Made by a program: the position numbers and the translations under genes | Shown here: positions 1-64,000 of the stretch, one piece after another | How positions within the stretch are numbered: the first letter of the stretch is position 1 | Layout: each line of letters opens with the position of its first letter | Source: Candidatus Sphingomonas phytovorans | Lineage (GTDB): Bacteria > Pseudomonadota > Alphaproteobacteria > Sphingomonadales > Sphingomonadaceae | Length of the DNA: 64,000 nucleotides | Assembly: GCA_029202385.1 (NCBI GenBank) | Contig: CP119314.1 | Location: 2,916,501 to 2,980,500 of the forward strand | Direction of reading: 5' to 3' | Notes under the pieces: model-generated | What the model was told of the DNA's origin: nothing | Database searches by the model: none | Seen by the model: the letters and a program-made list of their open reading frames with translations, nothing else

Positions 1-252
1 GGGGTCGGCACGGCGCTGCTTTTCTTCATCGTGAACGGCTGGCTGCTCGGACAGGATCTCGGCGAGATGGTCGCCGCGCGTCACGTGCCCCACAAGGGCA
101 TGACGAGCTGGCGCGGCTCGACCGGCATGCAGCGTTTTGCCCTGGGTCTGGCCGGGACCGCCCTGTTCCTGGTGCCGATCCTCAACCTCGCCGCCCCGGT
201 GCTCGGCGCCGCGATGGCGACTCATCTGTTCCACGGAAGACGACGCGTATGA
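1..252 (+). CDS. EI24 / CysZ-like membrane protein, 3' end only
   Basis: The frame is open from the first base, so the 5' end of the gene lies outside the window; 83 C-terminal residues are visible. They contain two hydrophobic stretches (about residues 1-17 and 46-72) around a polar segment with a GYLL/GWLLG-type turn, which resembles the C-terminus of the EI24/CysZ integral membrane family. CysZ members import sulfate, but many alphaproteobacterial relatives have no proven substrate. The stop is 13 bases before the next start. The family call is inference from a short fragment. Confidence 0.6.
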   Translation, partial: GVGTALLFFIVNGWLLGQDLGEMVAARHVPHKGMTSWRGSTGMQRFALGLAGTALFLVPILNLAAPVLGAAMATHLFHGRRRV

Positions 253-265
253 AGGTGCCTGCGTA

Positions 266-652
266 ATGAAAAGACTTGCCTTGCTGATCCTGCCGGCGCT
301 GCTGCTCGCCGGATGCGGTACCACGGGGGTAGCGCCACGCCCTGTCCGCGCGGCGCCGGTGCCGATTCCCGTCCCCATCCCCGGCGGCGCGGCCGGGCTC
401 GACCGGGTGCTCGGCCAGACCGGCAACACGCTGGTCGGCCTGTTCGGCCAGCCCGCCGCCGACGTCCGCGAAGGCAGCGCGCGGAAGCTCCAGTTCGGCA
501 ACGCCACCTGCGTGCTCGACGCCTATCTCTACCCCAAGGGTCGCGGCGAGCCGGTCGTCACCTATGTCGACGCACGGCAGACCAACGGCAGTCCGATCGA
601 CCGGGCAAGCTGCGTCGGCGCGCTGAGCCTGGGACGGACGGGCGGGCGGTAA
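266..652 (+). CDS. small lipoprotein of unknown function
   Basis: This 128-residue protein begins with a short basic start, a hydrophobic stretch and the lipobox LLAGC (Cys at about residue 16), so it should be lipidated and sit in the cell envelope. A Pro/Val-rich linker follows. The folded part ends with a region rich in conserved-looking Gly and aromatic residues and a Cys pair (ATCVL and ASCVG). The fold resembles small envelope lipoproteins common in sphingomonads. It follows the EI24-like gene by 13 bases and may be co-transcribed. I do not recognise a specific function. Confidence 0.75.
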   Translation: MKRLALLILPALLLAGCGTTGVAPRPVRAAPVPIPVPIPGGAAGLDRVLGQTGNTLVGLFGQPAADVREGSARKLQFGNATCVLDAYLYPKGRGEPVVTYVDARQTNGSPIDRASCVGALSLGRTGGR

Positions 653-654
653 CA

Positions 655-700
655 AAAAGCCCCTCCCCTTCAGGGGAGGGGTTGGGGTGGGGGACGCCGA
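655..700 (+). repeat. left 46-bp inverted repeat of the DUF559 element
   Basis: Its reverse complement recurs at 1066-1111 with one mismatch (45 of 46). The outer half is a hairpin, CCCCTCCCC with loop TTCA-type and GGGGAGGGG. The inner half is a G-rich arm running up to the GTG start at 701. Read outward (minus strand), the hairpin is followed by a T-run, so it could act as an intrinsic terminator. It begins 2 bases after the stop of the preceding lipoprotein gene. Confidence 0.9.
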
Positions 701-1096
701 GTGGTTTCAGAAGCTGAACTTTTGAAGCGCGCGCACGAGATGCGCCGCAATCCCACGGAGCCTGAAAAGCGTTTGTGGCGACACCTCTCCAACGGACAAC
801 TTGGAGCGTACAAGTTCCGGCGCCAGCATGTAGTAGCCGACGCCTACGCGATCATGGATTTCTTTTGCCCGGCCATCGGATTGGGTATTGAAGTCGATGG
901 CGATACCCACAATGCTGATGAAGATATGAGGCGAGATAGTCGCTTGAAACATCGCGGCTTCACAATCCTGCGCTTCAGCAATGCGGACGTTATGACAAAC
1001 ATCGAGGGGGTCGTTGAAACGATCTTCGGCGCTGCGCAATCACTCCCCTCTCGCTGGTCTGGCAGTCGGCGTCCCCCACCCCAACCCCTCCCCTAA
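701..1096 (+). CDS. DUF559 endonuclease-like protein inside an inverted-repeat element
   Basis: The 131-residue protein has the hallmarks of DUF559, a Vsr/restriction-endonuclease-like family: the RRNPTEPEKRLW start, FRRQH, DFFCP, EVDGDTH and the FTILRF strand followed by an NIEGV helix. The acidic and His residues match the usual catalytic set, though activity is unproven. The GTG start at 701 is the first base after the left repeat. An internal ATG at 740 is an alternative but would lose the usual N-terminal helix. The last ten or so residues (Pro-rich) and the TAA stop at 1094-1096 are encoded within the right repeat, the stop falling in its hairpin loop. Base use is slightly less GC-rich than in neighbours. 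It probably belongs to the repeat element rather than to the flanking operons. Confidence 0.85.
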   Translation: MVSEAELLKRAHEMRRNPTEPEKRLWRHLSNGQLGAYKFRRQHVVADAYAIMDFFCPAIGLGIEVDGDTHNADEDMRRDSRLKHRGFTILRFSNADVMTNIEGVVETIFGAAQSLPSRWSGSRRPPPQPLP

Positions 1097-1111
1097 AGGG
1101 GAGGGGCTTTT
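1066..1111 (-). repeat. right 46-bp inverted repeat of the DUF559 element
   Basis: This is the inverted copy of 655-700 (45 of 46 identical). It contains the hairpin CCCCTCCCC-TAA-AGGGGAGGGG followed by CTTTTC on the plus strand, a plausible Rho-independent terminator for the DUF559 gene. The last base is also the first base of the queG stop codon triplet, so the element fits exactly between two convergent genes. No target-site duplication is evident. Confidence 0.9.
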
Positions 1112-2238
1112 CAGACGCCCCATTCCGCCTTCACCATCTCATCCGTCTCACCCGCGACCCGCGCCTCCCGTTCCAGTTCGAACCGCCCGCGATCCAGCCG
1201 CCCGAGCGCCCAGATCGCCGCCCCCCGCACCACCGGCGATTCGTCGCCCAGCAGAGCGGCAACCGGTTCCACCAGCGTATCCGCGCCGCTGTTCCCCGCC
1301 GCGATCAGGCAGTTCCGCATCATTCGGTTCCGCCCGATCCGCTTGATCGGCGATCCGGCGAACACCTCCCGAAACCCGGCATCGTCAAGCGCCAGCAGAT
1401 CAGCCAGGGCAGGCGCCGCCAGCTCCGCCCGCGGCGCGAAGGCCCGGTTCGCGCTCGCCGACGCGGCGAACTTGTTCCACGGGCACACCGCCAGGCAATC
1501 GTCGCAGCCATAGATTCGGTTGCCCATCGCGGCGCGGAATTCGTGTGGGATCGGGCCGGCATTCTCGATCGTCAGGTACGAGATGCACCGCCGCGCATCG
1601 AGCCGGTACGGCGCCGGAAACGCATCGGTGGGGCACGCCGCCTGGCACGCATCGCACGATCCGCAGGTATCGCGGCCCGGGACGTCCGGCGTCAGGTCGA
1701 GCGTGGTGTAGATCGCCCCAAGGAACAGCCAGCTCCCATGATCCCGGCTGACCAGGTTGGTATGCTTGCCCTGCCAGCCAAGCCCGGCAGCTTCCGACAG
1801 CGGCTTCTCCATCACCGGCGCGGTATCGACGAACACCTTCACATCGGCGCCCCGCACCTCCGCGACCAGCCACCGCGCCAGCGCCTTCAGCGCACGCTTC
1901 ATCACGTCGTGATAGTCGGCGCCCTGGGCATAGACCGAGATGCGCGCCCGCTCCCCCTCCCCCGCCAGCGCGAGCGGATCGACGGCCGGCGCATAGCTCA
2001 TGCCCAGCGAGATCACGCTGCGCACCTCGGGCCACAGGCCGGCCGGGCTTTCGCGATGATGCGCGCGCGATTCCATCCAGATCATGTCGCCATGCATGCC
2101 CTCGCCGAGCCACTGGTGCAGCCGCTCTGCGGTGCGCGGCGCGGCGTCGGCGCGTGCGATCCCGCAGGCGGCGAACCCAAGTTCAACCGCCTTCGCCTTC
2201 AGCCGTTCGTTCAGGGCGATGTCGTCGCTCACCGGCAC
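1111..2238 (-). CDS. queG: epoxyqueuosine reductase
   Basis: QueG performs the last step of queuosine synthesis, reducing epoxyqueuosine to queuosine in tRNA wobble position 34; it uses cobalamin and two 4Fe-4S clusters in the cytoplasm. The 375 residues show the cobalamin-domain acid in [10 protein letters not shown] (Asp at about 138), the first ferredoxin-like motif C192-xx-C195-xx-C198-xxx-C202-P, and the second at C245, C248 and C252 ([13 protein letters not shown]). A HEAT-like C-terminal stretch ([24 protein letters not shown], about 325-350) is typical of the family. Length is normal. It is convergent with the DUF559 element and divergent from the ABC exporter genes. Confidence 0.95.
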
Positions 2239-2342
2239 CCGCTATCACGACGGCCGGGAAAAGTGATCCACCGTCGAGACACATTAACGAAGCGCTGGTA
2301 TCTGGCTTGCGTGTCCCGCCCGGGACGAACGGAAGGCAAGAC

Positions 2343-3281
2343 TTGATAACCGAAACTCTGGCGATCAGCGCCACCGGACTGGTCAAGAAATTCGGCGACC
2401 GCCGCGTTGTTGACGGCGTCGACATCGCGGTGCCCACTGGCATGATCTACGGCGTGCTCGGCCCCAACGGCGCCGGCAAGACGACCACGCTGCGCATGCT
2501 GCTCGGCATCATCGAACCCGATGGCGGCACCCGTACCCTGCTCGGCCATGCGCGTCCGCGCGAGGTGAGCGACCGGGTCGGTTACCTGCCCGAGGAACGC
2601 GGCCTCTATCCGGCGATGCGGGCGAAGGATGCGATCGCCTTCATGGGCGCGCTGCGCGGACTCGACCTCAAGACCGGCCGCAGGCGCGCCGTCGCCCTGA
2701 TGGAGGGGGCCGGTCTCGGCCACGCGGTCGACAGCAAGATCCGCAAATTGTCGAAGGGCATGGCGCAACTCGTGCAGTTGCTCGGCTCGGTCGTGCACGA
2801 GCCCGACCTGCTGGTGCTCGACGAGCCCTTTTCGGGCCTCGACCCGGTCAACCAGGACCGGCTCGAGACGCTGATCGTCGGCCAGCGCGACCGCGGCGCC
2901 ACCATCCTCTTCTCCACTCATGTCATGGCCCATGCTGAACGGCTGTGCGACCGCCTCGCGATCATCGCCGGCGGCAAGCGCCGCTTCGAGGGTACGGTGG
3001 CCGACGCACGCGGCATGCTGCCGATGCGGGCGCACTATGTACCGCATCATGATGGAGAGGGCATCGCCGCCCTGCTCCCGCCCGATGCCGAACGCGACGG
3101 CGATGGCTGGCGTTTCATCGTGCCCAACGGCGGCGTGGAGGACATATTGAAGCGGCTGATCGATGCTGGATACGGCATATCAGGCCTGTCGATGGAGCGG
3201 CCGGGTCTTCACGACGCATTCGTGCGAATCGTCGGCCCCGATGCCCTGAAGGATGAACCTGACGCGGAGATCGCGGCATGA
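2343..3281 (+). CDS. ABC transporter ATPase (NatA-like, ABC-2 exporter)
   Basis: The 312-residue protein is an ABC ATPase: Walker A GPNGAGKTTT at about 40-49, signature LSKGMAQ, Walker B LLVLDEP, and the switch-region STH motif. A roughly 80-residue C-terminal extension like DUF4162 of NatA-type subunits follows. I chose the TTG at 2343 because AAGG lies 6 bases upstream and the first residues then match the family start. A longer frame upstream would overlap the divergent queG gene. It overlaps the next gene by ATGA, so the two should form one exporter. Substrate is unknown; the NatA/NatB sodium exporter is the closest named relative. Confidence 0.88.
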   Translation: MITETLAISATGLVKKFGDRRVVDGVDIAVPTGMIYGVLGPNGAGKTTTLRMLLGIIEPDGGTRTLLGHARPREVSDRVGYLPEERGLYPAMRAKDAIAFMGALRGLDLKTGRRRAVALMEGAGLGHAVDSKIRKLSKGMAQLVQLLGSVVHEPDLLVLDEPFSGLDPVNQDRLETLIVGQRDRGATILFSTHVMAHAERLCDRLAIIAGGKRRFEGTVADARGMLPMRAHYVPHHDGEGIAALLPPDAERDGDGWRFIVPNGGVEDILKRLIDAGYGISGLSMERPGLHDAFVRIVGPDALKDEPDAEIAA

Positions 3282-4519
3282 GCGCCCGTCCGACCGGCAA
3301 TCTCCGCCGCCTCCTCCGCCAGACATTGACCATCGCCCGCCGCGATTTCGTGGCGACCGTGTTCACGCCGATGTTCCTGGTGTTCCTGTTCACCCCGGTG
3401 CTGATGCTCTCCTTCGGCCTGATCGGCGGCATGGGCGCCTCGTCGGTCACCAGCGCCTCGGTCGAAAAGGCAAGCATCGTCGCGATCGTCGATCCGGCGC
3501 AGCAGGAACCGATGCGCGCCGCCGACAAGCGCCTGCGCCAGCTCTATGCCAGGGATGACCGGCCACCTGCCCTCGTCATGCAGGTCCCGTCGGACAATCC
3601 CGCCGGCCAGGCGCATGTCGCGTTCAGCGACCGGGGCAGCGACGCCTCGGCTGCGCTGTATGGCGACCTCGCCCGCCCGACGATCCTCTATGGCGGCTTC
3701 GGCCGCCGCGACGCCAATTTCCTCGCCCAGCTCGCCGAGGAAACGCTGCGCATGGAAAAAAGCGGCACCGCCGCGCTCAGCACGCCGACCCTGACGTCGA
3801 TCGCCCGCGCCGAGCCGACCCCGACCGGCAACAAGCGCTCGGCCTTTTTCGCGGTGTTCGGCATCTTCTTCCTGACCCTGTTCCTAGCCGGCCAGGCGGT
3901 CGGCACCATGGCGGAAGAGCGCAGCAACAAGGTGGTCGAGGTGCTTGCCGCCGCCGTGCCGCTCGAGGCGGTGTTCTTCGGCAAGCTGATCGGCATGTTC
4001 GGATCGGCGCTGCTGTTCATCGGCTTCTGGGGCACGCTGGTCAGCCAGATCGACGTGTTCGTGCCCAATGCGCTCGGTGCCGCGTTCCGCGACATCGGCC
4101 CCGCGGTCGGCATGCCGGCCTTCGCGCTGCTGTTCGTCGCTTATTTCGCCATGGCCTATATGCTGCTCGGCGCGGTGTTCATGGGCGTCGGTGCCCAGGC
4201 GAGCACCCCGCGCGAGCTCCAGCTCCTCTCCCTGCCGATCACCATCCTGCAGATCATGATCTTCGGCGCGTCGGTCCAGGCGGTGTCCCGCCCCGACGGC
4301 TGGCTCGCCCGCGCGGTCGAGATTTTCCCGTTCAGCTCGCCCTATGCAATGGCCGGCCGTGCGGCCAACGCACCCGAGATCTGGCCGCATATCGCGGCGC
4401 TCGCCTGGCAATCGCTGTGGGTCGCGATCGTCATCGCCGTCGCCGCCCGTGCCTTTCGCAGGGGCGTGCTTCAATCGGGCAGCGGCAAGATCAACTGGAA
4501 GGGGCTGATCGGGCGCTGA
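3278..4519 (+). CDS. ABC-2 type permease (NatB-like)
   Basis: The 413-residue membrane protein has one N-terminal transmembrane helix (about 24-50), a large extracytoplasmic region (about 50-180) and a block of about five C-terminal helices containing the MAEERSNKVVEVLAAAVP stretch typical of ABC-2 permeases. It overlaps the ATPase gene by four bases, so translation is probably coupled. The stop codon lies in the loop of a hairpin (GGGCGC/GCGCCC, 4511-4526) that may help end transcription. The substrate is not readable from sequence. Confidence 0.88.
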   Translation: MSARPTGNLRRLLRQTLTIARRDFVATVFTPMFLVFLFTPVLMLSFGLIGGMGASSVTSASVEKASIVAIVDPAQQEPMRAADKRLRQLYARDDRPPALVMQVPSDNPAGQAHVAFSDRGSDASAALYGDLARPTILYGGFGRRDANFLAQLAEETLRMEKSGTAALSTPTLTSIARAEPTPTGNKRSAFFAVFGIFFLTLFLAGQAVGTMAEERSNKVVEVLAAAVPLEAVFFGKLIGMFGSALLFIGFWGTLVSQIDVFVPNALGAAFRDIGPAVGMPAFALLFVAYFAMAYMLLGAVFMGVGAQASTPRELQLLSLPITILQIMIFGASVQAVSRPDGWLARAVEIFPFSSPYAMAGRAANAPEIWPHIAALAWQSLWVAIVIAVAARAFRRGVLQSGSGKINWKGLIGR

Positions 4520-4550
4520 GGCGCCCGAAACATCGGCTGGCTCCCCTTTC

Positions 4551-4660
4551 CTTTTCCTTCCCCGGCGAAGGCCGGGGTCCAGTCGGGGGACATTTCTGGC
4601 TGGCGTTGCGCGCCGTTACCTGAACCTTCCCCACTGGAACTCGCCTTCGCCGGGGAAGGT
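4551..4660. repeat. REP-like hairpin pair
   Basis: A first hairpin, CCCCGGC-GAAG-GCCGGGG (4560-4577), is followed about 50 bases later by an inverted arm pair ACCTTCCCC (4624-4632) and GGGGAAGGT (4652-4660). The spacing and opposite orientation of two related GC-rich hairpins is the layout of REP/BIME-type elements. It fills most of the gap between the exporter and the P450 gene. Confidence 0.7.
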
Positions 4661-4820
4661 GCTTTTGCGGGCTGGCTGAAGGGCACATCGCCAATACCTG
4701 CCTTCGGCAACGACGCCATCATTCGACCTTTCCTAACCACCATCCTGGCGATCCCGTTGCAAAACACAATTGACACAAGTGTCAGCTAAGGCTTTCCTGC
4801 GCCCATAAGGAGAGCGGACA
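4661..4820 (+). promoter_or_regulatory. P450 promoter region with palindromic operator
   Basis: A TTGACA-like -35 hexamer (4770-4775) overlaps a perfect dyad TGACAC-AA-GTGTCA (4771-4784), placed about 37 bases before the P450 start. Such an overlap would let a dimeric repressor block the promoter. No clear -10 was found at ideal spacing (TTTCCT at 17 bases is weak). AAGGAG at 4807-4812 is the ribosome-binding site, 8 bases before the ATG. Confidence 0.5.
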
Positions 4821-6062
4821 ATGGCGACACAAGCACTGCATGCGGTCGAAACGGCGGTCGATCCGCTCGATGTGAGCCGGCCTGAGCTCTATCGCGACGA
4901 TGTGTGGCAGGCGCCCTTCCGCCAGCTCCGCGCCGAATCGCCGGTCCATTATGTCGAGCAGTCCGGCTTCGGCCCCTATTGGTCGGTCTCGACCTACAAG
5001 CCGATCGTCGAGGTCGAATCGCTTCCGGACATTTATTCGTCCGAGGCAGGCGGCATCACGCTCGCCGATTTCATCGAAAATTCGCCGACCGATGTGCGCA
5101 TGCCGATGTTCATCGCGATGGACCGGCCCAAGCATACCGGCCAGCGCCGCACGGTCGCGCCTGCCTTCACGCCGAGCGAGATGGTCCGCCTCTCCGACAA
5201 TATCCGCATGCGCACGGCCGAGGTGCTGGACAGCCTGGAGTGGAACAAGGAATTCGACTGGGTCGACACCGTCTCGATTGAGCTGACCACCCAGATGCTG
5301 GCGATCCTGTTCGACTTCCCCTGGGAGGACAGGCGCAAGCTGACCTTCTGGTCCGACTGGGCCGGCGATATCGAGCTGGTCAAGACCGAGGAGCTTCGAC
5401 TCGAACGCCTCAAGCACATGTATGAATGCGGCGGCTATTTCCAGAATCTGTGGAACCAGAAGCTCGGCAAGGAGCCGACGCCCGACCTCATCTCGATGAT
5501 GATGCATTCGGACGCGATGGCCGAAATGAGCCAGATGGAGTTCCTGGGGAACCTGATCCTGCTGATCGTCGGCGGCAACGACACCACGCGCAACTCGATG
5601 ACCGCCGCCGCCTATGGCCTCGACCTGTTCCCGGACGAGCGCGCCAAGCTCGAGGGGGATCCATCGCTGATCCACAATGCCGTGCAGGATATCATCCGCT
5701 GGCAGACCCCGCTCGCTCATATGCGCCGCACCGCGACCGAGGATACCGTGCTTGAAGGACAGCAGATCAGGGCCGGCGACAAGCTCGCGCTCTGGTATCT
5801 CTCGGCCAATCGCGACGAGAGCGTGTTCGAGAATGCCGACAAGATCATCGTCGACCGCCCCAATGCCCGCCGGCATCTTGCGTTCGGCCACGGCATCCAT
5901 CGCTGCGTCGGCGCCCGGCTCGCCGAGCTCCAGATCGCGACGCTGCTGGAGGAAATGGCCCGGCGCCGCATGCGGGTGAACGTGGTCGGCGAGCCGGAAC
6001 GCGTCGCTGCCTGCTTCGTCCACGGCTATCGCAAGCTGCCGGTCGAGATCAGCAAATATTGA
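4821..6062 (+). CDS. cytochrome P450, CYP153-like
   Basis: The 413-residue soluble P450 has the I-helix GGNDTTRNS (251-259), the K-helix stretch followed by RWQTPLAHMRR, and the heme loop FGHGIHRCVG with the thiolate Cys at 362. The NDTTRNS and WQTPLAHMRR segments resemble CYP153, which hydroxylates terminal carbons of alkanes and other hydrophobic chains using a ferredoxin and reductase. Those partners are not in this window. The K-helix ExxR motif reads DxxR here (Asp290, Arg293). A 13-bp perfect hairpin follows the stop. The CYP153 placement is by eye and the substrate is not predicted. Confidence 0.9.
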   Translation: MATQALHAVETAVDPLDVSRPELYRDDVWQAPFRQLRAESPVHYVEQSGFGPYWSVSTYKPIVEVESLPDIYSSEAGGITLADFIENSPTDVRMPMFIAMDRPKHTGQRRTVAPAFTPSEMVRLSDNIRMRTAEVLDSLEWNKEFDWVDTVSIELTTQMLAILFDFPWEDRRKLTFWSDWAGDIELVKTEELRLERLKHMYECGGYFQNLWNQKLGKEPTPDLISMMMHSDAMAEMSQMEFLGNLILLIVGGNDTTRNSMTAAAYGLDLFPDERAKLEGDPSLIHNAVQDIIRWQTPLAHMRRTATEDTVLEGQQIRAGDKLALWYLSANRDESVFENADKIIVDRPNARRHLAFGHGIHRCVGARLAELQIATLLEEMARRRMRVNVVGEPERVAACFVHGYRKLPVEISKY

Positions 6063-6072
6063 GCATCTGACT

Positions 6073-6100
6073 GCCCTCTCCCGCGGTCGCGGGAGAGGGC
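6073..6100 (+). terminator. hairpin terminator after the P450 gene
   Basis: A perfect 13-bp stem GCCCTCTCCCGCG / CGCGGGAGAGGGC with a 2-base loop begins 11 bases after the P450 stop. It lacks a long T-run, so termination strength is uncertain. Its stem sequence belongs to the CCCTCTCCC hairpin family seen elsewhere in the window. Confidence 0.6.
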
Positions 6101-6165
6101 TATTGCCGCGCGCACGTGCCGATGGATGACGCGCGTCCCTGGAGGCCGATCCGGACGACGAGCCC

Positions 6166-6260
6166 GTCATGCCGGACTTGTTCCGGCATCCACCGCTCAG
6201 CAAGAGTCGAAAGCGGCTGGTACGCGGCACGGTGGCTCCCGGAACGAATCCGGGGCAACG
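6166..6260. repeat. REP-like pair, CCGGACTTGTTCCGG family
   Basis: The first arm, starting GTCATGCCGGACTTGTTCCG, closely matches 9187-9223. The second arm, in opposite sense, carries CGGCACGGTGGCTCCCGGAA as at 9246-9265. Both arms form short hairpins. It lies in the 521-base gap between the P450 and the TonB receptor. Confidence 0.75.
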
Positions 6261-6583
6261 ATTCAAGCCGGATGGATCGTGTCAAGGATTAGGTCCCTCG
6301 CTGGATGCCCTCCCGCGACTGGCCCTCTCACCCAGCCTCGCACCATAGTGTCAGGCTCAGGCACATTCGAACGCCAGGTATGATTGCGTCGACGCGTCCA
6401 CGCGCATTTCCGGCGATTTTCCCGCCTCTGGTACACGAAATGATCCGACAACCCCGAATCTGTTGCCGCAAGGACACAGATCGCGCGCCGGTTTCACGCT
6501 TCTGTCATCGCACCATCATGCCGGCGGGATCACAATTTTCCGCAAGGGGGTGAAAATCAGGGCAATAAATTTGGAGACGATGC
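6261..6583 (+). other. leader region of the TonB receptor gene
   Basis: This stretch is noticeably less GC-rich than its surroundings, and I saw no convincing gene in it. It should carry the receptor promoter, but no textbook -35/-10 pair stood out. GGAG at 6572-6575 lies 8 bases before the ATG at 6584. Confidence 0.45.
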
Positions 6584-9127
6584 ATGAAATTCCGTAGCAA
6601 AGCCCGCTTCGCCGTGTCCGCCTCCACCTTCGCCATCGCTCTTCAGGCAATGCCGGCCCTGGCGCAGACGCCGCCACCGACATCCCCACTCTCGCAACCG
6701 GCCACCCAGGCCGCGCCCGCCAATGTCGCGGACATCATCGTCACCGCCCGCAAGCGCCCGGAGACGCTGCAGAACGTCCCGATCGTCGTCACCACGGTCA
6801 ATCGCCAGCTCATCCAGGACACTGGCGTGAAGGACATCAAGGATCTCGCGCTGCTCGCGCCGGGCCTGCTGGTGACCTCGACGACCAGCGAATCCTCCAC
6901 CACCGCGCGCATCCGCGGCATCGGCACGGTCGGCGACAATCCCGGGCTCGAATCCTCGGTCGGCGTCGTGATCGACGGTGTCTATCGCTCGCGCAACGGC
7001 GTCGGCTTCGGCGATCTCGGCAATATCGACCGGATCGAGGTGCTGAAGGGCCCGCAGGGAACCCTGTTCGGCAAGTCGGCGACCGCCGGCGTGATCAACA
7101 TCCTGACCGCCGAGCCGCAATTCACCCTGGGCGGCAATGCCGAATTCACCGTCGGCAATTATGGCGCGATCGGCGGGTCGGTTGAGGCGACCGGGCCGCT
7201 GATCGACGACAAGCTGGCCGTGAGCCTCTATTTCGCCGATCATTCCCGCGACGGCTTTTTCCATGTGAACACCGGGCCCGGCCCGCGCACCGACACGCGG
7301 GACAACAACCAGAATTACTACACCCTGCGCGGCCAGTTGCTCGCCAAGCCGACCGACACGCTGACCTTGCGCCTGATCGGCGACGTGTCGTCCCGCGACG
7401 AACATTGCTGCATGGCGGTGATCACCCGCGCCAGCGCCGGCAATTTCGCCAACAATCTCGTCGCAGCGCTCGGCGGCAATGATGGCGACCCGAGCAACCC
7501 CTATGCCCGCAACGCCTATGCCAACCGCCCCGATCTCCAGCATGTCGTCGACAAGGGCGTCTCGCTCCAGGCCGACTGGGATGTCGGCCCCGGCACGCTG
7601 ACCTCGATCACCGCCTATCGCAACTGGAAGACGGTCGGCGGGTTCGACGCGGATTTCTCGACCGCCGATATCGATTACCTGCCCTCGGACAACAGCAACT
7701 CGTCGCAGTTCCGCACCTTCAGCCAGGAACTGCGCTACGCGGGCACCACCGGCAAGCTCGACTATCTGATCGGCGGCTTCTTCTCGAACGAGAAGCTGCG
7801 GCAGAACACCAGCATCCTCGTGGGCAGCCAGTTCACGCCCTATCTCGGCCTGCTCTTCTCGTCGCTGGTCGAGGGCACGCCGGACCCGAACTTCCTTCAG
7901 ACCGGCCTGACCTTCCCCTATGTTGGCGGGGTCAATTACGCGGCGAATACCGGCTCGGTCGATCGCTATCGCCAGACCGACAAGACCTATGCGATCTTTA
8001 CCGACAACACGCTGCACATCACCGACAAGCTCGCCTTCCAGGGAGGCGTCCGTTTCAATATCGACGACAAGACGCTCAACCAGAACAGCAGCAATATCGG
8101 TGGCGGCGCCGGGTGCGCATCGGCGAACGCGGCGTTCGCCATTCTCAATGCGGCGAATCCGGCGGCGGCGGCGCAGCTTGCCGCGGTCAACAATACGATG
8201 TGCCTCCCCTTCCTCAGCCCCGGCTACAACAATTTCACCAACCACCAGTCCGAAAGCGAGAATGTGTTCTCGGGCACGGCGAAGCTCTCTTATCGCTTCA
8301 GCCCGAGCCTGCTGGTCTATGCCTCCTACGCCCGCGGCTACAAGGCCGGCGGCTTCAACCTTGACCGGGTCCAGTGCGTCATCGGCACCGCCGGCTGCGC
8401 GCCGGGCAGCGCGGCGGCGCTCACGCCGATCCTCGACACCTCGTTCGCCGGCGAATTCAACAATTCGTTCGAGCTTGGCGAAAAGGCGACCTTGTTCGAC
8501 CGCAAGCTGCTGCTGAACGCGACCCTGTTCTACCAGAAATATTCGAATTTCCAGCTCAACACCTTCAACGGGCTGGTCTTCGTGGTGGATTCGATCCCGA
8601 GCGTGGTCAGCAAGGGAATCGACGCCGATTTCGTGTGGTTCGCCACGCCGAAGCTCAGCTTCCAGGGCGGTCTGACCATCGCCGACACGCGTTACGACCT
8701 GACCGCATCGCAGCTCGCCGACCTGGCCGCCAAGACCGGCTTCCTGGGCGGCCAGCACTCGCGCCTGTCACTGGCGCCGCTCTATTCGGCCTCGCTGTCC
8801 GGCACCTACACCCACGACATTTCCGACAACTACAAGGCCCGGTTCAACATGGGCCTGAAATATTCGTCCTCCTACAATACCGGCTCGGATCTCGATCCGG
8901 GCAAGGTCCAGAAGGGCTATGTCGTCTCCAACGCCCGTATCGGCTTCGGTCCCAGCAACGATCGCTGGAGCATCGAGGCCTGGGCGGAAAACCTGTTCGA
9001 CACCAACTACAAGCAGGTGGCGTTCAATTCCGGCTTCCAGAACGTGCCGACCAACGCGACCGGCGTGCTCGACGCCTTTCTCGGCGCGCCGCGCACCTTC
9101 GGCGGTACGCTTCGGGTGAAATATTGA
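6584..9127 (+). CDS. TonB-dependent receptor
   Basis: The 847-residue outer-membrane receptor starts with a signal peptide ending at ALAQ, then a TonB-box-like ADIIVTARKR segment, a plug domain (LKGPQGTLFG and the RIRGIGTVGDN motif) and a large beta-barrel ending in an aromatic residue (RVKY). It should import a bulky ligand using TonB energy; the ligand is unknown. It closely resembles the receptor at 32721-35471, sharing GIGTVGDNPGLESSV, YKAGGFNLDR-like and FSNFQLNTFNG segments and a vicinal Cys pair after RLIGD. It stands alone in its transcript and follows a P450 gene, so a hydrophobic ligand is possible but only a guess. Confidence 0.93.
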   Translation: MKFRSKARFAVSASTFAIALQAMPALAQTPPPTSPLSQPATQAAPANVADIIVTARKRPETLQNVPIVVTTVNRQLIQDTGVKDIKDLALLAPGLLVTSTTSESSTTARIRGIGTVGDNPGLESSVGVVIDGVYRSRNGVGFGDLGNIDRIEVLKGPQGTLFGKSATAGVINILTAEPQFTLGGNAEFTVGNYGAIGGSVEATGPLIDDKLAVSLYFADHSRDGFFHVNTGPGPRTDTRDNNQNYYTLRGQLLAKPTDTLTLRLIGDVSSRDEHCCMAVITRASAGNFANNLVAALGGNDGDPSNPYARNAYANRPDLQHVVDKGVSLQADWDVGPGTLTSITAYRNWKTVGGFDADFSTADIDYLPSDNSNSSQFRTFSQELRYAGTTGKLDYLIGGFFSNEKLRQNTSILVGSQFTPYLGLLFSSLVEGTPDPNFLQTGLTFPYVGGVNYAANTGSVDRYRQTDKTYAIFTDNTLHITDKLAFQGGVRFNIDDKTLNQNSSNIGGGAGCASANAAFAILNAANPAAAAQLAAVNNTMCLPFLSPGYNNFTNHQSESENVFSGTAKLSYRFSPSLLVYASYARGYKAGGFNLDRVQCVIGTAGCAPGSAAALTPILDTSFAGEFNNSFELGEKATLFDRKLLLNATLFYQKYSNFQLNTFNGLVFVVDSIPSVVSKGIDADFVWFATPKLSFQGGLTIADTRYDLTASQLADLAAKTGFLGGQHSRLSLAPLYSASLSGTYTHDISDNYKARFNMGLKYSSSYNTGSDLDPGKVQKGYVVSNARIGFGPSNDRWSIEAWAENLFDTNYKQVAFNSGFQNVPTNATGVLDAFLGAPRTFGGTLRVKY

Positions 9128-9186
9128 TCGACGCCTCAGCACGAGGCGACAACAGATACCTGGAGTCATTCCCGATCAACTTCGGC

Positions 9187-9282
9187 CGTCACGCCGGACT
9201 TGTTCCGGCATCCACCGTTCCGCAAGCTTATCGGCCCCTGGGTCGCGGCACGGTGGCCCCCGGGACAAGCCCGGGGTGACGG
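9187..9282. repeat. REP-like pair, CCGGACTTGTTCCGG family
   Basis: The left arm (from 9187, CGTCACGCCGGACTTGTTCC) and the right arm (GGCCCCCGGGACAAGCCCGG, ending in GGTGACGG near 9282) are related hairpins in inverted orientation. It sits between the convergent TonB receptor and the ECF41 operon and may also stop transcription from both sides. Confidence 0.8.
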
Positions 9283-9308
9283 CGGATGCGACCTCATCGA
9301 GTTCGACT

Positions 9309-9710
9309 CTACCGGAGAGCCCGGGCCTCCCGCATCGCCCATAGCGTGAGGCCCACACCGATGATCGCCGGCACGGTCACCGCGGGAAAGTCCCGCGCGA
9401 TGGCCGATGCCCCGCAAATACCGACCGCCACTTCCCACAGATGGAACAGCGCATGCCCGGCGAGCCAGAATGTCGCCGCGCCCCACAGGGGAACACGCAT
9501 CGCCGGCCGCGCTGCGCCCCAGATATAGGCAGCGCCGACCAGCACGAAGATCAGCCCGATGTCGCGGATGAAATGCTGGTTGAACGGGCCGGTGGTGGTG
9601 ACGCCGGGTACGGCGACATACCAGTCGCCCGGAACGGCAAGCATGATCAGGCCATTGGCGACCGCGCCAAGGCCGAGGATCGCGGCGAGAACGGGAACGA
9701 TGTTCCGCAT
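9309..9710 (-). CDS. four-helix membrane protein of the ECF41 operon
   Basis: The 133-residue protein has about four hydrophobic segments (near residues 5-22, 46-62, 75-92 and 108-126) with few charged residues, so it should be an inner-membrane protein. The ATG follows the sigma-factor stop by one base (TGACATG), which indicates coupled translation in the same operon. I do not recognise the family. Its position suggests it is part of the output or sensing of the ECF41 system, which is inference only. Confidence 0.75.
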   Translation of the reverse strand: MRNIVPVLAAILGLGAVANGLIMLAVPGDWYVAVPGVTTTGPFNQHFIRDIGLIFVLVGAAYIWGAARPAMRVPLWGAATFWLAGHALFHLWEVAVGICGASAIARDFPAVTVPAIIGVGLTLWAMREARALR

Positions 9711-9711
9711 G

Positions 9712-10608
9712 TCATGATACTCCCGGAGAGGTGACATCCGCCTGGCCGAAGGCGAGCGCGACATGGGCCAGCTTGTCGGGGTTGCGCATGATGTAGATCG
9801 CCGCGATCCGCCCGTCGCGGATCTCGAGCGCCGTGGTCTGCAGCAACTGCCCGCGATCGATGCTGACATAGCCGGGCAGCCCGTCGATCGAGACCGGCTT
9901 CAGCATGACCGGCCGATAGGCATGCTTGCGCGCCAGCCCGGCGAACATGCGCAGCACCTTGGCGACGCCCAGGATGGGATTGCGGAAGGCAAGCACCCGC
10001 CCGCCGCCGTCGGAATAGACCGCCACATCCTCCGCCAGCATCGTCCGCAACGCCGCGACATCGCCGTCGCGCGCCGCCGCGAAGAAGGCGCGCGCAATGC
10101 GGTCGGCCTCCGCCTGCCCGACCGGATAGCGCGGCCGCGCCGTCTGGACATGCTTGCGCGCACGCACCGCCATCTGGCGCACGGCGGCCGCATCACGGTC
10201 AAGCGTGCCCGCCACCTCGCTCAGCGCGACGCCGAACACGTCGTGCAGCAGGAAGGCAGCGCGCTCCAGGGGCGAAAGCCGTTCGAGCGCGAGCATCAGG
10301 GTCAGGGTCAGATCGTCGGCCTGCTCGTCCTCGGTCGATCCGACCAGCGGTTCGGGCAGCCAGGCGCCGTAATAGGTCTCGCGCCGCGCCCGCGCCGAAC
10401 GCATCTGGTCGAGGCACAGCCGCGTGACGATCCGGGTCAGATAGGCGGCGGGCACGTCGACCGATTCCTCGACCCGCGACCAGCGCAGCCAGGCATCCTG
10501 GACGATATCCTCGGCTTCGGAGAGCGAGCCGAGCATGCGATAGGCGAGACGCAGCAACCGCGGCCGCTGCGCCTCGAACAATGCCGATGCCGGGTCAGGC
10601 GGCGACAC
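9712..10608 (-). CDS. ECF41-family sigma factor with SnoaL-like C-terminal domain
   Basis: The 298-residue protein has sigma region 2 (about 11-75, with EAEDIVQDAWLRW), region 4 (about 105-160) and a fused SnoaL/NTF2-like regulatory domain. The three ECF41 signatures are all present: WLPEP in the linker (83-87), DGGGR (200-204) and NPDKL (276-280). In this group the C-terminal domain replaces a separate anti-sigma factor and tunes activity. I chose the GTG at 10608 because GGTGGAG lies 7 bases upstream; a GTG at 10614 is less well placed. It overlaps the end of the AhpD-like gene by 14 bases. It probably activates its own operon from the promoter at 11100-11126. Confidence 0.93.
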   Translation of the reverse strand: MSPPDPASALFEAQRPRLLRLAYRMLGSLSEAEDIVQDAWLRWSRVEESVDVPAAYLTRIVTRLCLDQMRSARARRETYYGAWLPEPLVGSTEDEQADDLTLTLMLALERLSPLERAAFLLHDVFGVALSEVAGTLDRDAAAVRQMAVRARKHVQTARPRYPVGQAEADRIARAFFAAARDGDVAALRTMLAEDVAVYSDGGGRVLAFRNPILGVAKVLRMFAGLARKHAYRPVMLKPVSIDGLPGYVSIDRGQLLQTTALEIRDGRIAAIYIMRNPDKLAHVALAFGQADVTSPGVS

Positions 10609-11059
10609 TGGCACGCTCCACCGGATGCGGCGCGCGGAAACCAACCTGAAGCCGGTTCCACACATTGATCGCGCCGATCATCAAGGTGAGCTGGACCTGT
10701 TCGGCGTCGCTGAAGCTTGCCTTGACCGGCGCATAGTCCGCGTCCGGCGCCCCGGTCTCGGAAAGGCGGGTCAGTGCCTCGGTCCAGCCAAGCGCCGCAC
10801 GCTCACGCTCGCTGTACAGCGTCGATTCGCGCCATGCCGGCAGCATGTACAACCGCATCTCGCTCTCGCCCGCCTTGCGCAGGTCGGTCGAATGCATGTG
10901 GATGCAGAAGGCGCAGCCGTTGATCTGCGACGCGCGCAGCTTCACGAACTCCTTCACGCTGAACTCGATGCTCGACGATTCGAAGCTTGCCTCAAGCGCC
11001 ATCATCGCCTTGATCGCCTCGGGTGCGAGAATATGCGGGTTGCGCAAACGTGGGGTCAT
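10595..11059 (-). CDS. carboxymuconolactone decarboxylase / AhpD-like protein
   Basis: The 154-residue helical protein carries the AhpD-type redox motif CxxCxxxH (Cys49, Cys52, His56 in GCAFCIHMH). Members act as peroxidase partners or alkylhydroperoxidases. CMD genes are the usual neighbours and regulatory targets of ECF41 sigma factors. I chose the ATG at 11059, which has GGAGA 8 bases upstream and leaves a leader of about 33 bases from the predicted ECF41 start site. A GTG-type start at 11083 would leave almost no leader. Confidence 0.92.
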   Translation of the reverse strand: MTPRLRNPHILAPEAIKAMMALEASFESSSIEFSVKEFVKLRASQINGCAFCIHMHSTDLRKAGESEMRLYMLPAWRESTLYSERERAALGWTEALTRLSETGAPDADYAPVKASFSDAEQVQLTLMIGAINVWNRLQVGFRAPHPVERASVAA

Positions 11060-11099
11060 GGTCTGTCTCCAGGCGTGCACCATGCACGCATGCCGACAT

Positions 11100-11126
11100 G
11101 ACGGGATAGCCCGAACGAGTGTGACA
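11100..11126 (-). promoter_or_regulatory. ECF41-type promoter
   Basis: On the minus strand, TGTCACA (11126-11120) is followed by exactly 16 bases and CGTC (11103-11100). This matches the published ECF41 consensus TGTCACA-N16-CGTC. It lies 41 bases upstream of the AhpD-like start codon and drives the operon that encodes the sigma factor itself. Confidence 0.88.
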
Positions 11127-11295
11127 TGGCGTCGCGAATTTTTTGCGCCGCCCTCCGGCCCATCCGTAACCGAACGTGCCGGCTCCGCGAATATCGCAGG
11201 GAAGCGCGAGGCCGGGACAGGCGGCGTGCATCTCGTGGACCCGGTGCCGCGTACCTATATCCGTTTCACCGATACGCCTGGAGACGAGGACGATC

Positions 11296-11793
11296 ATGAC
11301 CCCAGACCGCCGCAGCTTCCTCACCCTGGCCGGCACCGGCGCCGCCGCCTTCGCGCTGTTCGGCTGTCGCGGCAGCGCCTCCGCCGGCCCGCCCGAGACA
11401 TTCGAGGTGACGCTGACCGACGCACAGTGGAAGGCGAAGCTCTCCCCAGCCGCCTATCGCACCCTGCGCCATGAGGCGACCGAGACGCCCTTCAGCAGCC
11501 CGCTCAACAACGAACACCGCGCCGGTATCTTCTCCTGCGCCGGCTGCGCGCTGCCGCTCTATTCGTCGAAGACCAAATTCGACAGCGGCACCGGCTGGCC
11601 GAGCTTCTGGGCGCCGCTAAAGGACGCGGTGCGGACCCGCCAGGACCGCTCACTCGGCTTTTCGCGCATTGAGGTACACTGCCGCCGCTGCGGCGGACAT
11701 CTCGGCCATGTCTTCGATGACGGCCCGAAACCCACCGGCAAGCGCTATTGCATGAACGGCGTGGCGATGACGTTCGCGCCGGGGAAGGCGTGA
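11296..11793 (+). CDS. msrB: peptide-methionine (R)-S-oxide reductase, exported form
   Basis: MsrB reduces the R-epimer of methionine sulfoxide in damaged proteins. The 165-residue protein has the full MsrB core: zinc Cys pairs 81/84 and 129/132, the GTGWPSFW motif, and the catalytic Cys152 in RYCMN. It starts with a twin-arginine-like leader (RRSFLTLAG) ending near a Cys at residue 24, so it should be exported, possibly as a lipoprotein. GAGGA lies 5 bases before the ATG. An envelope MsrB fits repair of periplasmic proteins. No resolving Cys was looked for beyond the core. Confidence 0.93.
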   Translation: MTPDRRSFLTLAGTGAAAFALFGCRGSASAGPPETFEVTLTDAQWKAKLSPAAYRTLRHEATETPFSSPLNNEHRAGIFSCAGCALPLYSSKTKFDSGTGWPSFWAPLKDAVRTRQDRSLGFSRIEVHCRRCGGHLGHVFDDGPKPTGKRYCMNGVAMTFAPGKA

Positions 11794-11800
11794 CCTTCTA

Positions 11801-11821
11801 CCTCTCTCCTCAAGGGAGAGG
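11801..11821. terminator. hairpin between convergent msrB and CHAP gene
   Basis: CCTCTC and GAGAGG arms with a small interior mismatch form a hairpin in the 36-base gap between two convergent genes. It could serve both strands. The stem belongs to the CCCTCTCCC family. Confidence 0.5.
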
Positions 11822-11829
11822 ACGAAATA

Positions 11830-12378
11830 TCAGAAGCTGATCTCGTCCGACATGCTGAGCGACGCGAGCGTCATGCGTGCCAGCGGCTGCTGCGTATCGG
11901 TGTCGACCGAGTCATTGTCCGCCGCGCGATCCGAATAGATAAAGCCCTTGGTCGGATAGGCGCTGGTGCCGAGGCCGCCATTGGGGCCGTACCACACCTT
12001 CACCATGCTCCAGTCGCCGGCTTCCGACACGTCGACCGCGCGGACGTTGCGCTCGATACCGCCGCGGCGCGACCAGTTGGCGTGGGTCAGCAGCACTTCG
12101 CGGTCGCTGACGACCTCGCTCACCATCGCGACATGGCCGAGGCGCATCCGGCCCGTCGAGGAGAAAGCGAGGACGGCACCGACCTTCGGCGCATGGCCGC
12201 GAGCGTAGTGGCCGGCGGCCTGGCTCCACCAGGTATTGGCGTTGCCGTGGATTTCGATGCCGGAAATGGTGCGGGCATAAGGGGCGCACTGCCAGAACTG
12301 CGCCATCGCCGGGGTCGTCGCCATCAGGCTGCACGAAACTACCAGCGCAAAACGCGCTGCAAACGCCCGGAAATTCAT
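11830..12378 (-). CDS. exported CHAP-domain protein
   Basis: The 182-residue protein has a signal peptide (about 1-26, AMA|Q) and a CHAP amidase/peptidase fold: the nucleophile Cys31 in WQCAPYAR and the general base His82 in GHVAMV. CHAP enzymes cleave peptidoglycan stem peptides or cross-bridges, so it may trim the cell wall in the periplasm. The C-terminal 45 residues are low in complexity and not part of the catalytic fold. It is transcribed alone and converges with msrB. Confidence 0.85.
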   Translation of the reverse strand: MNFRAFAARFALVVSCSLMATTPAMAQFWQCAPYARTISGIEIHGNANTWWSQAAGHYARGHAPKVGAVLAFSSTGRMRLGHVAMVSEVVSDREVLLTHANWSRRGGIERNVRAVDVSEAGDWSMVKVWYGPNGGLGTSAYPTKGFIYSDRAADNDSVDTDTQQPLARMTLASLSMSDEISF

Positions 12379-12580
12379 GTGGCCCCCTCAGGTCCCGCTA
12401 AATTCGTGAGCCTCTCAAAGCAGGTCGCGCCGGGATGGGGAACCCCGGCGACCCGACGAATGGAACCTTTTAGGACGAACCGTGTTTACCGGGCGATGAC
12501 TGCCTTTCGCCGCACGCTGATTGGCGGGTGCCGGGCAATGCGCCCTCGCCAATTCGCTGCATGACGGCTAGAATCGCCCC

Positions 12581-13042
12581 ATGAAATCTCTCGCCCCGGC
12601 CCTGTGCCTGCTCCTGCTCGCCTGTTCGGACCGGAGCGGCACCGGCGGTAATGACGACGTCTTGCTGAACGCAAACGAAACGCCGGTCGCATTGCGCCCC
12701 GGGACTCTGCCGGTGCGGATCGGCGAGGGCGGCCCCGCCTTCCTTGCCTGCAACAGCATCGGGCGCGTCACCAACCTGTCGCCCTCGGGCGAGACCTATC
12801 TGCCCGTGCACGCGGCGCCCTTCGCCGAAGCCGACGAGGTGATGCGGCTCGACGCGGGGGCACAGCTCCGCGTCTGCACCCGCTCGATCGACCAGCGCTG
12901 GATGGGCGTCGTCATAGCCCCGCCCGGAGCCCCGGATACCGATTGCGGCGTATCCGCGCCCGTCGCGTCGCCGCGCGCTTATACGGGCCCGTGCAAGTCG
13001 GGCTGGGTATCGAGCGCGTTCATCCGCCTGATCGCGGGTTGA
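12581..13042 (+). CDS. lipoprotein of unknown function
   Basis: The 153-residue protein has a lipobox LLLLAC (Cys at about 15) after a short signal sequence. The folded part has four Cys and short beta-like segments around LPVHAAPFAEADEV, which recalls SH3-like envelope domains. The gene is flanked by gaps of 202 and 187 bases without other genes. I cannot name a function. Confidence 0.7.
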   Translation: MKSLAPALCLLLLACSDRSGTGGNDDVLLNANETPVALRPGTLPVRIGEGGPAFLACNSIGRVTNLSPSGETYLPVHAAPFAEADEVMRLDAGAQLRVCTRSIDQRWMGVVIAPPGAPDTDCGVSAPVASPRAYTGPCKSGWVSSAFIRLIAG

Positions 13043-13229
13043 GCGCCTTGGATCAGGTCACGCGAAGACACGAAGCGCTGTAACGGAGGCGGCGCACCAG
13101 CCTGCTGCCGGACGAACAGCACGAGCCTGGGATGTCGAAGGAGGATTCGCCGGACCTCTCCTTCGCGCCTTCGCGTGAACCCGACCTTCCTACCCCGACA
13201 CGACGACTGCCCGACCCACGCCGGCGCTC

Positions 13230-14705
13230 TCAAGGCGCATGCGGCGCGCCGTCTCGTTCAGCCGCCGCCAAGCTCAGCGCCAGCCGCTCCTCATGCTCAG
13301 CCCGCCCGAACGGGAAGCGCGCATAGCAAAGGCCCGCCAGGCCGTAGAACAACAACTCGAGGCACACGAACACGATAGTCAGCCGGTCGATCGTCGCGGC
13401 CGGCACCAGCCCCGGCCTGGCCGCGGCCGGGAACGCCGCGAACGCAAGGACCGCTCCGGCCATGAAGATGCCCAGCCCGCCGACCATCTTCTGCACGAAG
13501 AAGCCACCGGCAAAGAACACGCCTTCGGATCGCTGCCCGGTACGCGTCTCCGATTCCTCGACCACGTCGGCCAGCATCGCCGAGCCGAGGATGAACGCCC
13601 CCACGCTGCACGCCGTGTTGACCATGAAGATCGCCAGCAGGATCGGCAGCATCGCCGGCGAGCCAGGCTCCGGGAACAGCCCGAGCAGCCGCAGGATATA
13701 AGGCGAGACGAGCAGGATCGCGCTGACGAACGACAGGATCATGCCGACGCGCGGCTTGTTGGCGCCCTTGGTCAGCATCGGCGCCAGGATGAAGGAGCCA
13801 ACCGCGCCGAGCAGAAGCGATGCCGACAGCCACTGATAGTCCGTCCCTTCGAACCGCCACACATAGCTGTAGAGATAGTTGGACAGCGCGAAGGAAATAC
13901 CCTGCGCTGTATAGGCGAAGACGCCCGCCGCCATCAGGATCAGGAACGCCTTGTTCGACACGGTCGCGCGGAACTGGGCGAAATGCGTGGCGAAGCTCGC
14001 GGTCGATTTCGGCACCCTGGGCAGGTGCTTGATCTCATGGTGAAGGCCGATCGACGAGACGATGATCGACAGCGCCATGACGATCGCCGCGAACAGCGCC
14101 ATGCGCGAATAGCCGTCGGCATTCTGCAGGCCGACCGGGTGAGTCGCGTCCGGCACCAGGAACACGGCATAGGCAAGCGACAGCATCGCCAGCCCGCCGC
14201 CCCAGCCGAACAGGTAGCGATAAGAGAAAAGCCGGGTGCGCTCGTCATAATCGGAGCTCAACTCAGGCCCGAGCGCCGAGGAGGGAATCTCGAACGCGGA
14301 CAACGCGATCCGCACCATCAGCGCGCTGCCGAACACGTAGAACAGCGTCGCCGTCTCCGACCAGGCGGGCGGGTTCCACAGCAGCAGCCAGCCGATCGCG
14401 ACCGGCAGCGCCGAGGCATACATCCAGGGGTGCCGCCGGCCCCAGCGGCTGCGCGTATGATCGGAGAAATAGCCTACCGCCGGGTCGACAAACGCCTCGA
14501 CCACCAGCGCGCACATGATGGCGATGCCGACGGTGCTGGCCGGCAGGCCGACCACCTGGTTGTAGAACAGCAGCAGGAAGGTCGCGAAGCCATTGTCCTT
14601 AACGCCGTACGCGATCGATCCGATCCCGAACGACAACCGGCTGCGCAGGCCGAGCATGCGCGGTGCCGGCGCGGCGATGGTGGCCCCGGCTGGGTTTGAG
14701 CTCAA
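13230..14705 (-). CDS. MFS transporter of the GPH (MFS_2) type
   Basis: The 491-residue protein has twelve predicted transmembrane segments and the features of glycoside-pentoside-hexuronide:cation symporters: a DPAVGYFSDHTRSRWGRRHPW loop between helices 2 and 3 and a central cytoplasmic loop. These proteins import sugars or related solutes with a cation. The TTG start overlaps the stop of the SDR gene (TTGA), so the two are coupled. The SDR neighbour suggests the imported compound is oxidised or reduced after uptake, which is inference. Confidence 0.85.
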   Translation of the reverse strand: MSSNPAGATIAAPAPRMLGLRSRLSFGIGSIAYGVKDNGFATFLLLFYNQVVGLPASTVGIAIMCALVVEAFVDPAVGYFSDHTRSRWGRRHPWMYASALPVAIGWLLLWNPPAWSETATLFYVFGSALMVRIALSAFEIPSSALGPELSSDYDERTRLFSYRYLFGWGGGLAMLSLAYAVFLVPDATHPVGLQNADGYSRMALFAAIVMALSIIVSSIGLHHEIKHLPRVPKSTASFATHFAQFRATVSNKAFLILMAAGVFAYTAQGISFALSNYLYSYVWRFEGTDYQWLSASLLLGAVGSFILAPMLTKGANKPRVGMILSFVSAILLVSPYILRLLGLFPEPGSPAMLPILLAIFMVNTACSVGAFILGSAMLADVVEESETRTGQRSEGVFFAGGFFVQKMVGGLGIFMAGAVLAFAAFPAAARPGLVPAATIDRLTIVFVCLELLFYGLAGLCYARFPFGRAEHEERLALSLAAAERDGAPHAP

Positions 14706-15532
14706 GACGCGAACTGCTCTAGCGCGGCGAACATCGACGGCGCTTCAGCATCCCAGCTATGCCGCGGGCCGATCGTCATGCCGCCGTCGACGGTAATGTG
14801 CGTGCCGGTGACGAAGCTGGCGTCGTCGCTCGCCAGATAGGCGACCGCGGCCGCGATGTCCTCGGCCCTTCCGGAGCGCTGCAAGGGCTGGGCATGCGCT
14901 GCGATGCCCCGGATCATCCCATTGGCCATGTCTCGTTTGTCGCCCTCTATGCCCAGGGCCGCGGTGAAGATGTTGGTCGTGATGAAGCCCGGGCAGACGG
15001 CATTTACCCGGATATTGTGACGGGACAGATCGGCGGCGGCCATGGTCGTCAGATGCAGCACGCCCGCCTTGGCCACCGAATAGGCGGTCGGCGCGGCGCC
15101 GGTCTGCAGCGCGGCGATGGAGGCGGTGTTGACGATCGCCCCGCCGCCCCGCGCGATCATCAGCGGCGCGGCATAACGGATGCCCATCGCCACCGACCGC
15201 AGCAGCAGCGCCTGGGTGCGGTCCCAGTCCTCGGCCGAAATCTCCCCGATCGGGTCGCGCGATCCGCCCGCGCCGGCATTGTTGAACACCACGTCGAGCC
15301 CGCCCGCCGCATCGGCCGCCGCCATCAGCGCGGCGATATCCTCGACCTTCGTCACGTCGGTGCGCCGGAAATGGATTCGCCCGTTGGACGTCGCGGCCAC
15401 ATCCTGCCCGCCAGCCTCGTCGATGTCGCCGATCCACACCTCGGCGCCCTCTTCGACCAGCCGCAATGCCGTCGCGCGGCCTATTCCCGAGGCGCCGCCG
15501 GTCACCACGGCGCGCTTGCCTGCAAAACGCAT
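14702..15532 (-). CDS. short-chain dehydrogenase/reductase
   Basis: This classical SDR of about 276 residues has the cofactor motif TGGASGIGRA near the N-terminus, NNAG, the catalytic Ser in NTASIAALQTG, the YSVAK motif, and the C-terminal ITVDGGM. The acidic residue after the second strand (GDIDEA) suggests NAD(H) preference. Two ATG codons are adjacent; the second, at 15532, is better spaced from AGGAAG. It is the first gene of a two-gene unit with the GPH symporter. The substrate is unknown. Confidence 0.9.
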   Translation of the reverse strand: MRFAGKRAVVTGGASGIGRATALRLVEEGAEVWIGDIDEAGGQDVAATSNGRIHFRRTDVTKVEDIAALMAAADAAGGLDVVFNNAGAGGSRDPIGEISAEDWDRTQALLLRSVAMGIRYAAPLMIARGGGAIVNTASIAALQTGAAPTAYSVAKAGVLHLTTMAAADLSRHNIRVNAVCPGFITTNIFTAALGIEGDKRDMANGMIRGIAAHAQPLQRSGRAEDIAAAVAYLASDDASFVTGTHITVDGGMTIGPRHSWDAEAPSMFAALEQFAS

Positions 15533-15651
15533 CATCTTCCTGCATCCTCTGTTTTGAGCAGCATAGTATGGGCCTCAGCCCCGTCAATGCAGGCTTTTTG
15601 AATTTTGGGTTTGCGAACCGCTTGCGAGACGGCCTGCCCTTCACTACCAAC

Positions 15652-15714
15652 CATCACCCCGGACGTGTTCCGGGCACCACCCCGCGAGCGCTTGCGCCCG
15701 TGGAACGGTGGATG
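15652..15714. repeat. REP-like element, CCGGACGTGTTCCGG family
   Basis: It begins CATCACCCCGGACGTGTTCC and ends with GTGGAACGGTGGATG, a compact version of the pairs at 6166 and 9187. It sits between the divergent SDR and acyl-CoA dehydrogenase genes, ending just before the latter's ribosome-binding site. Confidence 0.65.
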
Positions 15715-15731
15715 ACGATGTGGAGAGCGCA

Positions 15732-16892
15732 GTGGCCCTTGATCCCGAAACCTTCGACGCCCTGATCGACACGGTCCGCCGCTTCGTCAGCGAACGCCTC
15801 CGCCCGCTCGAAGGCGCGGTCGAGGAGGCTGACGCGATCCCCGCCGACATCATCCGCGAGATGCGCGAGCTTGGCCTGTTCGGCCTGTCGATCGCCGAGG
15901 AATATGGCGGTCTCGGCCTCACCATGAGCGAGGAGGTGCGGGTCGCGATCGAGTTCGGCCGCACCACCCCGGCCTTCCGCTCGACCTTCGGCACCAATGT
16001 CGGCATCGGCAGCCAGGGCCTGGTGATGGCCGGCTCGGACGAGCAGAAGGCGCACTGGCTGCCCCGCATCGCCAGCGGTGAGGTCGTCACCAGCTTCGCG
16101 CTGACCGAACCCGATGTCGGCAGCGATTCGGGGTCGGTGAAAACCCGCGCGGTCAAGGCCAGGGATGCGAACGGGGTCGACGTCTACCGCCTCACCGGCA
16201 CCAAGCGCTTCATCACCAACGCCGACAAGGCCGACCTCTTCACCGTGATGGCGCGTACCGGTACGGAAGCCGGGGGCAAGGGCGTCTCCGCTTTCCTCGT
16301 CCCGCGCGACCTGCCCGGCCTGTCGATCGGCGAGCCGGAAAAGAAGATGGGCCAGAAAGGTGCCAAGGTCGCCGATGTGATCTTCGACGACGTGCCCGTC
16401 CCCGCCGCCAACCGGCTCGGCGCCGAGGGCGAGGGCTTCAAGATCGCGATGCGCGTGCTCGATCGCGGGCGGCTGCATATCGCCGCGGTCTGCGTCGGCG
16501 TGGCCGAGCGGCTGATCGCCGACGCGGTCGGCTATGCCAGCGACCGCAAGCAGTTCGGCAAGCCGATCGCCGAGCATCAGCTGATCCAGGGCATGATCGC
16601 CGATTCCAAGACCGAGGCCCTCGCCGCCCGCGCGCTGGTGCTTGAGACGGCCGCCGCCAAGGACGCGGGCAAGGACGTGGTGATGGAATCCGCCGCGGCC
16701 AAATATTTCGCCAGCGAGATGGTCGGCCGAGTCGCCGATCGCGCCGTGCAGATCTTCGGCGGGGCCGGCTATATCGCCGACTACGGCATCGAACGCCTCT
16801 ACCGCGACGTGCGCCTGTTCCGCATCTACGAGGGAACCAGCCAGATCCAGCAACTCATCATCGCCCGCGAGACGATCAGGCGCGGGGGATAG
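15732..16892 (+). CDS. acyl-CoA dehydrogenase
   Basis: The 386-residue flavoenzyme has the family signatures: SFALTEPDVGSDSGS in the middle beta domain, the RKQFGKPIAEHQLIQ stretch, the FGGAGYIADYGIERLYRDVR motif and the catalytic-base region YEGTSQIQQL. It oxidises acyl-CoA to the trans-2-enoyl form and passes electrons to ETF. I chose the GTG at 15732 (GGAG 6 bases upstream); frames further upstream run into the repeat. It may share a transcript with the next SDR, although a repeat pair separates them. Chain-length preference is not predicted. Confidence 0.93.
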   Translation: MALDPETFDALIDTVRRFVSERLRPLEGAVEEADAIPADIIREMRELGLFGLSIAEEYGGLGLTMSEEVRVAIEFGRTTPAFRSTFGTNVGIGSQGLVMAGSDEQKAHWLPRIASGEVVTSFALTEPDVGSDSGSVKTRAVKARDANGVDVYRLTGTKRFITNADKADLFTVMARTGTEAGGKGVSAFLVPRDLPGLSIGEPEKKMGQKGAKVADVIFDDVPVPAANRLGAEGEGFKIAMRVLDRGRLHIAAVCVGVAERLIADAVGYASDRKQFGKPIAEHQLIQGMIADSKTEALAARALVLETAAAKDAGKDVVMESAAAKYFASEMVGRVADRAVQIFGGAGYIADYGIERLYRDVRLFRIYEGTSQIQQLIIARETIRRGG

Positions 16893-16899
16893 CACACCT

Positions 16900-17018
16900 C
16901 CCTCTCCCCTCTGGGGAGAGGGTCGGGGAGAGGGGCAGTGTGTCAGGCGATGCGCGCCGCACTGCCCCTCTCCCGACTTCGCTCCGCTCGTCTGCCCTCT
17001 CCCCAGAGGGGAGAGGGC
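16900..17018. repeat. two-hairpin REP-like element (CCCTCTCCCC family)
   Basis: Outer hairpins CCCTCTCCCC-TCT-GGGGAGAGGG (16900-16922) and GCCCTCTCCCC-AGA-GGGGAGAGGGC (16994-17018) flank a second inverted pair, GTCGGGGAGAGGGGCAGTG (16923-16941) and its near complement at 16960-16977. This is the same plan as the DUF559 element (hairpin, G-rich arm, centre, C-rich arm, hairpin) but with a short non-coding centre. Confidence 0.85.
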
Positions 17019-17037
17019 GACAAAAAAGGAGACAGAC

Positions 17038-17826
17038 ATGGACACGACCAACCTCTTCCGCCTCGACGGCCGCACCGCGCTCGTCACCGGCGGCTCGCGC
17101 GGCATCGGCCGGATGATCGCGGCCGGCTTCATCGCCCAGGGCGCGACCGTCTACATCTCCTCGCGCAAGGCCGATGCCTGTTTCGAGGCAGCGAAGGCGC
17201 TGGGGGAGAAGTGCATCCCCCTTCCCCAGGACGTTTCCACCGTCGCCGGCTGCAAGGCGCTCGCCGCGCAGCTCGCCGAACACACCGACAGGCTCGACAT
17301 CCTGGTCAACAATGCCGGCGCCGCCTGGGGCGAGCCGTTCGAGGACTTCCCGGAAAAAGGCTGGGACAAGGTGATGGACCTCAACGTGAAGTCGCCCTTC
17401 TTCCTCACCCAGGCACTCCACCCGGCGCTGAAGGCCGCCGCCAGCCATGAGCGCCCGGCCAAGGTGATCAACATCACCTCGATCGACGGCCAGCGGCTCA
17501 ATCCATGGGAAACCTATAGCTATCACGCCTCGAAATCGGCGCTGATCTACCTCACCAAGCGCATGGCGGCCCGGCTGATCACCGATTCGATCAACGTCAC
17601 CTCGATCGCGCCCGGCGCGTTCGCCAGCGAGATGAACAAGGCGGCGCGCGACCATGGCGACGCAATCGCCAAGGGCATCCCGGCGAAGCGGATCGGCGTC
17701 GACGAGGACATGGCCGGCGCGGCGATCTACCTCGCGAGCCGCGCGGGCGATTATGTGGTGGGCGATACGATCACGGTAGACGGCGGCCTGGTCAACGCCG
17801 CGCTCGGGACATCGATCGACGCCTGA
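17038..17826 (+). CDS. short-chain dehydrogenase/reductase, RhlG-like
   Basis: The 262-residue SDR has TGGSRGIG near residue 18, a basic SSRKAD after the second strand (NADPH preference likely), NNAGAAWG, the catalytic Ser in NITSIDG, YSYHASK and ITVDGG. The pattern resembles the RhlG/3-oxoacyl-ACP reductase-like group. AAGGAG lies just before the ATG. It follows an acyl-CoA dehydrogenase across a repeat pair, which is consistent with a role in acyl-chain metabolism; the true substrate is unknown. Confidence 0.9.
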   Translation: MDTTNLFRLDGRTALVTGGSRGIGRMIAAGFIAQGATVYISSRKADACFEAAKALGEKCIPLPQDVSTVAGCKALAAQLAEHTDRLDILVNNAGAAWGEPFEDFPEKGWDKVMDLNVKSPFFLTQALHPALKAAASHERPAKVINITSIDGQRLNPWETYSYHASKSALIYLTKRMAARLITDSINVTSIAPGAFASEMNKAARDHGDAIAKGIPAKRIGVDEDMAGAAIYLASRAGDYVVGDTITVDGGLVNAALGTSIDA

Positions 17827-17828
17827 AC

Positions 17829-17948
17829 TCCCTCTCCCTGCGGGAGAGGGAAGGAGGAGCGAAGCGACGGGAGGGTGAGGGGCCCCTGCGAGGTCACCCT
17901 CACCACTCGCCGCATTCGCGTCTCGACCCTCTCCCGCTGGGAGAGGGT
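17829..17948. repeat. two-hairpin REP-like element
   Basis: Hairpins TCCCTCTCCC-TGC-GGGAGAGGGA (17829-17851) and ACCCTCTCCC-GCT-GGGAGAGGGT (17926-17948) flank inverted inner arms GGGAGGGTGAGG and CACCCTCACC. It occupies the whole gap between two convergent genes (SDR and maeB) and may act as a bidirectional terminator. Confidence 0.85.
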
Positions 17949-17954
17949 TAAGAA

Positions 17955-20216
17955 CTACCGCGCGATCCCGCCCGCGGCCAGCACCGCCAGCGTCACCAGC
18001 TCGCTCGCCGTGCTGGTCATCGGCGCGATCTGCACCGACTTCTCCATGCCGACCAGCATCGGCCCGATCACCGAATCCCCGCCAAGCTCGCGCAGCAGCT
18101 TCGCCGAGATATTAGCCGACTGAAGCCCCGGCATGATCAGCACGTTCGCCGGCCCCGACAGCCGCGCGAACGGATAGTTGGCGAGCTGCTTCGGGTTCAG
18201 CGCGACGTCGGGCGCCATCTCGCCTTCATATTCGAAGCCGACCTTGCGCTCGTCGAGCACCTGAACCGCGGCCCGCAGATTCTCCAGCCAGCGCCCCTCG
18301 GGATTGCCGAAGGTCGAATAGCTCAGGAACGCGACGCGGGGCTCATGCCCCATGCGCCGCGCGACCAGGGCGGTCTGCTCGGCGATATCGGCGAGCTCCT
18401 CGGCGGTGGGCCGTTCGTTGATCGTCGTGTCGGCCATGAACACAGTATGGGTTTGCCCCACCATCAGATGGATGCCGAACGGCGTGCGGCCGACCTCGGG
18501 GTCGATCACCTTGCGGACCTCGCGCATGGTATGCGCATAGGTGCGGGTGATGCCGGTGATCATCGCATCGGCCTCGCCGAGCTGGAGCAGCACCGCGCCG
18601 AAGATGTTGCGGTCCTGGTTGATCATGCGCTCGACGTCGCGGTGCAGATAGCCACGCCGCTGAAGCCGCTTGTACAGGAAGTCGACCATCTTCGGCACCA
18701 GCGGCGAGTTGCGGCTGTTGTGCAGCTCGTAGCTTTCCGGATCGCTGACGCCCAGCGCCTTCAGCCGCTCATACACGTCGTCGCGCCCGACCAGCACCGG
18801 CGTGCCGTACCCGCCGTCCTTGAAAGCGATCGCCGCGCGCAGCACGACTTCCTCCTCGCCCTCGGCGAACAGCACCCGCTTGGGATGCGCCCGCGCGCCT
18901 TCATAGGCGAGGCTCAGCACCGAAGTGGTCGGGTTCATCCGCGCGCGCAGCGACTGGCGGTAAGCCTCCATGTCGAGGATCGGCTTGGTCGCGACGCCCG
19001 AATCCATCGCCGCCCTGGCGACGGCGGCGGGCACGATCTCCATCAGCCGCGGATCGAACGGCGCCGGGATGATATAGTCGGGCCCGAAGGTGTGCCGCAC
19101 GCCATAGGCGACCGCCACTTCCTCCGGCACCTGCTGACGCGCGAGCGCGGCCAGCGCCTCGGCGGCGGCCACCTTCATTTCGTCGTTGATCGTCGTCGCG
19201 CGCACGTCGAGCGCGCCGCGGAAGATGAACGGGAAGCCGAGCACATTGTTGACCTGGTTCGGATAGTCCGACCGGCCGGTGGCGATGATCACGTCGGGCC
19301 GCGCGCGCTTTGCCTCGGGCGGCGAGATCTCGGGATCGGGATTGGCCATGGCGAAGACGATCGGCTTTGCCGCCATCTTCATCAGCAGTTCGGCGGGCAG
19401 CGCCCCGGCGGCGGACAGGCCCATGAACACGTCGGCGCCGTCCAGCGCCTCGGCCAGGGTGCGCTTGTCGGTCTTCACCGCATGCGCCGACTTCCACTGG
19501 TTCATGTCGTCGGTGCGGCCCTGGAAGACAACGCCGGTGCGGTCGCACATCAGCAGCTGGTCGTGCGGCAGGCCCATCGCCTTGATCAGCTCGGCGCAGG
19601 CGATCGCGGCGGCGCCGGCGCCGTTCATCACAACCGTCGTCTCCTTGATGTCGCGGCCCGTCAGGTGGAGCGCGTTGATCAGGCCGGCGGCGGCGATGAT
19701 CGCGGTGCCATGCTGGTCGTCATGGAACACCGGGATGTTCATCCGCTCGCGCAGCGTCTGCTCGATCACGAAGCATTCCGGGGACTTGATGTCCTCCAGG
19801 TTGATGCCGCCGAAGCTCGGCTCCATCAGTTCGATCGCATCGATCAACCGGTCGACATCCTCGGTCTTCAACTCGATGTCGATCGCGTCGACATCGGCGA
19901 AGCGCTTGAACAGCACCGCCTTGCCTTCCATCACCGGCTTGGAGGCGAGCGCGCCGAGATTGCCCATGCCCAGGATCGCGGTGCCATTGGAGATTACCGC
20001 GACCAGATTGCCCTTGGCGGTATAGTCATATGCAGTGGCGGGATCGTCATAGATCGCCTGCACCGGCACGGCGACGCCCGGGGAATAGGCCAGCGCCAGG
20101 TCGCGCTGGGTCGCCATCGGCTTGGACGCGATGATCTCGATCTTGCCCGGCCGGCCTTCCGAATGGAACAGCAGCGCCTCGCGTTCGGAAAACTGGACGT
20201 TCGATTCCTCGGCCAT
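17955..20216 (-). CDS. maeB: NADP-dependent malic enzyme with phosphotransacetylase-like domain
   Basis: MaeB decarboxylates malate to pyruvate with NADP, feeding NADPH and gluconeogenic needs. The 753 residues hold the malic-enzyme part (about 1-430, with FHDDQHGTAI, the NGAGAAAIA nucleotide loop and FAMANPDPEISP) and a C-terminal phosphotransacetylase-like domain (about 430-750), which in this class is regulatory, often binding acetyl-CoA. Length is typical of the large form. It is transcribed alone, with its upstream region shared with a repeat pair. Confidence 0.95.
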   Translation of the reverse strand: MAEESNVQFSEREALLFHSEGRPGKIEIIASKPMATQRDLALAYSPGVAVPVQAIYDDPATAYDYTAKGNLVAVISNGTAILGMGNLGALASKPVMEGKAVLFKRFADVDAIDIELKTEDVDRLIDAIELMEPSFGGINLEDIKSPECFVIEQTLRERMNIPVFHDDQHGTAIIAAAGLINALHLTGRDIKETTVVMNGAGAAAIACAELIKAMGLPHDQLLMCDRTGVVFQGRTDDMNQWKSAHAVKTDKRTLAEALDGADVFMGLSAAGALPAELLMKMAAKPIVFAMANPDPEISPPEAKRARPDVIIATGRSDYPNQVNNVLGFPFIFRGALDVRATTINDEMKVAAAEALAALARQQVPEEVAVAYGVRHTFGPDYIIPAPFDPRLMEIVPAAVARAAMDSGVATKPILDMEAYRQSLRARMNPTTSVLSLAYEGARAHPKRVLFAEGEEEVVLRAAIAFKDGGYGTPVLVGRDDVYERLKALGVSDPESYELHNSRNSPLVPKMVDFLYKRLQRRGYLHRDVERMINQDRNIFGAVLLQLGEADAMITGITRTYAHTMREVRKVIDPEVGRTPFGIHLMVGQTHTVFMADTTINERPTAEELADIAEQTALVARRMGHEPRVAFLSYSTFGNPEGRWLENLRAAVQVLDERKVGFEYEGEMAPDVALNPKQLANYPFARLSGPANVLIMPGLQSANISAKLLRELGGDSVIGPMLVGMEKSVQIAPMTSTASELVTLAVLAAGGIAR

Positions 20217-20294
20217 GCATCTCTCGCTTTCGTCGTCGCCATCACGCGGGCGCGAATCCTATAGGATCAATGCCTTTAGAGGCAAGTTGACCCT

Positions 20295-20386
20295 ACGTCA
20301 CCCCGGACCCGTTCCGGGGCCAACCCTGCCGCGCATGCTGGTCCACGGCTCTTGCGGCAAGGTGCTGGCCGGGACAACCCTGTCAG
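20295..20386. repeat. REP-like pair, CCCCGGACCCGTTCCGGGG variant
   Basis: The left arm CACCCCGGACCCGTTCCGGG starts near 20299. The right arm GGTGCTGGCCGGGACAACCC ends near 20380, with a CCGCGCATGC / GCGGCAAGG centre. It lies between maeB and ohr, in the upstream region of maeB and downstream of ohr. Confidence 0.65.
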
Positions 20387-20496
20387 TGGCAAAAAGTAAC
20401 CACCGATACGACGATAGCCATTCCTCCCCTGCCCCCGACGCGGGAAGGCGTGGACGGCACGTGCCGCCCACGCCTTCCCGCTCCGCAAAAGGAAGC

Positions 20497-20910
20497 TCAG
20501 ACCAGGTTGATCTCGACCGCGATATTGCCGCGCGTCGCCTTGGAATAAGGGCAATGCTGGTGCGCCCCGTCGACCAGCGCCCGGGCGACATCGCGCTCGA
20601 CGCCGGGCAGGCTGACATTCAGCCGCGCGCGGAGGAAATAGCCGGTCGAATCATTCGCCAGGTCGACCTCCGCATCAACCGCCAGATCGGCCGGCAGGGC
20701 GACCTTCAGTTCGCGAGCCACCAGCCCCATCGCGCCGATGAAGCAGGCCGACCAGCCCGCCGCGAACAGCTGTTCCGGGTTGGTGCCGCCGCCGGACGTG
20801 CCGGGCGAGGAAAGCTTGATGTCGAGCCGGCCGTCGCTGCTCTGCGCCGCGCCGTCGCGGCCGCCGGTGGCGTGGGTCTTGGCGGTGTAGAGGATCTTGG
20901 TCTCGGACAT
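20497..20910 (-). CDS. ohr: organic hydroperoxide resistance protein
   Basis: Ohr is a thiol peroxidase that reduces organic and fatty-acid hydroperoxides using lipoyl-type reductants. The 137-residue protein carries the catalytic Cys56 (GWSACFIGA) and the resolving Cys120 (HQHCPYSKA), with the usual GGGTNPEQLFAAG segment. It is divergent from ohrR, and the shared 154-base region contains paired operator-like repeats. Confidence 0.96.
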   Translation of the reverse strand: MSETKILYTAKTHATGGRDGAAQSSDGRLDIKLSSPGTSGGGTNPEQLFAAGWSACFIGAMGLVARELKVALPADLAVDAEVDLANDSTGYFLRARLNVSLPGVERDVARALVDGAHQHCPYSKATRGNIAVEINLV

Positions 20911-20948
20911 GCTCTGGCTCCTTCACGATACTAGTCGCATCCGCTTCA

Positions 20949-21016
20949 ATCGGATACGATGTAAATAGACTTGACGAACATCGAGTCAACCCCCTTCCGA
21001 TTTAATCGTATCCGAT
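20949..21016. promoter_or_regulatory. ohr/ohrR divergent promoter with paired operators
   Basis: ATCGGATACGAT (20949-20960) and its exact reverse complement ATCGTATCCGAT (21005-21016) lie 44 bases apart. Each is itself a partial palindrome (ATCG...CGAT). Between them, facing -35-like hexamers TTGACG (20971, plus) and TTGACT (20989, minus) are present; the minus one has TATTTA 16 bases on as a -10 for ohr. The layout fits OhrR binding that represses both genes. Confidence 0.75.
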
Positions 21017-21064
21017 CTATATCGGTGAAACGCCCGGCACCTACGCCGCCGTCAAGGAACCGCC

Positions 21065-21526
21065 ATGACCGCCGCCGCTCCCGTCGACCTGTCGACCCTC
21101 AGATTATCCGACTTTCTGTGCTTCGCCATCTACTCGGCCAATCTGGCGTTCGGGCGGGCCTACAAGCCGCTGCTCGAGCAGTTCGGCCTCACCTACACGC
21201 AATATATCGTGATCGTGGCGCTGTCGGAGGAGGATGGCCAGACCGTCGGTCGCCTGGGCGAGAAGCTGTTTCTCGAATCCAACACGCTCACCCCGATCCT
21301 CAAGAAGCTCGAGGCGCTTGGTTATCTGAGCCGCCGACGCGACCTGGCTGACGAACGCCAGGTGCTGCTCAGCCTGACCGCAGCCGGGCGGGATCTGCAT
21401 GAAAGGAGCCTGTGCGTGAACCTGGTCGAGGCGACCGGCCTCACCGCGGAGGAATTCCCGATCCTGCGAAAGGCGGTCGGCAGGCTGCGCGACAATCTGC
21501 TCGACGCCACACACCCCGGCGCGTGA
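21065..21526 (+). CDS. ohrR: MarR-family organic-hydroperoxide sensor
   Basis: OhrR represses ohr until its Cys is oxidised by organic hydroperoxides. The 153-residue protein has the sensing Cys19 in the LCFAIYSANLAFGR segment typical of OhrR, a winged helix with GEKLFLESNTLTPILKKLE, and a second Cys117 near the C-terminus, so it is the two-Cys type that forms an intersubunit disulfide. AAGGA lies 6 bases before the ATG. It is divergent from ohr. Confidence 0.94.
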   Translation: MTAAAPVDLSTLRLSDFLCFAIYSANLAFGRAYKPLLEQFGLTYTQYIVIVALSEEDGQTVGRLGEKLFLESNTLTPILKKLEALGYLSRRRDLADERQVLLSLTAAGRDLHERSLCVNLVEATGLTAEEFPILRKAVGRLRDNLLDATHPGA

Positions 21527-21541
21527 CCCCGCCGGGCGGGA

Positions 21542-22090
21542 TCAGAGGCGGGTCGGCGGCGATGGCGGCCGCTCGATCGCGGTCACGGTCAGCTGCTGAA
21601 CGCAGCCGCCTTGCGCGGTCACTCGCACCCCGCGCAGCTCGACCGTCACGGGCGGCCCGTCTGCCACGCTCACCTTGAGCCGCTGCGCCTGCGCGGGCGT
21701 CAGCGTCATCTTGGTCGCAAGGCCGGTCAGCAGCAACGGGATCGCCCGCTCGACATCGGCCGGGTCGCCGCAGGTCTTGCCCATCCCGGAAGCAAGGCCG
21801 ACCTGCCTGATCCAGCCGTCCGGCAACCGGTAGAGCTTCGCCTCGCCCCGGTCCCCGCTGGTCGAGATGATCGTCCCGCCCGTGGCGGCATCCGGCACCA
21901 TGTCGTTACGGGTCGGCTTGGCCCAGGGCGCACCGAGCCCGGCGATGGTCGCCTGGACACCCGGTATGGTCTGGTCGAAACTCGGCTTGGGCGGCGGCCC
22001 GGCCGGCGCTTCCTGTCGCTCCGGCGCAGACCCGCAGGCCGCCAGCATCAGCATGGCGGCAAGCCCGCCGGTCGGCCGCAAGCTGCTCAA
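21542..22090 (-). CDS. lipoprotein of unknown function
   Basis: The 182-residue protein has a signal sequence ending in the lipobox LMLAAC, then a Pro-rich linker and a domain with two Cys (KTCGDP, GGCVQQ). I chose the TTG at 22090 because GGAGG lies 5 bases upstream; a GTG at 22141 would add residues that do not look like a signal peptide. It converges with ohrR at a 15-base gap. I see no recognisable function. Confidence 0.65.
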   Translation of the reverse strand: MSSLRPTGGLAAMLMLAACGSAPERQEAPAGPPPKPSFDQTIPGVQATIAGLGAPWAKPTRNDMVPDAATGGTIISTSGDRGEAKLYRLPDGWIRQVGLASGMGKTCGDPADVERAIPLLLTGLATKMTLTPAQAQRLKVSVADGPPVTVELRGVRVTAQGGCVQQLTVTAIERPPSPPTRL

Positions 22091-22479
22091 TATTCCCTCC
22101 GCGTTCGCATCCGCCGCCCGATAGCATGCACGCGCCACCAAAGACGAGCCGCGATCGAAGGGGCTAATATTGATGCGGAATTTTCAAGCGGCGGGGATGT
22201 ATCTGATTGAACATCTGGCAGTAGGGAGAGGGGCTGCCCGCATGGGCGCCACGACCTGAAGACGCGCCCGATGCCAGCGTTCACGATGCTTTAGTGACAA
22301 GGCGGCATTGAGCATCATGTGCGCACGATGTGAGCGATAAATCGGAAGACCTGCGCCCCATTCGTCAGCCTGACGCTGTACAATTGCGTAACATTTCCAG
22401 TCGTATTTCGAGGTTCTGAATTCTCGGACCATTGCTGCAGCAGGGTCACTGTTACGCCCTGGCATAGAGGAGGCATCAA
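22091..22479. other. lower-GC intergenic region
   Basis: This 389-base stretch is clearly less GC-rich than the flanks. It separates two divergent genes and should hold both promoters. A minus-strand frame is open across it and into the next gene but lacks a start with ribosome-binding site and resembles no family I know, so I do not call it. GAGGAGG at 22467-22473 serves the gene at 22480. Confidence 0.4.
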
Positions 22480-22956
22480 ATGAAAAACATTCTCGGATTG
22501 AGTGCTGCAACTGCCGCACTATGGTCGGTCCCTGCATCCGCCCAGACGCTCTACTTGGTCTGTCTCGGTTCAGGTGCAGGCAACAGGGTTTCAAGCTCGA
22601 CGGCATATGGTTTCGACAACCATGGCAATTCAGCTTGGGGACAAGTGGTAGGCCAGCGATCAGTTCCGTTCGACGATCAGGTGAATGTCGAGATCAACGA
22701 CGACGGCACAGGGCGCGTCAGGATGCCGCGCGCTATGCTCCCGCCAGTGCACGGTGGCTCGGGTGGATGGTTCCAGGTCAAAAACGTCAAGCGTTCTGAC
22801 AGCGAGATAACCGGTACAATTCAAGTGAACGTGATCAACTCGCCAAAACTGCGCCTTGACCGGATCGGCGGCCGGATCAGCATCAATGGTAAGGCAGGCG
22901 ATTATTCGGGCGAATGCCAACCTTACGACCCCGCCAGCATTCAGCGTAAATTTTAA
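22480..22956 (+). CDS. small exported protein, unknown function
   Basis: The 158-residue protein has a clean signal peptide (about 1-22, ASA|Q) and a mature domain with two Cys (VCLGSG and GECQPY) and many short Gly/Ser-rich strands. GAGGAGG lies 6 bases upstream of the ATG. Codon use is less GC-biased than in most neighbours, and the gene lies in a lower-GC islet, so recent transfer is possible. No family is recognised. Confidence 0.7.
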   Translation: MKNILGLSAATAALWSVPASAQTLYLVCLGSGAGNRVSSSTAYGFDNHGNSAWGQVVGQRSVPFDDQVNVEINDDGTGRVRMPRAMLPPVHGGSGGWFQVKNVKRSDSEITGTIQVNVINSPKLRLDRIGGRISINGKAGDYSGECQPYDPASIQRKF

Positions 22957-23073
22957 TATTTAGGACAAAGCTGAGATTACAGCGACGGTGGACTTCCCTG
23001 ACAATATTACCAAATCCAGATGGTCAACACCCGCCCGCTTGCCCCCGCGCACAAAATTAATGCTAGCCTGCCC

Positions 23074-23634
23074 CTACTGCCCTTCCGGCAACATCATCCC
23101 CGGCACATCCGGAATCTGGATCGATATCGGTTTGTTCAGCGACCGCCCGCCCTGCACAACTGCATAGGCCAAGCCACGGCAATTGGCAGGATTGAGGTGT
23201 CGCGTCTTGCCATCAAGCTCGAAGGTGCACACGCTGTTATCGGCCCCGGAAACCGTGATCAGCACCCTGGGTCCGGTGGCTTGCGGCATCTCCCAACGGA
23301 TGCGGCTGGAATATTGCCCGGCGACCGCCCGGCCCGTAGCATCCCGCCCGGCGATGAAGCGCCCCTTCTGCATCACGACCGTGCAGGTTCCGTTGTCCAG
23401 GCTCGGTGAGTCGGTACCCTTCGTCACGATGCATTTCACCGGCGCACCGCTCGCATCGACATCGACGGTAAATGCGACTGTTCCCGATGCTTGCTCGCGC
23501 AACGCCTGCGTCGGATAGTCGTCCTCGCTGAACCATGAGCCGATATTTCCATCCGGGCGGGGTCTGGATGCGTCCAGTGCGTTGGCAGCGGCTGTGTCCG
23601 CTTGCGCGGCAAGTAACAGGATGAACAATATCAT
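23074..23634 (-). CDS. TonB C-terminal-like periplasmic protein
   Basis: The 186-residue protein has a signal peptide of about 17 residues and one TonB_C-like domain: DYPTQALREQASGTVAFTVD followed by a Cys pair (VKCIV, GTCTVV) as in many sphingomonad proteins annotated as energy-transducer TonB-like. It lacks the N-terminal membrane anchor and Pro-rich spacer of true TonB, so energy transduction is unlikely. A later Cys pair (SVCTFEL, ANCRGL) may form a second disulfide. Confidence 0.65.
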   Translation of the reverse strand: MILFILLLAAQADTAAANALDASRPRPDGNIGSWFSEDDYPTQALREQASGTVAFTVDVDASGAPVKCIVTKGTDSPSLDNGTCTVVMQKGRFIAGRDATGRAVAGQYSSRIRWEMPQATGPRVLITVSGADNSVCTFELDGKTRHLNPANCRGLAYAVVQGGRSLNKPISIQIPDVPGMMLPEGQ

Positions 23635-23800
23635 GCGTCGAAGCTATCCCGCGGCGCATGAGGGGTCCAGATCAATCTCCGCCCTTTTCCCGACCGGCAG
23701 AACGCCATCGCCCATCGCGATCGATGATGTCTTTCGGTCTGCGGTTATCACCTCGCAGATTCACAATAAGGCCGTGCCATTTCCGACCCATTCGCCCCGG

Positions 23801-24454
23801 CTATCGGCGAACCTTGCAATAGCGATCGATATCAGCCGCGCTCCATTGTTCCTGCGCGGCGAACGGGCACCGTTCCGGAGAACGCTCCTCTACGGGGGGA
23901 ATGACGGTAACCTTGAAATCGACGTCAGCCGTCGAACAGCTCAGGTGCAGATTGTTTCGCTTGGGTATCGACGACCTGCCGGTCGTCACGCCGGTTCCCA
24001 CCTCGAGCTTCAGCGCGCCGTCGCGCGCGAAGGTGAGCTTGAACGTGACCGGCTTGTCATACGGCACGAGCCCTAGCGGAATCTGTCGGCCGTCGACTGA
24101 CAGGGAGACCAGGAAGAAATCGGGGTTCTCCGGATACCATGTGGCGACGACACCGTTGCAACGACATCCGGCCCCGGCGAGATCGAGGTCGTTGAACGCG
24201 ACCTTCGCTGTCGGATGCCACTGGCTGAGCCCATTGGCCTTGCGGATCATCATCTCGCCGGTGAACTGAGTCGTTGCCTCGGGCACCGCGATATCGTGGC
24301 TGGCGAACGTCCCCGCCGGCGTGCGGCATTGCCACGACTGCGCTTCGGCGTTCGAACAGGAACTGGAAAACAACAGGCAGAGAGCGATCAGCGGACCGGT
24401 TCGACTGAGGCGCCGGTGCGCCCGGCCGGTCGCGAAGGCCACACTTACGCTCAT
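23801..24454 (-). CDS. exported protein, unknown function
   Basis: The 217-residue protein starts with a basic region and a hydrophobic signal sequence (about 19-35) ending near SCSNAEAQ, so it is either a lipoprotein (FSSSC) or cleaved by signal peptidase I. The mature part has several Cys, including a CRC pair, suggesting disulfides in the periplasm. I chose the ATG at 24454, which has GGAGGA 6 bases upstream. I do not recognise a family. Confidence 0.65.
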   Translation of the reverse strand: MSVSVAFATGRAHRRLSRTGPLIALCLLFSSSCSNAEAQSWQCRTPAGTFASHDIAVPEATTQFTGEMMIRKANGLSQWHPTAKVAFNDLDLAGAGCRCNGVVATWYPENPDFFLVSLSVDGRQIPLGLVPYDKPVTFKLTFARDGALKLEVGTGVTTGRSSIPKRNNLHLSCSTADVDFKVTVIPPVEERSPERCPFAAQEQWSAADIDRYCKVRR

Positions 24455-24615
24455 TCCGGCTCCTCCCGACGGTACGAGGCGCAATAGCCCGTGACAGGTA
24501 AAGCTCTCGTGAAGCCCTTTCACCTCGGTCGTGCGATGTGCCTGGTGCCGATTGACCCGGAGAACTCGCGCGAAATGCAGACAGGCGGGCCCCGCTCGTC
24601 CCGCCAGTCAGCGCG

Positions 24616-24915
24616 TCAGCGGCAGATGCGCACCCGATACCCGTACCGCCACTCGGTCCAGCACCGCGGCCCGTACCAGCCATAACCGCCGCGCCAGCGA
24701 TAAGGCCGGTAGCGGGGCCCGTCCCAGCCGCCACGGTAGCCGTGCCAGCCACGGTCCCAGCCGCGGCCGCCGCCTCGGCCATAATCGCCGCGGCCGCCGT
24801 GATCGTGCCAGCCACCGCCACCATGACCACCCCATCGCTGCGCATCGGCGCTGGTACTGATAGTGAGTGAGGCAACCGCCAGCCCGGTTGCGGCAAAGAC
24901 GTGTGAGATTTTCAT
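24616..24915 (-). CDS. small Gly/Arg/Trp/Tyr-rich exported protein
   Basis: The 99-residue protein has a signal peptide of about 25 residues (ADA|Q) followed by a low-complexity region of Gly, Arg, His, Trp and Tyr, then a short tail with two Cys (RCWTEWRYGYRVRICR). Such small basic exported proteins are frequent in sphingomonads; function is unknown. The upstream leader holds a short dyad TCCG-TCGAA-TCGGA. Start at 24915 is the first that gives a signal peptide. Confidence 0.7.
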   Translation of the reverse strand: MKISHVFAATGLAVASLTISTSADAQRWGGHGGGGWHDHGGRGDYGRGGGRGWDRGWHGYRGGWDGPRYRPYRWRGGYGWYGPRCWTEWRYGYRVRICR

Positions 24916-25027
24916 CGCCTGGTCCTTCCTGTCCGTCGAATCGGACATGAAAAAGACTACGCTCGAAACCGGATCGGGATGCTGAATGGAGCGGTAATCT
25001 GGCGTACAGGTGCCGCGGGCCGCCGCG

Positions 25028-26134
25028 CTATCCGCGCGGTTGCTGCTGCGTCGCGCAATGGATGCCCCCGCCCGATTCACCGATCGCATCGATATCGAGC
25101 ATCACCACCGCCCGGCCGGGATAGAGCGTCGCCAGCGTCTCGCGTGCCTCATCGTCGGCACGCTGGTCGCCGAACTGCGGCGCAATGACCGCACCATTGC
25201 AAACATAATAATTGACATAGCTGGCGACGAAGTCCTCGCGCCGCGAGCGGATATCCTCCGGCTCGGGCAGGCGGACGATGGACAGCCGCCGTCCGCGCGC
25301 GTCGGTCGCCCGTTCGAGGATGCCCAGCGTCCGGTGCGCCGACAGCGATCCCGGATCCCCGGGGTCGAGCTCGTCGTCGATCTGGATCACCACCCGGCCC
25401 GGCCCGACGAACCGCGCCAGTCCGTCGATATGATCGTCGGTGATGTCGGCACCCTTGATGCCCGGCGCCCAGATCATCTTGCGCGCGCCCAGCGCCACGC
25501 CGAGCCGCGCGGCGATGCGGTCGGCGGAGAGCCCCGGATTGCGATTGTCGTTCACCCAGCAACTGGCATGCGCCAGCATGGTACCGTCGCCGTCATGCTC
25601 GACGCCGCCCTGCTCGCCGACCACGCCGCTGTCGACCAGCGCCAGGCCAAGCCGGGACGCAACACGGCGCGCGACCAGCGCGTCGTTGGCATGGGGCTGC
25701 TTGCCGCCCCAGCCATTGAAGCGGATATGCGCGACCGCCAGCTTGCCGTCAGCGCCGCGCACGAAGGTCGGGCCGCTGTCGCGGCACCAAAGATCGTCGG
25801 TCGGGATCTCCCAGAACTCGACGCCGCCGGAAAAGGCCGGCCGCTTCAGGCCGATCGCATCGGGCGCGGCGAGCATCGCCACCGGCTCATGCTCCGCGAT
25901 CGCGTTGGCGACACGGACGATCGCCGCCTGCACCCTCGTCAGGTCGCGCGCGCCATAGGTCGCGACAGCCACCGGCCATTGCATCAGCGTCCGCAGGTGT
26001 GGTTCGCTTTCGAGCGGCATCTCGTACGGCGCCGCTCCAGCCCGCACCGCAGCGGCGCAGCCGCCGCCCGGCAATCCAATGCCCATCGCTATCCCGGCCT
26101 TGAGTCCGACCCCGATCATCGTCCGTCGATCCAT
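25028..26134 (-). CDS. agmatine deiminase family protein, exported
   Basis: Agmatine deiminase converts agmatine to N-carbamoylputrescine. The 368 residues include the family's WCRDSGPTFV segment, EQGGVEHDG, the DDHIDG acidic motif and the C-terminal catalytic Cys in GGIHCATQQQP. Unlike the cytosolic enzyme, it starts with an RR-containing, Gly-rich hydrophobic leader ending in GGGC at about residue 27, so a Tat-exported lipoprotein is likely. The ATG at 26134 and a GTG at 26137 are equally possible starts. Related exported proteins may act on peptidyl-arginine instead; substrate is unproven. Confidence 0.88.
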   Translation of the reverse strand: MDRRTMIGVGLKAGIAMGIGLPGGGCAAAVRAGAAPYEMPLESEPHLRTLMQWPVAVATYGARDLTRVQAAIVRVANAIAEHEPVAMLAAPDAIGLKRPAFSGGVEFWEIPTDDLWCRDSGPTFVRGADGKLAVAHIRFNGWGGKQPHANDALVARRVASRLGLALVDSGVVGEQGGVEHDGDGTMLAHASCWVNDNRNPGLSADRIAARLGVALGARKMIWAPGIKGADITDDHIDGLARFVGPGRVVIQIDDELDPGDPGSLSAHRTLGILERATDARGRRLSIVRLPEPEDIRSRREDFVASYVNYYVCNGAVIAPQFGDQRADDEARETLATLYPGRAVVMLDIDAIGESGGGIHCATQQQPRG

Positions 26135-26622
26135 CACGCGATACTGGCCGCTCCGCCAGCCGAGTCAATCTCAGCCTTTGCCGGCACCGCATCGGCGGGA
26201 GGGCAAAGGGCCGGGGCGGCCGATTTCGATGGGCAGGTTCGATTCTATTCTCGCCCCATCCGTGGCAGCCCCCGGCAATGGATAGCATCGCCTTAGAAAA
26301 GTCGGCCCGCGCCGGCGCGTTGAATCAAACCATCCGAAAGGGGGAACCCGCCCCGACTGGGAGCGATTTTTCCGCCACTTTCCGCACATTTTACCGCTGT
26401 TCCGCAGTAACAGGGAAAATCGCCCCCAAGCCTTTGATCCGAAAAGAGGATTTCGACCCGAAAATCCAACATAACAGCGGAAGAAAAAACGAAAGCGCCG
26501 AAACAGCAGAAAACAGCGGTGAACCAGCTCGATTCAAACGCCCCGGCCGGTCCCGAGCGCGCCGCCGCCCGGCCTGTCCACGGCAAAATCCCGACTGCTT
26601 CGGCACGCGCGCCACCTCCCCG
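26135..26622. other. 488-base region upstream of mutS with nested inverted repeats
   Basis: No gene is evident. A 15-base inverted repeat pairs 26359-26373 (GGGAGCGATTTTTCC) with 26413-26427 (GGGAAAATCGCCCCC), with a nested CTGTT / AACAG hairpin at 26397-26413. Downstream, 26440-26530 is purine-rich and comparatively A-rich. The region may hold the mutS promoter and a structured leader. Confidence 0.45.
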
Positions 26623-29268
26623 ATGACGGCTCGCAAAATTCCCGCTACCCAACCGCCGATGCACGCCCCCTCCCCCGCCCCGACTCCGATGATGGCGCAA
26701 TATCTCGCGCTGAAGGCCGATGCAGCGGATTGCCTGCTCTTCTACCGCATGGGCGATTTCTTCGAGATGTTCTTCGAGGACGCGAAGATCGCCGCCGCCG
26801 TGCTCGACATCGCGCTCACCGCCCGCGGCGAGCATGACGGCGTGCCGATCCCGATGTGCGGCGTGCCGGTCCATGCGGCTGAAGGCTATCTCGCCCGCCT
26901 GATCAAGGCCGGCCACCGGGTCGCCATCGCCGAGCAGACCGAAAGCCCGGCCGAGGCCAGGGCGCGGATGGGTTCCAAGGCGCTCGTCTCCCGCGCGATC
27001 ATCCGCGTGGTGACGGCCGGCACGCTCACCGAGGAGGCCCTGCTCGACGCCCGCACCGCCAATTGGTGCGTCGCGATCGGCGAGGTCGCGGGCGGCGTCG
27101 CCCTCGCCGCCGCCGACGTCTCGACCGGCCGGTTCGAGCTGATCGAGACCGATGCGGCAGGACTGGGTGCCGAACTGGCCCGCCTCGCCCCGGCCGAGAC
27201 GATCGCGTCGGAAGCCGGCACGTTCGCCGAGATCGCGACCACGCTGCGCCCCCGCAGCGAGTTCGACACCGCCAATGGCGAGGCGCGGCTGAAGGCGTTG
27301 TTCGGCGTCGCCACGCTTGACGGCTTCGGCCAGTTCAGCCGCGCCGGCCTTGTCGCGGCCGGCGGGCTCGTCGCCTATCTCGATCACACGGCGAAGGGCT
27401 CGCTCCCCTTCCTGCGCCCGCCGCGCCTGCTCCAGGCAGCGCAGCAGATGGCGATCGACGGCGCCACCCGCGAAAGCCTTGAACTAACCGCCACCGCCTC
27501 GGGCCAGCGTAAGGGCAGCCTGCTCGACTCGGTCGACCGTACCGTCACCGGCGCCGGCGCGCGCGCGCTTGCGGCCGATATCGGCGCCCCGCTGGTCGAT
27601 CGCGCCCGGATCGAGGCCCGGCTCGATCTCGTGCAGCTGCTCCATGACGATAGCGGGCTGCGCGAGGCGCTTCGATCCACGCTCCGCAGTCTTCCCGATG
27701 TCGGCCGCGCGCTCGGCCGCCTCGCCGCCGGACGCGGTTCTCCCCGCGATCTCGGCCAGCTTCGCGACGGGCTCGACGGCGCGTGGAAGCTGGGCGAGCG
27801 GCTCGACAGGATCGACCAGCCCCCCGCCCTGCTCGCCGAGCTTGCCCCGCAACTGCGCGGTCATGGCGGGCTGATCGACCTGCTCTCCCGCGCGCTCGTG
27901 CCCTCGCCGCCGATCGACGTCTCGGCCGGCGGCTATATTGCCGAGGGCTATGACGCCGCGCTCGACGATTTGCGCGATGCCGGTGCCGGCGGCCGTCGCG
28001 CCATTGCAGCGCTTGAGGCGGAATTCCGTACCCAGACCGGCGTGTCGGCGCTCAAGATCCGCCACAATGGCGTGCTCGGCTATCATATCGAGGTTCCGGC
28101 CCGTGCCGCCGATCCATTGATGAAGGCGGACAGCGGCTTCACCCATCGCCAGACGCTCGCCGGCGTGGTCCGCTTCAACGCGCCCGCGCTGCACGATGTC
28201 GCGATGAAGGTGACCCAGGCAGGTGCCCATGCCCTCGCCGCCGAAGCCGCACATCTCGAAGACCTGACAACGGCGGCGCTCGACCGCCGCGAACCGATAG
28301 CCGCGACCGCCGACGCCCTCGCGCGGCTCGACGTCGCCTCCGGCCTGGCGGAGCGCGCGGCGGAGGGCGGCTGGACCCGTCCTGCCCTGGTCGAACATAG
28401 CTGCTTCGAGATCGAGGGCGGCCGCCATCCCGTGGTCGAGAACGCCCTGGCCGCGCGGGGCGAGCGCTTCGTCGCGAACGACTGCAGGCTCTCCGAGGAC
28501 TCGCGCCTCTGGCTGGTGACCGGCCCGAACATGGGCGGTAAATCGACCTTCCTGCGCCAGAACGCGCTGATCGCGGTGCTCGCCCAGGCCGGTGCCTATG
28601 TCCCAGCGACATCAGCGAAGCTCGGCCTGGTCGATCGCCTGTTCAGCCGGGTCGGTGCTTCGGACAATCTCGCAAGAGGCCGCTCGACCTTCATGGTCGA
28701 GATGGTCGAGACCGCCGCGATCCTGGCCCAGGCGACACCGCGCAGCTTCGTCATCCTCGACGAGGTCGGGCGCGGCACCTCGACCTATGACGGACTCGCC
28801 ATCGCATGGGCGGTGGTCGAGGCGATCCATGAGGACAATCGCTGCCGCTGCCTGTTCGCCACCCATTATCACGAGTTGACCCGGCTGGCGGAACGCTGCG
28901 ACGCGCTTACCCTCCACCACGTCCGCGCGCGCGAATGGAAGGGCGATCTGGTCCTGCTCCACGAGGTGAGCGAAGGCCCGGCCGATCGCAGCTACGGCCT
29001 CGCCGTGGCGCGGCTGGCGGGCCTCTCCCCGGTGACGATCGCCCGCGCCAAGGCGGTCCTCGCCAAGCTCGAAGCCGGCCGCGCCAAGACCGGCGGCATC
29101 GCGGCCGGCCTTGACGACCTGCCCCTCTTCGCCTCGGTTACCGCCGAGGTCGAGCAGGAGACCGACCTGCTGAAGACCGAGGTGGAGAAGATCGACGTGG
29201 ATGCGCTGACGCCGCGAGAGGCGCTTGACGTGCTGTATCGGCTGAAGGCGCTGGCGAAGGAGTCGTGA
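26623..29268 (+). CDS. mutS: DNA mismatch repair protein MutS
   Basis: MutS recognises mismatches and recruits MutL. The protein (881 residues from 26623) has the mismatch-contacting F-x-E motif in GDFFEMF (about 44-49), connector, lever and clamp domains, the Walker A GPNMGGKST near 634, SFVILDEVGRGTSTYDG (Walker B) near 709, and ATHYHELT. The frame is open far upstream, but those residues do not look like MutS. ATG 26623 or ATG 26659 gives the family start; neither has a good ribosome-binding site. It is followed by a repeat pair and then glnD. Confidence 0.96.
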   Translation: MTARKIPATQPPMHAPSPAPTPMMAQYLALKADAADCLLFYRMGDFFEMFFEDAKIAAAVLDIALTARGEHDGVPIPMCGVPVHAAEGYLARLIKAGHRVAIAEQTESPAEARARMGSKALVSRAIIRVVTAGTLTEEALLDARTANWCVAIGEVAGGVALAAADVSTGRFELIETDAAGLGAELARLAPAETIASEAGTFAEIATTLRPRSEFDTANGEARLKALFGVATLDGFGQFSRAGLVAAGGLVAYLDHTAKGSLPFLRPPRLLQAAQQMAIDGATRESLELTATASGQRKGSLLDSVDRTVTGAGARALAADIGAPLVDRARIEARLDLVQLLHDDSGLREALRSTLRSLPDVGRALGRLAAGRGSPRDLGQLRDGLDGAWKLGERLDRIDQPPALLAELAPQLRGHGGLIDLLSRALVPSPPIDVSAGGYIAEGYDAALDDLRDAGAGGRRAIAALEAEFRTQTGVSALKIRHNGVLGYHIEVPARAADPLMKADSGFTHRQTLAGVVRFNAPALHDVAMKVTQAGAHALAAEAAHLEDLTTAALDRREPIAATADALARLDVASGLAERAAEGGWTRPALVEHSCFEIEGGRHPVVENALAARGERFVANDCRLSEDSRLWLVTGPNMGGKSTFLRQNALIAVLAQAGAYVPATSAKLGLVDRLFSRVGASDNLARGRSTFMVEMVETAAILAQATPRSFVILDEVGRGTSTYDGLAIAWAVVEAIHEDNRCRCLFATHYHELTRLAERCDALTLHHVRAREWKGDLVLLHEVSEGPADRSYGLAVARLAGLSPVTIARAKAVLAKLEAGRAKTGGIAAGLDDLPLFASVTAEVEQETDLLKTEVEKIDVDALTPREALDVLYRLKALAKES

Positions 29269-29288
29269 GCGGAGCGACCCTCTTCCGC

Positions 29289-29422
29289 TCTCTCCCCCTG
29301 TGGGAGAGGGAAGGGGCCCATCGCATAGCGATGGGAAGGGTGAGGGGGACACGCGCGAGGGTTTCGAACCTCACTCCCCCTCATCCGGCCCTCGGGGCCT
29401 CCGTCTCCCACAAGGCGAGAAG
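29289..29422. repeat. REP-like element with three hairpins
   Basis: A CTCTCCC / GGGAGAG hairpin (29289-29308) is followed by CCCATCGC-ATA-GCGATGGG (29317-29335), inverted arms GGGTGAGGGGGA and TCACTCCCCCTC, and a decayed outer hairpin near 29402-29422. It belongs to the two-hairpin family but has an extra internal stem. It separates mutS from glnD. Confidence 0.7.
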
Positions 29423-29482
29423 GAAAGAAGATGGCGCTGCAACGCGCGTGACGCCATCCTTCGAAACCCCTATCTCCCGATC

Positions 29483-32230
29483 ATGACAGGCCGCTTCGAC
29501 TCCCTCCCGCACCGCCGCGCGATCATCGATCGCCGCTTGCTTGCCGATGCGCTTGCCGCGCTTGAGGGCGAGGACAAGCTCGCGCTTCGCCGCGCCGCCA
29601 CCGATATCCTCAAGACGGCGCTCGACGCCGGCCGCGCCGAGATCGCCCGCCGCCTCATCGAGCATCCCTCGCGCGGGCTCGAGGCGGCCGCCGCCCAGGC
29701 ATTCCTGACCGACCAGCTTCTCCGCCTGCTCTACGACTTCACCGTCACCCGCCTCTACCGCCTGAGCAACCCGACCGCGGCCGAACGCCTCACCCTGATC
29801 GCGGTCGGCGGCTATGGCCGCGGCGAGATGGCGCCCTATTCGGACATCGACATCGGTTTCCTCACCCCCTGGAAACAGACCGGCTGGGCCGAGCAGGTGA
29901 TCGAGACCATGCTCTATGCGCTGTGGGATCTCGGGCTGAAGGTCGGCCATAGCAGCCGCTCGCTCGATGAGATGGTCCGCCAGTCAAGGAGCGACGTGAC
30001 GATCCGCACCGCCTTGCTCGAGGCGCGCTATGTCTGGGGCGACATGGCGCTTTACGACGAAGCGGCGGCGAAGTTCCACGCCGAGGTACAGGCAGGCACC
30101 GCGCGAACCTTCATCACCGAGAAGCTCGCCGAGCGCGAGGTGCGCCACCGCAAGATGGGCGACACGCGCTATGTCGTCGAGCCCAATGTGAAGGAGGCCA
30201 AGGGCGGCCTGCGCGATCTGCACACCCTCTTCTGGATCGGCAAATACGCCTATAATGTCAGCGAGCCCGCGCAGTTGGTCGAGGCCGACCTGCTCAGCCG
30301 CGCCGAATACCGGTTGTTCCACCGCGCCGAGAACTTCCTCTGGGCGGTGCGCTGCCACCTCCACAGCATCGCCGGCCGCGCCGAGGACCGGCTGACCTTC
30401 GACCTGCAGCGCGAGATCGCCGAGCGGATGCGCTTCGCCGACCGGCCGGGCAAGTCGAGCGTCGAGCGTTTCATGCAATATTACTTCCTGCAGGCGAAGA
30501 CGGTCGGCGACCTGACCGGCGTCTTCCTGGCGCATCTCGACGAGAAGTTCGCCGCGCGCGGGCGCCGTTTCGGCTTCCCGACGCTCCGCCGCGCGCCGGG
30601 CAAGCTCAACGGCTTTACCATCGACCGCGGCCGGCTCGCCTTGCCTTCCGACGACTTCCTCCAGAAGAAGCCGGTCCGCCTGATCGAGATGTTCGCGCTG
30701 GCCGACAGGCACGGCATGGAGATCCACCCGCTAGCGATGCGCGCCGCCGCGCGCGACGCGAAGCTGGCCGACGACATCCGCCGCGACCCTCAGGCCAATG
30801 CGCTGTTCCTCGACGTGCTGACCTCGCCGCGCGATCCGGAGACGGTGCTGCGCTGGATGAACGAGGCGGGGGTGTTCGGCCGCTTCGTGCCGGATTTCGG
30901 CAAGGTCGTGGCGCAGATGCAGTTCGACATGTATCACCATTACACAGTCGACGAGCACACCATCCGCGCCATCGGCCTGCTCGCGAAGATCGAGCGCGGC
31001 GAGCTCAACGAGGATCATCCGCTCTCCGCCGCGATCATGAAGCAGATCGTCTCGCGCCGCGTGCTCTATGTCGCCGTGCTGCTCCACGACATCGCCAAGG
31101 GCCGCGGCGGCGATCATTCGATCCTGGGTGCGGAGGTCGCGCACCGGCTCTGCCCGCGCTTCGGCCTGAACGCGGCGGAGACCGAGACGGTCGCCTGGCT
31201 GGTGCGATGGCACCTGCTGATGTCGGCCACCGCCTTCAAGCGCGACCTGTCCGACTTCAAGACCATCCTGGATTTCTGCGAGATCGTGCAGAGTCCCGAA
31301 CGCCTTCGCCTCCTGCTGGCCCTGACCGTGGTCGACATCCGCGCGGTCGGCCCCGGCGTGTGGAACGGCTGGAAGCGCCAGCTCCTTTCCGACCTCTATG
31401 AATCGGCGGAGGAAGTGCTCCGGCTCGGCCACAAGCAGAAGGGCCGCAGCGAACGCATCGCCGCCAAGCAGGAAACGTTGCAGGCAGCACTCGGCTGGGA
31501 CGATGCCCGCTTCGCCGCGCTGGTGAAGCGCCTGCCCGAACCCTATTGGGTCGCCGAGCCAGAGGATGTGCTGGTCCGCAACGCGCGCGTGATCGAGGAG
31601 GCCGGTTCGGCCCAGCTCTTCATCGCGGCGCAGGTCTATCCGGAACGCGGCGCGACCCTCGTCACCGTCTATGCCGCCGACCATCCCGGCCTGTTCTACC
31701 GAATCGCCGGCGCGATCAGCGTCGCGGGCGGCAACATCATCGACGCGCGAATCCACACCACGCGCGACGGCATGGCGCTCGACAATTTCCTCGTGCAGGA
31801 CCCGGTCGGCCGCCCGTTCGACGATGCCGGCCAGCTCGGACGGCTGAAGAGCGCGATCGAGGATGCGCTGGCCAACCGCTCGAAGCTTGCCGACCGGCTG
31901 ATGGCCAAGCCGCTGCCGCGCACCCGCGCCGAGGCGTTCGACATCGCGCCGAACGTGCTGATCGACAACCGCGCCTCGAATCGCTTCACCGTGATCGAGG
32001 TCAATGCGCGCGACCGGCCGGCGCTGCTGCACCAACTCGCACATGCGCTGTTCCAGTCGAAGGTGACGATCCACTCGGCGCATGTCGCCACCTATGGCGA
32101 GCGCGCGGTCGACACTTTCTATCTGACCGACCTGACCGGCGACAAGATCGCCGGCGGCCTTCGCCTCAAGGCAATCGAAAAACGCCTGCTCGAAGCGGCG
32201 GCAGGCACACCGATGCAGGAAGCCGCATGA
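29483..32230 (+). CDS. glnD: PII uridylyltransferase / uridylyl-removing enzyme
   Basis: GlnD senses glutamine and adds or removes UMP on PII proteins to control nitrogen assimilation. The 915 residues hold the nucleotidyltransferase motif GGYGRGEMAPYSDIDIGF (about 109-126), an HD domain for UMP removal (around 490-560, with VLLHDIAKG), and two C-terminal ACT domains (about 718-790 and 833-905) that bind glutamine. The open frame extends upstream through the repeat region, but the ATG at 29483 gives the expected N-terminus. Length is normal for alphaproteobacteria. Confidence 0.96.
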   Translation: MTGRFDSLPHRRAIIDRRLLADALAALEGEDKLALRRAATDILKTALDAGRAEIARRLIEHPSRGLEAAAAQAFLTDQLLRLLYDFTVTRLYRLSNPTAAERLTLIAVGGYGRGEMAPYSDIDIGFLTPWKQTGWAEQVIETMLYALWDLGLKVGHSSRSLDEMVRQSRSDVTIRTALLEARYVWGDMALYDEAAAKFHAEVQAGTARTFITEKLAEREVRHRKMGDTRYVVEPNVKEAKGGLRDLHTLFWIGKYAYNVSEPAQLVEADLLSRAEYRLFHRAENFLWAVRCHLHSIAGRAEDRLTFDLQREIAERMRFADRPGKSSVERFMQYYFLQAKTVGDLTGVFLAHLDEKFAARGRRFGFPTLRRAPGKLNGFTIDRGRLALPSDDFLQKKPVRLIEMFALADRHGMEIHPLAMRAAARDAKLADDIRRDPQANALFLDVLTSPRDPETVLRWMNEAGVFGRFVPDFGKVVAQMQFDMYHHYTVDEHTIRAIGLLAKIERGELNEDHPLSAAIMKQIVSRRVLYVAVLLHDIAKGRGGDHSILGAEVAHRLCPRFGLNAAETETVAWLVRWHLLMSATAFKRDLSDFKTILDFCEIVQSPERLRLLLALTVVDIRAVGPGVWNGWKRQLLSDLYESAEEVLRLGHKQKGRSERIAAKQETLQAALGWDDARFAALVKRLPEPYWVAEPEDVLVRNARVIEEAGSAQLFIAAQVYPERGATLVTVYAADHPGLFYRIAGAISVAGGNIIDARIHTTRDGMALDNFLVQDPVGRPFDDAGQLGRLKSAIEDALANRSKLADRLMAKPLPRTRAEAFDIAPNVLIDNRASNRFTVIEVNARDRPALLHQLAHALFQSKVTIHSAHVATYGERAVDTFYLTDLTGDKIAGGLRLKAIEKRLLEAAAGTPMQEAA

Positions 32231-32249
32231 TCTGACACAGGAGAGTCCT

Positions 32250-32630
32250 ATGCCGGTATTGGGAATTGGCGGCCTGTTCTTTCGCGCGACCAACCCGGAC
32301 GCGCTGTCGGCCTGGTATCGCGAGCATCTGAACGTCGGCGCGGGCTGCGTCGCGCTCGACCAGGGAGCCCCCGACGAATGGGCGTGGAAGGCGGCGGGCG
32401 GCCCGGTCGTCTTCGCGCCGTTCAAGGCCGACACCGACTATTTCGCCGCCGACCGCCAGTGGATGATCAACCTGCGCGTCAGCGACCTCGATTCGCTGCT
32501 CGAACAGCTCAACGCAGCCGGCATCGAGATCATCACCAAGCCTGAATGGAACGACCCGTCAGTCGGCCAGTTCGCCCGGATCCACGATCCCGAAGGCAAT
32601 GCGATCGAGTTGTGGGAACCGCCGGCCTGA
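32250..32630 (+). CDS. VOC-superfamily (glyoxalase-like) protein
   Basis: The 126-residue protein has the beta-alpha-beta-beta-beta repeats of the vicinal oxygen chelate fold: an N-terminal LFFRATNPDALSAWYREHL and a C-terminal RIHDPEGNAIELWEP, where the Glu is a usual metal ligand. The gene follows glnD by 19 bases, with CAGGAGAG before its ATG, so it may be co-transcribed. Function could be lyase, dioxygenase or antibiotic binding; nothing decides. Confidence 0.85.
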   Translation: MPVLGIGGLFFRATNPDALSAWYREHLNVGAGCVALDQGAPDEWAWKAAGGPVVFAPFKADTDYFAADRQWMINLRVSDLDSLLEQLNAAGIEIITKPEWNDPSVGQFARIHDPEGNAIELWEPPA

Positions 32631-32720
32631 TTCAAACCGGTGCCATATCCTTATACTCACCCGCTCCACGCGAACTGAAGGGCAGCGCCCGACCCGAAGG
32701 ATCGGATCGGGCGCCTTCGG

Positions 32721-35471
32721 TCAGAAGCGCTTGCGCAACGTCACGCCATAGGTGCGTGGCTCGGCGAGGAAGGCGGAGAAGATCTGGTTGCCCACCGCGA
32801 AACTCGGCGCGCCGAACTTCTGAACCTGGGACTGCGATCCCGCCCCTTGGAACGGGGCATTGAACGCGACCTGGGTGTAGTTGGTGTTGAGCAGGTTCTG
32901 CGCCCAGAATTCCAGGCTCCAGTTCTGGTCCTTCCCGCGAAGGCCGACACGGGCGTTCATCAGGAAATAGCCGTCCTGCTCCTTCTCGACGAACAGGTCG
33001 GACCCGGTGTTGTAGTCGGAGCTCAGGCGGCCATCGACATAGAACAGGGCCGACAGCCCGCTCGTCCCGATATCCGGCGTCCAGCTGGTCGACATGGTCA
33101 CGACGTTGCGCGGCGCATTCGACATCTGCTGGCCCGGCAGCAACGCCAGGAACGGATCGAGCGCCTCGCCCGCTTCGCTGCCGACCAGGTTGTGGCGATA
33201 CTTGGTGTCGGCCAGCGTATAGCCAAGGTTCACCGCGAAGTTGCGCGCCGGATACAGCCCCGCCTCGATCTCGATACCCTGCGACAGCACGCCATACTTG
33301 ACGCCGGCGGAGCAAGCGCCGGTCGCGGCGCTGTTGTCCCCGTCCGCCCCGTTCAGGCTCGCTTTGCACGACCCGATATTCTGGACGATGTAGTTGGTGC
33401 CGTTGAACGTGTTGAGCTGGAAGTTGCTGAACTCCTGACGGAAACCCGCGACGTTCAGGGTGAACTTGCGCGAGCTGTACTTGAAACCGACCTCGTAGGA
33501 ATTGACCGTCTCCGGATCGAAGCGAAGCAGCGCCGCGTTCGGGTTCGCGGTGGTCGATGCCAGATATGCCGGGCCGAGGTCCGAACGATCGAGGTTATAG
33601 CCGCCCGCCTTGTAGCCGCGCGAATAGCTCGCATAGACCATCAGCCCGTCGACCGGCTTGTACGAGATCACGCCGGTGCCGGTGAGCTCGCCCTCGCTCA
33701 GGCTGTCGCTGATCGTCTTGCCGCTCAGCGCCGCCGTCGAGTTGCCGGTGCAGCCGAGCGTGATGATGCCCGCCGCGGTGGAGGCAAGCGCCGGGTTGGC
33801 CAGCAGGCCGCCAAGGCCGCCCTGCGCCGTGCCTGCCTGAAGCGCGCCGCAGATGGTGTTGTTGTTCTGGAAGGTGGCGTTGAAGTCCTTCTTCTCATGC
33901 GTGTAGCGCAGGCCGGCCGTGATGCTCAGCCGGTCGGTGATCTTGAAGATATTGTGGGTGAAGACAGCGAAGTTCTCGCTCCGCTGGTTATAGACGTCGC
34001 GGGTGGTGCCCAGGTCGTTCAGCGTGCTGAGACGGTTGAGGTTGGCGATGACCAGCGGCGCGGCGGCGCCGAGCGCCCCGTTCACCGCGGCGATCCCGAT
34101 CGGGCTGAGGCAGCCCGGGGCAGCCGGATTGCGCAGCGCGGCGGACGGGCTGATGCCCGAGACGACGCGGCAGGCAGCGAAGGCGCCATACTGCGTGCCG
34201 AACTTGAGGTTGTCGACGACCTGAAGGTCCTCGCGGCTGTAATAGCCGCCGATCAGCCAGTCGAGCTTGTCACCGAAGGCCGAGCCGTTCAGCCGCAGCT
34301 CCTGGCTGAAGGTGTGGAACTGGCGATAATTGTTGCCGTCGGCCGGGCGGTAGCCGATGTCGAGGCTGCCATAGTCGATGTCGGACGCGCCGCCCGCCTT
34401 GTACTCGCGATACGCGGTGATCGAGGTCAGCGAGGCGCCGCCGAAATTCCAGTCGATCTGCGCCGACCCACCATAATCCTTGGTGACGTTGCTATAGGCG
34501 CGGCCCGGGCTGTTCGCGATGCGGCGGTTATAGGGATCGTCGGCGCTCGGGAAGACAGCGCCCATGCTCTTCATGATGTCGACGATGCGGTTGGTCGGCG
34601 AGACGGCATAGTCGCCTGGCACGCCCGGGGTCGGATCGACCTTCTCGCGCAGGTCGACATAGACCGCGCCGCAGCATTTCTCGTTGCGATAGGTATAGTC
34701 GCCGATCAGCCGTACCGACAGGTCGGAGCTTGGCTGGAACAGAAGCTGGCCGCGCACGAAATAACGGTCGCGATTATTGTAGTCGGTCTTGTTGACCGTG
34801 TCGTAATAGAATCCGTCGCGCTTGCCGTAGACACCGTCAAGACGGAAGGCGAGCGTGTCGGTGATCGGCCCGGTGACCGCGCCGGCGACACGGATATTAT
34901 TGTAGTTGCCATAGCTTGCCTCGCCATAGCCGCCGAAGTCGAACGACGGCGCCTTGGTAATGACGTTGATCAGGCCGGCGCTCGCGTTACGGCCGAACAG
35001 GGTGCCCTGCGGCCCGCGAAGCACTTCGATCCGGTCGACCTCGCCGATATCGTTGAGGCCCGAGCCGGTGCGGCTGCGATAGACGCCGTCGATGAACACC
35101 GCGACCGAGCTTTCCAGGCCGGGATTGTCTCCGACCGTGCCGATGCCGCGAACGCGGGCCGACGCATTGGCCTCGCTGCCGGTGGAAGAGACGAGCAGCG
35201 ACGGCGCGAGCTGCGCCAGCGCGCGAATATCGGTCGCGCCCGAATTCTGCAGTGCCTGCTGGCTGACCGCGGAGACGGCGATCGGCACTTCGGACAGACG
35301 CTCGGCGCGGCGCGTCGCCGTGACGATGATGTCGGAGCCGCTTTCGTCCGCGGCGGCGGTGTCGTGCGCGGCGGACTGGGCTTCCTGCTGAGGAGCCGGC
35401 GCGTCCTGCGCAAAGGCGGGTACGGTGAATGCAATGGCAGCTACAGACCACAGATACGCGGATTTACGCAT
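32721..35471 (-). CDS. TonB-dependent receptor
   Basis: The 916-residue outer-membrane receptor has a signal peptide (about 1-22, AFA|Q), a TonB box-like SDIIVTATRR, a plug with the RGIGTVGDN and GPQGTLFGRNASAG motifs, and a beta-barrel ending in RKRF. It is a paralogue of the receptor at 6584-9127, with shared plug sequence, the NLDR and FSNFQLNTFNG segments, and a vicinal Cys pair (KCCGAV). GGAGAG lies 9 bases before the ATG at 35471. It is monocistronic here; the ligand is unknown. Confidence 0.94.
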   Translation of the reverse strand: MRKSAYLWSVAAIAFTVPAFAQDAPAPQQEAQSAAHDTAAADESGSDIIVTATRRAERLSEVPIAVSAVSQQALQNSGATDIRALAQLAPSLLVSSTGSEANASARVRGIGTVGDNPGLESSVAVFIDGVYRSRTGSGLNDIGEVDRIEVLRGPQGTLFGRNASAGLINVITKAPSFDFGGYGEASYGNYNNIRVAGAVTGPITDTLAFRLDGVYGKRDGFYYDTVNKTDYNNRDRYFVRGQLLFQPSSDLSVRLIGDYTYRNEKCCGAVYVDLREKVDPTPGVPGDYAVSPTNRIVDIMKSMGAVFPSADDPYNRRIANSPGRAYSNVTKDYGGSAQIDWNFGGASLTSITAYREYKAGGASDIDYGSLDIGYRPADGNNYRQFHTFSQELRLNGSAFGDKLDWLIGGYYSREDLQVVDNLKFGTQYGAFAACRVVSGISPSAALRNPAAPGCLSPIGIAAVNGALGAAAPLVIANLNRLSTLNDLGTTRDVYNQRSENFAVFTHNIFKITDRLSITAGLRYTHEKKDFNATFQNNNTICGALQAGTAQGGLGGLLANPALASTAAGIITLGCTGNSTAALSGKTISDSLSEGELTGTGVISYKPVDGLMVYASYSRGYKAGGYNLDRSDLGPAYLASTTANPNAALLRFDPETVNSYEVGFKYSSRKFTLNVAGFRQEFSNFQLNTFNGTNYIVQNIGSCKASLNGADGDNSAATGACSAGVKYGVLSQGIEIEAGLYPARNFAVNLGYTLADTKYRHNLVGSEAGEALDPFLALLPGQQMSNAPRNVVTMSTSWTPDIGTSGLSALFYVDGRLSSDYNTGSDLFVEKEQDGYFLMNARVGLRGKDQNWSLEFWAQNLLNTNYTQVAFNAPFQGAGSQSQVQKFGAPSFAVGNQIFSAFLAEPRTYGVTLRKRF

Positions 35472-35725
35472 TATGACATTCTCTCCGATTTTATTTTTTG
35501 AGTATTGGGTATCCTCTCGAATAGCCGCAGCGAGCCATTCGTCCATAGGCAGAAAGCCCGTGGCCGGGATTTTTTGAATAACTGTGATGCTGAGGCGCAA
35601 CAAAGAGACCGAACCGGTCTTATTGACCGGCGGACTGACGCTACGGAATGCTTGGATTAGGCGAAGCCGCCCGGAGAATTCCGCGGCAACGCCGTCGCCG
35701 CGGAAAAAATCGTGTTTCTGCTATG

Positions 35726-36274
35726 TTACTTAGGCGCGAGGACCATCAGCATCTGGCGGCCTTCCATGCGCGGATAGGCCTCGACCTTGGCGGTCTCGAC
35801 CACATCGGCCTGGACACGCTGGAGCAGCGCCATGCCGAGCTGGCCGTGGCTGAGCTCGCGGCCGCGGAAGCGCAGGGTGATCTTGACCTTGTCGCCTTCG
35901 CCGATGAACTCGATCACCTTCTTCATCTTGGTGTCGTAGTCGTGGTCGTCGATGTTCGGACGCATCTTGATCTCCTTGATCTCCTGCGTCTTTTGCGACT
36001 TGCGCGCGAGGTTCGCCTTTTTCTGCGCCTCGTACTTGAATTTGCCGACGTCGAGGAACTTCGCGACGGGCGGATCCGCGTTGGGCGACACTTCTACAAG
36101 GTCGAGCCCGACACTCTGCGCCTGCTCCATCGCTTCACGGGTGTACATGACACCGAGGTTCTCGCCGTCCTGATCGATCACGCGGACCTTGGGCGAGACA
36201 ATGAATTCGTTGAAGCGCGGGCCGTTCATCGGCACGGGCGCCCCTTGGGGACGCCGGATCATGGGAGGACGGAT
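35726..36274 (-). CDS. infC: translation initiation factor IF-3, probable AUC start
   Basis: IF-3 prevents subunit joining and checks start codons. The protein has the N-domain [13 protein letters not shown], the linker rich in Lys ([15 protein letters not shown]) and the C-domain ending [14 protein letters not shown]. The first ATG (36262) is 20 bases from the only good ribosome-binding site, AAGGAG at 36288-36283. An in-frame ATC at 36274 is 8 bases from it, giving 182 residues. Non-AUG starts are a known autoregulatory feature of infC (AUU in E. coli), so AUC is the likelier start. It follows thrS by 99 bases. Confidence 0.9.
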
Positions 36275-36373
36275 AGGTACTGCTCCTTGGTGGTTGGACA
36301 GGGCGATATAGTGATTTTTCGCGTGTTGGGGAAGATGCCCCCGGCTTTCGCCGGGAACAGCTCGAAGATCGGC

Positions 36374-38368
36374 TTAGAGATCGGGTGGGGTCGCCCCCTT
36401 CTTCAGCATGACGATCGCCTCATCGAGGCTCAACATCTGCTGCCGGTCACTGCCGAGCTGGCGCAGCGCGACCGTCCCTTCCTCCGCCTCGCGCTTGCCG
36501 ACGACAAGCAGATTGGGGACCTTGGCAAGGCTGTGCTCACGCACCTTGTAGTTGATCTTCTCGTTGCGCAGGTCGGTCTCGACCCGCAGCCCCGCCGCCG
36601 CCAGCTTCGCCGCGACCTCCTTCGCATACGCGTCGGCGTCGGACACGATCGTCGCGACCACCGCCTGCACCGGCGCGAGCCAGAGCGGGAAACGGCCGGC
36701 ATGATGCTCGATCAGGATGCCGATGAAGCGCTCGAACGTGCCCAAAATGGCGCGGTGGAGCATCACCGGGCGGTGGCGGTTGCCGTCCTCCCCGACATAG
36801 CTGGCGTCGAGTCGGTCGGGCAGCACGCGGTCCGACTGGATCGTGCCGACCTGCCAGGTACGGCCGATCGCGTCGGTCAGGTGGAATTCAAGCTTCGGCG
36901 CATAAAAGGCGCCCTCGCCGGGCAGTTCCTCGAACTTCGCCTTGATCGTGTCACTCAGCGTCGACTCGACGACCGCCTGGCGCAGCTCGGCCTCCGCGCG
37001 GTCCCACATCTCGTCGGTGCCGAAGCGCTTCTCCGGGCGAAGCGCGAGCTTCACCGCATAATCCTCGAAGCCGAGATCGCGATAAACGCTGTCGAGCAGC
37101 TCGCAGAAATTGCGCACTTCCTCGATCAGCTGGTCCTCGCGCACGAAGATATGCGCGTCGTCCTGGGTGAACTGGCGCACACGCATGATGCCGTGCAGCG
37201 CGCCGTGCGGCTCGTTGCGGTGGCAGCAGCCGAACTCGGCCATGCGGATCGGCAGATCGCGATAGCTCTTGATACCCTGGCGGAAGATCAGGACATGCGC
37301 CGGGCAGTTCATCGGCTTCAGCGCCATCAGGTCGGACTTGCCCGACAGGATCGGCGCCTCGTCATCAGTCGAGGGGATCTCGTCCGGCACGACGAACATG
37401 TTCTCGCGATATTTGCCCCAATGGCCGGACTGCTCCCACTGGCGCGCGTCCATCAGCTGCGGCGTCTTCACCTCGGCATAGCCGGCCGCATCAAGACGGC
37501 GGCGCATATAGGCCTCGAGCTGGCGCCACAGGATATAACCCTTGGGGTGCCAGAACACCGAGCCCTGCGCCTCGGACTGAAGGTGGAACAGGTCCATCTC
37601 CTGGCCGATCTTGCGATGGTCGCGCTTCGCCGCCTCTTCCAGACGGAAGAGATGCTGGTCGAGCTGCTTCTTGTTGAGCCAGCCGGTGCCATAGATGCGG
37701 CTGAGCATCGCGTTGTTCTGGTCGCCGCGCCAATAGGCGCCCGAGACGCGCGTCAGCTTGAACGCCTGGGGATCGAGCTTGCCGGTCGAGGCGAGGTGCG
37801 GCCCGCGGCACATGTCGAGCCAGTCGCCGCCGGACCAATAGACCGTCAACTCCTCATGCTCCGGCAGTTCGGCGGCCCATTCGGCCTTGAAGCTCTCGCC
37901 CTGTTCGCGCCAGCGCTGGATGAGCTGCTCGCGGCTCCACACTTCGCGGCGGAGCGGCTTGTCGGCGGCGATGATCCTGCGCATCTCCGCCTCGATCGCG
38001 GGCAGGTCCTCCTCGGTAAAGGGCCGGTCTTTCGGCGCGAAGTCGTAATAGAAGCCGTCGTCGGTCGAAGGGCCGAAGGTGATCTGCGTGCCGGGGAACA
38101 GCGCCTGCACTGCCTCGGCCAGCACATGAGCATAATCGTGGCGGGCAAGCTCAAGCGCGTCCGCCTCATCACGACCGGTCACCAGCGCGAGGTTCGCGTC
38201 GCCCTCGAACGGGCGCATGATGTCGCGCAGATCGCCATCGACGCGCGCGGCGATCGCCGCCTTGGCCAGGCCCGGACCGATCGCCGCGGCGATGTCCGCC
38301 GGGGTAGTCCCCGGGGCTACCTCACGGACGGAACCGTCGGGCAGCGTTATGCGGAACATCTCGGACAT
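36374..38368 (-). CDS. thrS: threonyl-tRNA synthetase
   Basis: ThrRS charges tRNA-Thr and edits mischarged Ser. The 664 residues show an N-terminal TGS domain (about 1-64), the editing domain with [10 protein letters not shown], the class II catalytic core ([39 protein letters not shown]) and an anticodon-binding C-terminus. Its stop is 99 bases before infC, the classic thrS-infC order. A small hairpin CCCGGC-TTTC-GCCGGG (36340-36355) lies in between but lacks a T-run. Confidence 0.97.
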
Positions 38369-38438
38369 GACGAAATCGGTACTTTCTGTGTTGATGGAAG
38401 AAGCGCGGGCTTATGCACGCGTGACCTATATAGGCAAG

Positions 38439-38870
38439 TCAGAGGGCGATTCTTAGCATCAGTTCGGCGGCATCGATCAACGTCTTGCGTTCTTCGTCGG
38501 AAAGCCGATCGGCAATCCGGTCGGCCAGCCAGCGCCGCCGCTCCTGCATCGCCCCGCGCAACGCCTTGCGCCCTTTCACCGTGATCGAGATCACCAGGTT
38601 GCGCCGGTCCTCCGGGTCGGGCGCCCGTTCGATCAGTTCCCCTGCCTCCATGGCGGCGAGCAGGCGGGTCAGCGATTGCGGCTTCAGTCCCTCCGCCTCG
38701 GCGAGCGCAACGCCCGGCATCGGCCCCTCGCGATACAGTGCCGCCAGCAGGCCGATCATGCCGGTGCTGAGGTCACCGGGTGGCACCTCGGCCCGCAACC
38801 GGCGACCCAGCCGGGAAATCGCCCGGACGATCAGGGCGATATCGGAATCGCGATGGAGCTGGCTCGACAT
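38439..38870 (-). CDS. MarR-family transcriptional regulator
   Basis: The protein of 143 residues has a winged helix-turn-helix (GVALAEAEGLKPQSLTRLLAAMEAGELIERAPDPEDRRN) and flanking dimerisation helices. An upstream ATG at 38882 lies inside a 19-bp palindrome, so I chose the ATG at 38870. The gene is divergent from the VOC/YCII pair at 38925-39610 and probably controls it and itself through that palindrome. Confidence 0.87.
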   Translation of the reverse strand: MSSQLHRDSDIALIVRAISRLGRRLRAEVPPGDLSTGMIGLLAALYREGPMPGVALAEAEGLKPQSLTRLLAAMEAGELIERAPDPEDRRNLVISITVKGRKALRGAMQERRRWLADRIADRLSDEERKTLIDAAELMLRIAL

Positions 38871-38872
38871 AA

Positions 38873-38891
38873 TAATACGCATAGCGTATTA
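38873..38891. promoter_or_regulatory. 19-bp palindrome, likely MarR operator
   Basis: TAATACGC-ATA-GCGTATTA is a perfect 8+3+8 dyad placed 2 bases upstream of the MarR start codon and 33 bases before the divergent VOC start. Position and symmetry fit autoregulation by a MarR dimer. Confidence 0.75.
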
Positions 38892-38924
38892 ATTTACCGA
38901 CTCAAACCGGAAGATGGATTCGTG

Positions 38925-39293
38925 ATGACCAGGCTGACGGCGATCCTGCCCTGCAACGATCTCGATGCGTCCGAGGCGTTCTACAACCGGCTCGGCTTCT
39001 TCCAGGAGGAGGCGAGCAAGAACGAACATGACGGGTATCGCATGCTTTCCGACGGACGCGGCGGCGACATCCACCTGACGGATGCGGTCGAGGGCTGGCT
39101 GATCAAGGGACGGAACCCGTTCGGCCTGTATCTCTATACCGAGGATGTCGATGCGTTCGCGGCGCGCTTCCCGGGCAAGATCCTCGAAAAGAGCGGCCCG
39201 ACCCACAAGCCCTGGGGCATGTACGAATTCGCGCTGAGCGACCCCGACGAGACGCTGGTGCGGATCGGATGGCCAAGCCGGTTGATGGCATGA
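38925..39293 (+). CDS. VOC-superfamily protein
   Basis: The 122-residue protein has the glyoxalase/bleomycin-resistance fold: ILPCNDLDASEAFYNRLGF at the start and EFALSDPDETLVRIGWP at the end, where the usual Glu ligand position is partly kept. Such small proteins often bind hydrophobic drugs rather than act as enzymes. It overlaps the next gene by ATGA and is divergent from a MarR regulator, a pairing typical of drug- or stress-induced resistance genes. Confidence 0.85.
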   Translation: MTRLTAILPCNDLDASEAFYNRLGFFQEEASKNEHDGYRMLSDGRGGDIHLTDAVEGWLIKGRNPFGLYLYTEDVDAFAARFPGKILEKSGPTHKPWGMYEFALSDPDETLVRIGWPSRLMA

Positions 39294-39610
39294 CCATGGA
39301 GACCGAGGGGCCGAGCATGCGCGACTTCATCATGCTGATGCACGACGACACGGTCGACGCACTGTCTCTGGACATGTGGCCTCCCTATCTGGCAGCCCTG
39401 CGCGCGCTGGGGATATTCGACGGGGGCAGCTCGATCGGAACCGGCGACATGTTCCGCAAGCAGGGCGCGCCCGGGGTCATGAGCCCCCATCTCGGCGGGT
39501 ATATTCGGGTGCGGGCGGAGGATCTGGCGTCGGCCCGCGCGCTGCTGTCTGGCAATCCCGTCTTCGAATGCGGCGGCACGGTAGAGATCCGCGAACTGCC
39601 GCGCGATTGA
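39290..39610 (+). CDS. YCII-like domain protein
   Basis: The protein (106 residues from the ATG at 39290) has the ferredoxin-like layout of the YCII family: a start strand FIMLMHDD, GGYIRVRAEDLASARALL and a C-terminal ECGGTVEIRELP. YCII proteins are small enzymes or binding proteins of mostly unknown role. The ATG overlaps the VOC stop by ATGA, so translation is coupled. Confidence 0.75.
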   Translation: MTMETEGPSMRDFIMLMHDDTVDALSLDMWPPYLAALRALGIFDGGSSIGTGDMFRKQGAPGVMSPHLGGYIRVRAEDLASARALLSGNPVFECGGTVEIRELPRD

Positions 39611-39712
39611 GGCGCCCGAAAGCCGACTATCCGGAAGCGGAAAAAAGCTGACGGCCGCCGAGCGATTTTGCGGATTGACCTTCCATCTGGTGGAGACCGT
39701 AATCGAGTCGCC

Positions 39713-40639
39713 ATGGGAGCGAAGTCGTACACAATTGGCGATCTGGCCCGGCTTTCGGGCCAATCGGTCAGGCGTATCCGGTTCTATTCGGATCGCGGGC
39801 TGCTGCCGCCGAGCCTTCGAACAGCGAAGAACTATCGCCTCTACACGGCGGTAGATGTCGCCAAGCTCGATCTCATTCGTGCGTTGCGCGAAGCCGGGGT
39901 TGAGCTCGACCTCATCCGGCGCTTGCTTGAGCGCAAGCTGTCGTTGGCCGACGTACTGCGGACCCGACTCGAAATCCTCGATGCGGAAATTGCAGCGAGA
40001 CGCCGAATGGCGATCGTCCTTCGTGCCACGCTACGCCTCCCAGACCCTGCCGAAGACGATCTAAGGAGGATTTGGACCATGAGCAAAATAAGCGGCAACG
40101 AGATGCGGACCCTCATCGAGGGCTTCTACGATCGCATCGCGAGCGATGCGGCGATCGACGACACAATGCGTGCGCAGATACTGGCATCGAACATCCCGCA
40201 ACTGCCCGACGACCCGGGGCCTGAACATCTGGCCGCCTGGGATGAACTGGCCGGCATGCTTGCCGACGACGATTTCGTTCGCGAGATGCGCCAGGCGATG
40301 AACGCATTCTGGACGGACACGCTCGATCCTGCGGCCTATCAGACAGCCTCGATGGAAGCCTATGACGCTTCAGCCAGGGCCGTCGCCGAAGGCCTGTCGC
40401 CTGACGGCGATCAGGCCGCGACGATTGCCCGCCATTGGCTGGGAAGATCAGCGGCAGCCATGGGCCGAAGACCGGATCGCGCCTTTGCCGACTGGCACAT
40501 GGCGCAATACCAGCAGCTGTCGGGCCGGATCGGGCGATATCGCCAGCTTCTCGCCGAACTGCGCGGGCAGAAGGCCTCGGGGGAAGAGCAGGCAGCGTGG
40601 ACATGGCTTAACGATGCGATCCGGGCGACTTTGAGCTGA
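39713..40639 (+). CDS. MerR-family regulator with helical effector domain
   Basis: The 308-residue protein has a MerR winged helix (YTIGDLARLSGQSVRRIRFYSDRGLLPP), a dimerisation helix and a C-terminal alpha-helical domain of about 190 residues with a Trp/Tyr-rich pocket. That layout is like TipA-type effector domains, which bind small molecules, but the match is loose. The ATG at 39713 is preferred over one at 39668. It stands alone; the target genes may be its neighbours. Confidence 0.8.
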   Translation: MGAKSYTIGDLARLSGQSVRRIRFYSDRGLLPPSLRTAKNYRLYTAVDVAKLDLIRALREAGVELDLIRRLLERKLSLADVLRTRLEILDAEIAARRRMAIVLRATLRLPDPAEDDLRRIWTMSKISGNEMRTLIEGFYDRIASDAAIDDTMRAQILASNIPQLPDDPGPEHLAAWDELAGMLADDDFVREMRQAMNAFWTDTLDPAAYQTASMEAYDASARAVAEGLSPDGDQAATIARHWLGRSAAAMGRRPDRAFADWHMAQYQQLSGRIGRYRQLLAELRGQKASGEEQAAWTWLNDAIRATLS

Positions 40640-40757
40640 CCGGCCGCCGGTCCGTTTCCTGCTTCTCGCAAGCCGGGAGCGGATCGGCAGCTTCCCAGTC
40701 ATTGGCACGACACGCAACCGGGTATTGCGCGTAAGTTTTCGCCAGCGGGAGCAGGAA

Positions 40758-41576
40758 TCACGCAAGCCCGAACGGCACCACCTTGTTGTCCGCATCGTGG
40801 CCGATATCGGCCGCCCCCAGGAGTGGCACCCCCATCTCGCGACACCAGCGCTCGACCATCTGGAGCACGCTTTCAGCGAAGGGCGGATCGTTGGGGACTA
40901 CATCGCTCACCCGCCCCAGCCGCACGCCCGCGAGGCCCCTTAGCTGGGTTGCATGGGCCATATGGAACAGCATCCGGTCGATCCGGTAGAGCGGCTCGGA
41001 CAGGTCCTCGATCATCAGGACATGGCCGGTCAGGTCGGGCAGCCATGGCGTACCGATCAGGGCGTTCAGGATTGCGAGGTTGAAGGCCACGGCCGGCGCT
41101 GCGCCGAGGCTCGGCTCGAGTCCGGCACGATCGCTCCGGACCAGCCAGCCGAGGGTCCGCGCGACCGCCGCCTCGCCCCGGTCACGCAGGAGATCGCCGA
41201 CCAAAGGGGCGTGGACCGAGCGGCCGATCCGCCCCGCATGGAGCGCCCCGAGCAGGAAACCGGCGTCGGAATAGCCGCAATAGCTTTTCATGCGGGCGGC
41301 GGGCCCAAGGTCCGGCATCACCGCCTGCAGGATTCGGTTAGCGCCATACCCTCCGCGTGCGAACCACAACGCACCGATCGCAGCGTCGTTGGCGACATCC
41401 AGAAACGCCCCCGCCCGCACATCATCGGCGCCCGCGAAATGCCCACCGTCGCTCAGAAAGCATTGCGGATGGAAAACGAGCTCGGCTTCCGGGAAGCGTT
41501 CAGCCGCGAACGCCGTCGCACGGTCGGCCAGCGCCCGGTCGATCGGCCTTCCGGGTGCGACGATTCCGATCCGCAT
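40758..41576 (-). CDS. ldcA: muramoyltetrapeptide (LD-) carboxypeptidase, S66 family
   Basis: LdcA removes the terminal D-Ala from murein tetrapeptides in the cytoplasm so the tripeptide can be recycled. The 272-residue protein has the nucleophile Ser103 in CGYSDAG, the Glu region IEDLSEPLYRIDRM and the C-terminal His in DIGHDADNKVVPFG, the S66 triad. It is divergent from an Mpl-type ligase, the next recycling enzyme, with 51 bases between the starts. The open frame extends far upstream, but only the ATG at 41576 gives the family start. Confidence 0.93.
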   Translation of the reverse strand: MRIGIVAPGRPIDRALADRATAFAAERFPEAELVFHPQCFLSDGGHFAGADDVRAGAFLDVANDAAIGALWFARGGYGANRILQAVMPDLGPAARMKSYCGYSDAGFLLGALHAGRIGRSVHAPLVGDLLRDRGEAAVARTLGWLVRSDRAGLEPSLGAAPAVAFNLAILNALIGTPWLPDLTGHVLMIEDLSEPLYRIDRMLFHMAHATQLRGLAGVRLGRVSDVVPNDPPFAESVLQMVERWCREMGVPLLGAADIGHDADNKVVPFGLA

Positions 41577-41627
41577 TACCACCCTCTCGCTTGCCCCGAT
41601 CCGCGAATCCCGCGATAGCGCGCAGCC

Positions 41628-43049
41628 ATGCACGACGGCAAATCCTACTTCTTCGTCGGGATCGGCGGCAGCGGCATGATGCCGCTTGCGATGATCCTCG
41701 CCGGCAAGGGCGCCCGCGTCGCGGGATCGGACCGGACGCTCGACCAGGACCGGCTTCCCGCCAAGTTCGCCGATCTGCGCGCCAAGGGCGTCGCCCTGTT
41801 CCCGCAGGACGGCAGCGGCATCACCTCGGCAAGCCAGATCGTCGTCGCCTCCGCCGCCGTCGAATCGACTGTCGCCGATATCGTCGCGGCAGACGCGGTC
41901 GGCGCGAAGCGGATGAGCCGCGCGGAACTGCTCGCCAAGCTGTTCAACGCGGCTCCGTTGCCGATCGGCGTGGCCGGCACATCGGGCAAGTCGACCGTGA
42001 CCGGCATGATCGGCTGGATCCTGCACGCCACCGGCCGCGACCCGACCGTGATGAACGGCGCGGTGATGAAGAATTTCGCGGGCGAGGATGCCCCCTTTGC
42101 CAGCGCGCTGGTCGGCGGCGGCGAGGCGTTCGTGAGCGAGGTCGACGAGAGCGACGGATCGATCGCGCTCTACTGGCCGAAGATCGCTGTGCTCAACAAT
42201 GTCAGTCTCGATCACAAGTCGCTCGACGAGCTGCGCACGCTGTTCGGCGATTTCATCGCGCGTTCGACAACCGCTGTGATCAACCTGGACAATGCCGACG
42301 GCGCGGCGCTGGCGACGACGCTGCCGCCGGAACGCTGCCTGACCTTCTCGATCGGGCTTGAGGCGGACCTTGTCGCGATCGGTCTGGTGCAGCGTCCGTT
42401 CGGCGTCGATTTCAGCCTGTCCGAACGCGGCGCGGCGCCGGTGGCAGTGTCGTTGAAAGTACCCGGTCGTCACAATGTGTCGAACGCGCTCGCCGCGATC
42501 GGCGCGGTGCGCGCGGCGGGCGTGCCGCTGGCCGAGGCGGTACGGGCGATCAGCGGCTTCACCGGGCTTCGGCGGCGGATGGAACTGGTCGGCGAGGCCA
42601 ACGACATCTCCGTGATCGACGATTTCGGCCACAACCCCGACAAGATCGCCGCCACGCTCGACGCGCTTCACGCCTTTCCCGGGCGGCTGCTCATCCTGTT
42701 CCAGCCGCATGGCTATGGCCCGCTCAAGGTGATGCGCGGCGAGCTGGTCGCGACGCTGGCGGACAAGCTGGCTGCGGAAGACCTGCTCGTCCTGCCTGAC
42801 CCGGTCTATATGGGCGGCACAGTGAACCGCGAGGTGACCAGCGCCGATATCGTCGCCGACGTCGCCGCCACCGGGCGCACGGCACTCCATATTCCCGCGC
42901 GCGAGGCAGCCGCCGCGCACCTCGTCGCAGAGGCACGGCCCGGCGACCGGATCGTGGTGATGGGCGCGCGGGACGATACGCTCAGTCAGCTTGCCGCGGA
43001 TATGCTGGCAAGCGTCGCGAACAAGGCTGGCAAGCGGCCGCAGGCGTGA
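41628..43049 (+). CDS. mpl: Mpl-type UDP-MurNAc tripeptide ligase (Mur ligase family)
   Basis: Mpl attaches the recycled L-Ala-gamma-D-Glu-meso-Dap tripeptide to UDP-MurNAc. The 473-residue protein has the MurC-like N-domain (GIGGSGM, 11-17), the ATP loop GTSGKST (117-123), the central [10 protein letters not shown] and the C-domain [11 protein letters not shown] and [10 protein letters not shown]. MurC is the alternative, but a lone gene next to ldcA and away from any mur cluster favours Mpl. It is divergent from ldcA. Confidence 0.88.
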
Positions 43050-43084
43050 TTATCTCCAACCGAAGCGTAAAGATGAGGCCCGCC

Positions 43085-43339
43085 ATGTTCCGCCGCCTGT
43101 TCCTGGATCACCCGAAATCGGTCGGCGAAAGCTATACGGAGCATTTCGGCGTCGCCTCGCACTTCGGGCTGAAGATGATGTGGGGCGGCGCGCGCTGCAC
43201 GCTCCACGCGGTGCTGCCCTTCATGTTCAAGACCGCGGGCAGCGACACCATCACCGTTCTCCATGCCGAACTGGTCACCAAGCGCAACGCAGCCCGTGCG
43301 GAGCAGACGCAGATCACCACCGTCGAATATGTGATCTGA
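43085..43339 (+). CDS. DUF6356-like small protein
   Basis: This 84-residue protein begins RRLFLDHPKSVGESYTEHF and has a central hydrophobic stretch and a TAGSDTITVLH segment. The pattern resembles DUF6356 of alphaproteobacteria, of unknown function. I chose the ATG at 43085 (GAGG 6 bases upstream). A GTG at 43046 overlaps the mpl stop by GTGA and would add 13 residues. Confidence 0.75.
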   Translation: MFRRLFLDHPKSVGESYTEHFGVASHFGLKMMWGGARCTLHAVLPFMFKTAGSDTITVLHAELVTKRNAARAEQTQITTVEYVI

Positions 43340-43467
43340 CGGCCGCTTTGGCCGTCCCCGCCTGTTCCGGATACACGACGGAACAGCGGCATCCTGACAT
43401 TCTCGATCAATGCAAAGGCCGCCTGGACGACCTCGCTGTCTGGGCATGTCGGCCTGTCGACATCGGA

Positions 43468-43485
43468 AATGAGATTGACTCGCAA
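43468..43485 (+). promoter_or_regulatory. candidate Fur box before the TonB operon
   Basis: AATGAGATTGACTCGCAA matches the proteobacterial Fur-box form AATGAGAATCATTCGCAA at 15 of 18 bases. It lies 42 bases before the receptor ATG. The central bases are weaker, so the call is tentative. Confidence 0.5.
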
Positions 43486-43526
43486 TAGCATGATTACTAT
43501 CCGCCCGGTCGAACGGGGGAATAGGA

Positions 43527-45797
43527 ATGCGTGGAGCTTTACTGGCAGCGGCAAGTGCCTGGGCCTTGTGCTCAAGCGGATACGCGATGGCGCAGGAGAC
43601 CGATGAACCAGGCAGCGACGACATCATCGTCATCGGCGAAAAGGCCCATCGCTCGCTTCAGGATACCACCACCAGCGTCGCGGTGACGACGCCGCGCCGG
43701 GTGCAGCAGGAGAATATCCTGAGCCTCCAGGAAATCTACCAGCGCACCGCCAACGTCACCGAGACCTATGGCGCATCCGGCTTCACCATCCGCGGCGTCG
43801 CCAATCGCGGCGTCACGGGTGGCGGCGATGCGGCGCTGGCGACCGTCTATGTCGACGGGGCGGCACTACCCTCATCGCTGCTTCAAGCCGCCCCGACCGA
43901 CATGTGGGACGTCGCACAGGTCGAGATCCTGCGCGGCCCGCAATCGACGTTGCAGGGACTCAACGCGCTTGCCGGCGCCGTCATCGTGCGCACCGCCGAC
44001 CCGACGATGGAGTGGGAAGTCCGCGGACGGGCGATGTACAGCGACGCCAAGGAATCGCAGTTCGCGATCGCGGGCGGCGGCCCGATCATCCCGGGCGAGC
44101 TTGCGTTCCGCGTCTCCGCCGAAAAGCGCGATGCCGACGGTTTCACCTACAATCCGACACGCAAGACCAACGAGAATCCGCTCGATTCGACCAGTATACG
44201 CGGCAAATTGTTGTGGACGCCCGCTGCGCTTCCCGGCTTCGAGGCGCGGCTCGGCTATACGCACTACAAGCGCTATGGCGGCTATGCGTTCAGCTATACC
44301 GACACCAGCACGCCCGATTTCTACCACAACCGGATCAACACGTCCGACCTGCCGAACGACAGCGATTCGAAGACGGACATCGCGACGCTTGAGCTCGGCT
44401 ACAAGATCGGCGGCGGCTTCTCGCTGACCAGCGTCTCCTCGTACAACAAGGTTTCCGAGCGCAATCGCTACGACAACGACATGTCGGCGGCGCATGAAGG
44501 CGGGTTCGAGCAGAGCAACCGCTTCAAGACCTTCTCGCAGGAAGTGCGGCTGAACTACGAAAGCGACCCGCTGAGCGGCCTGATCGGCGCCTTCTACTAC
44601 AATCGCAACCAGCGGATCAGCTCGACCAGCCGCGTCGGCGTGCCGACGCCGGTCTCGACCATCGCCGCGCTGCTTCAGGGCAACGGGCTGGATCCGGCGA
44701 CCGCCAATGCGATCGCGGGCCTGTACGCGACCGCGCTGCCGGAGATTCCGGTGAACTATGCCTCCTATTCGCCGTCCAGGGTCGAGACGATGGCCCTGTT
44801 CGGCGACGGCCGCTTCAAGCTGACTGACCAGTTCTCGATCGTCGCCGGCTTCCGCTACGATCATGAGAAGAACCAGATCGCGCTCGACCAGGTAACGACC
44901 TTTGCGGGCGTCTATCCGAACCCCGCCAATTATGGCCCGGCCGGCTCCCCATTGTATCTCGCCATTACCGGCATCAACGCTGGGGTCGCGCAGATCGTCG
45001 CCCAGGCGAGCGGATCGGTGCCGCTGACCCGCCGGACGTTCGACGCCTTCCTGCCGAAGCTTGGTGTGGAAATGGCCTGGACCCCCGACATCAAGACCGC
45101 CTTCACCGTGCAGCGCGGCTATCGCTCCGGCGGGTCGAGCACTAACACCGCGCGCTCGCAGACCTTCGCCTATAATCCCGAATTCACCTGGAACTATGAG
45201 CTATCGCTGCGCTCGGCCTGGCTCAACGGGGCGCTGACGATCAACGCCAATGCCTTTTACGTCGACTGGAAGGACCAGCAGACATTGGTCAATTTCGGCC
45301 TGAACCTGTACGATTACCACACGGTCAACGCAGGCAAGTCCCACCTCTACGGGTTCGAGCTTGAAGCGGCGCACCGCGTCAGCCCGGCATTCGACTGGTA
45401 CGCATCAGCCGGCCACACCCGCACCAAGTTCGACAGCTTCACCGTCAATGTCGGCAGCTTCACCGACCTGTCGGGCCTTGAATTCGCCTATGCCCCGCAC
45501 TGGACGGTGTCGGGCGGCGCCAATCTGCGCTTCGGCGGCGGTTTCAGCGCCAACCTCAACGCGAACTATCGCAGCGCCGTCTTTTCCGAGGCGAGCGTGC
45601 CGCAATCCAAGACCCGCCTCGACGGGCGCACGCTGCTCAATGGCCGGATCGGCTATGAGATGAAGCACTGGAACCTGTCGGTCTTCGCCAGCAACATCTT
45701 CGACAAGGGCTATATCCAATATGGCGTCGCGAACCTGCCGCGCGCCGTGCTGGGCAATCCGCGCGTCGTCGGCGTCGCGATCGAGACCAAATGGTGA
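43527..45797 (+). CDS. TonB-dependent receptor (siderophore-type)
   Basis: The 756-residue outer-membrane receptor has a signal peptide (about 1-22, AMA|Q), a TonB-box-like DDIIVIGEKA, the plug motifs ILRGPQSTLQGLNALAGAV and a barrel ending VVGVAIETKW. The plug NALAGAV segment and the PepSY operon neighbours point to an iron-siderophore or related metal complex. It is unlike the two other receptors in the window. The next gene starts inside its last codons, so the operon is tightly packed. Confidence 0.93.
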   Translation: MRGALLAAASAWALCSSGYAMAQETDEPGSDDIIVIGEKAHRSLQDTTTSVAVTTPRRVQQENILSLQEIYQRTANVTETYGASGFTIRGVANRGVTGGGDAALATVYVDGAALPSSLLQAAPTDMWDVAQVEILRGPQSTLQGLNALAGAVIVRTADPTMEWEVRGRAMYSDAKESQFAIAGGGPIIPGELAFRVSAEKRDADGFTYNPTRKTNENPLDSTSIRGKLLWTPAALPGFEARLGYTHYKRYGGYAFSYTDTSTPDFYHNRINTSDLPNDSDSKTDIATLELGYKIGGGFSLTSVSSYNKVSERNRYDNDMSAAHEGGFEQSNRFKTFSQEVRLNYESDPLSGLIGAFYYNRNQRISSTSRVGVPTPVSTIAALLQGNGLDPATANAIAGLYATALPEIPVNYASYSPSRVETMALFGDGRFKLTDQFSIVAGFRYDHEKNQIALDQVTTFAGVYPNPANYGPAGSPLYLAITGINAGVAQIVAQASGSVPLTRRTFDAFLPKLGVEMAWTPDIKTAFTVQRGYRSGGSSTNTARSQTFAYNPEFTWNYELSLRSAWLNGALTINANAFYVDWKDQQTLVNFGLNLYDYHTVNAGKSHLYGFELEAAHRVSPAFDWYASAGHTRTKFDSFTVNVGSFTDLSGLEFAYAPHWTVSGGANLRFGGGFSANLNANYRSAVFSEASVPQSKTRLDGRTLLNGRIGYEMKHWNLSVFASNIFDKGYIQYGVANLPRAVLGNPRVVGVAIETKW

Positions 45798-46369
45798 TCG
45801 ATCCGCTCGTCGCCGGCACGCCGATCGTGGCCGGCGCGGCGGTCGGCGGCTGGCTGCTGCGCCGCGCGTGGCAGGTAAGGATCGAGGCGCGTCGCCCCTA
45901 TCTCTGGGGCGGATGGGCGGCGATCATCGCCACGCTGGCATGGCCGGCATGGCTGCTCGGGCCGGTGCGGGGTCCCTTCATCGCGGTTACCCTCACCTCG
46001 GTCACGGTCCTGGCGCTGATCGCCAGCGGGGCCACGGTCCGCGCGGCAAAGGCCGGGCGCGCCGCGTCCGACAGCCTGGCGCCCGAACCACTTGAACGCC
46101 CCTCGACCCGCTGGCGCGGCGTGCTGCGCTGGCTGCTGGCAGGGCCGATCGGGATGGTCGCCGCGCTGGCGGTCGGCATCTGCTATGCCGTCTGGGTGCC
46201 CGGCGCGCCACAGACCCGGCTTCTGATCGGCGGGCTGATCGTCCCCGTCATATGGGGCGGTGCGATGGCATGGACACTGGCTGACAATCGTATCCTGCGG
46301 GCGACCGCCGTACTGGTCGGCACCGCCCTGCTCGGTTTCGGCGCGTCGATCCTGAAAGGGTTCGCATGA
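45791..46369 (+). CDS. integral membrane protein of the iron-type operon
   Basis: The 192-residue protein has about five hydrophobic segments with short polar loops. Its ATG lies 7 bases before the end of the receptor gene (a GTG at 45794 is also possible). It overlaps the next gene by ATGA. Similar small membrane proteins accompany PepSY/PiuB-type genes in iron-uptake operons, but I cannot name the family. Confidence 0.75.
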   Translation: MVIDPLVAGTPIVAGAAVGGWLLRRAWQVRIEARRPYLWGGWAAIIATLAWPAWLLGPVRGPFIAVTLTSVTVLALIASGATVRAAKAGRAASDSLAPEPLERPSTRWRGVLRWLLAGPIGMVAALAVGICYAVWVPGAPQTRLLIGGLIVPVIWGGAMAWTLADNRILRATAVLVGTALLGFGASILKGFA

Positions 46370-47865
46370 CCGACACACGAACTGCCCCGGCCGGCGCCCG
46401 CAAGCCGATCTGGCCCAAGGTACCGGCGGATTTCGTGCGCGCGGTGCTGAAGGGTCACAGCGCGCTCGGCCTCGCTTTCGCGGCGGTGATCTATCTCGTC
46501 TGCCTGACCGGCAGCATCGCGGTGTTCGCGCACGAATTCGAGCGCTGGGAGCATGCCGGCGCACCGCGCATCGATTCAGCCTCGCCCGCAGCGGTGCAAG
46601 CCGCGCTGGCCGAGGCGGTGGGCCGCGCCGGACCGGGCATCGAGCATGGCTATATCCAGATGCCCGGCCCGGACCTGCCGCGATTGCTGGTCAGCATCGA
46701 TACGGCCAGGGGCAACCAGGCCTGGATCGCCGATGCCGAAGGTCGGCTGGTGGCTGAAGGCAAGACACCCTGGACCGAGTTCCTGACCCGCCTCCACATC
46801 AACCTGCATCTGCCAAGGACCTGGGGAATCTTCCTCGTCGGGCTGACCGGCGTGGCGCTGCTCTCCTCGCTCATCTCGGGCCTGCTCGCGCATCCGCGCA
46901 TCTTCCGCGATGCGTTTCACCTCCGGCTGGGCGGATCGAGGCGATTGCAGGAGGCCGACCTGCACAACCGGCTCGGCGTCTGGGCTCTTCCCTTCCATGT
47001 CACCGTGTCGCTGACCGGCGCGGTGCTCGGCCTCACGACGCTGATCGTCGGGGTGCTTGGCATGGCGCTGTTCCAGGGCGATGTCGGCAAGGTCTATGCC
47101 CTGTTCGTCCCCGCCGAGCCAAAGGAAGATGCCCGCCCTGCCCCGGTGATCGACCTTCAGCCGATGTTCGCCCAGGTCGCGCGGCTGGCACCGGGCGCGC
47201 GCACCGACCTGATCCTGATCGAGCACCCGACCGAACGGGGCAGCGCCGCGCTGTTCAACGTCGACCGGGGCGGCGGACACCTGTCGAAGACCGATGCCTA
47301 TGCCTTTCGCCGCGACGGCACGCTCTACCATGCCAAGCATGCGGCCGCGAACAATCTGGGCGAGCAGATCCTGGCGTCGATCGGGACGCTTCACTTCGGC
47401 TGGTTCGGCGGCGGGATCGTCAAGATCGGCTATGCGCTGCTTGGCCTCGGCCTCACCTATCTGGCGGCGAGCGGCGTCACCATCTGGCTCGCGCGCCGCC
47501 GCGACAAAGGCCGCCCGGCACCCGGCTGGGAACGCGTGTGGACGAGCGTGGTCTGGGGCCAGCCAGCGGCTCTCGCCCTGGCGGCGCTGGCCGCCATCGC
47601 ACTTCACCCCGGCATGACCGCGCTGATCTGGGTCTGGGGCGTCGTCACCCTGCTGGCGCTCGCCGCATCGGCATTGACGGCCGTCCGCCCGCTGGCGAAA
47701 GCTCTGGCGCTCATTGCCGGGGCTGCCGCCGCGCTCACCGCGATCCTCCATGCAGTGCTGCTTCCCGGCAGCGATCCGGTCGCCTGGGCAGTCGATGCGG
47801 GCCTGTTGCTGACGGCCGCCGCGCTCGGCTGGCGCGCCATGGCGGGAGAGCGGAGGACGGCATGA
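46366..47865 (+). CDS. PepSY-associated membrane protein (PiuB-like)
   Basis: The 499-residue protein has an N-terminal transmembrane helix (about 27-50), a PepSY-containing periplasmic region, the LHINLHLPRTWGIFLVGLTG helix with conserved His residues, a further periplasmic loop and several C-terminal helices. PepSY-TM proteins of this kind are thought to reduce ferric complexes or strip iron in the periplasm. It sits between a TonB receptor-linked membrane protein and a flavoprotein, with ATGA overlaps on both sides. Confidence 0.88.
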   Translation: MTDTRTAPAGARKPIWPKVPADFVRAVLKGHSALGLAFAAVIYLVCLTGSIAVFAHEFERWEHAGAPRIDSASPAAVQAALAEAVGRAGPGIEHGYIQMPGPDLPRLLVSIDTARGNQAWIADAEGRLVAEGKTPWTEFLTRLHINLHLPRTWGIFLVGLTGVALLSSLISGLLAHPRIFRDAFHLRLGGSRRLQEADLHNRLGVWALPFHVTVSLTGAVLGLTTLIVGVLGMALFQGDVGKVYALFVPAEPKEDARPAPVIDLQPMFAQVARLAPGARTDLILIEHPTERGSAALFNVDRGGGHLSKTDAYAFRRDGTLYHAKHAAANNLGEQILASIGTLHFGWFGGGIVKIGYALLGLGLTYLAASGVTIWLARRRDKGRPAPGWERVWTSVVWGQPAALALAALAAIALHPGMTALIWVWGVVTLLALAASALTAVRPLAKALALIAGAAAALTAILHAVLLPGSDPVAWAVDAGLLLTAAALGWRAMAGERRTA

Positions 47866-48875
47866 GCGGAACGACCATCGACAGCATCGCCGCGCTTGAG
47901 GATGTCATCGGCAAGACCCCGCCGACGATGGATCTGAAGGTCATCGACCATCTCGACCGGGGGGCGCTTCGCTGGATCGCAGAGTCGCCGCTGATGTTCG
48001 CCGGATTCGGCGACGGATCGGGCGCCGGCATCACGCTGGCGGGTGGCACGCCGGGGTTCGCGAGCGGCGATGCCGGCGAGTTGCGCGTACCGCTACGCTT
48101 CATCGACGACGCGACAGGGTTGCAGGCCGGGGCACCGTTCGGCGCACTGTTCCTCATTCCCGGCATCCGCGAGACGTTGCGCGTCAACGGCAGGGTGGTG
48201 GCGGTCGGAGCTGACGACGTCCGTATCGACGTCGAGGAATGCTATGGCCATTGCGCCAAGGCGCTGATCCGGTCCGATTTCTGGTCGGCGGCCCCTGTCG
48301 ACATCGCGCCGGACGCCGCCGCCTTCATCGCCGCCAGCCGGTTCATGGCGCTGGCGACGATCGGCGCCGAGGGTCATGCCGATCTGAGCCCGAAGGGCGA
48401 CCCGGCCAACTGCATGGCGCGGCTCGATCAGGACATGCTCTGGTTCGCCGACCGGCCAGGCAACCGGCGGGTCGACAGCTTCCGCAACATCGTCGCCCAG
48501 CCCCGGGTTGCGCTGGCGTTGATCCTCCCCGGATCGCCGATGGTCGCCACCATCCGCGGGACGGCGACGCTGACGACCGACGCGGCGGCGCGCATGCGGT
48601 TCGCGGTACAGGGCAAGACGCCGCTGCTCGCGATCGGCGTATCCGACATGACAGTCGATCTTCGCCGAAGCGCGGCGCTGGCACGGGCATGCCTGTGGCC
48701 GGCCCCGGCCGAGCCCCCCGCGATCGATCCGGCGGCCCTGTTCCTCGACCATATCAAGCTCAACCGCGACACCGGCCTCGGCGCGAGGCTGGCGGTCGCC
48801 GCGCTGGCGGTCCCGGGGGTCGCCGGCCTGCTGAAGAAGGGGCTCGAGAAGGACTATAAGGACAATCTCTACTGA
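47862..48875 (+). CDS. PPOX-type flavoprotein, two split-barrel halves
   Basis: The 337-residue protein appears to contain two FMN-binding split-barrel domains. The N-half ends in YGHCAKALIRSDFW and the C-half holds FMALATIGAEGHADLSPKGDP, ADRPGNRR and LPGSPMVATIRGTATL, as in pyridoxamine-phosphate-oxidase-like flavoproteins. In this operon it could reduce an imported iron complex or ligand, which is inference. The ATG overlaps the PepSY stop by ATGA. It ends the operon. Confidence 0.85.
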   Translation: MSGTTIDSIAALEDVIGKTPPTMDLKVIDHLDRGALRWIAESPLMFAGFGDGSGAGITLAGGTPGFASGDAGELRVPLRFIDDATGLQAGAPFGALFLIPGIRETLRVNGRVVAVGADDVRIDVEECYGHCAKALIRSDFWSAAPVDIAPDAAAFIAASRFMALATIGAEGHADLSPKGDPANCMARLDQDMLWFADRPGNRRVDSFRNIVAQPRVALALILPGSPMVATIRGTATLTTDAAARMRFAVQGKTPLLAIGVSDMTVDLRRSAALARACLWPAPAEPPAIDPAALFLDHIKLNRDTGLGARLAVAALAVPGVAGLLKKGLEKDYKDNLY

Positions 48876-48914
48876 CATCTGCCGCATGTCGCGCGGCTCG
48901 ATGCCAGTCCGGTC

Positions 48915-49448
48915 TCAGGACGGCCTGTCGATCTGATAGAGCACATGCGGAGAAAGCGGATCGCCCGACGGTACGGTGGGGTCGGCGAAATCGTCCGCCG
49001 CATTCCGCGACATGCCGAGCGTTTCCATAAGCGCGCGCGACGGGCGGTTGATCGTCGAGGTATAGCCCACCACGCGCTCCAGCCCGATGGACCAGGCATG
49101 CGCGAGCCATGCCTGACTCGCTTCCCGGGCATAGCCCTGCCGCCAGAATCGCCGCGCCAATATCCACCCGATCTCGACGGCAGGGCCACCGGGCAGGTCG
49201 TCAGTCCAGGAGAGGCCCGCACCGCCGACCAGCGCCTGATCGTCGCGCCGCTCGACCGCGAGAAAGGCGAAGCCATGATCGTTCAGGTGCTTCTGGCACT
49301 GGTCGATTTCAGCGTCGGATTCCTCTCGCGTCAGGAGCGCCGGGTAATAGAATTGCCGTACATCGGCATCCGCGTTGATCGCGGCCCAGCCGGGCAGGTC
49401 GCGCGGCAGCCAGGGACGGATCGTCAGGCGCGCCGTCTCGATCAGCAC
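48915..49448 (-). CDS. GNAT N-acetyltransferase, RimJ/RimL type
   Basis: The 177-residue protein begins with ETARLTIRPW, has the acetyl-CoA loop region RRFWRQGYAREA and a C-terminal NRPSRALMETLGM, all typical of RimJ/RimL-like GNATs. The GTG start overlaps the stop of the preceding GNAT by GTGCTGA. The substrate may be a protein N-terminus or a small amine; it is not predictable. Confidence 0.87.
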   Translation of the reverse strand: MLIETARLTIRPWLPRDLPGWAAINADADVRQFYYPALLTREESDAEIDQCQKHLNDHGFAFLAVERRDDQALVGGAGLSWTDDLPGGPAVEIGWILARRFWRQGYAREASQAWLAHAWSIGLERVVGYTSTINRPSRALMETLGMSRNAADDFADPTVPSGDPLSPHVLYQIDRPS

Positions 49449-49963
49449 GGCACCGATGCCGTCCGCGCCAGCATTACGCAGACCCTGTCCTTGTAGGAAG
49501 CGCGATCGAACTCGCGATAACCGAGCTTGGCGGCCAGCCGTAGCGAGGCGGCATTTTCCGGATTGATGATGCACACGGTGCGGGCGGGTGCGCGGACCCG
49601 GTCGATCCAGTCATGCGCCGCCGTCACCGCCTCAAGCGCAAGCCCCCGTCCGTGCGTCGCGCGCGCCATGATCCAGGCGCCCTCCGGGAAGGGATCGAAC
49701 TCGTCGCCCAGCCCGCGATGAAAATCGGCCAGCCCCACCTCGCCCAGAAACGCGCCGCTCGTCCGGTCAAGCACCGCGAACAGGCCATAGCCAAGCAACG
49801 ACCAATGGCCAGCATAGCGCAGCAGCCGGTTCCACGCATCCTCGCGCGACAGCTTCGGCACGCCGATGAAGCGGAACAGCTCCTCGTCGCCATACATGGC
49901 GAACCACGGCTCGAAATCCTCAAGGCGGTGCGGCCGCAGAATCAGCTTGGATGTCTCGATCAT
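49442..49963 (-). CDS. GNAT N-acetyltransferase, RimJ/RimL type
   Basis: The 173-residue protein starts IETSKLILRPHRLEDFEPW and has ATHGRGLALEAVTAAHDW (acetyl-CoA loop) and NPENAASLRLAAKLGY. It is the first of two tandem GNAT genes, with a 7-base overlap between them, probably an old duplication. Both converge with the TonB operon. Confidence 0.88.
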   Translation of the reverse strand: MIETSKLILRPHRLEDFEPWFAMYGDEELFRFIGVPKLSREDAWNRLLRYAGHWSLLGYGLFAVLDRTSGAFLGEVGLADFHRGLGDEFDPFPEGAWIMARATHGRGLALEAVTAAHDWIDRVRAPARTVCIINPENAASLRLAAKLGYREFDRASYKDRVCVMLARTASVPC

Positions 49964-50068
49964 CGCGCGAGATGAACCGCCGCGTCGCGTGAGGTCAACC
50001 GACGCCGCCGCCGACGCTCGTGCAGGGAACGATCCGGAGACCGGGCGCGAGCGTCCTCACAGGCCAAT

Positions 50069-50141
50069 ATGACAACCACGCGCGTCTAAATGACAACCTA
50101 ACTTGACACAAGGGCATGCCGATATGTAAAGCTCACTTTAC
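50069..50141 (+). promoter_or_regulatory. promoter with direct repeats and operator-like dyad
   Basis: ATGACAACC occurs at 50069-50077 and 50090-50098, 21 bases apart (two helical turns), upstream of a TTGACA -35 (50103-50108). A dyad GTAAAG-CTCA-CTTTAC (50126-50141) covers the -10 region. The pattern suggests activator sites upstream and a repressor site downstream, the latter a candidate for the XRE protein encoded in this operon. Confidence 0.55.
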
Positions 50142-50163
50142 CGATTCGAAAGGAAGCTTTACC

Positions 50164-50571
50164 ATGGCAAGAAGCAAAGCGATCGGGCGCTATAATCGCA
50201 GGGTCATCGTCCTAAGCCTGATTTACGCGGCCGCGCTGTTCTTCGCGATCTACTGCTTCACGCACCGGTTGCTGGGTGGGCCGCTCGCTTATGCCGCGGC
50301 TGTCCTGCCCGCATTGCCGATCATCGGCATCCTTGCCGTGATCGGGCGCTACCTCATCGAAGAGACCGACGAATATCTGCGCGACATGATGGTGCGTCAG
50401 GCGCTGATCGCGACCGGTTTCTCGCTCAGCATTGCCACCGCCTGGGGCTTTCTCGAGAATTTCGGGCTCGTGCCGCATGTCTACGCTTATTACGCGGTGA
50501 TCCTGTGGTTCGCCGGGATGGGCATCGGCACCTGCATCAACCGCTTCCAGGCGTGGCGAGGTGCGGCATGA
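50164..50571 (+). CDS. four-helix membrane protein before an XRE regulator
   Basis: The 135-residue protein has about four hydrophobic segments (near 14-34, 37-58, 73-93 and 100-122), so it is an inner-membrane protein. The ATG at 50164 has AAAGGAAG 7 bases upstream. It overlaps the HTH gene by ATGA. Small membrane proteins coupled to a compact XRE regulator are a common two-gene module of unknown role. Confidence 0.8.
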   Translation: MARSKAIGRYNRRVIVLSLIYAAALFFAIYCFTHRLLGGPLAYAAAVLPALPIIGILAVIGRYLIEETDEYLRDMMVRQALIATGFSLSIATAWGFLENFGLVPHVYAYYAVILWFAGMGIGTCINRFQAWRGAA

Positions 50572-50777
50572 AGAACCGCCTCAAGGTGCTCCGCGCCGAG
50601 CGCGACTGGAGCCAGAGCGATCTCGCCGACCGGCTCGAGGTATCGCGCCAGAGCGTCAACGCGATCGAGACCGGCCGTTACGACCCGTCGCTCCCCCTCG
50701 CCTTCAAGATCGCTGAGTTGTTCGGGCTCTCGATCGAACAGATCTTCACCAGCCCTTCCAGGGAGAATGATCAATGA
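50568..50777 (+). CDS. small XRE/Cro-family DNA-binding protein
   Basis: The 69-residue protein is almost entirely a Cro/CI-type helix-turn-helix (LRAERDWSQSDLADRLEVSRQSVNAIETGRYDPSL). It lacks an effector domain, so control may come through the coupled membrane protein. It overlaps both neighbours by ATGA. The dyad at 50126-50141 is its likely operator, by inference. Confidence 0.92.
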   Translation: MKNRLKVLRAERDWSQSDLADRLEVSRQSVNAIETGRYDPSLPLAFKIAELFGLSIEQIFTSPSRENDQ

Positions 50778-51697
50778 ACCCCGCCACCAAAGGCCGGCTG
50801 ATCGCTGCCATCGCCCTCCCGCTGCTCCTGCTCGACGCCTTCCCCTCCCATGCCGAGCCGGTACAGGCAAGCGTCGCCGCCACGGCCGCCGAGACGATGG
50901 ACCATATCTCGATCGTGGTAACCGGCAGGGGATCGCCGGTCTTCCTCATCCCGGGCCTGTCCTCCCCCCGCGCCGTATGGGACGGGGTGGTGCCTGAACT
51001 GGCGAAGGCTCACCGCGTCTATCTCGTCCAGGTCAACGGCTTTGGCGGCGACGCGCCGGGCGCGAACCTGAAACCGGGCATCCTCGACGGCATCGTCGCC
51101 GATCTCGACGGCTATATCGCGCGTAACAAGATCGAGGGCGCGGCGATTGTCGGCCATTCGCTCGGCGGCCTTGTCGGGCTGATATATGCCAAGGCGCATC
51201 CCGGCCACCTGTCGCGGCTGATGATCGTCGATTCACTGCCTTTCTACGGTATGATGTTCGGCCCGACCGCCACGGTCGCGATGGTCGAGCCGCAAGGCAA
51301 GGCGATGCGCGACCAGATTACGGCTACCTATGGCAAGCCAGCCAATCCGGCGGCCGCCGAGGCGATAGCGAACCACCTCGCGCTCAAGCCGGAGTCGCGG
51401 GCCAGGGTGAAGGCATGGGTGATGGCGGCCGATCCGCGCGTCACCGGCGCCGCGATGTACGAGGACCTGACGACCGACCTTCGCCCCGACCTTGCCGCGA
51501 TCAGGACGCCGGTCACCCTAGTCTATCCGTGGAGCACGGCCGTTCCCAAGCCAATAGCCGACGCGCTGTACAAGGGCGCCTATGGACCAGTGCCGGCGAT
51601 GACCTATGTCGACATCGGCGACGCCGCGCATTTCGTGATGCTCGACCAGCCCGCTGCCTTCGCCGCGGCGCTCAAGGCCTTCGTGGAAGCGAAATAG
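50774..51697 (+). CDS. exported alpha/beta hydrolase
   Basis: The 307-residue hydrolase has a signal peptide (about 1-26, SHA|E), the nucleophile elbow GHSLGG, an oxyanion PGLSSP loop and a late acid/His pair (ending AHFVMLDQP). Export places it in the periplasm or outside. It is the third gene of the membrane protein/XRE operon, so its expression is probably set by that regulator. Substrate is unknown. Confidence 0.88.
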   Translation: MNPATKGRLIAAIALPLLLLDAFPSHAEPVQASVAATAAETMDHISIVVTGRGSPVFLIPGLSSPRAVWDGVVPELAKAHRVYLVQVNGFGGDAPGANLKPGILDGIVADLDGYIARNKIEGAAIVGHSLGGLVGLIYAKAHPGHLSRLMIVDSLPFYGMMFGPTATVAMVEPQGKAMRDQITATYGKPANPAAAEAIANHLALKPESRARVKAWVMAADPRVTGAAMYEDLTTDLRPDLAAIRTPVTLVYPWSTAVPKPIADALYKGAYGPVPAMTYVDIGDAAHFVMLDQPAAFAAALKAFVEAK

Positions 51698-52100
51698 AAC
51701 CGTTGCGGCAAGAATACTCCAACCAAGTCGGATCGACATTCACCTCATTGGTACGGTTACAGCGGAGATGAGAGTTCGCGCAGAGGCGCAGAGAACGCGG
51801 AGTTCATTTCCGGACTTGTGTATCGTGCGCCGGTAAGCTCCCTGTTTGTGGACGCGTTCGTCATTGCAAACCACCCGAGCCGTCGGCCGGACCTTCTCAG
51901 CGTCCTCAGCGCCTCTGCGCGAACCATATTGCACCACCGGCTGGCCGGCTCTGAATGTCGATCCGGCCCAAACAGCTAAAGCGGATTGGCATGGGTGGGC
52001 GAGACGAAAATGGAAATATAGTGAAAACGGCATCGCAGGACGCGAATCGGAAAGGGCGCGCAGGCCAACAATCCTGCTGACAGCTTCGCTTTCACCAAGA
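51698..52100. other. intergenic region holding an inverted repeat pair
   Basis: This 403-base gap is lower in GC than the flanking genes. It contains the repeat pair at 51774-51923 and no convincing gene. It separates the convergent hydrolase and NTF2-like genes. Confidence 0.5.
51774..51923. repeat. inverted repeat pair, GCGCAGAGGCGCAGAG family
   Basis: TTCGCGCAGAGGCGCAGAGA (from 51775) and its approximate inverse ending GCGCCTCTGCGCGAA (to 51922) flank about 90 bases. Purine/pyrimidine repeats of this GCAGAGGCGCAGAG kind are dispersed in many proteobacterial genomes. This family is distinct from the CCCTCTCCC and CCGGAC families in the window. Confidence 0.7.
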
Positions 52101-52481
52101 TTACGTAAGTCGCTCGACGAGGTGCGCGCGCGTTGGGCCTGGCTCGAATCGATCGGCGAAATACTGAGTTTCGTGCGCTACCAGCGTTTCGCGGAACTCC
52201 ATGATGCTCACGACATAGGACGGCTTGCCGTCATAGGTCAGGACGAACTCAGTTACCCAGAGGTCGCCGCTCCCCACTATTCGTCGCACCGCGAAGCGTT
52301 TCTTGTTTGGCTGGGCGCATCGACTCTCCTGAATGTTGCGTCGTCCGCGGATTCGCTCGCCCGATTGCGGATAATCGAGGACGGCATCCTCGTGGTAGAT
52401 TTCGTGTTCGGCCTCGAAATCGCTGGCGTCCGACGCATCCCAATGACGCTTCAGCGCCGAGCGCGCTGCTCGATCGTCCAT
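52101..52481 (-). CDS. NTF2/SnoaL-like protein
   Basis: The 126-residue protein has the cone-shaped fold pattern of SnoaL-like proteins: an N-terminal helix, DFEAEHEIYHEDAVLDYPQSGERIRGR, and a final strand with ADRFEP. Members are small enzymes or binding proteins of very varied function. I chose the ATG at 52481; upstream residues do not fit the family. GC content is lower than in neighbours, and the gene is isolated between a repeat pair and a gene-poor stretch. Confidence 0.8.
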   Translation of the reverse strand: MDDRAARSALKRHWDASDASDFEAEHEIYHEDAVLDYPQSGERIRGRRNIQESRCAQPNKKRFAVRRIVGSGDLWVTEFVLTYDGKPSYVVSIMEFRETLVAHETQYFADRFEPGPTRAHLVERLT

Positions 52482-52806
52482 CCCGATCTCCCATATGCGC
52501 CCCGACATATCCCAGATACCCAGGCACGCGAGTGCTAAAAGACACACCCGATAATGACAGGTTTCAGCTTTCCGGTCTCTGACATCAAATGACCGCACCG
52601 TTCGCCCGATATTCGGATCGAACGCGCAGGCCTCCGCGTTCGGCTGGTCCTATTCTGTCGCGCACGCTTGCTGGTATCGCTCGCCTTGGCCTGTCGATCA
52701 CCTGTGGAACAAGCGCTGGAGTGGCTCGACAACAAGAACAAGCTCTTCACCTTCTGATCGCTCAAGCCCCTCCCCGAAACGGGAGGGGTGATGTAATGGG
52801 CCGCCC
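52482..52806. other. gene-poor stretch with possible relic and hairpin
   Basis: No complete gene is visible. A plus-strand frame ending at the TGA 52755-52757 finishes with a natural-looking tail (VEQALEWLDNKNKLFTF) but has no start and poor sequence before it, so it may be a gene relic. The hairpin at 52767-52788 follows. Confidence 0.35.
52767..52788. repeat. single CCCCTCCC hairpin
   Basis: CCCCTCCC-CGAAAC-GGGAGGGG is a perfect 8-bp stem related to the arms of the DUF559 element. Only one hairpin is present, 18 bases before the next gene start, so it may affect translation of that gene or end upstream transcription. Confidence 0.6.
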
Positions 52807-53535
52807 ATGACTGACCCCGTGCCCACCCGCCCCGCCCTCGCCTATCACCTGACCGAAGGCGCCGGCCCGACGATCATCTTCCTGCCCGGCTATGCGTCCG
52901 ACATGACCGGCAGCAAGGCCACCGCGCTCGAGGCTTGGGCGAAGGCGGCCGGGCGCTCGTTCCTGCGGTTCGACTATGCCGGATGCGGGCAGAGCGAGGG
53001 CGTGTTCGAGGAACAGACTCTGGCCGGCTGGCGCGACGACGTGCTCGAAATGGTCGACCGGACGGTCGCCGGACCCGTCGTCCTGGTCGGATCGTCGATG
53101 GGCGGCTGGCTGATGCTGCTCGTCGCGCGCGACCGGCCTGATCGGGTGGCGGGACTGGTCGGCATCGCGCCGGCGCCCGATTTCACCGACTGGGGCTTCA
53201 CCACCGACGAGAAGCTGGCGCTGCTGCAGAATGGCAGGATCGAACGGCCGTCGATCTATGCCGACCAGCCGACCGTCTACACGTCGCGCTTCTGGCAATC
53301 GGGCGAGGCGAACCGGCTGATGTTCGGCGAGATCGCCGTCAATGGCCCGGTGCGGCTGCTCCAGGGCCAGGCCGATCTCGACGTGCCGTGGCACCGCACC
53401 GTTCGGCTTGCCGAACTGTTGCGTTCAGCCGATGTGCAGACTCTGCTCGTCAAGGACGGCGACCACCGCCTCTCGCGCGATGCCGATATCGCGCTGCTCA
53501 TCCGGGCGGTCGAGGATGTGATCCAACGCCTATGA
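52807..53535 (+). CDS. alpha/beta hydrolase
   Basis: The 242-residue cytoplasmic hydrolase has the oxyanion loop FLPGYASDM, the nucleophile elbow GSSMGG, and a C-terminal acid and His (LLVKDGDHRLS). The sequence resembles the ABHD10-like thioesterase/deacylase group, but substrate is not decided. It overlaps the next gene by ATGA. Confidence 0.88.
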   Translation: MTDPVPTRPALAYHLTEGAGPTIIFLPGYASDMTGSKATALEAWAKAAGRSFLRFDYAGCGQSEGVFEEQTLAGWRDDVLEMVDRTVAGPVVLVGSSMGGWLMLLVARDRPDRVAGLVGIAPAPDFTDWGFTTDEKLALLQNGRIERPSIYADQPTVYTSRFWQSGEANRLMFGEIAVNGPVRLLQGQADLDVPWHRTVRLAELLRSADVQTLLVKDGDHRLSRDADIALLIRAVEDVIQRL

Positions 53536-54323
53536 TCCTGCCCCTGTTGCTGCTCGCCGCTCAAGCCGCCCAGCTCGCCGGCCCGCCGGATCCGGTGGAA
53601 CAACGCTTCGACCGCTGCGTCGGTCTCGCCGAGAACGATCCGCATGCCGCTGAAGACGAGGCGGGGCGCTGGCAGCGCGATGGCGGCGGCTTCCTGTCGC
53701 ATCAATGCCTCGGCATCTCCTACGCCAATCAGGGCCGCTGGACCGCTGCGGCGGCCGAGTTCGAGGCGGCGGCGCGCGGCGGGGAAATCGCGCGGGACAA
53801 GCGCGCGGCGAATTATTGGGCGCAGGCCGGCAATGCCTGGCTGGCCGGTGGCGAGGCGATGAAGGCGCGCGGCGCGCTCAATGCAGCGCTGGCCGCGGGC
53901 ACGCTCGAGGGAATGCAGCGCGGCGAGGCCAATCTCGATCGTGCCCGTGCTTTCGTTGCGGGCGGCGACCTGGCCAGTGCACGCCCCGATCTCGACCGGG
54001 CCCTTGTCGATGCCGCCGCCGATCCGCTCGCCTGGCTGTTGTCGGCGACGCTGGCGCGGCGCACGAACGACCTGCCGCGCGCGAAGAAGGACATTGCCGA
54101 GGCGATCAAGCTTGCCGGCGACGATCCTTCGGTCCAGCTCGAAGCCGGCAACATCGCCGCCGCTGCTGGCGACGAGGCCGGCGCCAAGGCCGCATGGAAT
54201 GCGGCGGTGAGGCAGAGGCCGGAGAGCGAGCCGGCCCGCAATGCCCGCAATGCGCTGAAGCAGTTCGATGCGCCGGCCGCCACCCCCGCGGCGGCAGCGC
54301 CGCCGGCTCCGGCGAAGCCCTGA
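53532..54323 (+). CDS. TPR-repeat exported protein
   Basis: The 263-residue protein has a short signal sequence (about 1-15), two Cys in the first 50 residues of the mature part, and three or so tetratricopeptide-like helix pairs ([55 protein letters not shown]). It ends in a Pro/Ala tail. TPR proteins scaffold complexes; the partner may be encoded elsewhere. Translation is coupled to the hydrolase by ATGA. Confidence 0.82.
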
Positions 54324-54324
54324 G

Positions 54325-54350
54325 CCTTCCCCCTCTCAGCGGAAGAGGGG
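54325..54350 (+). terminator. hairpin after the TPR gene
   Basis: TTCCCC(C)TCT and AGAGGGGAA arms with a 6-base loop start 2 bases after the TPR stop. It may be a terminator or a single REP-like hairpin. No T-run follows. Confidence 0.45.
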
Positions 54351-54421
54351 AATTGCACTCTTCGGCACTGGCAAGGCTGGCTGTGCGCGCCTATCTCGCG
54401 CGCAAGCAAGGAGCCCCGCCG

Positions 54422-54838
54422 ATGAAATATCTGCACACCATGATCCGCGTCACCGACCCAGACGCGACGATCCGTTTCTTCACCCTGCTCGGGCTGGAGG
54501 AGGTGCGGCGGATGGAGAGCCAGCAGGGCCGTTTCACCCTGATCTTCCTTGCCGCCCCGGGCGAAGAAGGTATCGCCGAGGTCGAGCTGACCCATAATTG
54601 GGACCCGGAGGACTATTCGGGCGGCCGTAATTTCGGGCATCTCGCGTACCGCGTCGACAATATCTACGAGACCTGCCAGCGGCTGATGGACGCCGGCGTG
54701 ACGATCAACCGCCCTCCGCGCGACGGCCATATGGCGTTCGTGCGCACCCCCGACAATATCTCGGTCGAGCTGCTCCAGGACGGCCACCTGCCGCCGGCCG
54801 AACCCTGGGCATCGATGCCGAACACGGGCGTCTGGTGA
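54422..54838 (+). CDS. glyoxalase I-like (VOC) protein
   Basis: The 138-residue protein has the lactoylglutathione-lyase pattern: [17 protein letters not shown] at the N-terminus (His metal ligand), [16 protein letters not shown] (Glu ligand and the GlxI WD segment), [13 protein letters not shown] (His) and [14 protein letters not shown] (Glu). All four expected metal ligands appear present. With a glyoxalase II gene two genes downstream, it should detoxify methylglyoxal, or a related aldehyde, with glutathione. It starts a tight three-gene cluster. Confidence 0.88.
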
Positions 54839-54839
54839 G

Positions 54840-55895
54840 ATGGGCGCGGCGACCCGCGCGTTTCTGGCGATGACCGGCGCGCGCCTGCCGCTGGTGCAGG
54901 CGCCGATGGCCAATTTCGCCGGAACTGAGCTGGCGATCGCGGCGATGGGCGCAGGCGCCATCGGCTCGCTACCCTGTGCGGTCCTCGATGCGGGCGTCGT
55001 GGTCACGCAGGCGGCGACGGTGCGCGCGGCCGCCAAGGGTCCGCTCAACCTCAACTTCTTCTGCCACACGCTTGGTCCGGCACCCGACGAGACGGCATGG
55101 CGCGCGACATTGTCGCCCTTTTATGCGGATGAAGGTGTCGCCCCGCCGACCGACGCTCCGCCGCTTCGCCGCCCATTCGATGCTGCGATGGCCGATGCGG
55201 TGCGCACCGTCCGACCCGAGATCGTCAGCTTCCATTTCGGCCTGCCTGACGAGGATCTGCTAGAGCGGGTCAAGGCAACCGGCGCGCTTGTCTTCGGCTG
55301 CGCGACCAATGTCGCGGAGGCGCGCTGGCTTGCCGAACGCGGCTGCGACGCCGTGATCGCCCAGGGGTTCGAGGCGGGCGGCCATGCCGGCTATTTCCTG
55401 GCGGGCCATCGGCCGGTCGGGCTGATCGCCCTCGTCCCGCAGATCGCGGATGCGGTTCATGTCCCGGTGATCGCGGCCGGCGGCATCGCCGATGCGCGTG
55501 GCGTGGCCGCGGCAATGGCGCTCGGCGCCGCGGCTGTGCAGGTCGGCACCGCCTATCTTCGCACGCCCGAAGCCCGGCCAAGCGCTGCGCTGCGCCACCG
55601 GATGGAGACAGCGACGGCCGACGACAGCGTCTTCACCAACCTGTTTAGCGGGGGCCTCGCACGCGGCCTGCGCAACCGGGCGATCGACACACTCGGCGCG
55701 GTGAACGACACCGCCCCGCCCTTTCCCTATGCCAGCGCCGCGCTGGCGCCGCTCCGCGCGCATGCTGAAAGCGAAGGGCGCGGGGACTATTCGCCCTTGT
55801 GGAGCGGCCAGGGCGTGGCGCTTGCCAGTGCCGACTCCGCCGCTGCGTTGACCGACCGCCTGGGCAACGCCGCCCTCTCTTCCGGGAGCCTTTGA
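54840..55895 (+). CDS. nitronate monooxygenase-type flavoprotein
   Basis: The 351-residue TIM-barrel flavoprotein has the NPD start PLVQAPMANF, the QGFEAGGHAG catalytic-His segment, and the FMN-phosphate loops AAGGIADARG and GAAAVQVGTAYL. These enzymes oxidise alkyl nitronates such as propionate 3-nitronate. The ATG is 1 base after the glyoxalase I stop, and the gene overlaps glyoxalase II by one base, so the three are one transcript. Confidence 0.9.
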   Translation: MGAATRAFLAMTGARLPLVQAPMANFAGTELAIAAMGAGAIGSLPCAVLDAGVVVTQAATVRAAAKGPLNLNFFCHTLGPAPDETAWRATLSPFYADEGVAPPTDAPPLRRPFDAAMADAVRTVRPEIVSFHFGLPDEDLLERVKATGALVFGCATNVAEARWLAERGCDAVIAQGFEAGGHAGYFLAGHRPVGLIALVPQIADAVHVPVIAAGGIADARGVAAAMALGAAAVQVGTAYLRTPEARPSAALRHRMETATADDSVFTNLFSGGLARGLRNRAIDTLGAVNDTAPPFPYASAALAPLRAHAESEGRGDYSPLWSGQGVALASADSAAALTDRLGNAALSSGSL

Positions 55896-56629
55896 TGACC
55901 GACCTCCAGATCGTCCGAATCCCGGCACTCAGCGACAATTATATCTGGCTGGTCCATGATCCGGCGTCAGACGAGACGATGGTGGTCGACCCGGCCGAAG
56001 CAGCGCCGGTGCTGGCCGAGGCCGACAGGCGCGGCTGGAAGATCGGACAGATCTGGAACACCCACTGGCACCCCGACCATACCGGCGGCAACGCGGCGAT
56101 CAAGGAAGCGACCGGCGCGGTCGTCTCAGGCCCGGCGGCCGAGGCAGCGCGTATCCCGACGCTCGATGTCGAACTGTCGGAAGGCGATACCGTCCGCCTC
56201 GGCGATCACGTCGCGACGGTATTTGAGACGCCTGGCCACACCGCTGGGCATATCGTTTTCCACCTGCCCGGCGATGCGGTGGTCTTCACCGGCGACACGC
56301 TGTTCGCGATGGGCTGCGGCCGGCTGTTCGAAGGCGACGCCGCGCAGATGTTCGCCAACATGCAGCGCCTCGCCGCCCTGCCGCCGGAGACGACCGTCTA
56401 TTGCGCGCACGAATATACCCAGTCCAACGGTCGCTTCGCACTCGCTGCCGAGCCCGACAATGCGGCGACGCGGACGCGCATGATGCTGGTCGATGCAGCA
56501 CGGGCAAAGGGCGACCCGACCGTCCCGACGACCATCGCCGACGAACTGGCGACAAATCCCTTCCTGCGTGCGGAATCGGCCGATCAACTCCGTGACCGAC
56601 GTGCGGCAAAGGATGCTTTCCGCGGCTGA
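55895..56629 (+). CDS. gloB: hydroxyacylglutathione hydrolase (glyoxalase II)
   Basis: The 244-residue metallo-beta-lactamase-fold enzyme has THWHPDHTGG (metal ligands from His57), GHTAGH, FTGDTLF and YCAHEYTQSN, all typical of glyoxalase II, plus the C-terminal NPFLR segment that binds glutathione. It hydrolyses S-lactoylglutathione to lactate. The ATG overlaps the preceding TGA by one base (TGATG). Confidence 0.95.
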   Translation: MTDLQIVRIPALSDNYIWLVHDPASDETMVVDPAEAAPVLAEADRRGWKIGQIWNTHWHPDHTGGNAAIKEATGAVVSGPAAEAARIPTLDVELSEGDTVRLGDHVATVFETPGHTAGHIVFHLPGDAVVFTGDTLFAMGCGRLFEGDAAQMFANMQRLAALPPETTVYCAHEYTQSNGRFALAAEPDNAATRTRMMLVDAARAKGDPTVPTTIADELATNPFLRAESADQLRDRRAAKDAFRG

Positions 56630-56676
56630 ACAGGGTATAACAGCAGCGGGGGAACGTCGGATCGAGGAGCATTGCC

Positions 56677-57072
56677 ATGCGAATCCTGCTTCCTGTGCTT
56701 GCCTGCGCGTTGACGGGTTGCGCGGCGTCGGCGACACCGCAGAACGACGCCAGGGACGAGGCGAAGCTCGCCGCCGCGCTGGCCGGGCTCACCCCGCAAA
56801 AGCCCGTGTCCTGCATCGACAATTATGGCTCAGCCTCGATCAAGGCCTATGGCGCCACCATCCTCTATGAAGTCGGCCGTGGCCTGGTCTATCGCACCGA
56901 AACCGGAGGTGGATGTGAAAAGGTCGGACGCGGGGACGTGCTGGTCACCAGGAGTATCTCGGGGCGGCTGTGCAGCGGCGATATTGCCCAGACTTACGAT
57001 TCGACATCGCGCTTCCTGACCGGAAGCTGCTCGCTCGGCGCTTTCACGCCGTATAGAAAGGTAGCGCAATGA
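56677..57072 (+). CDS. small lipoprotein, first of a paralogous pair
   Basis: The 131-residue protein has a signal peptide with lipobox (LTGC) and a domain with four Cys: PVSCIDN, GGGCEK, GRLCSG and TGSCSLG. It shares its plan with the next gene: AALAGLTPQKPVSCID, ILYEVGRGLVYR and a final LGAFTPYRK. Two disulfides are likely. It overlaps the next gene by ATGA. The family resembles small sphingomonad proteins of unknown function. Confidence 0.75.
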   Translation: MRILLPVLACALTGCAASATPQNDARDEAKLAAALAGLTPQKPVSCIDNYGSASIKAYGATILYEVGRGLVYRTETGGGCEKVGRGDVLVTRSISGRLCSGDIAQTYDSTSRFLTGSCSLGAFTPYRKVAQ

Positions 57073-57461
57073 CATCCCGACTGGTTCTGGGCGTTACTGC
57101 CCTCGCGGTCGCCGCGTGCGCGACCGCCGCGAGCTCACGCAAGGCGGGTACTGACCTTGAGCGGGCGCTTGCCGGACGAACGCCAGGCGCACCAGTCGAC
57201 TGTATCGACCGCTCCTTCGCGGGCGGGCCGCAGATCATAGACGGCAACACCCTGCTCTACCGGTCCGGACGCCAAGTGTGGCGCAACGACCTTGAGGCGC
57301 AATGTCCGTCGCTGCGGCCGACCTCGATCCTGATCATCGAGGCGCATGGCAGCCAGATGTGCCGCAACGACCTGTTCCGCGCGACGGAACCCGGTTCGGC
57401 GGTCCCCGGCCCGATCTGCCGGCTGGGCAGGTTCACGCCCTACGAGAAGCCGAAGGGCTGA
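57069..57461 (+). CDS. small lipoprotein, second of a paralogous pair
   Basis: The 130-residue protein has a lipobox (AVAAC), then the same pattern as its upstream neighbour: ALAGRTPGAPVDCID, LLYRSGRQVWR, EAQCPS, SQMCRND, and GPICRLGRFTPYEK. The conserved Cys and the FTPY end mark them as tandem duplicates that have diverged. Translation is coupled to the first copy. Confidence 0.75.
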   Translation: MTSRLVLGVTALAVAACATAASSRKAGTDLERALAGRTPGAPVDCIDRSFAGGPQIIDGNTLLYRSGRQVWRNDLEAQCPSLRPTSILIIEAHGSQMCRNDLFRATEPGSAVPGPICRLGRFTPYEKPKG

Positions 57462-57565
57462 CCGCAAACCGGAGCCACCCTCGCCCATTCGTGCCAGGTA
57501 GCGATCGAACGGGCACGCAGGCGGGGCGAACCGTCGTGGAGCGAATTTGACGCTCCAGGCTCGTG

Positions 57566-58864
57566 CTACAGCACGAACCGCGACAGATCGGTGTTGCGCG
57601 CGATCACGGCGAGTTGCTTGTCGACATAGGCGCCGTCGACCACCAGCGTCTGGCCAGCACGATCCTCTGCATCGAAGCTGACTTCCTCAAGCAGCTTTTC
57701 CATCACCGTCTGCAAGCGGCGAGCGCCGATATTCTCGATCTCGCCATTCACCTCGGCCGCGATCTTCGCGACCGCGCGGATGCCGTCAGCGGTGAACTCG
57801 ACCGTCACGCCCTCGGTGCCGATCAGCGCAACATATTGCTGAGTCAGCGAGGCCTTGGTGTCGGACAGGATCGCGACGAAATCATCTTCAGTCAGCGCCT
57901 TCAGCTCGACGCGGATCGGCAGGCGGCCCTGAAGCTCGGGCAACAGGTCGCTCGGCTTGGCCACATGGAACGCACCCGAGGCGATGAACAGGATGTGGTC
58001 CGTCTTCATCGGCCCGTATTTCGTGGCCACCGTGGTGCCCTCGATCAGCGGCAGCAGATCACGCTGCACGCCTTCGCGGCTGACTGAACCGCCACGCACG
58101 TCGCTGACCGCGATCTTGTCGATCTCGTCGAGGAAGACGATGCCGTTCGCCTCCGCATCCGCCAGCGCGATGCGGCTGACCTCATCCTGGTCGAGGCGCT
58201 TGTCGGCCTCTTCCTCGACCAGCTTTTCCCAGGCGGCAGGCACGGTCAGCTTGCGGCGCTTGAGCTGCCCGCCCCCGCCGAACGCCTTGCCCATCATCTC
58301 GCCGAGATTGATCATCTGCGCGCCGCCGCCGGGAATCTCGAACGGCATCTGGGCCTGCGCCTCAAGCTCGATCTCGATCTCGGTCTGGTCGAGATGCCCC
58401 TCGCGGAAACGCTGGCGGAACGCCTCGCGGGTCGCCTCGCTCGCGCTCTTGCCGGTCAGGGCGTCGAGCAGGCGCGCAAGTGCCGCCTCTTCGGCCTTGT
58501 CCTTCACCGCGACGCGGCGACGCTCCTTTTCCAGGCGGATCGCTTCCTCGACCAGGTCGCGGGCGATCTGCTCCACGTCGCGGCCGACATAGCCGACCTC
58601 GGTGAACTTGGTCGCTTCGACCTTCACGAAGGGGGCGTCGGCCAGCTTGGCCAGACGGCGGCTGATCTCGGTCTTGCCGCAGCCGGTCGGGCCGATCATC
58701 AGGATGTTCTTGGGCGTGACCTCGTCGCGCAGGTCGCTGCCGAGCTGCTGGCGGCGCCAGCGGTTGCGCATCGCGACCGCGACCGCCTTCTTCGCGTCAT
58801 GCTGGCCAATGATGTGCTCGTCGAGCGCAGCGACGATGGCTTTGGGGGTGAGTGCGTCGTTCAT
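57566..58864 (-). CDS. hslU: ATP-dependent protease ATPase subunit HslU
   Basis: HslU unfolds substrates for the HslV peptidase. The 432-residue AAA+ protein has Walker A GPTGCGKT (58-65), the pore loop VGYVGRDVE, the I-domain insertion (about 110-240), Walker [12 protein letters not shown] and the C-terminal tail ending NTDLSRFVL, which docks into HslV. It follows hslV but is separated from it by a repeat pair. Confidence 0.97.
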
Positions 58865-58878
58865 TCTTCTCTTCTGTC

Positions 58879-58986
58879 TCCCCTCCCGCTCGCGGGAGGG
58901 ACTGGGGGTGGGCTCGCGCTCACCACCTGCGTTGGCGTTAATGGAGGTCGGGTGCCCACCCCCGGCCCCTCCCGCAAGCAGGAGGG
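58879..58986. repeat. two-hairpin REP-like element inside the hslVU unit
   Basis: Hairpins CCTCCCGC-TC-GCGGGAGG (58881-58898) and CCCCTCCCGCAAGCAGGAGGGG (58965-58986) flank inner inverted arms CTGGGGGTGGGC and GCCCACCCCCGG. This is the DUF559-element plan, with a 35-40-base non-coding centre. It sits between hslV and hslU, where transcription from hslV must pass. Confidence 0.85.
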
Positions 58987-58989
58987 GAG

Positions 58990-59544
58990 TTAAGAAGCGC
59001 TGTCGAGGCCTTCCACGGTCAGCCGGTCATTGGTGTACACGCAGACTTCAGCCGCGATCGCCATCGCCTTGCGGCAGATCTTCTCGGCATCCTCCTCGTA
59101 ATCGACCAGCGCCCTGGCGGCGGCGAGGGCATAATTGCCGCCCGACCCAATCGCGGCGATTCCGGCCTCCGGCTCAAGCACGTCGCCATTGCCGGTGAGG
59201 ATCAGCGTCACCTCCTTGTCGGCGACGATCATCATCGCCTCCAGGTTGCGGAGATATTTGTCGGTGCGCCAGTCCTTCGCCAGTTCGACCGCCGCGCGCA
59301 GCAGCTGTCCATGATGCTGCTCGAGCTTTCGCTCGAGCCGTTCGAACAGGGTGAAGGCATCAGCCGTCGCGCCGGCGAAGCCGCCGATCACCGACCCGTC
59401 ACCGAGGCGGCGGACCTTTTTCGCATTCGGTTTCATGACGGTCTGGCCCTGGGTCACCTGGCCGTCTCCGGCGACGATGACTCGTCCATTCTTGCGCACG
59501 GAGAGAATTGTCGTGCCGTGCCACGTTGTGTCGTTCCCGCTCAT
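58990..59544 (-). CDS. hslV: ATP-dependent protease peptidase subunit HslV
   Basis: HslV is the threonine peptidase of the HslUV proteasome-like complex. The 184-residue protein carries a short propeptide ([10 protein letters not shown]) and the mature N-terminal Thr in [10 protein letters not shown], then [13 protein letters not shown] and [15 protein letters not shown]. Alphaproteobacterial HslV often keeps such a propeptide. The ATG at 59544 is preferred over one at 59553. It is the first gene of hslVU. Confidence 0.96.
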
Positions 59545-59653
59545 GGGGCGCATATGGGATGGGATGTGCGGGTGTGCAATCCGGTCGTCTTTTCCCGATT
59601 GCATGCAAGGGCTGGCTTGCCGATAAAGCAGCTACTGATCGTGGGGGGCAGCG

Positions 59654-60298
59654 GTGGCAACGAAGCATTCGGGGAAGCATTCGGGACCCGAGCATGCGCT
59701 GGAGCGGCTCGTTTTCTTCTCCGACGCAGTCTTCGCGATTGCGATTACGCTGCTGGTCATCGAGATTCACGTGCCACGGCTACCGCCCGGTTCGACCAAT
59801 CAAGACTATTTCGTCGCGCTCGCCCATTTGATCCCCAGCTTCTTCGGATTCTTCGTCAGCTTCTGGGTAATCGGCGCCTTCTGGATCGTGCATCATCGTG
59901 CCTTTTCCCTGGCCGCGCATTATCGCGACTCGCTGCTCACCCCCAATCTCGCCGTTCTTTGCGGGATCGTCTTCATCCCCTTTGCCACCGCCTTCATGGC
60001 AGCCAATACCGGCATGCTTGTGCCACAGGCCCTTTACGATCTGACGCTGATCGTGTGCGGGCTGCTCCATCTTCGGCTCAACCGGATGGTCACCAGCCCG
60101 CCAGTGGTCAGCGAACAGGCCGATCCGCTGACGATCGCGCTGACCAGGGTGCGCGGCTGGTCGGTCACGCTCGGCGCTGCCTGCGCGCTTGCGATAGGTT
60201 TCGTCGATTCGCACTACAGCCAGGTTGCGCTGATCACCATTCCACTATGGCGCATCCTGCTCCAGCGCCGGACGCGGCGGCGCTTCCCCGCCGCATAA
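59654..60298 (+). CDS. TMEM175-family potassium channel-like protein
   Basis: The 214-residue protein has six hydrophobic segments and the FSDAVFAIAIT motif (22-32) in the first helix, the selectivity-filter signature of bacterial TMEM175 (formerly DUF1211). The tetramer forms a K+ leak channel in the inner membrane. The GTG start at 59654 follows a G-rich site. It is transcribed alone and ends at a GC-rich hairpin shared with the next gene. Confidence 0.9.
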   Translation: MATKHSGKHSGPEHALERLVFFSDAVFAIAITLLVIEIHVPRLPPGSTNQDYFVALAHLIPSFFGFFVSFWVIGAFWIVHHRAFSLAAHYRDSLLTPNLAVLCGIVFIPFATAFMAANTGMLVPQALYDLTLIVCGLLHLRLNRMVTSPPVVSEQADPLTIALTRVRGWSVTLGAACALAIGFVDSHYSQVALITIPLWRILLQRRTRRRFPAA

Positions 60299-60326
60299 GC
60301 GCCGCCGATCGGCCTGACGCCGCACC

Positions 60327-60359
60327 GGCCCCCGGGCGCGAATGCCGCGCCCGGGGGCC
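60327..60359. terminator. bidirectional hairpin
   Basis: GGCCCCCGGGCGCG and CGCGCCCGGGGGCC form a perfect 14-bp stem with a 5-base loop between two convergent genes. Neither side has a T-run, but the stem is very stable. Confidence 0.7.
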
Positions 60360-60363
60360 GCGA

Positions 60364-60786
60364 TCAGCGGCAGCGGGTGTTGTTGGCGTCGATCGAGGCG
60401 CCGGCGGCTCCTCCGGCAACGCCGCCGAGCAAGGTCCCGAACGTCTTGGAATCGCCCGGTGCGATGATGTTGCCGAGCAAGCCGCCGATCGCCGCGCCTA
60501 CGAGCAGGCCAGTCGTGCCGTCCGAGCGGCGGCAATAATAGCGCCCGTCCTGGCCGCGATAGACCCGGTCGTTGCGCGACAGGCGACGTTCCCGATAGCG
60601 CGGTGAATCGCGATAATAATGGTCGGCATAATAGCCGTTATATTGCGGATCCGGGCGGTTATAATCGTACCGGCTATAGTTGCGGTAGCGCGGGTCCATC
60701 CCGCCGTCACCATAATCACTGCACCCGCTGACGAGACCGGCTCCAAGGGTTGCCACGGCCAGCAGGCCGAGAGTCATGGTACGCAT
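60364..60786 (-). CDS. glycine-zipper lipoprotein
   Basis: The 140-residue protein has a lipobox (LVSGC at about 22), a Tyr/Arg/Asp-rich middle and a glycine-zipper pair (GLLVGAAIGGLLGNIIAPG and GTLLGGVAGGAAGASI), the pattern of Rick_17kDa/SlyB-like envelope lipoproteins. It should anchor in the outer membrane and insert its zipper in the membrane. It is monocistronic and converges with the TMEM175 gene. Confidence 0.83.
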   Translation of the reverse strand: MRTMTLGLLAVATLGAGLVSGCSDYGDGGMDPRYRNYSRYDYNRPDPQYNGYYADHYYRDSPRYRERRLSRNDRVYRGQDGRYYCRRSDGTTGLLVGAAIGGLLGNIIAPGDSKTFGTLLGGVAGGAAGASIDANNTRCR

Positions 60787-60926
60787 GTCATCCTCTCCCG
60801 TTCGTTGTGCCTGCGTAACGCGGCCGGGACCGATATGGTTGCAATCGACGTGGTGGGATGTCCCCACTGGCAACCAGCGGCCCGCCCAAGGTTGCGCGCT
60901 GGCTCGGTCCATGTGATCCTGAGGGC

Positions 60927-61538
60927 ATGGGCGCGGCCGAGATCCTGGGCGTGGCGGCGAGCGTTAGCCTGCTTTCGGGCTGGCGGCTCTATCTATGCGT
61001 GTTCGCCACCGGCATCGCGATGCATACGGGCTGGATCGCCCTTCCCGCTCACCTCCACCAGCTCGACATATTGGCCAATCCGTGGGTGATCGGGGTTGCC
61101 GGTGTGGCGGCCCTGGCCGAGTTCCTGGCCGACAAGGTGATGTGGATCGACAGTGCCTGGGATGCTGTCCACACGCTCATCCGGCCGATCGGCGGCGCGC
61201 TGCTGGCCCTGGCGATCGTCGATCCGAACGATCCGGCCTGGCAGGTGATCGCCCTGATCCTGGGCGGCGGGGCATCGTTGCTGACTCACAGCGCAAAGGC
61301 GGGTACGCGCGCGATGGTAAACGCCAGCCCCGAACCAGTCAGCAACCTGCTGGTTTCCACGACGGAGGACGTGGCGACCGGCGGGCTCTTGCTGCTCGCG
61401 CTCGCCAATCCGGTCATTGCCATCGGAATCGCGGTGCTGCTCCTTGCAGGCGCCGTCGCCGCGCTGTTGATGCTGCGCCGTCTACTGCGTTGGGTGACGC
61501 GACAGGGACGGACGGCTACCCGACCAACTGCGGATTAG
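60927..61538 (+). CDS. DUF4126 membrane protein
   Basis: The 203-residue protein has about five hydrophobic segments and the DUF4126 start AAEILGVAASVSLLSGWRLYLCVFATG and the DKVMWIDSAWDAVHTLIRPIGGALLA stretch. The family is of unknown function. The ATG at 60927 is preferred over one at 60858. The last codons are part of a 20-base tandem repeat that continues past the stop. Confidence 0.85.
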   Translation: MGAAEILGVAASVSLLSGWRLYLCVFATGIAMHTGWIALPAHLHQLDILANPWVIGVAGVAALAEFLADKVMWIDSAWDAVHTLIRPIGGALLALAIVDPNDPAWQVIALILGGGASLLTHSAKAGTRAMVNASPEPVSNLLVSTTEDVATGGLLLLALANPVIAIGIAVLLLAGAVAALLMLRRLLRWVTRQGRTATRPTAD

Positions 61539-61621
61539 CCCGACCAACTACGGATCAGGATGTCGCACGGAACAGCGACCGGATGCGTTCGTTGGCGAGA
61601 CTCCTGAATGGAGTTGCGATC

Positions 61622-62044
61622 ATGAAGATGACGAGCATCGCGCTGGCGCTTGCCCTGCTGGGCAGCACGGCAACCGTAACCGCCCAGACCACGCCGCCCG
61701 CCCCGGCGACATCGGGCTCGGAGAACGATGTGAACAGCCCCGACGTGGCGGCCGCCAACCGGGATGTCCAGGCCCAGGCGGCCGCGCGGCAGAACGCGGT
61801 CGCCGACGCCAATGCCGGGGCGCAGGCCGGGGCCGATGCCCAATATGCCGCCGACCTGGATGCGTATCGCGCGGCGCTCCGCGCGCATCACCGCGAGGTC
61901 GCGCTCGATGCCCGGATCGCCGAGCACAAGGAGCGCGCCTATGCAGACGCGATGGCCGACTGGCGGCGCCAGGTCTATGCCTGCAAGCACGGCAGCACCC
62001 GCGCCTGCAACGCGCCGACGCCCGACCCGGCAAATTACTGGTGA
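61622..62044 (+). CDS. small Ala-rich exported protein
   Basis: The 140-residue protein has a signal peptide (about 1-21, VTA|Q), a Pro/Ser linker, a long Ala/Gln/Arg-rich segment likely to form a continuous helix, and a tail with a Cys pair (ACKHGSTRAC). The ATG at 61622 gives the signal peptide. The gene overlaps the convergent isochorismatase gene by 10 bases. Function unknown. Confidence 0.7.
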   Translation: MKMTSIALALALLGSTATVTAQTTPPAPATSGSENDVNSPDVAAANRDVQAQAAARQNAVADANAGAQAGADAQYAADLDAYRAALRAHHREVALDARIAEHKERAYADAMADWRRQVYACKHGSTRACNAPTPDPANYW

Positions 62045-62520
62045 GCAAGCCCGGCCGTCAGTTCCTCGCGCGACCCGAGTACCGCGCCGAAATGATGGCG
62101 CCATAATCGCTCGCCAAGCGCGCCTGACCGGTCGAGCGAGGACCCGACCGTGAGCCAGCGCAACAGGGTCGGATGAAGCCCTGCGTCGAACAGGGCGAAA
62201 CCGGCCGCGAGGATGCACGTATCGGCCTGGATGCCGCAGACGAGCACCCGGTCTACACCGAGGCCGCGAAGATGCCGGATCGCCTCGGGCGGCGGCAGAT
62301 AGCCGTGCTTCACGAACAGGGCATCGGTCCGCACGAGGCTCGTGTCGTCAGGCGCCGGCTTCCAGCCGAGCTGGCGCTCGAACGGCGTGATCGCCTCGTC
62401 ATGGCGTTCGACCGTCGCGACCGAAGGCATGGCGGCGGCGAGCTGTCCCACCTCCTCGATCAGCCAGGGCGGCGGATCGAAACAGGGCTGGACATCAACC
62501 ACGAGCAAAGCCTGGCGCAT
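62035..62520 (-). CDS. isochorismatase-family cysteine hydrolase
   Basis: The 161-residue protein has the triad of the family: Asp in LLVVDVQPCF, Lys in FVKHGYLPP and Cys in CGIQADTCI. Such enzymes hydrolyse amides or enol ethers, e.g. nicotinamide or carbamoyl compounds. The ATG at 62520 is used rather than a GTG at 62532. It overlaps the end of the convergent small gene. Confidence 0.88.
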   Translation of the reverse strand: MRQALLVVDVQPCFDPPPWLIEEVGQLAAAMPSVATVERHDEAITPFERQLGWKPAPDDTSLVRTDALFVKHGYLPPPEAIRHLRGLGVDRVLVCGIQADTCILAAGFALFDAGLHPTLLRWLTVGSSLDRSGALGERLWRHHFGAVLGSREELTAGLAHQ

Positions 62521-62675
62521 GGCCGCTTGCACCCGACATAGGGGCCAAATGCAAGGTGCGTTCCGCGAGTCAGCCGCAACGTGCGATTGTTTTTGTCGCC
62601 GGGTCGGCTGCGGCCCTTGGTGTTGCCCTCCGGCTCCTTACATCGCCCCCATCACCACGCTGCTGGAGCCCGCCC

Positions 62676-63551
62676 ATGACCGACACGACCGACTACGTCC
62701 CACCCAAAGTCTGGACCTGGAACAAGGACAATGGCGGCCAGTTCGCGAACATCAACCGGCCGATCGCCGGGGCGACTCACGACAAGGAACTGCCGGTCGG
62801 CAAGCACCCCCTGCAGCTTTATTCACTGGGCACGCCCAATGGCGTGAAGGTGACCGTGATGCTCGAGGAGTTGCTCGAACTCGGTCACGCAGGCGCGGAA
62901 TATGACGCCTGGCTGATCCGCATCAACCAGGGCGACCAGTTCGGCAGCGGCTTTGTCGAGGTGAACCCGAATTCGAAGATCCCGGCGCTGCTCGACCGAA
63001 GCGGGCCTGAACCGATCAGGATCTTCGAATCCGGCGCGATCCTGATGCACCTGGCGGAGAAGTTCGGGGCGTTCCTGCCGACCGAGACGGCGGCCCGTGC
63101 GGAATGCCTGTCGTGGCTGTTCTGGCAGATGGGCAGCGCGCCCTTCCTCGGCGGCGGCTTCGGCCATTTCTACGCCTACGCGCCCTTCAAGATCGAATAT
63201 GCGATCGATCGTTATGCGATGGAGGTGAAGCGGCAACTGGACGTGCTCGACCGGCGGCTTGCCGAGAGCGAGTATCTGGCGGGCGACACCTACACCATCG
63301 CCGATATCGCGACCTGGCCCTGGTACGGCGCGCTGGCCAAGGGGCTCGCTTATGACGCGGGCGAATTCCTTCAGGTGCAGGACTACAAGAACGTCCAGCG
63401 CTGGACCGATGCGATCGCCGCCCGTCCGGCCGTGGCCCGCGGACGGATGGTCAATCGCGTGATGGGCGATCCGGCGAGCCAGCTCCACGAGCGCCATGAT
63501 GCGAGCGACTTCGCGACGAAGACACAGGACAAGCTCGTGCCGGCTGCGTGA
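62676..63551 (+). CDS. yghU: YghU-type glutathione-disulfide-bond reductase
   Basis: The 291-residue protein has the GST fold of the YghU/Nu class: the long N-terminal arm VWTWNKDNGGQFANINRPIAG, the thioredoxin-like domain with LGTPNGVKVTVMLEEL, VNPNSKIPAL and ESGAILMHLAEK, and a helical C-domain with YTIADIATWPWYG. These enzymes reduce glutathione-linked disulfides and bind two GSH. GGAG is near the ATG at 62676. It is likely monocistronic. Confidence 0.93.
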   Translation: MTDTTDYVPPKVWTWNKDNGGQFANINRPIAGATHDKELPVGKHPLQLYSLGTPNGVKVTVMLEELLELGHAGAEYDAWLIRINQGDQFGSGFVEVNPNSKIPALLDRSGPEPIRIFESGAILMHLAEKFGAFLPTETAARAECLSWLFWQMGSAPFLGGGFGHFYAYAPFKIEYAIDRYAMEVKRQLDVLDRRLAESEYLAGDTYTIADIATWPWYGALAKGLAYDAGEFLQVQDYKNVQRWTDAIAARPAVARGRMVNRVMGDPASQLHERHDASDFATKTQDKLVPAA

Positions 63552-63618
63552 TCGAGCCGGATATGGCTGCAAGGCGCCTCGGCTTGACCAGGCCGGGGCG
63601 ATCCTACATTTTGGCGCA

Positions 63619-63852
63619 ATGACGCTATCCGGCTTCCCTCGCATCGCGGTTGATCCGGCCATATGTGGGGGTCGCCCGGTGGTTGCCGGTACGCGGGTGC
63701 GTGTGACCGACATATTGGAGATGCTGGCGGGTGGAGCGAGCGCGGCGGAGATCGCCGCCGATTTTCCCTATCTGTCCGTTGAAGATGTGCGAGCCGCCCT
63801 TTCTTATGCCGCGGCGGCCGCGGACCACCCGATCGTCCTCGCCGCCGAATGA
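63619..63852 (+). CDS. DUF433 antitoxin-like protein
   Basis: The 77-residue protein has the DUF433 core: RIAVDPAICGGRPVVAGTRVRVTDILEMLAGG followed by a helix pair with DFPYLSVEDVRAALSYA, a small winged DNA-binding fold. DUF433 genes commonly pair with DUF5615 genes as VapBC-like modules. It overlaps the next gene by ATGA, as expected for such a pair. Confidence 0.9.
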   Translation: MTLSGFPRIAVDPAICGGRPVVAGTRVRVTDILEMLAGGASAAEIAADFPYLSVEDVRAALSYAAAAADHPIVLAAE

Positions 63853-64000
63853 AATTTCTGGTCGACGCACAGCTTCCACCGGCCCTGTGCCGGTGGCTGG
63901 ACGCGCGTGGGCAGCAGGCTGTCCACGTCGCCGATACCGGGCTGGTCGCCGCCAACGACGCAACGATCGCAGCCTATGCCGAAACGCATGACATGGCACT
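63849..64000 (+). CDS. DUF5615 PIN-like toxin protein, 5' end only
   Basis: About 50 residues are visible before the window ends. They start KFLVDAQLPPALCRWLDARG and continue GLVAANDATIAAYAE, the N-terminus of DUF5615, a PIN-like (Mut7-C-related) nuclease-fold family. The Asp in LVDAQLPP is a likely metal ligand. The ATG overlaps the DUF433 stop. The pair should be a toxin-antitoxin-like module; this is inferred from the families and layout. Confidence 0.85.
   Translation, partial: MKFLVDAQLPPALCRWLDARGQQAVHVADTGLVAANDATIAAYAETHDMA

Follow-up and report, generated by a model that had tools for sequence, protein, structure and literature searches.

A small gene in the window (the whole stretch of 64,000 nucleotides that was analysed) lies exactly between two inverted repeats, which raises the question of what kind of unit the gene and its repeats form and what the encoded enzyme does with them. 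The cassette is 457 bp long and consists of a left REP of type T1 (655..703, + strand), a DUF559 (PF04480) gene (701..1096, + strand; 131 aa, GTG start, TAA stop) and a right T1 REP in inverted copy (1063..1111, - strand). The two 49-nt arms are 96% identical in inverted orientation. Each runs from a C-rich stem through a 4-nt loop into a G-rich stem, followed by a second inner G-rich block TTGGGGTGGGGG. On the left, the hairpin occupies 659-681 (stem CCCCTCCCC/GGGGAGGGG, loop TTCA) and the inward G-rich tail TTGGGGTGGGGGACGCCGA occupies 682-700; on the right, the hairpin loop TAAA lies at 1094-1097 and the outward T-run at 1108-1111. The left arm has a predicted DNA folding energy of -13.6 kcal/mol.

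The geometry given in the original prediction is borne out at this locus. The 45 matches in 46 positions claimed for 655-700 versus 1066-1111 are correct, because just one base, in the loop, differs; the GTG ORF starts at 701, directly after the repeat that ends at 700; the TAA stop (1094-1096) lies in the loop of the right hairpin; and both hairpins carry outward T-runs (GGGGCTTTT). The cassette fits between two convergent gene ends, namely that of an upstream ORF labelled by eye as small lipoprotein-like (266..652, + strand; stop at 652) and that of a downstream convergent ORF which we take to be queG-like (1111..2238, - strand; stop at 1111). These two ORFs are the flanks of the site, and the latter served for the empty-site series described below. 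A stop within the loop was rejected as a general feature: in 53 T1 rows, which include some loci twice, the stop lies inside the right hairpin in just 12, the ORF runs past that hairpin in 32, and the hairpin pattern is unmatched in 9.

The framed protein matches the Pfam DUF559 profile with 98.3 bits (gathering cut-off 20.6) over 719..1030 (+ strand; profile search, converted from genome coordinates). It is a Vsr/I-Bth0305I-like PD-(D/E)XK nuclease in which the Vsr-like fold and the conserved acidic and His residues are present, and this supports the earlier description of a Vsr-like nuclease. A Pfam search of the framed ORF found no transposase domain, and a padloc search gave only one weak match (19.9 bits). 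DUF559 is rare on plasmids (36/72,556 records) and on phages (2/50,697), and among viral contigs two pattern matches were found, neither of them a relative. No recent duplicate DUF559 copies were seen within one genome; an equal-score pair in G029 shares no DNA. The window gene and its homologue in Sphingomonas sp. QA11 have a dN/dS of 0.10, and across eight DUF559 pairs the ratio is 0.03-0.12 with dS from 0.25 to >1. The DUF559 gene is under purifying selection.

Is the framing peculiar to this locus? Each locus received the score of the strongest inverted repeat found between its two 400-bp flanks (+1/-2, gaps -4/-1) and was called framed above 16, the maximum of the mock genes. The window locus scores 43, compared with at most 16 for 184 mock genes in the same window. 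DUF559 is present in 93/101 Sphingomonas genomes, and 85 of 99 loci in this genus score >16 (92/99 score >13), although the set is non-random, as 60 loci were taken from the best-scoring rows of a genus-wide DUF559 search, and non-independent, because many of these loci, like many of the 166 considered below, represent the same site in related species. The first 37 loci scored, to which 62 were then added, had given 33 above 16. Meanwhile, the controls exceeded 16 at 0/29 RuvX loci (30 taken, one incomplete), 1/27 queG loci (30 taken, three incomplete) and 0/184 mock genes; a cross-pair control (median 12, up to 269) was discarded as contaminated by same-site loci. Five of the 14 loci at <=16 come from one 23-locus site cluster whose other members keep repeats. 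The window's own genome has nine PF04480 matches, and hairpin repeats stand on both sides in seven of the eight loci inspected by eye; the low scorers are L005, with only 16 despite repeats visible by eye, and L008, a partial domain with 9. The original prediction had held that homologues usually lacking such repeats would speak against an element; for the window locus this did not occur.

With 300-bp flanks, and with control sets that come from the genus and the window only, 16/30 of the best-scoring loci at class level and 13/27 further loci from a phylum search score >16, including 8/16 outside the class. Escherichia coli ycjD lacks such a frame of inverted repeats (score 8). The association therefore extends beyond Alphaproteobacteria, yet it is not universal. 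Hairpins with T-runs are common between convergent genes, and the pair around this small gene could in principle be intergenic terminators placed there by chance; given the contrast between 85/99 DUF559 loci and the controls, and the congruence of REP types with the protein tree, we regard this as extremely improbable.

The DUF559-flanking arms sort into at least eight REP types, defined as patterns that were written after inspection of the arms and later adjusted, with L199 and L270 typed by hand. Where both arms could be typed, the type is the same on both sides in 74/75 loci, the odd one being L199. The eight types need 7 changes, which is the minimum, on a tree of 89 DUF559 proteins (of 112; the 11 that lack a usable pair of arms and the 12 that could not be typed were left out), compared with a mean of 58.6 after shuffling; 42/86 inner branches of this tree are open. 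Type T7, which by itself needs 4 changes, is the exception to one clade per type. T1 is the type in all 14 named homologues of the window protein, which come from Sphingomonas, Novosphingobium and further Sphingomonadales and are 52-95% identical to it; their hairpins are interrupted on the right in L113 and L124, on the left in L116 and on both sides in L118, and the right side of L121 runs into Ns. DUF559 genes and their inverted REPs are type-matched units that stay together on the protein tree. Among locus pairs from different sites, the similarity of the proteins is correlated with that of the REPs (rho 0.23; 0/999 permutations as high); the correlation is strong only among close proteins, and its modest size over all pairs counts against a cognate enzyme.

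Other palindromes (AGTGCAGCGGC..., AGCGCCGGGTG..., CATGCCCCCGGCATG...) are inserted inside the REP hairpins of L113, L124, L116, L118, L311 and L320, as if the hairpins were targets of these palindromes.

The same hairpin architecture recurs without a gene, as the original prediction had stated, in gene-free doublets of the same type that are scattered in the genomes. Among the T4 matches listed for four genomes, tail-inward pairs make up 29 of the 33 neighbours that lie within 150 bp, and the other four are gaps between opposite-sense pairs in G083; in these matches the inverted REP doublet is the repeated unit, as it is in REPINs. Doublet spacing is tight within a genome, again among the matches listed (73 bp in 8/12 in G092, 88-90 in G098). 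A gene-free T1 doublet on the window's chromosome (L164) folds as DNA with -50.5 kcal/mol (z -9.1), and an Rfam search with L164, L168 and L006 returned no family. Two gene-free forms lie in the window itself. At about 58878-58990 there is a T3-like inverted doublet with CCCTCCCGC hairpins and GGGGTGGGC tails, even though no typed DUF559 locus of this genome is T3, and at 52767-52788 there is a tail-less solo hairpin, CCCCTCCCC...GGGAGGGG, which resembles remnants in relatives.

The abundance of these repeats was compared over 101 genomes, with counts and P values that ignore shared ancestry. A generic hairpin pattern correlates with the number of DUF559 genes (rho 0.71), occurring 2-14 times in the 8 genomes without DUF559 and with a median of 86 in the 93 with it; for a reversed control pattern the median is 2.5 (100/101 values). 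After subtraction of two REP copies per gene, the median number of T1 REPs is 19.5 in 34 genomes with a T1 DUF559 (match >=107 bits) and 1 in 67 without (P 9e-8), and that of T4 REPs is 19 in 29 genomes with a T4 DUF559 and 0.5 in 72 without (P 3e-9), where T4 genes may be missed because they were called from their flanking REPs. The presence of the other type makes no difference to T1 REPs (P 0.49), and for T4 REPs by T1 DUF559 presence P is 0.08. On the whole, gene-free inverted REP doublets track the cognate DUF559. There are exceptions: a T1 DUF559 is missing from ten genomes with >=10 T1 REPs (63 REPs in G091), a T4 DUF559 was undetected in eleven with >=10 T4 REPs (G018 219, G058 132, G092 125, G087 64), and in five T1-positive genomes the only T1 REPs are the gene's own. 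Such orphan and REP-less genomes count against a cognate enzyme. Orphan REPs are compatible with gene loss, although not proof of it, because the cited passages on RAYT systems likewise report deviations that are ascribed to RAYT loss (PMC3686654). G087 has 242 generic hairpins and 64 T4 REPs, yet only two DUF559 matches (best E 3.7e-21), and may hold REPs without a partner gene or a partner that has diverged.

Between five genomes of 89-94% identity, compared over 80 kb each, REPs occur in 3 of 15 detected indels. In two of these, a solo hairpin in G093 stands against a doublet in G071 and G092, a difference that can come from deletion between two palindromes or from insertion into one. In the third, REPs in G093 (L356-L359), opposite a point about 53.2 kb into the joined G058 stretch (L346), lie between 55-bp direct duplicates of a gene 3' end including its stop codon. 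No clean target-site duplication was found in the cases compared, and this, like the small share of indels with REPs, counts against a cognate enzyme.

These few indels, together with REP families that persist in some genomes without a cognate DUF559, would suit the alternative that the doublets owe their movement to a RAYT or to some unknown transposase, with DUF559 merely riding inside some of them; gene-free doublets would then be internal-deletion derivatives, and the matching of types would reflect common descent of the unit only. We consider this unlikely. REP abundance tracks the cognate type and not the other DUF559 type in the same genomes, the low dN/dS in all eight pairs is unexpected for a passive rider, and cassettes of eight REP types are all occupied by a single gene family, at least among DUF559-anchored loci, a set in which other framed genes could be missed.

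Where do the cassettes reside? With a site defined by proteins shared on both flanks, a clustering that may split or chain sites, 166 loci fall into 54 sites, with T1 at 11 and T4 at 28; most loci without detectable arms were left out of this set, and one organism may count twice in it. At four sites the type differs between genomes (T2/T3, T5/T2, T8/T7 and T1/T4), and each of the two cassettes has its own repeats. REP type follows the protein, not the place. These observations bear on a further alternative, in which the host uses DUF559 as a Vsr-like nuclease for repair or cruciform processing and the REPs are terminators or binding or regulatory sites, stabilised, for example by mismatch-directed gene conversion, without being moved. 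The Vsr fold, the purifying selection, the terminator-like outward T-runs and the prediction, in the cited part of PMC12907096, that Caulobacter VsrA is a mismatch-repair endonuclease all agree with such a role. However, the spread of T1 over 11 and T4 over 28 sites, the different types found at one site, and the gene-free doublets, whose tight spacing makes them look like copied units, argue against it, and we hold it to be quite unlikely.

At the window's own site, relatives without the gene exist. A queG match was found in 86 genomes, and 30 queG loci were read at this site; the upstream neighbour is present in 22 and DUF559 in the window genome only. The variants include a solo hairpin (G085), a gene-free doublet (G004), doublets of other types (G051, G003), an array (G083) and no such repeat (G043). 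By eye, the remaining queG loci show no such repeat in 420 bp; three are incomplete or shifted, and some have other palindromes. Different palindromes at this intergenic site in L082 and L079, from other species, have, by eye, CGTC...CCA features like those described for CGTC REPs in the cited part of PMC3733652. The window locus is thus not fixed with no empty sites, the outcome that the original prediction had held against an element. Other DUF559 cassettes keep one site across many species (clusters of 25, 23 and 13 loci), so that rapid mobility is not the rule. Of the idea of a mobile or homing-like REP element, the self-contained unit of gene and repeats, the gene-less sites and the several chromosomal sites stand; nicking of the repeats by the protein and movement by homing are the hypothetical part.

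Sphingomonas sp. QA11, a 95%-identical relative, has the window cassette in the opposite orientation between its repeats: the alignment is reversed for the flanks (95-96%) but forward for the cassette (94%), and the breakpoints fall within the repeats. Recombination between inverted repeats or independent insertion would explain the flip. A second flip was found at another site (L199/L227); further apparent changes of orientation were artefacts of contig and strand display, and two flips remain once strands are set. Meanwhile, L001 and L004 (G000:C1:3652182 and 3656397) are two DUF559 genes in opposite orientation, and such opposite pairs keep a spacing of about 4.2-4.6 kb in G000, G018, G058, G074, G093 and G099.

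Taken together, we think it probable that the 457-bp unit is a gene-carrying member of a REPIN-like family, whose DUF559 protein would act on its own REP and so spread the doublets. From the sequence comparisons we infer cleavage and mobilisation by DUF559 as follows. The nuclease would recognise its own REP, as duplex or as extruded hairpin, and nick or cleave it; host repair or recombination would then copy the doublet to new or homologous sites, and the same processes could convert a doublet or flip a cassette. Cutting of REPs followed by repair from another doublet is proposed because it could produce arms of one type, copying of doublets and flips. Such cleavage-driven, homing-like copying seems likelier than a classical transposase reaction, given the lone Vsr-like domain.

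A four-run G-quadruplex motif occurs in 129/202 REP arms compared with 9/1983 background 50-mers. Because the inner G-rich tail is nearly a repeat of the G-rich arm of the hairpin, for example GGGGAGAGGG TT GGGAGAGGGG, the C-rich arm could pair with either of them. REP arms may form quadruplexes or triplexes, and since the motifs abound there, one may speculate that unusual DNA structure is a signal.

How does this compare with known systems? REPs are common in bacterial genomes, and to our knowledge the RAYT transposase is the only dedicated REP enzyme. Our search of the open-access literature found no paper linking DUF559 with repetitive extragenic palindromic or inverted repeats. The family includes Neisseria gonorrhoeae NGO0050 (3hrl), E. 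coli YcjD and Caulobacter VsrA. Unlike the Vsr very-short-patch repair endonuclease, DUF559 is tied to repeats, and its two immediate neighbours in the window are, by eye, not methyltransferases. Homing endonucleases of the I-Bth0305I type (3r3p), a family labelled EDxHD, are another comparison; here no intron or intein was seen, and the gene is intergenic between its own repeats. The CGTC-tagged REPs share with these repeats the bacterial class, dimeric organisation and adjoining gene 3' ends, and according to the cited part of Di Nocera 2013 (PMC3733652) they occur mostly in Alphaproteobacteria, apparently without a dedicated transposase, and have complementary A/T at the first two stem positions (almost always), a 4-5 nt loop and a CCA-like tail. 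The window-type repeats have G/C at the start of the stem and a G-rich tail, and an assignment to the CGTC REPs was rejected on these grounds.

REPINs are described, in the cited parts of Bertels & Rainey 2011 (PMC3116915) and Nunvar 2013 (PMC3686654), as REP doublets that form hairpins and go with a REP-associated tyrosine transposase. As in the REPIN-RAYT system so described, inverted REP doublets are the repeated unit (PMC3116915), a dedicated gene is flanked by its own REPs, several REP classes each have a cognate protein, abundance depends on the cognate gene, and REPs may remain after gene loss. In contrast, the REP here pairs a C-rich with a G-rich stem in its hairpin and carries a G-rich tail on the inner side, and the framed gene encodes a Vsr-like PD-(D/E)XK nuclease of the DUF559 family where a RAYT system has an HUH/Y1 tyrosine transposase; the gene was therefore rejected as a RAYT, and because the defining enzyme differs, the DUF559-REP system is REPIN-RAYT-like and not a member. 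The best reading is a REPIN/RAYT-like system in which a Vsr/homing-endonuclease-like nuclease replaces the HUH transposase as the dedicated enzyme. The match between versions of enzyme and repeat across Sphingomonas suggests that each enzyme maintains its cognate REP and propagates it through the genome. DUF559 would serve these G-rich REPs in the way in which the unrelated RAYT presumably serves GTAG REPs. We lean slightly towards a wider view as well, that many Pseudomonadota have a second, independently evolved REPIN system with type-specific Vsr-like nucleases instead of RAYTs, where a protein of about 130 residues would be the sole dedicated enzyme to copy, convert and flip doublets, and DUF559 the missing partner of a major G-rich REP class. 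If this is true, DUF559, a family of 'unknown function', gains a role as the cognate, type-specific nuclease for a large set of REPs, and REP origin becomes a testable question. DUF559-REP could prove to be a second kind of REPIN system, and persistent hairpin populations would have evolved twice, with unrelated enzymes.
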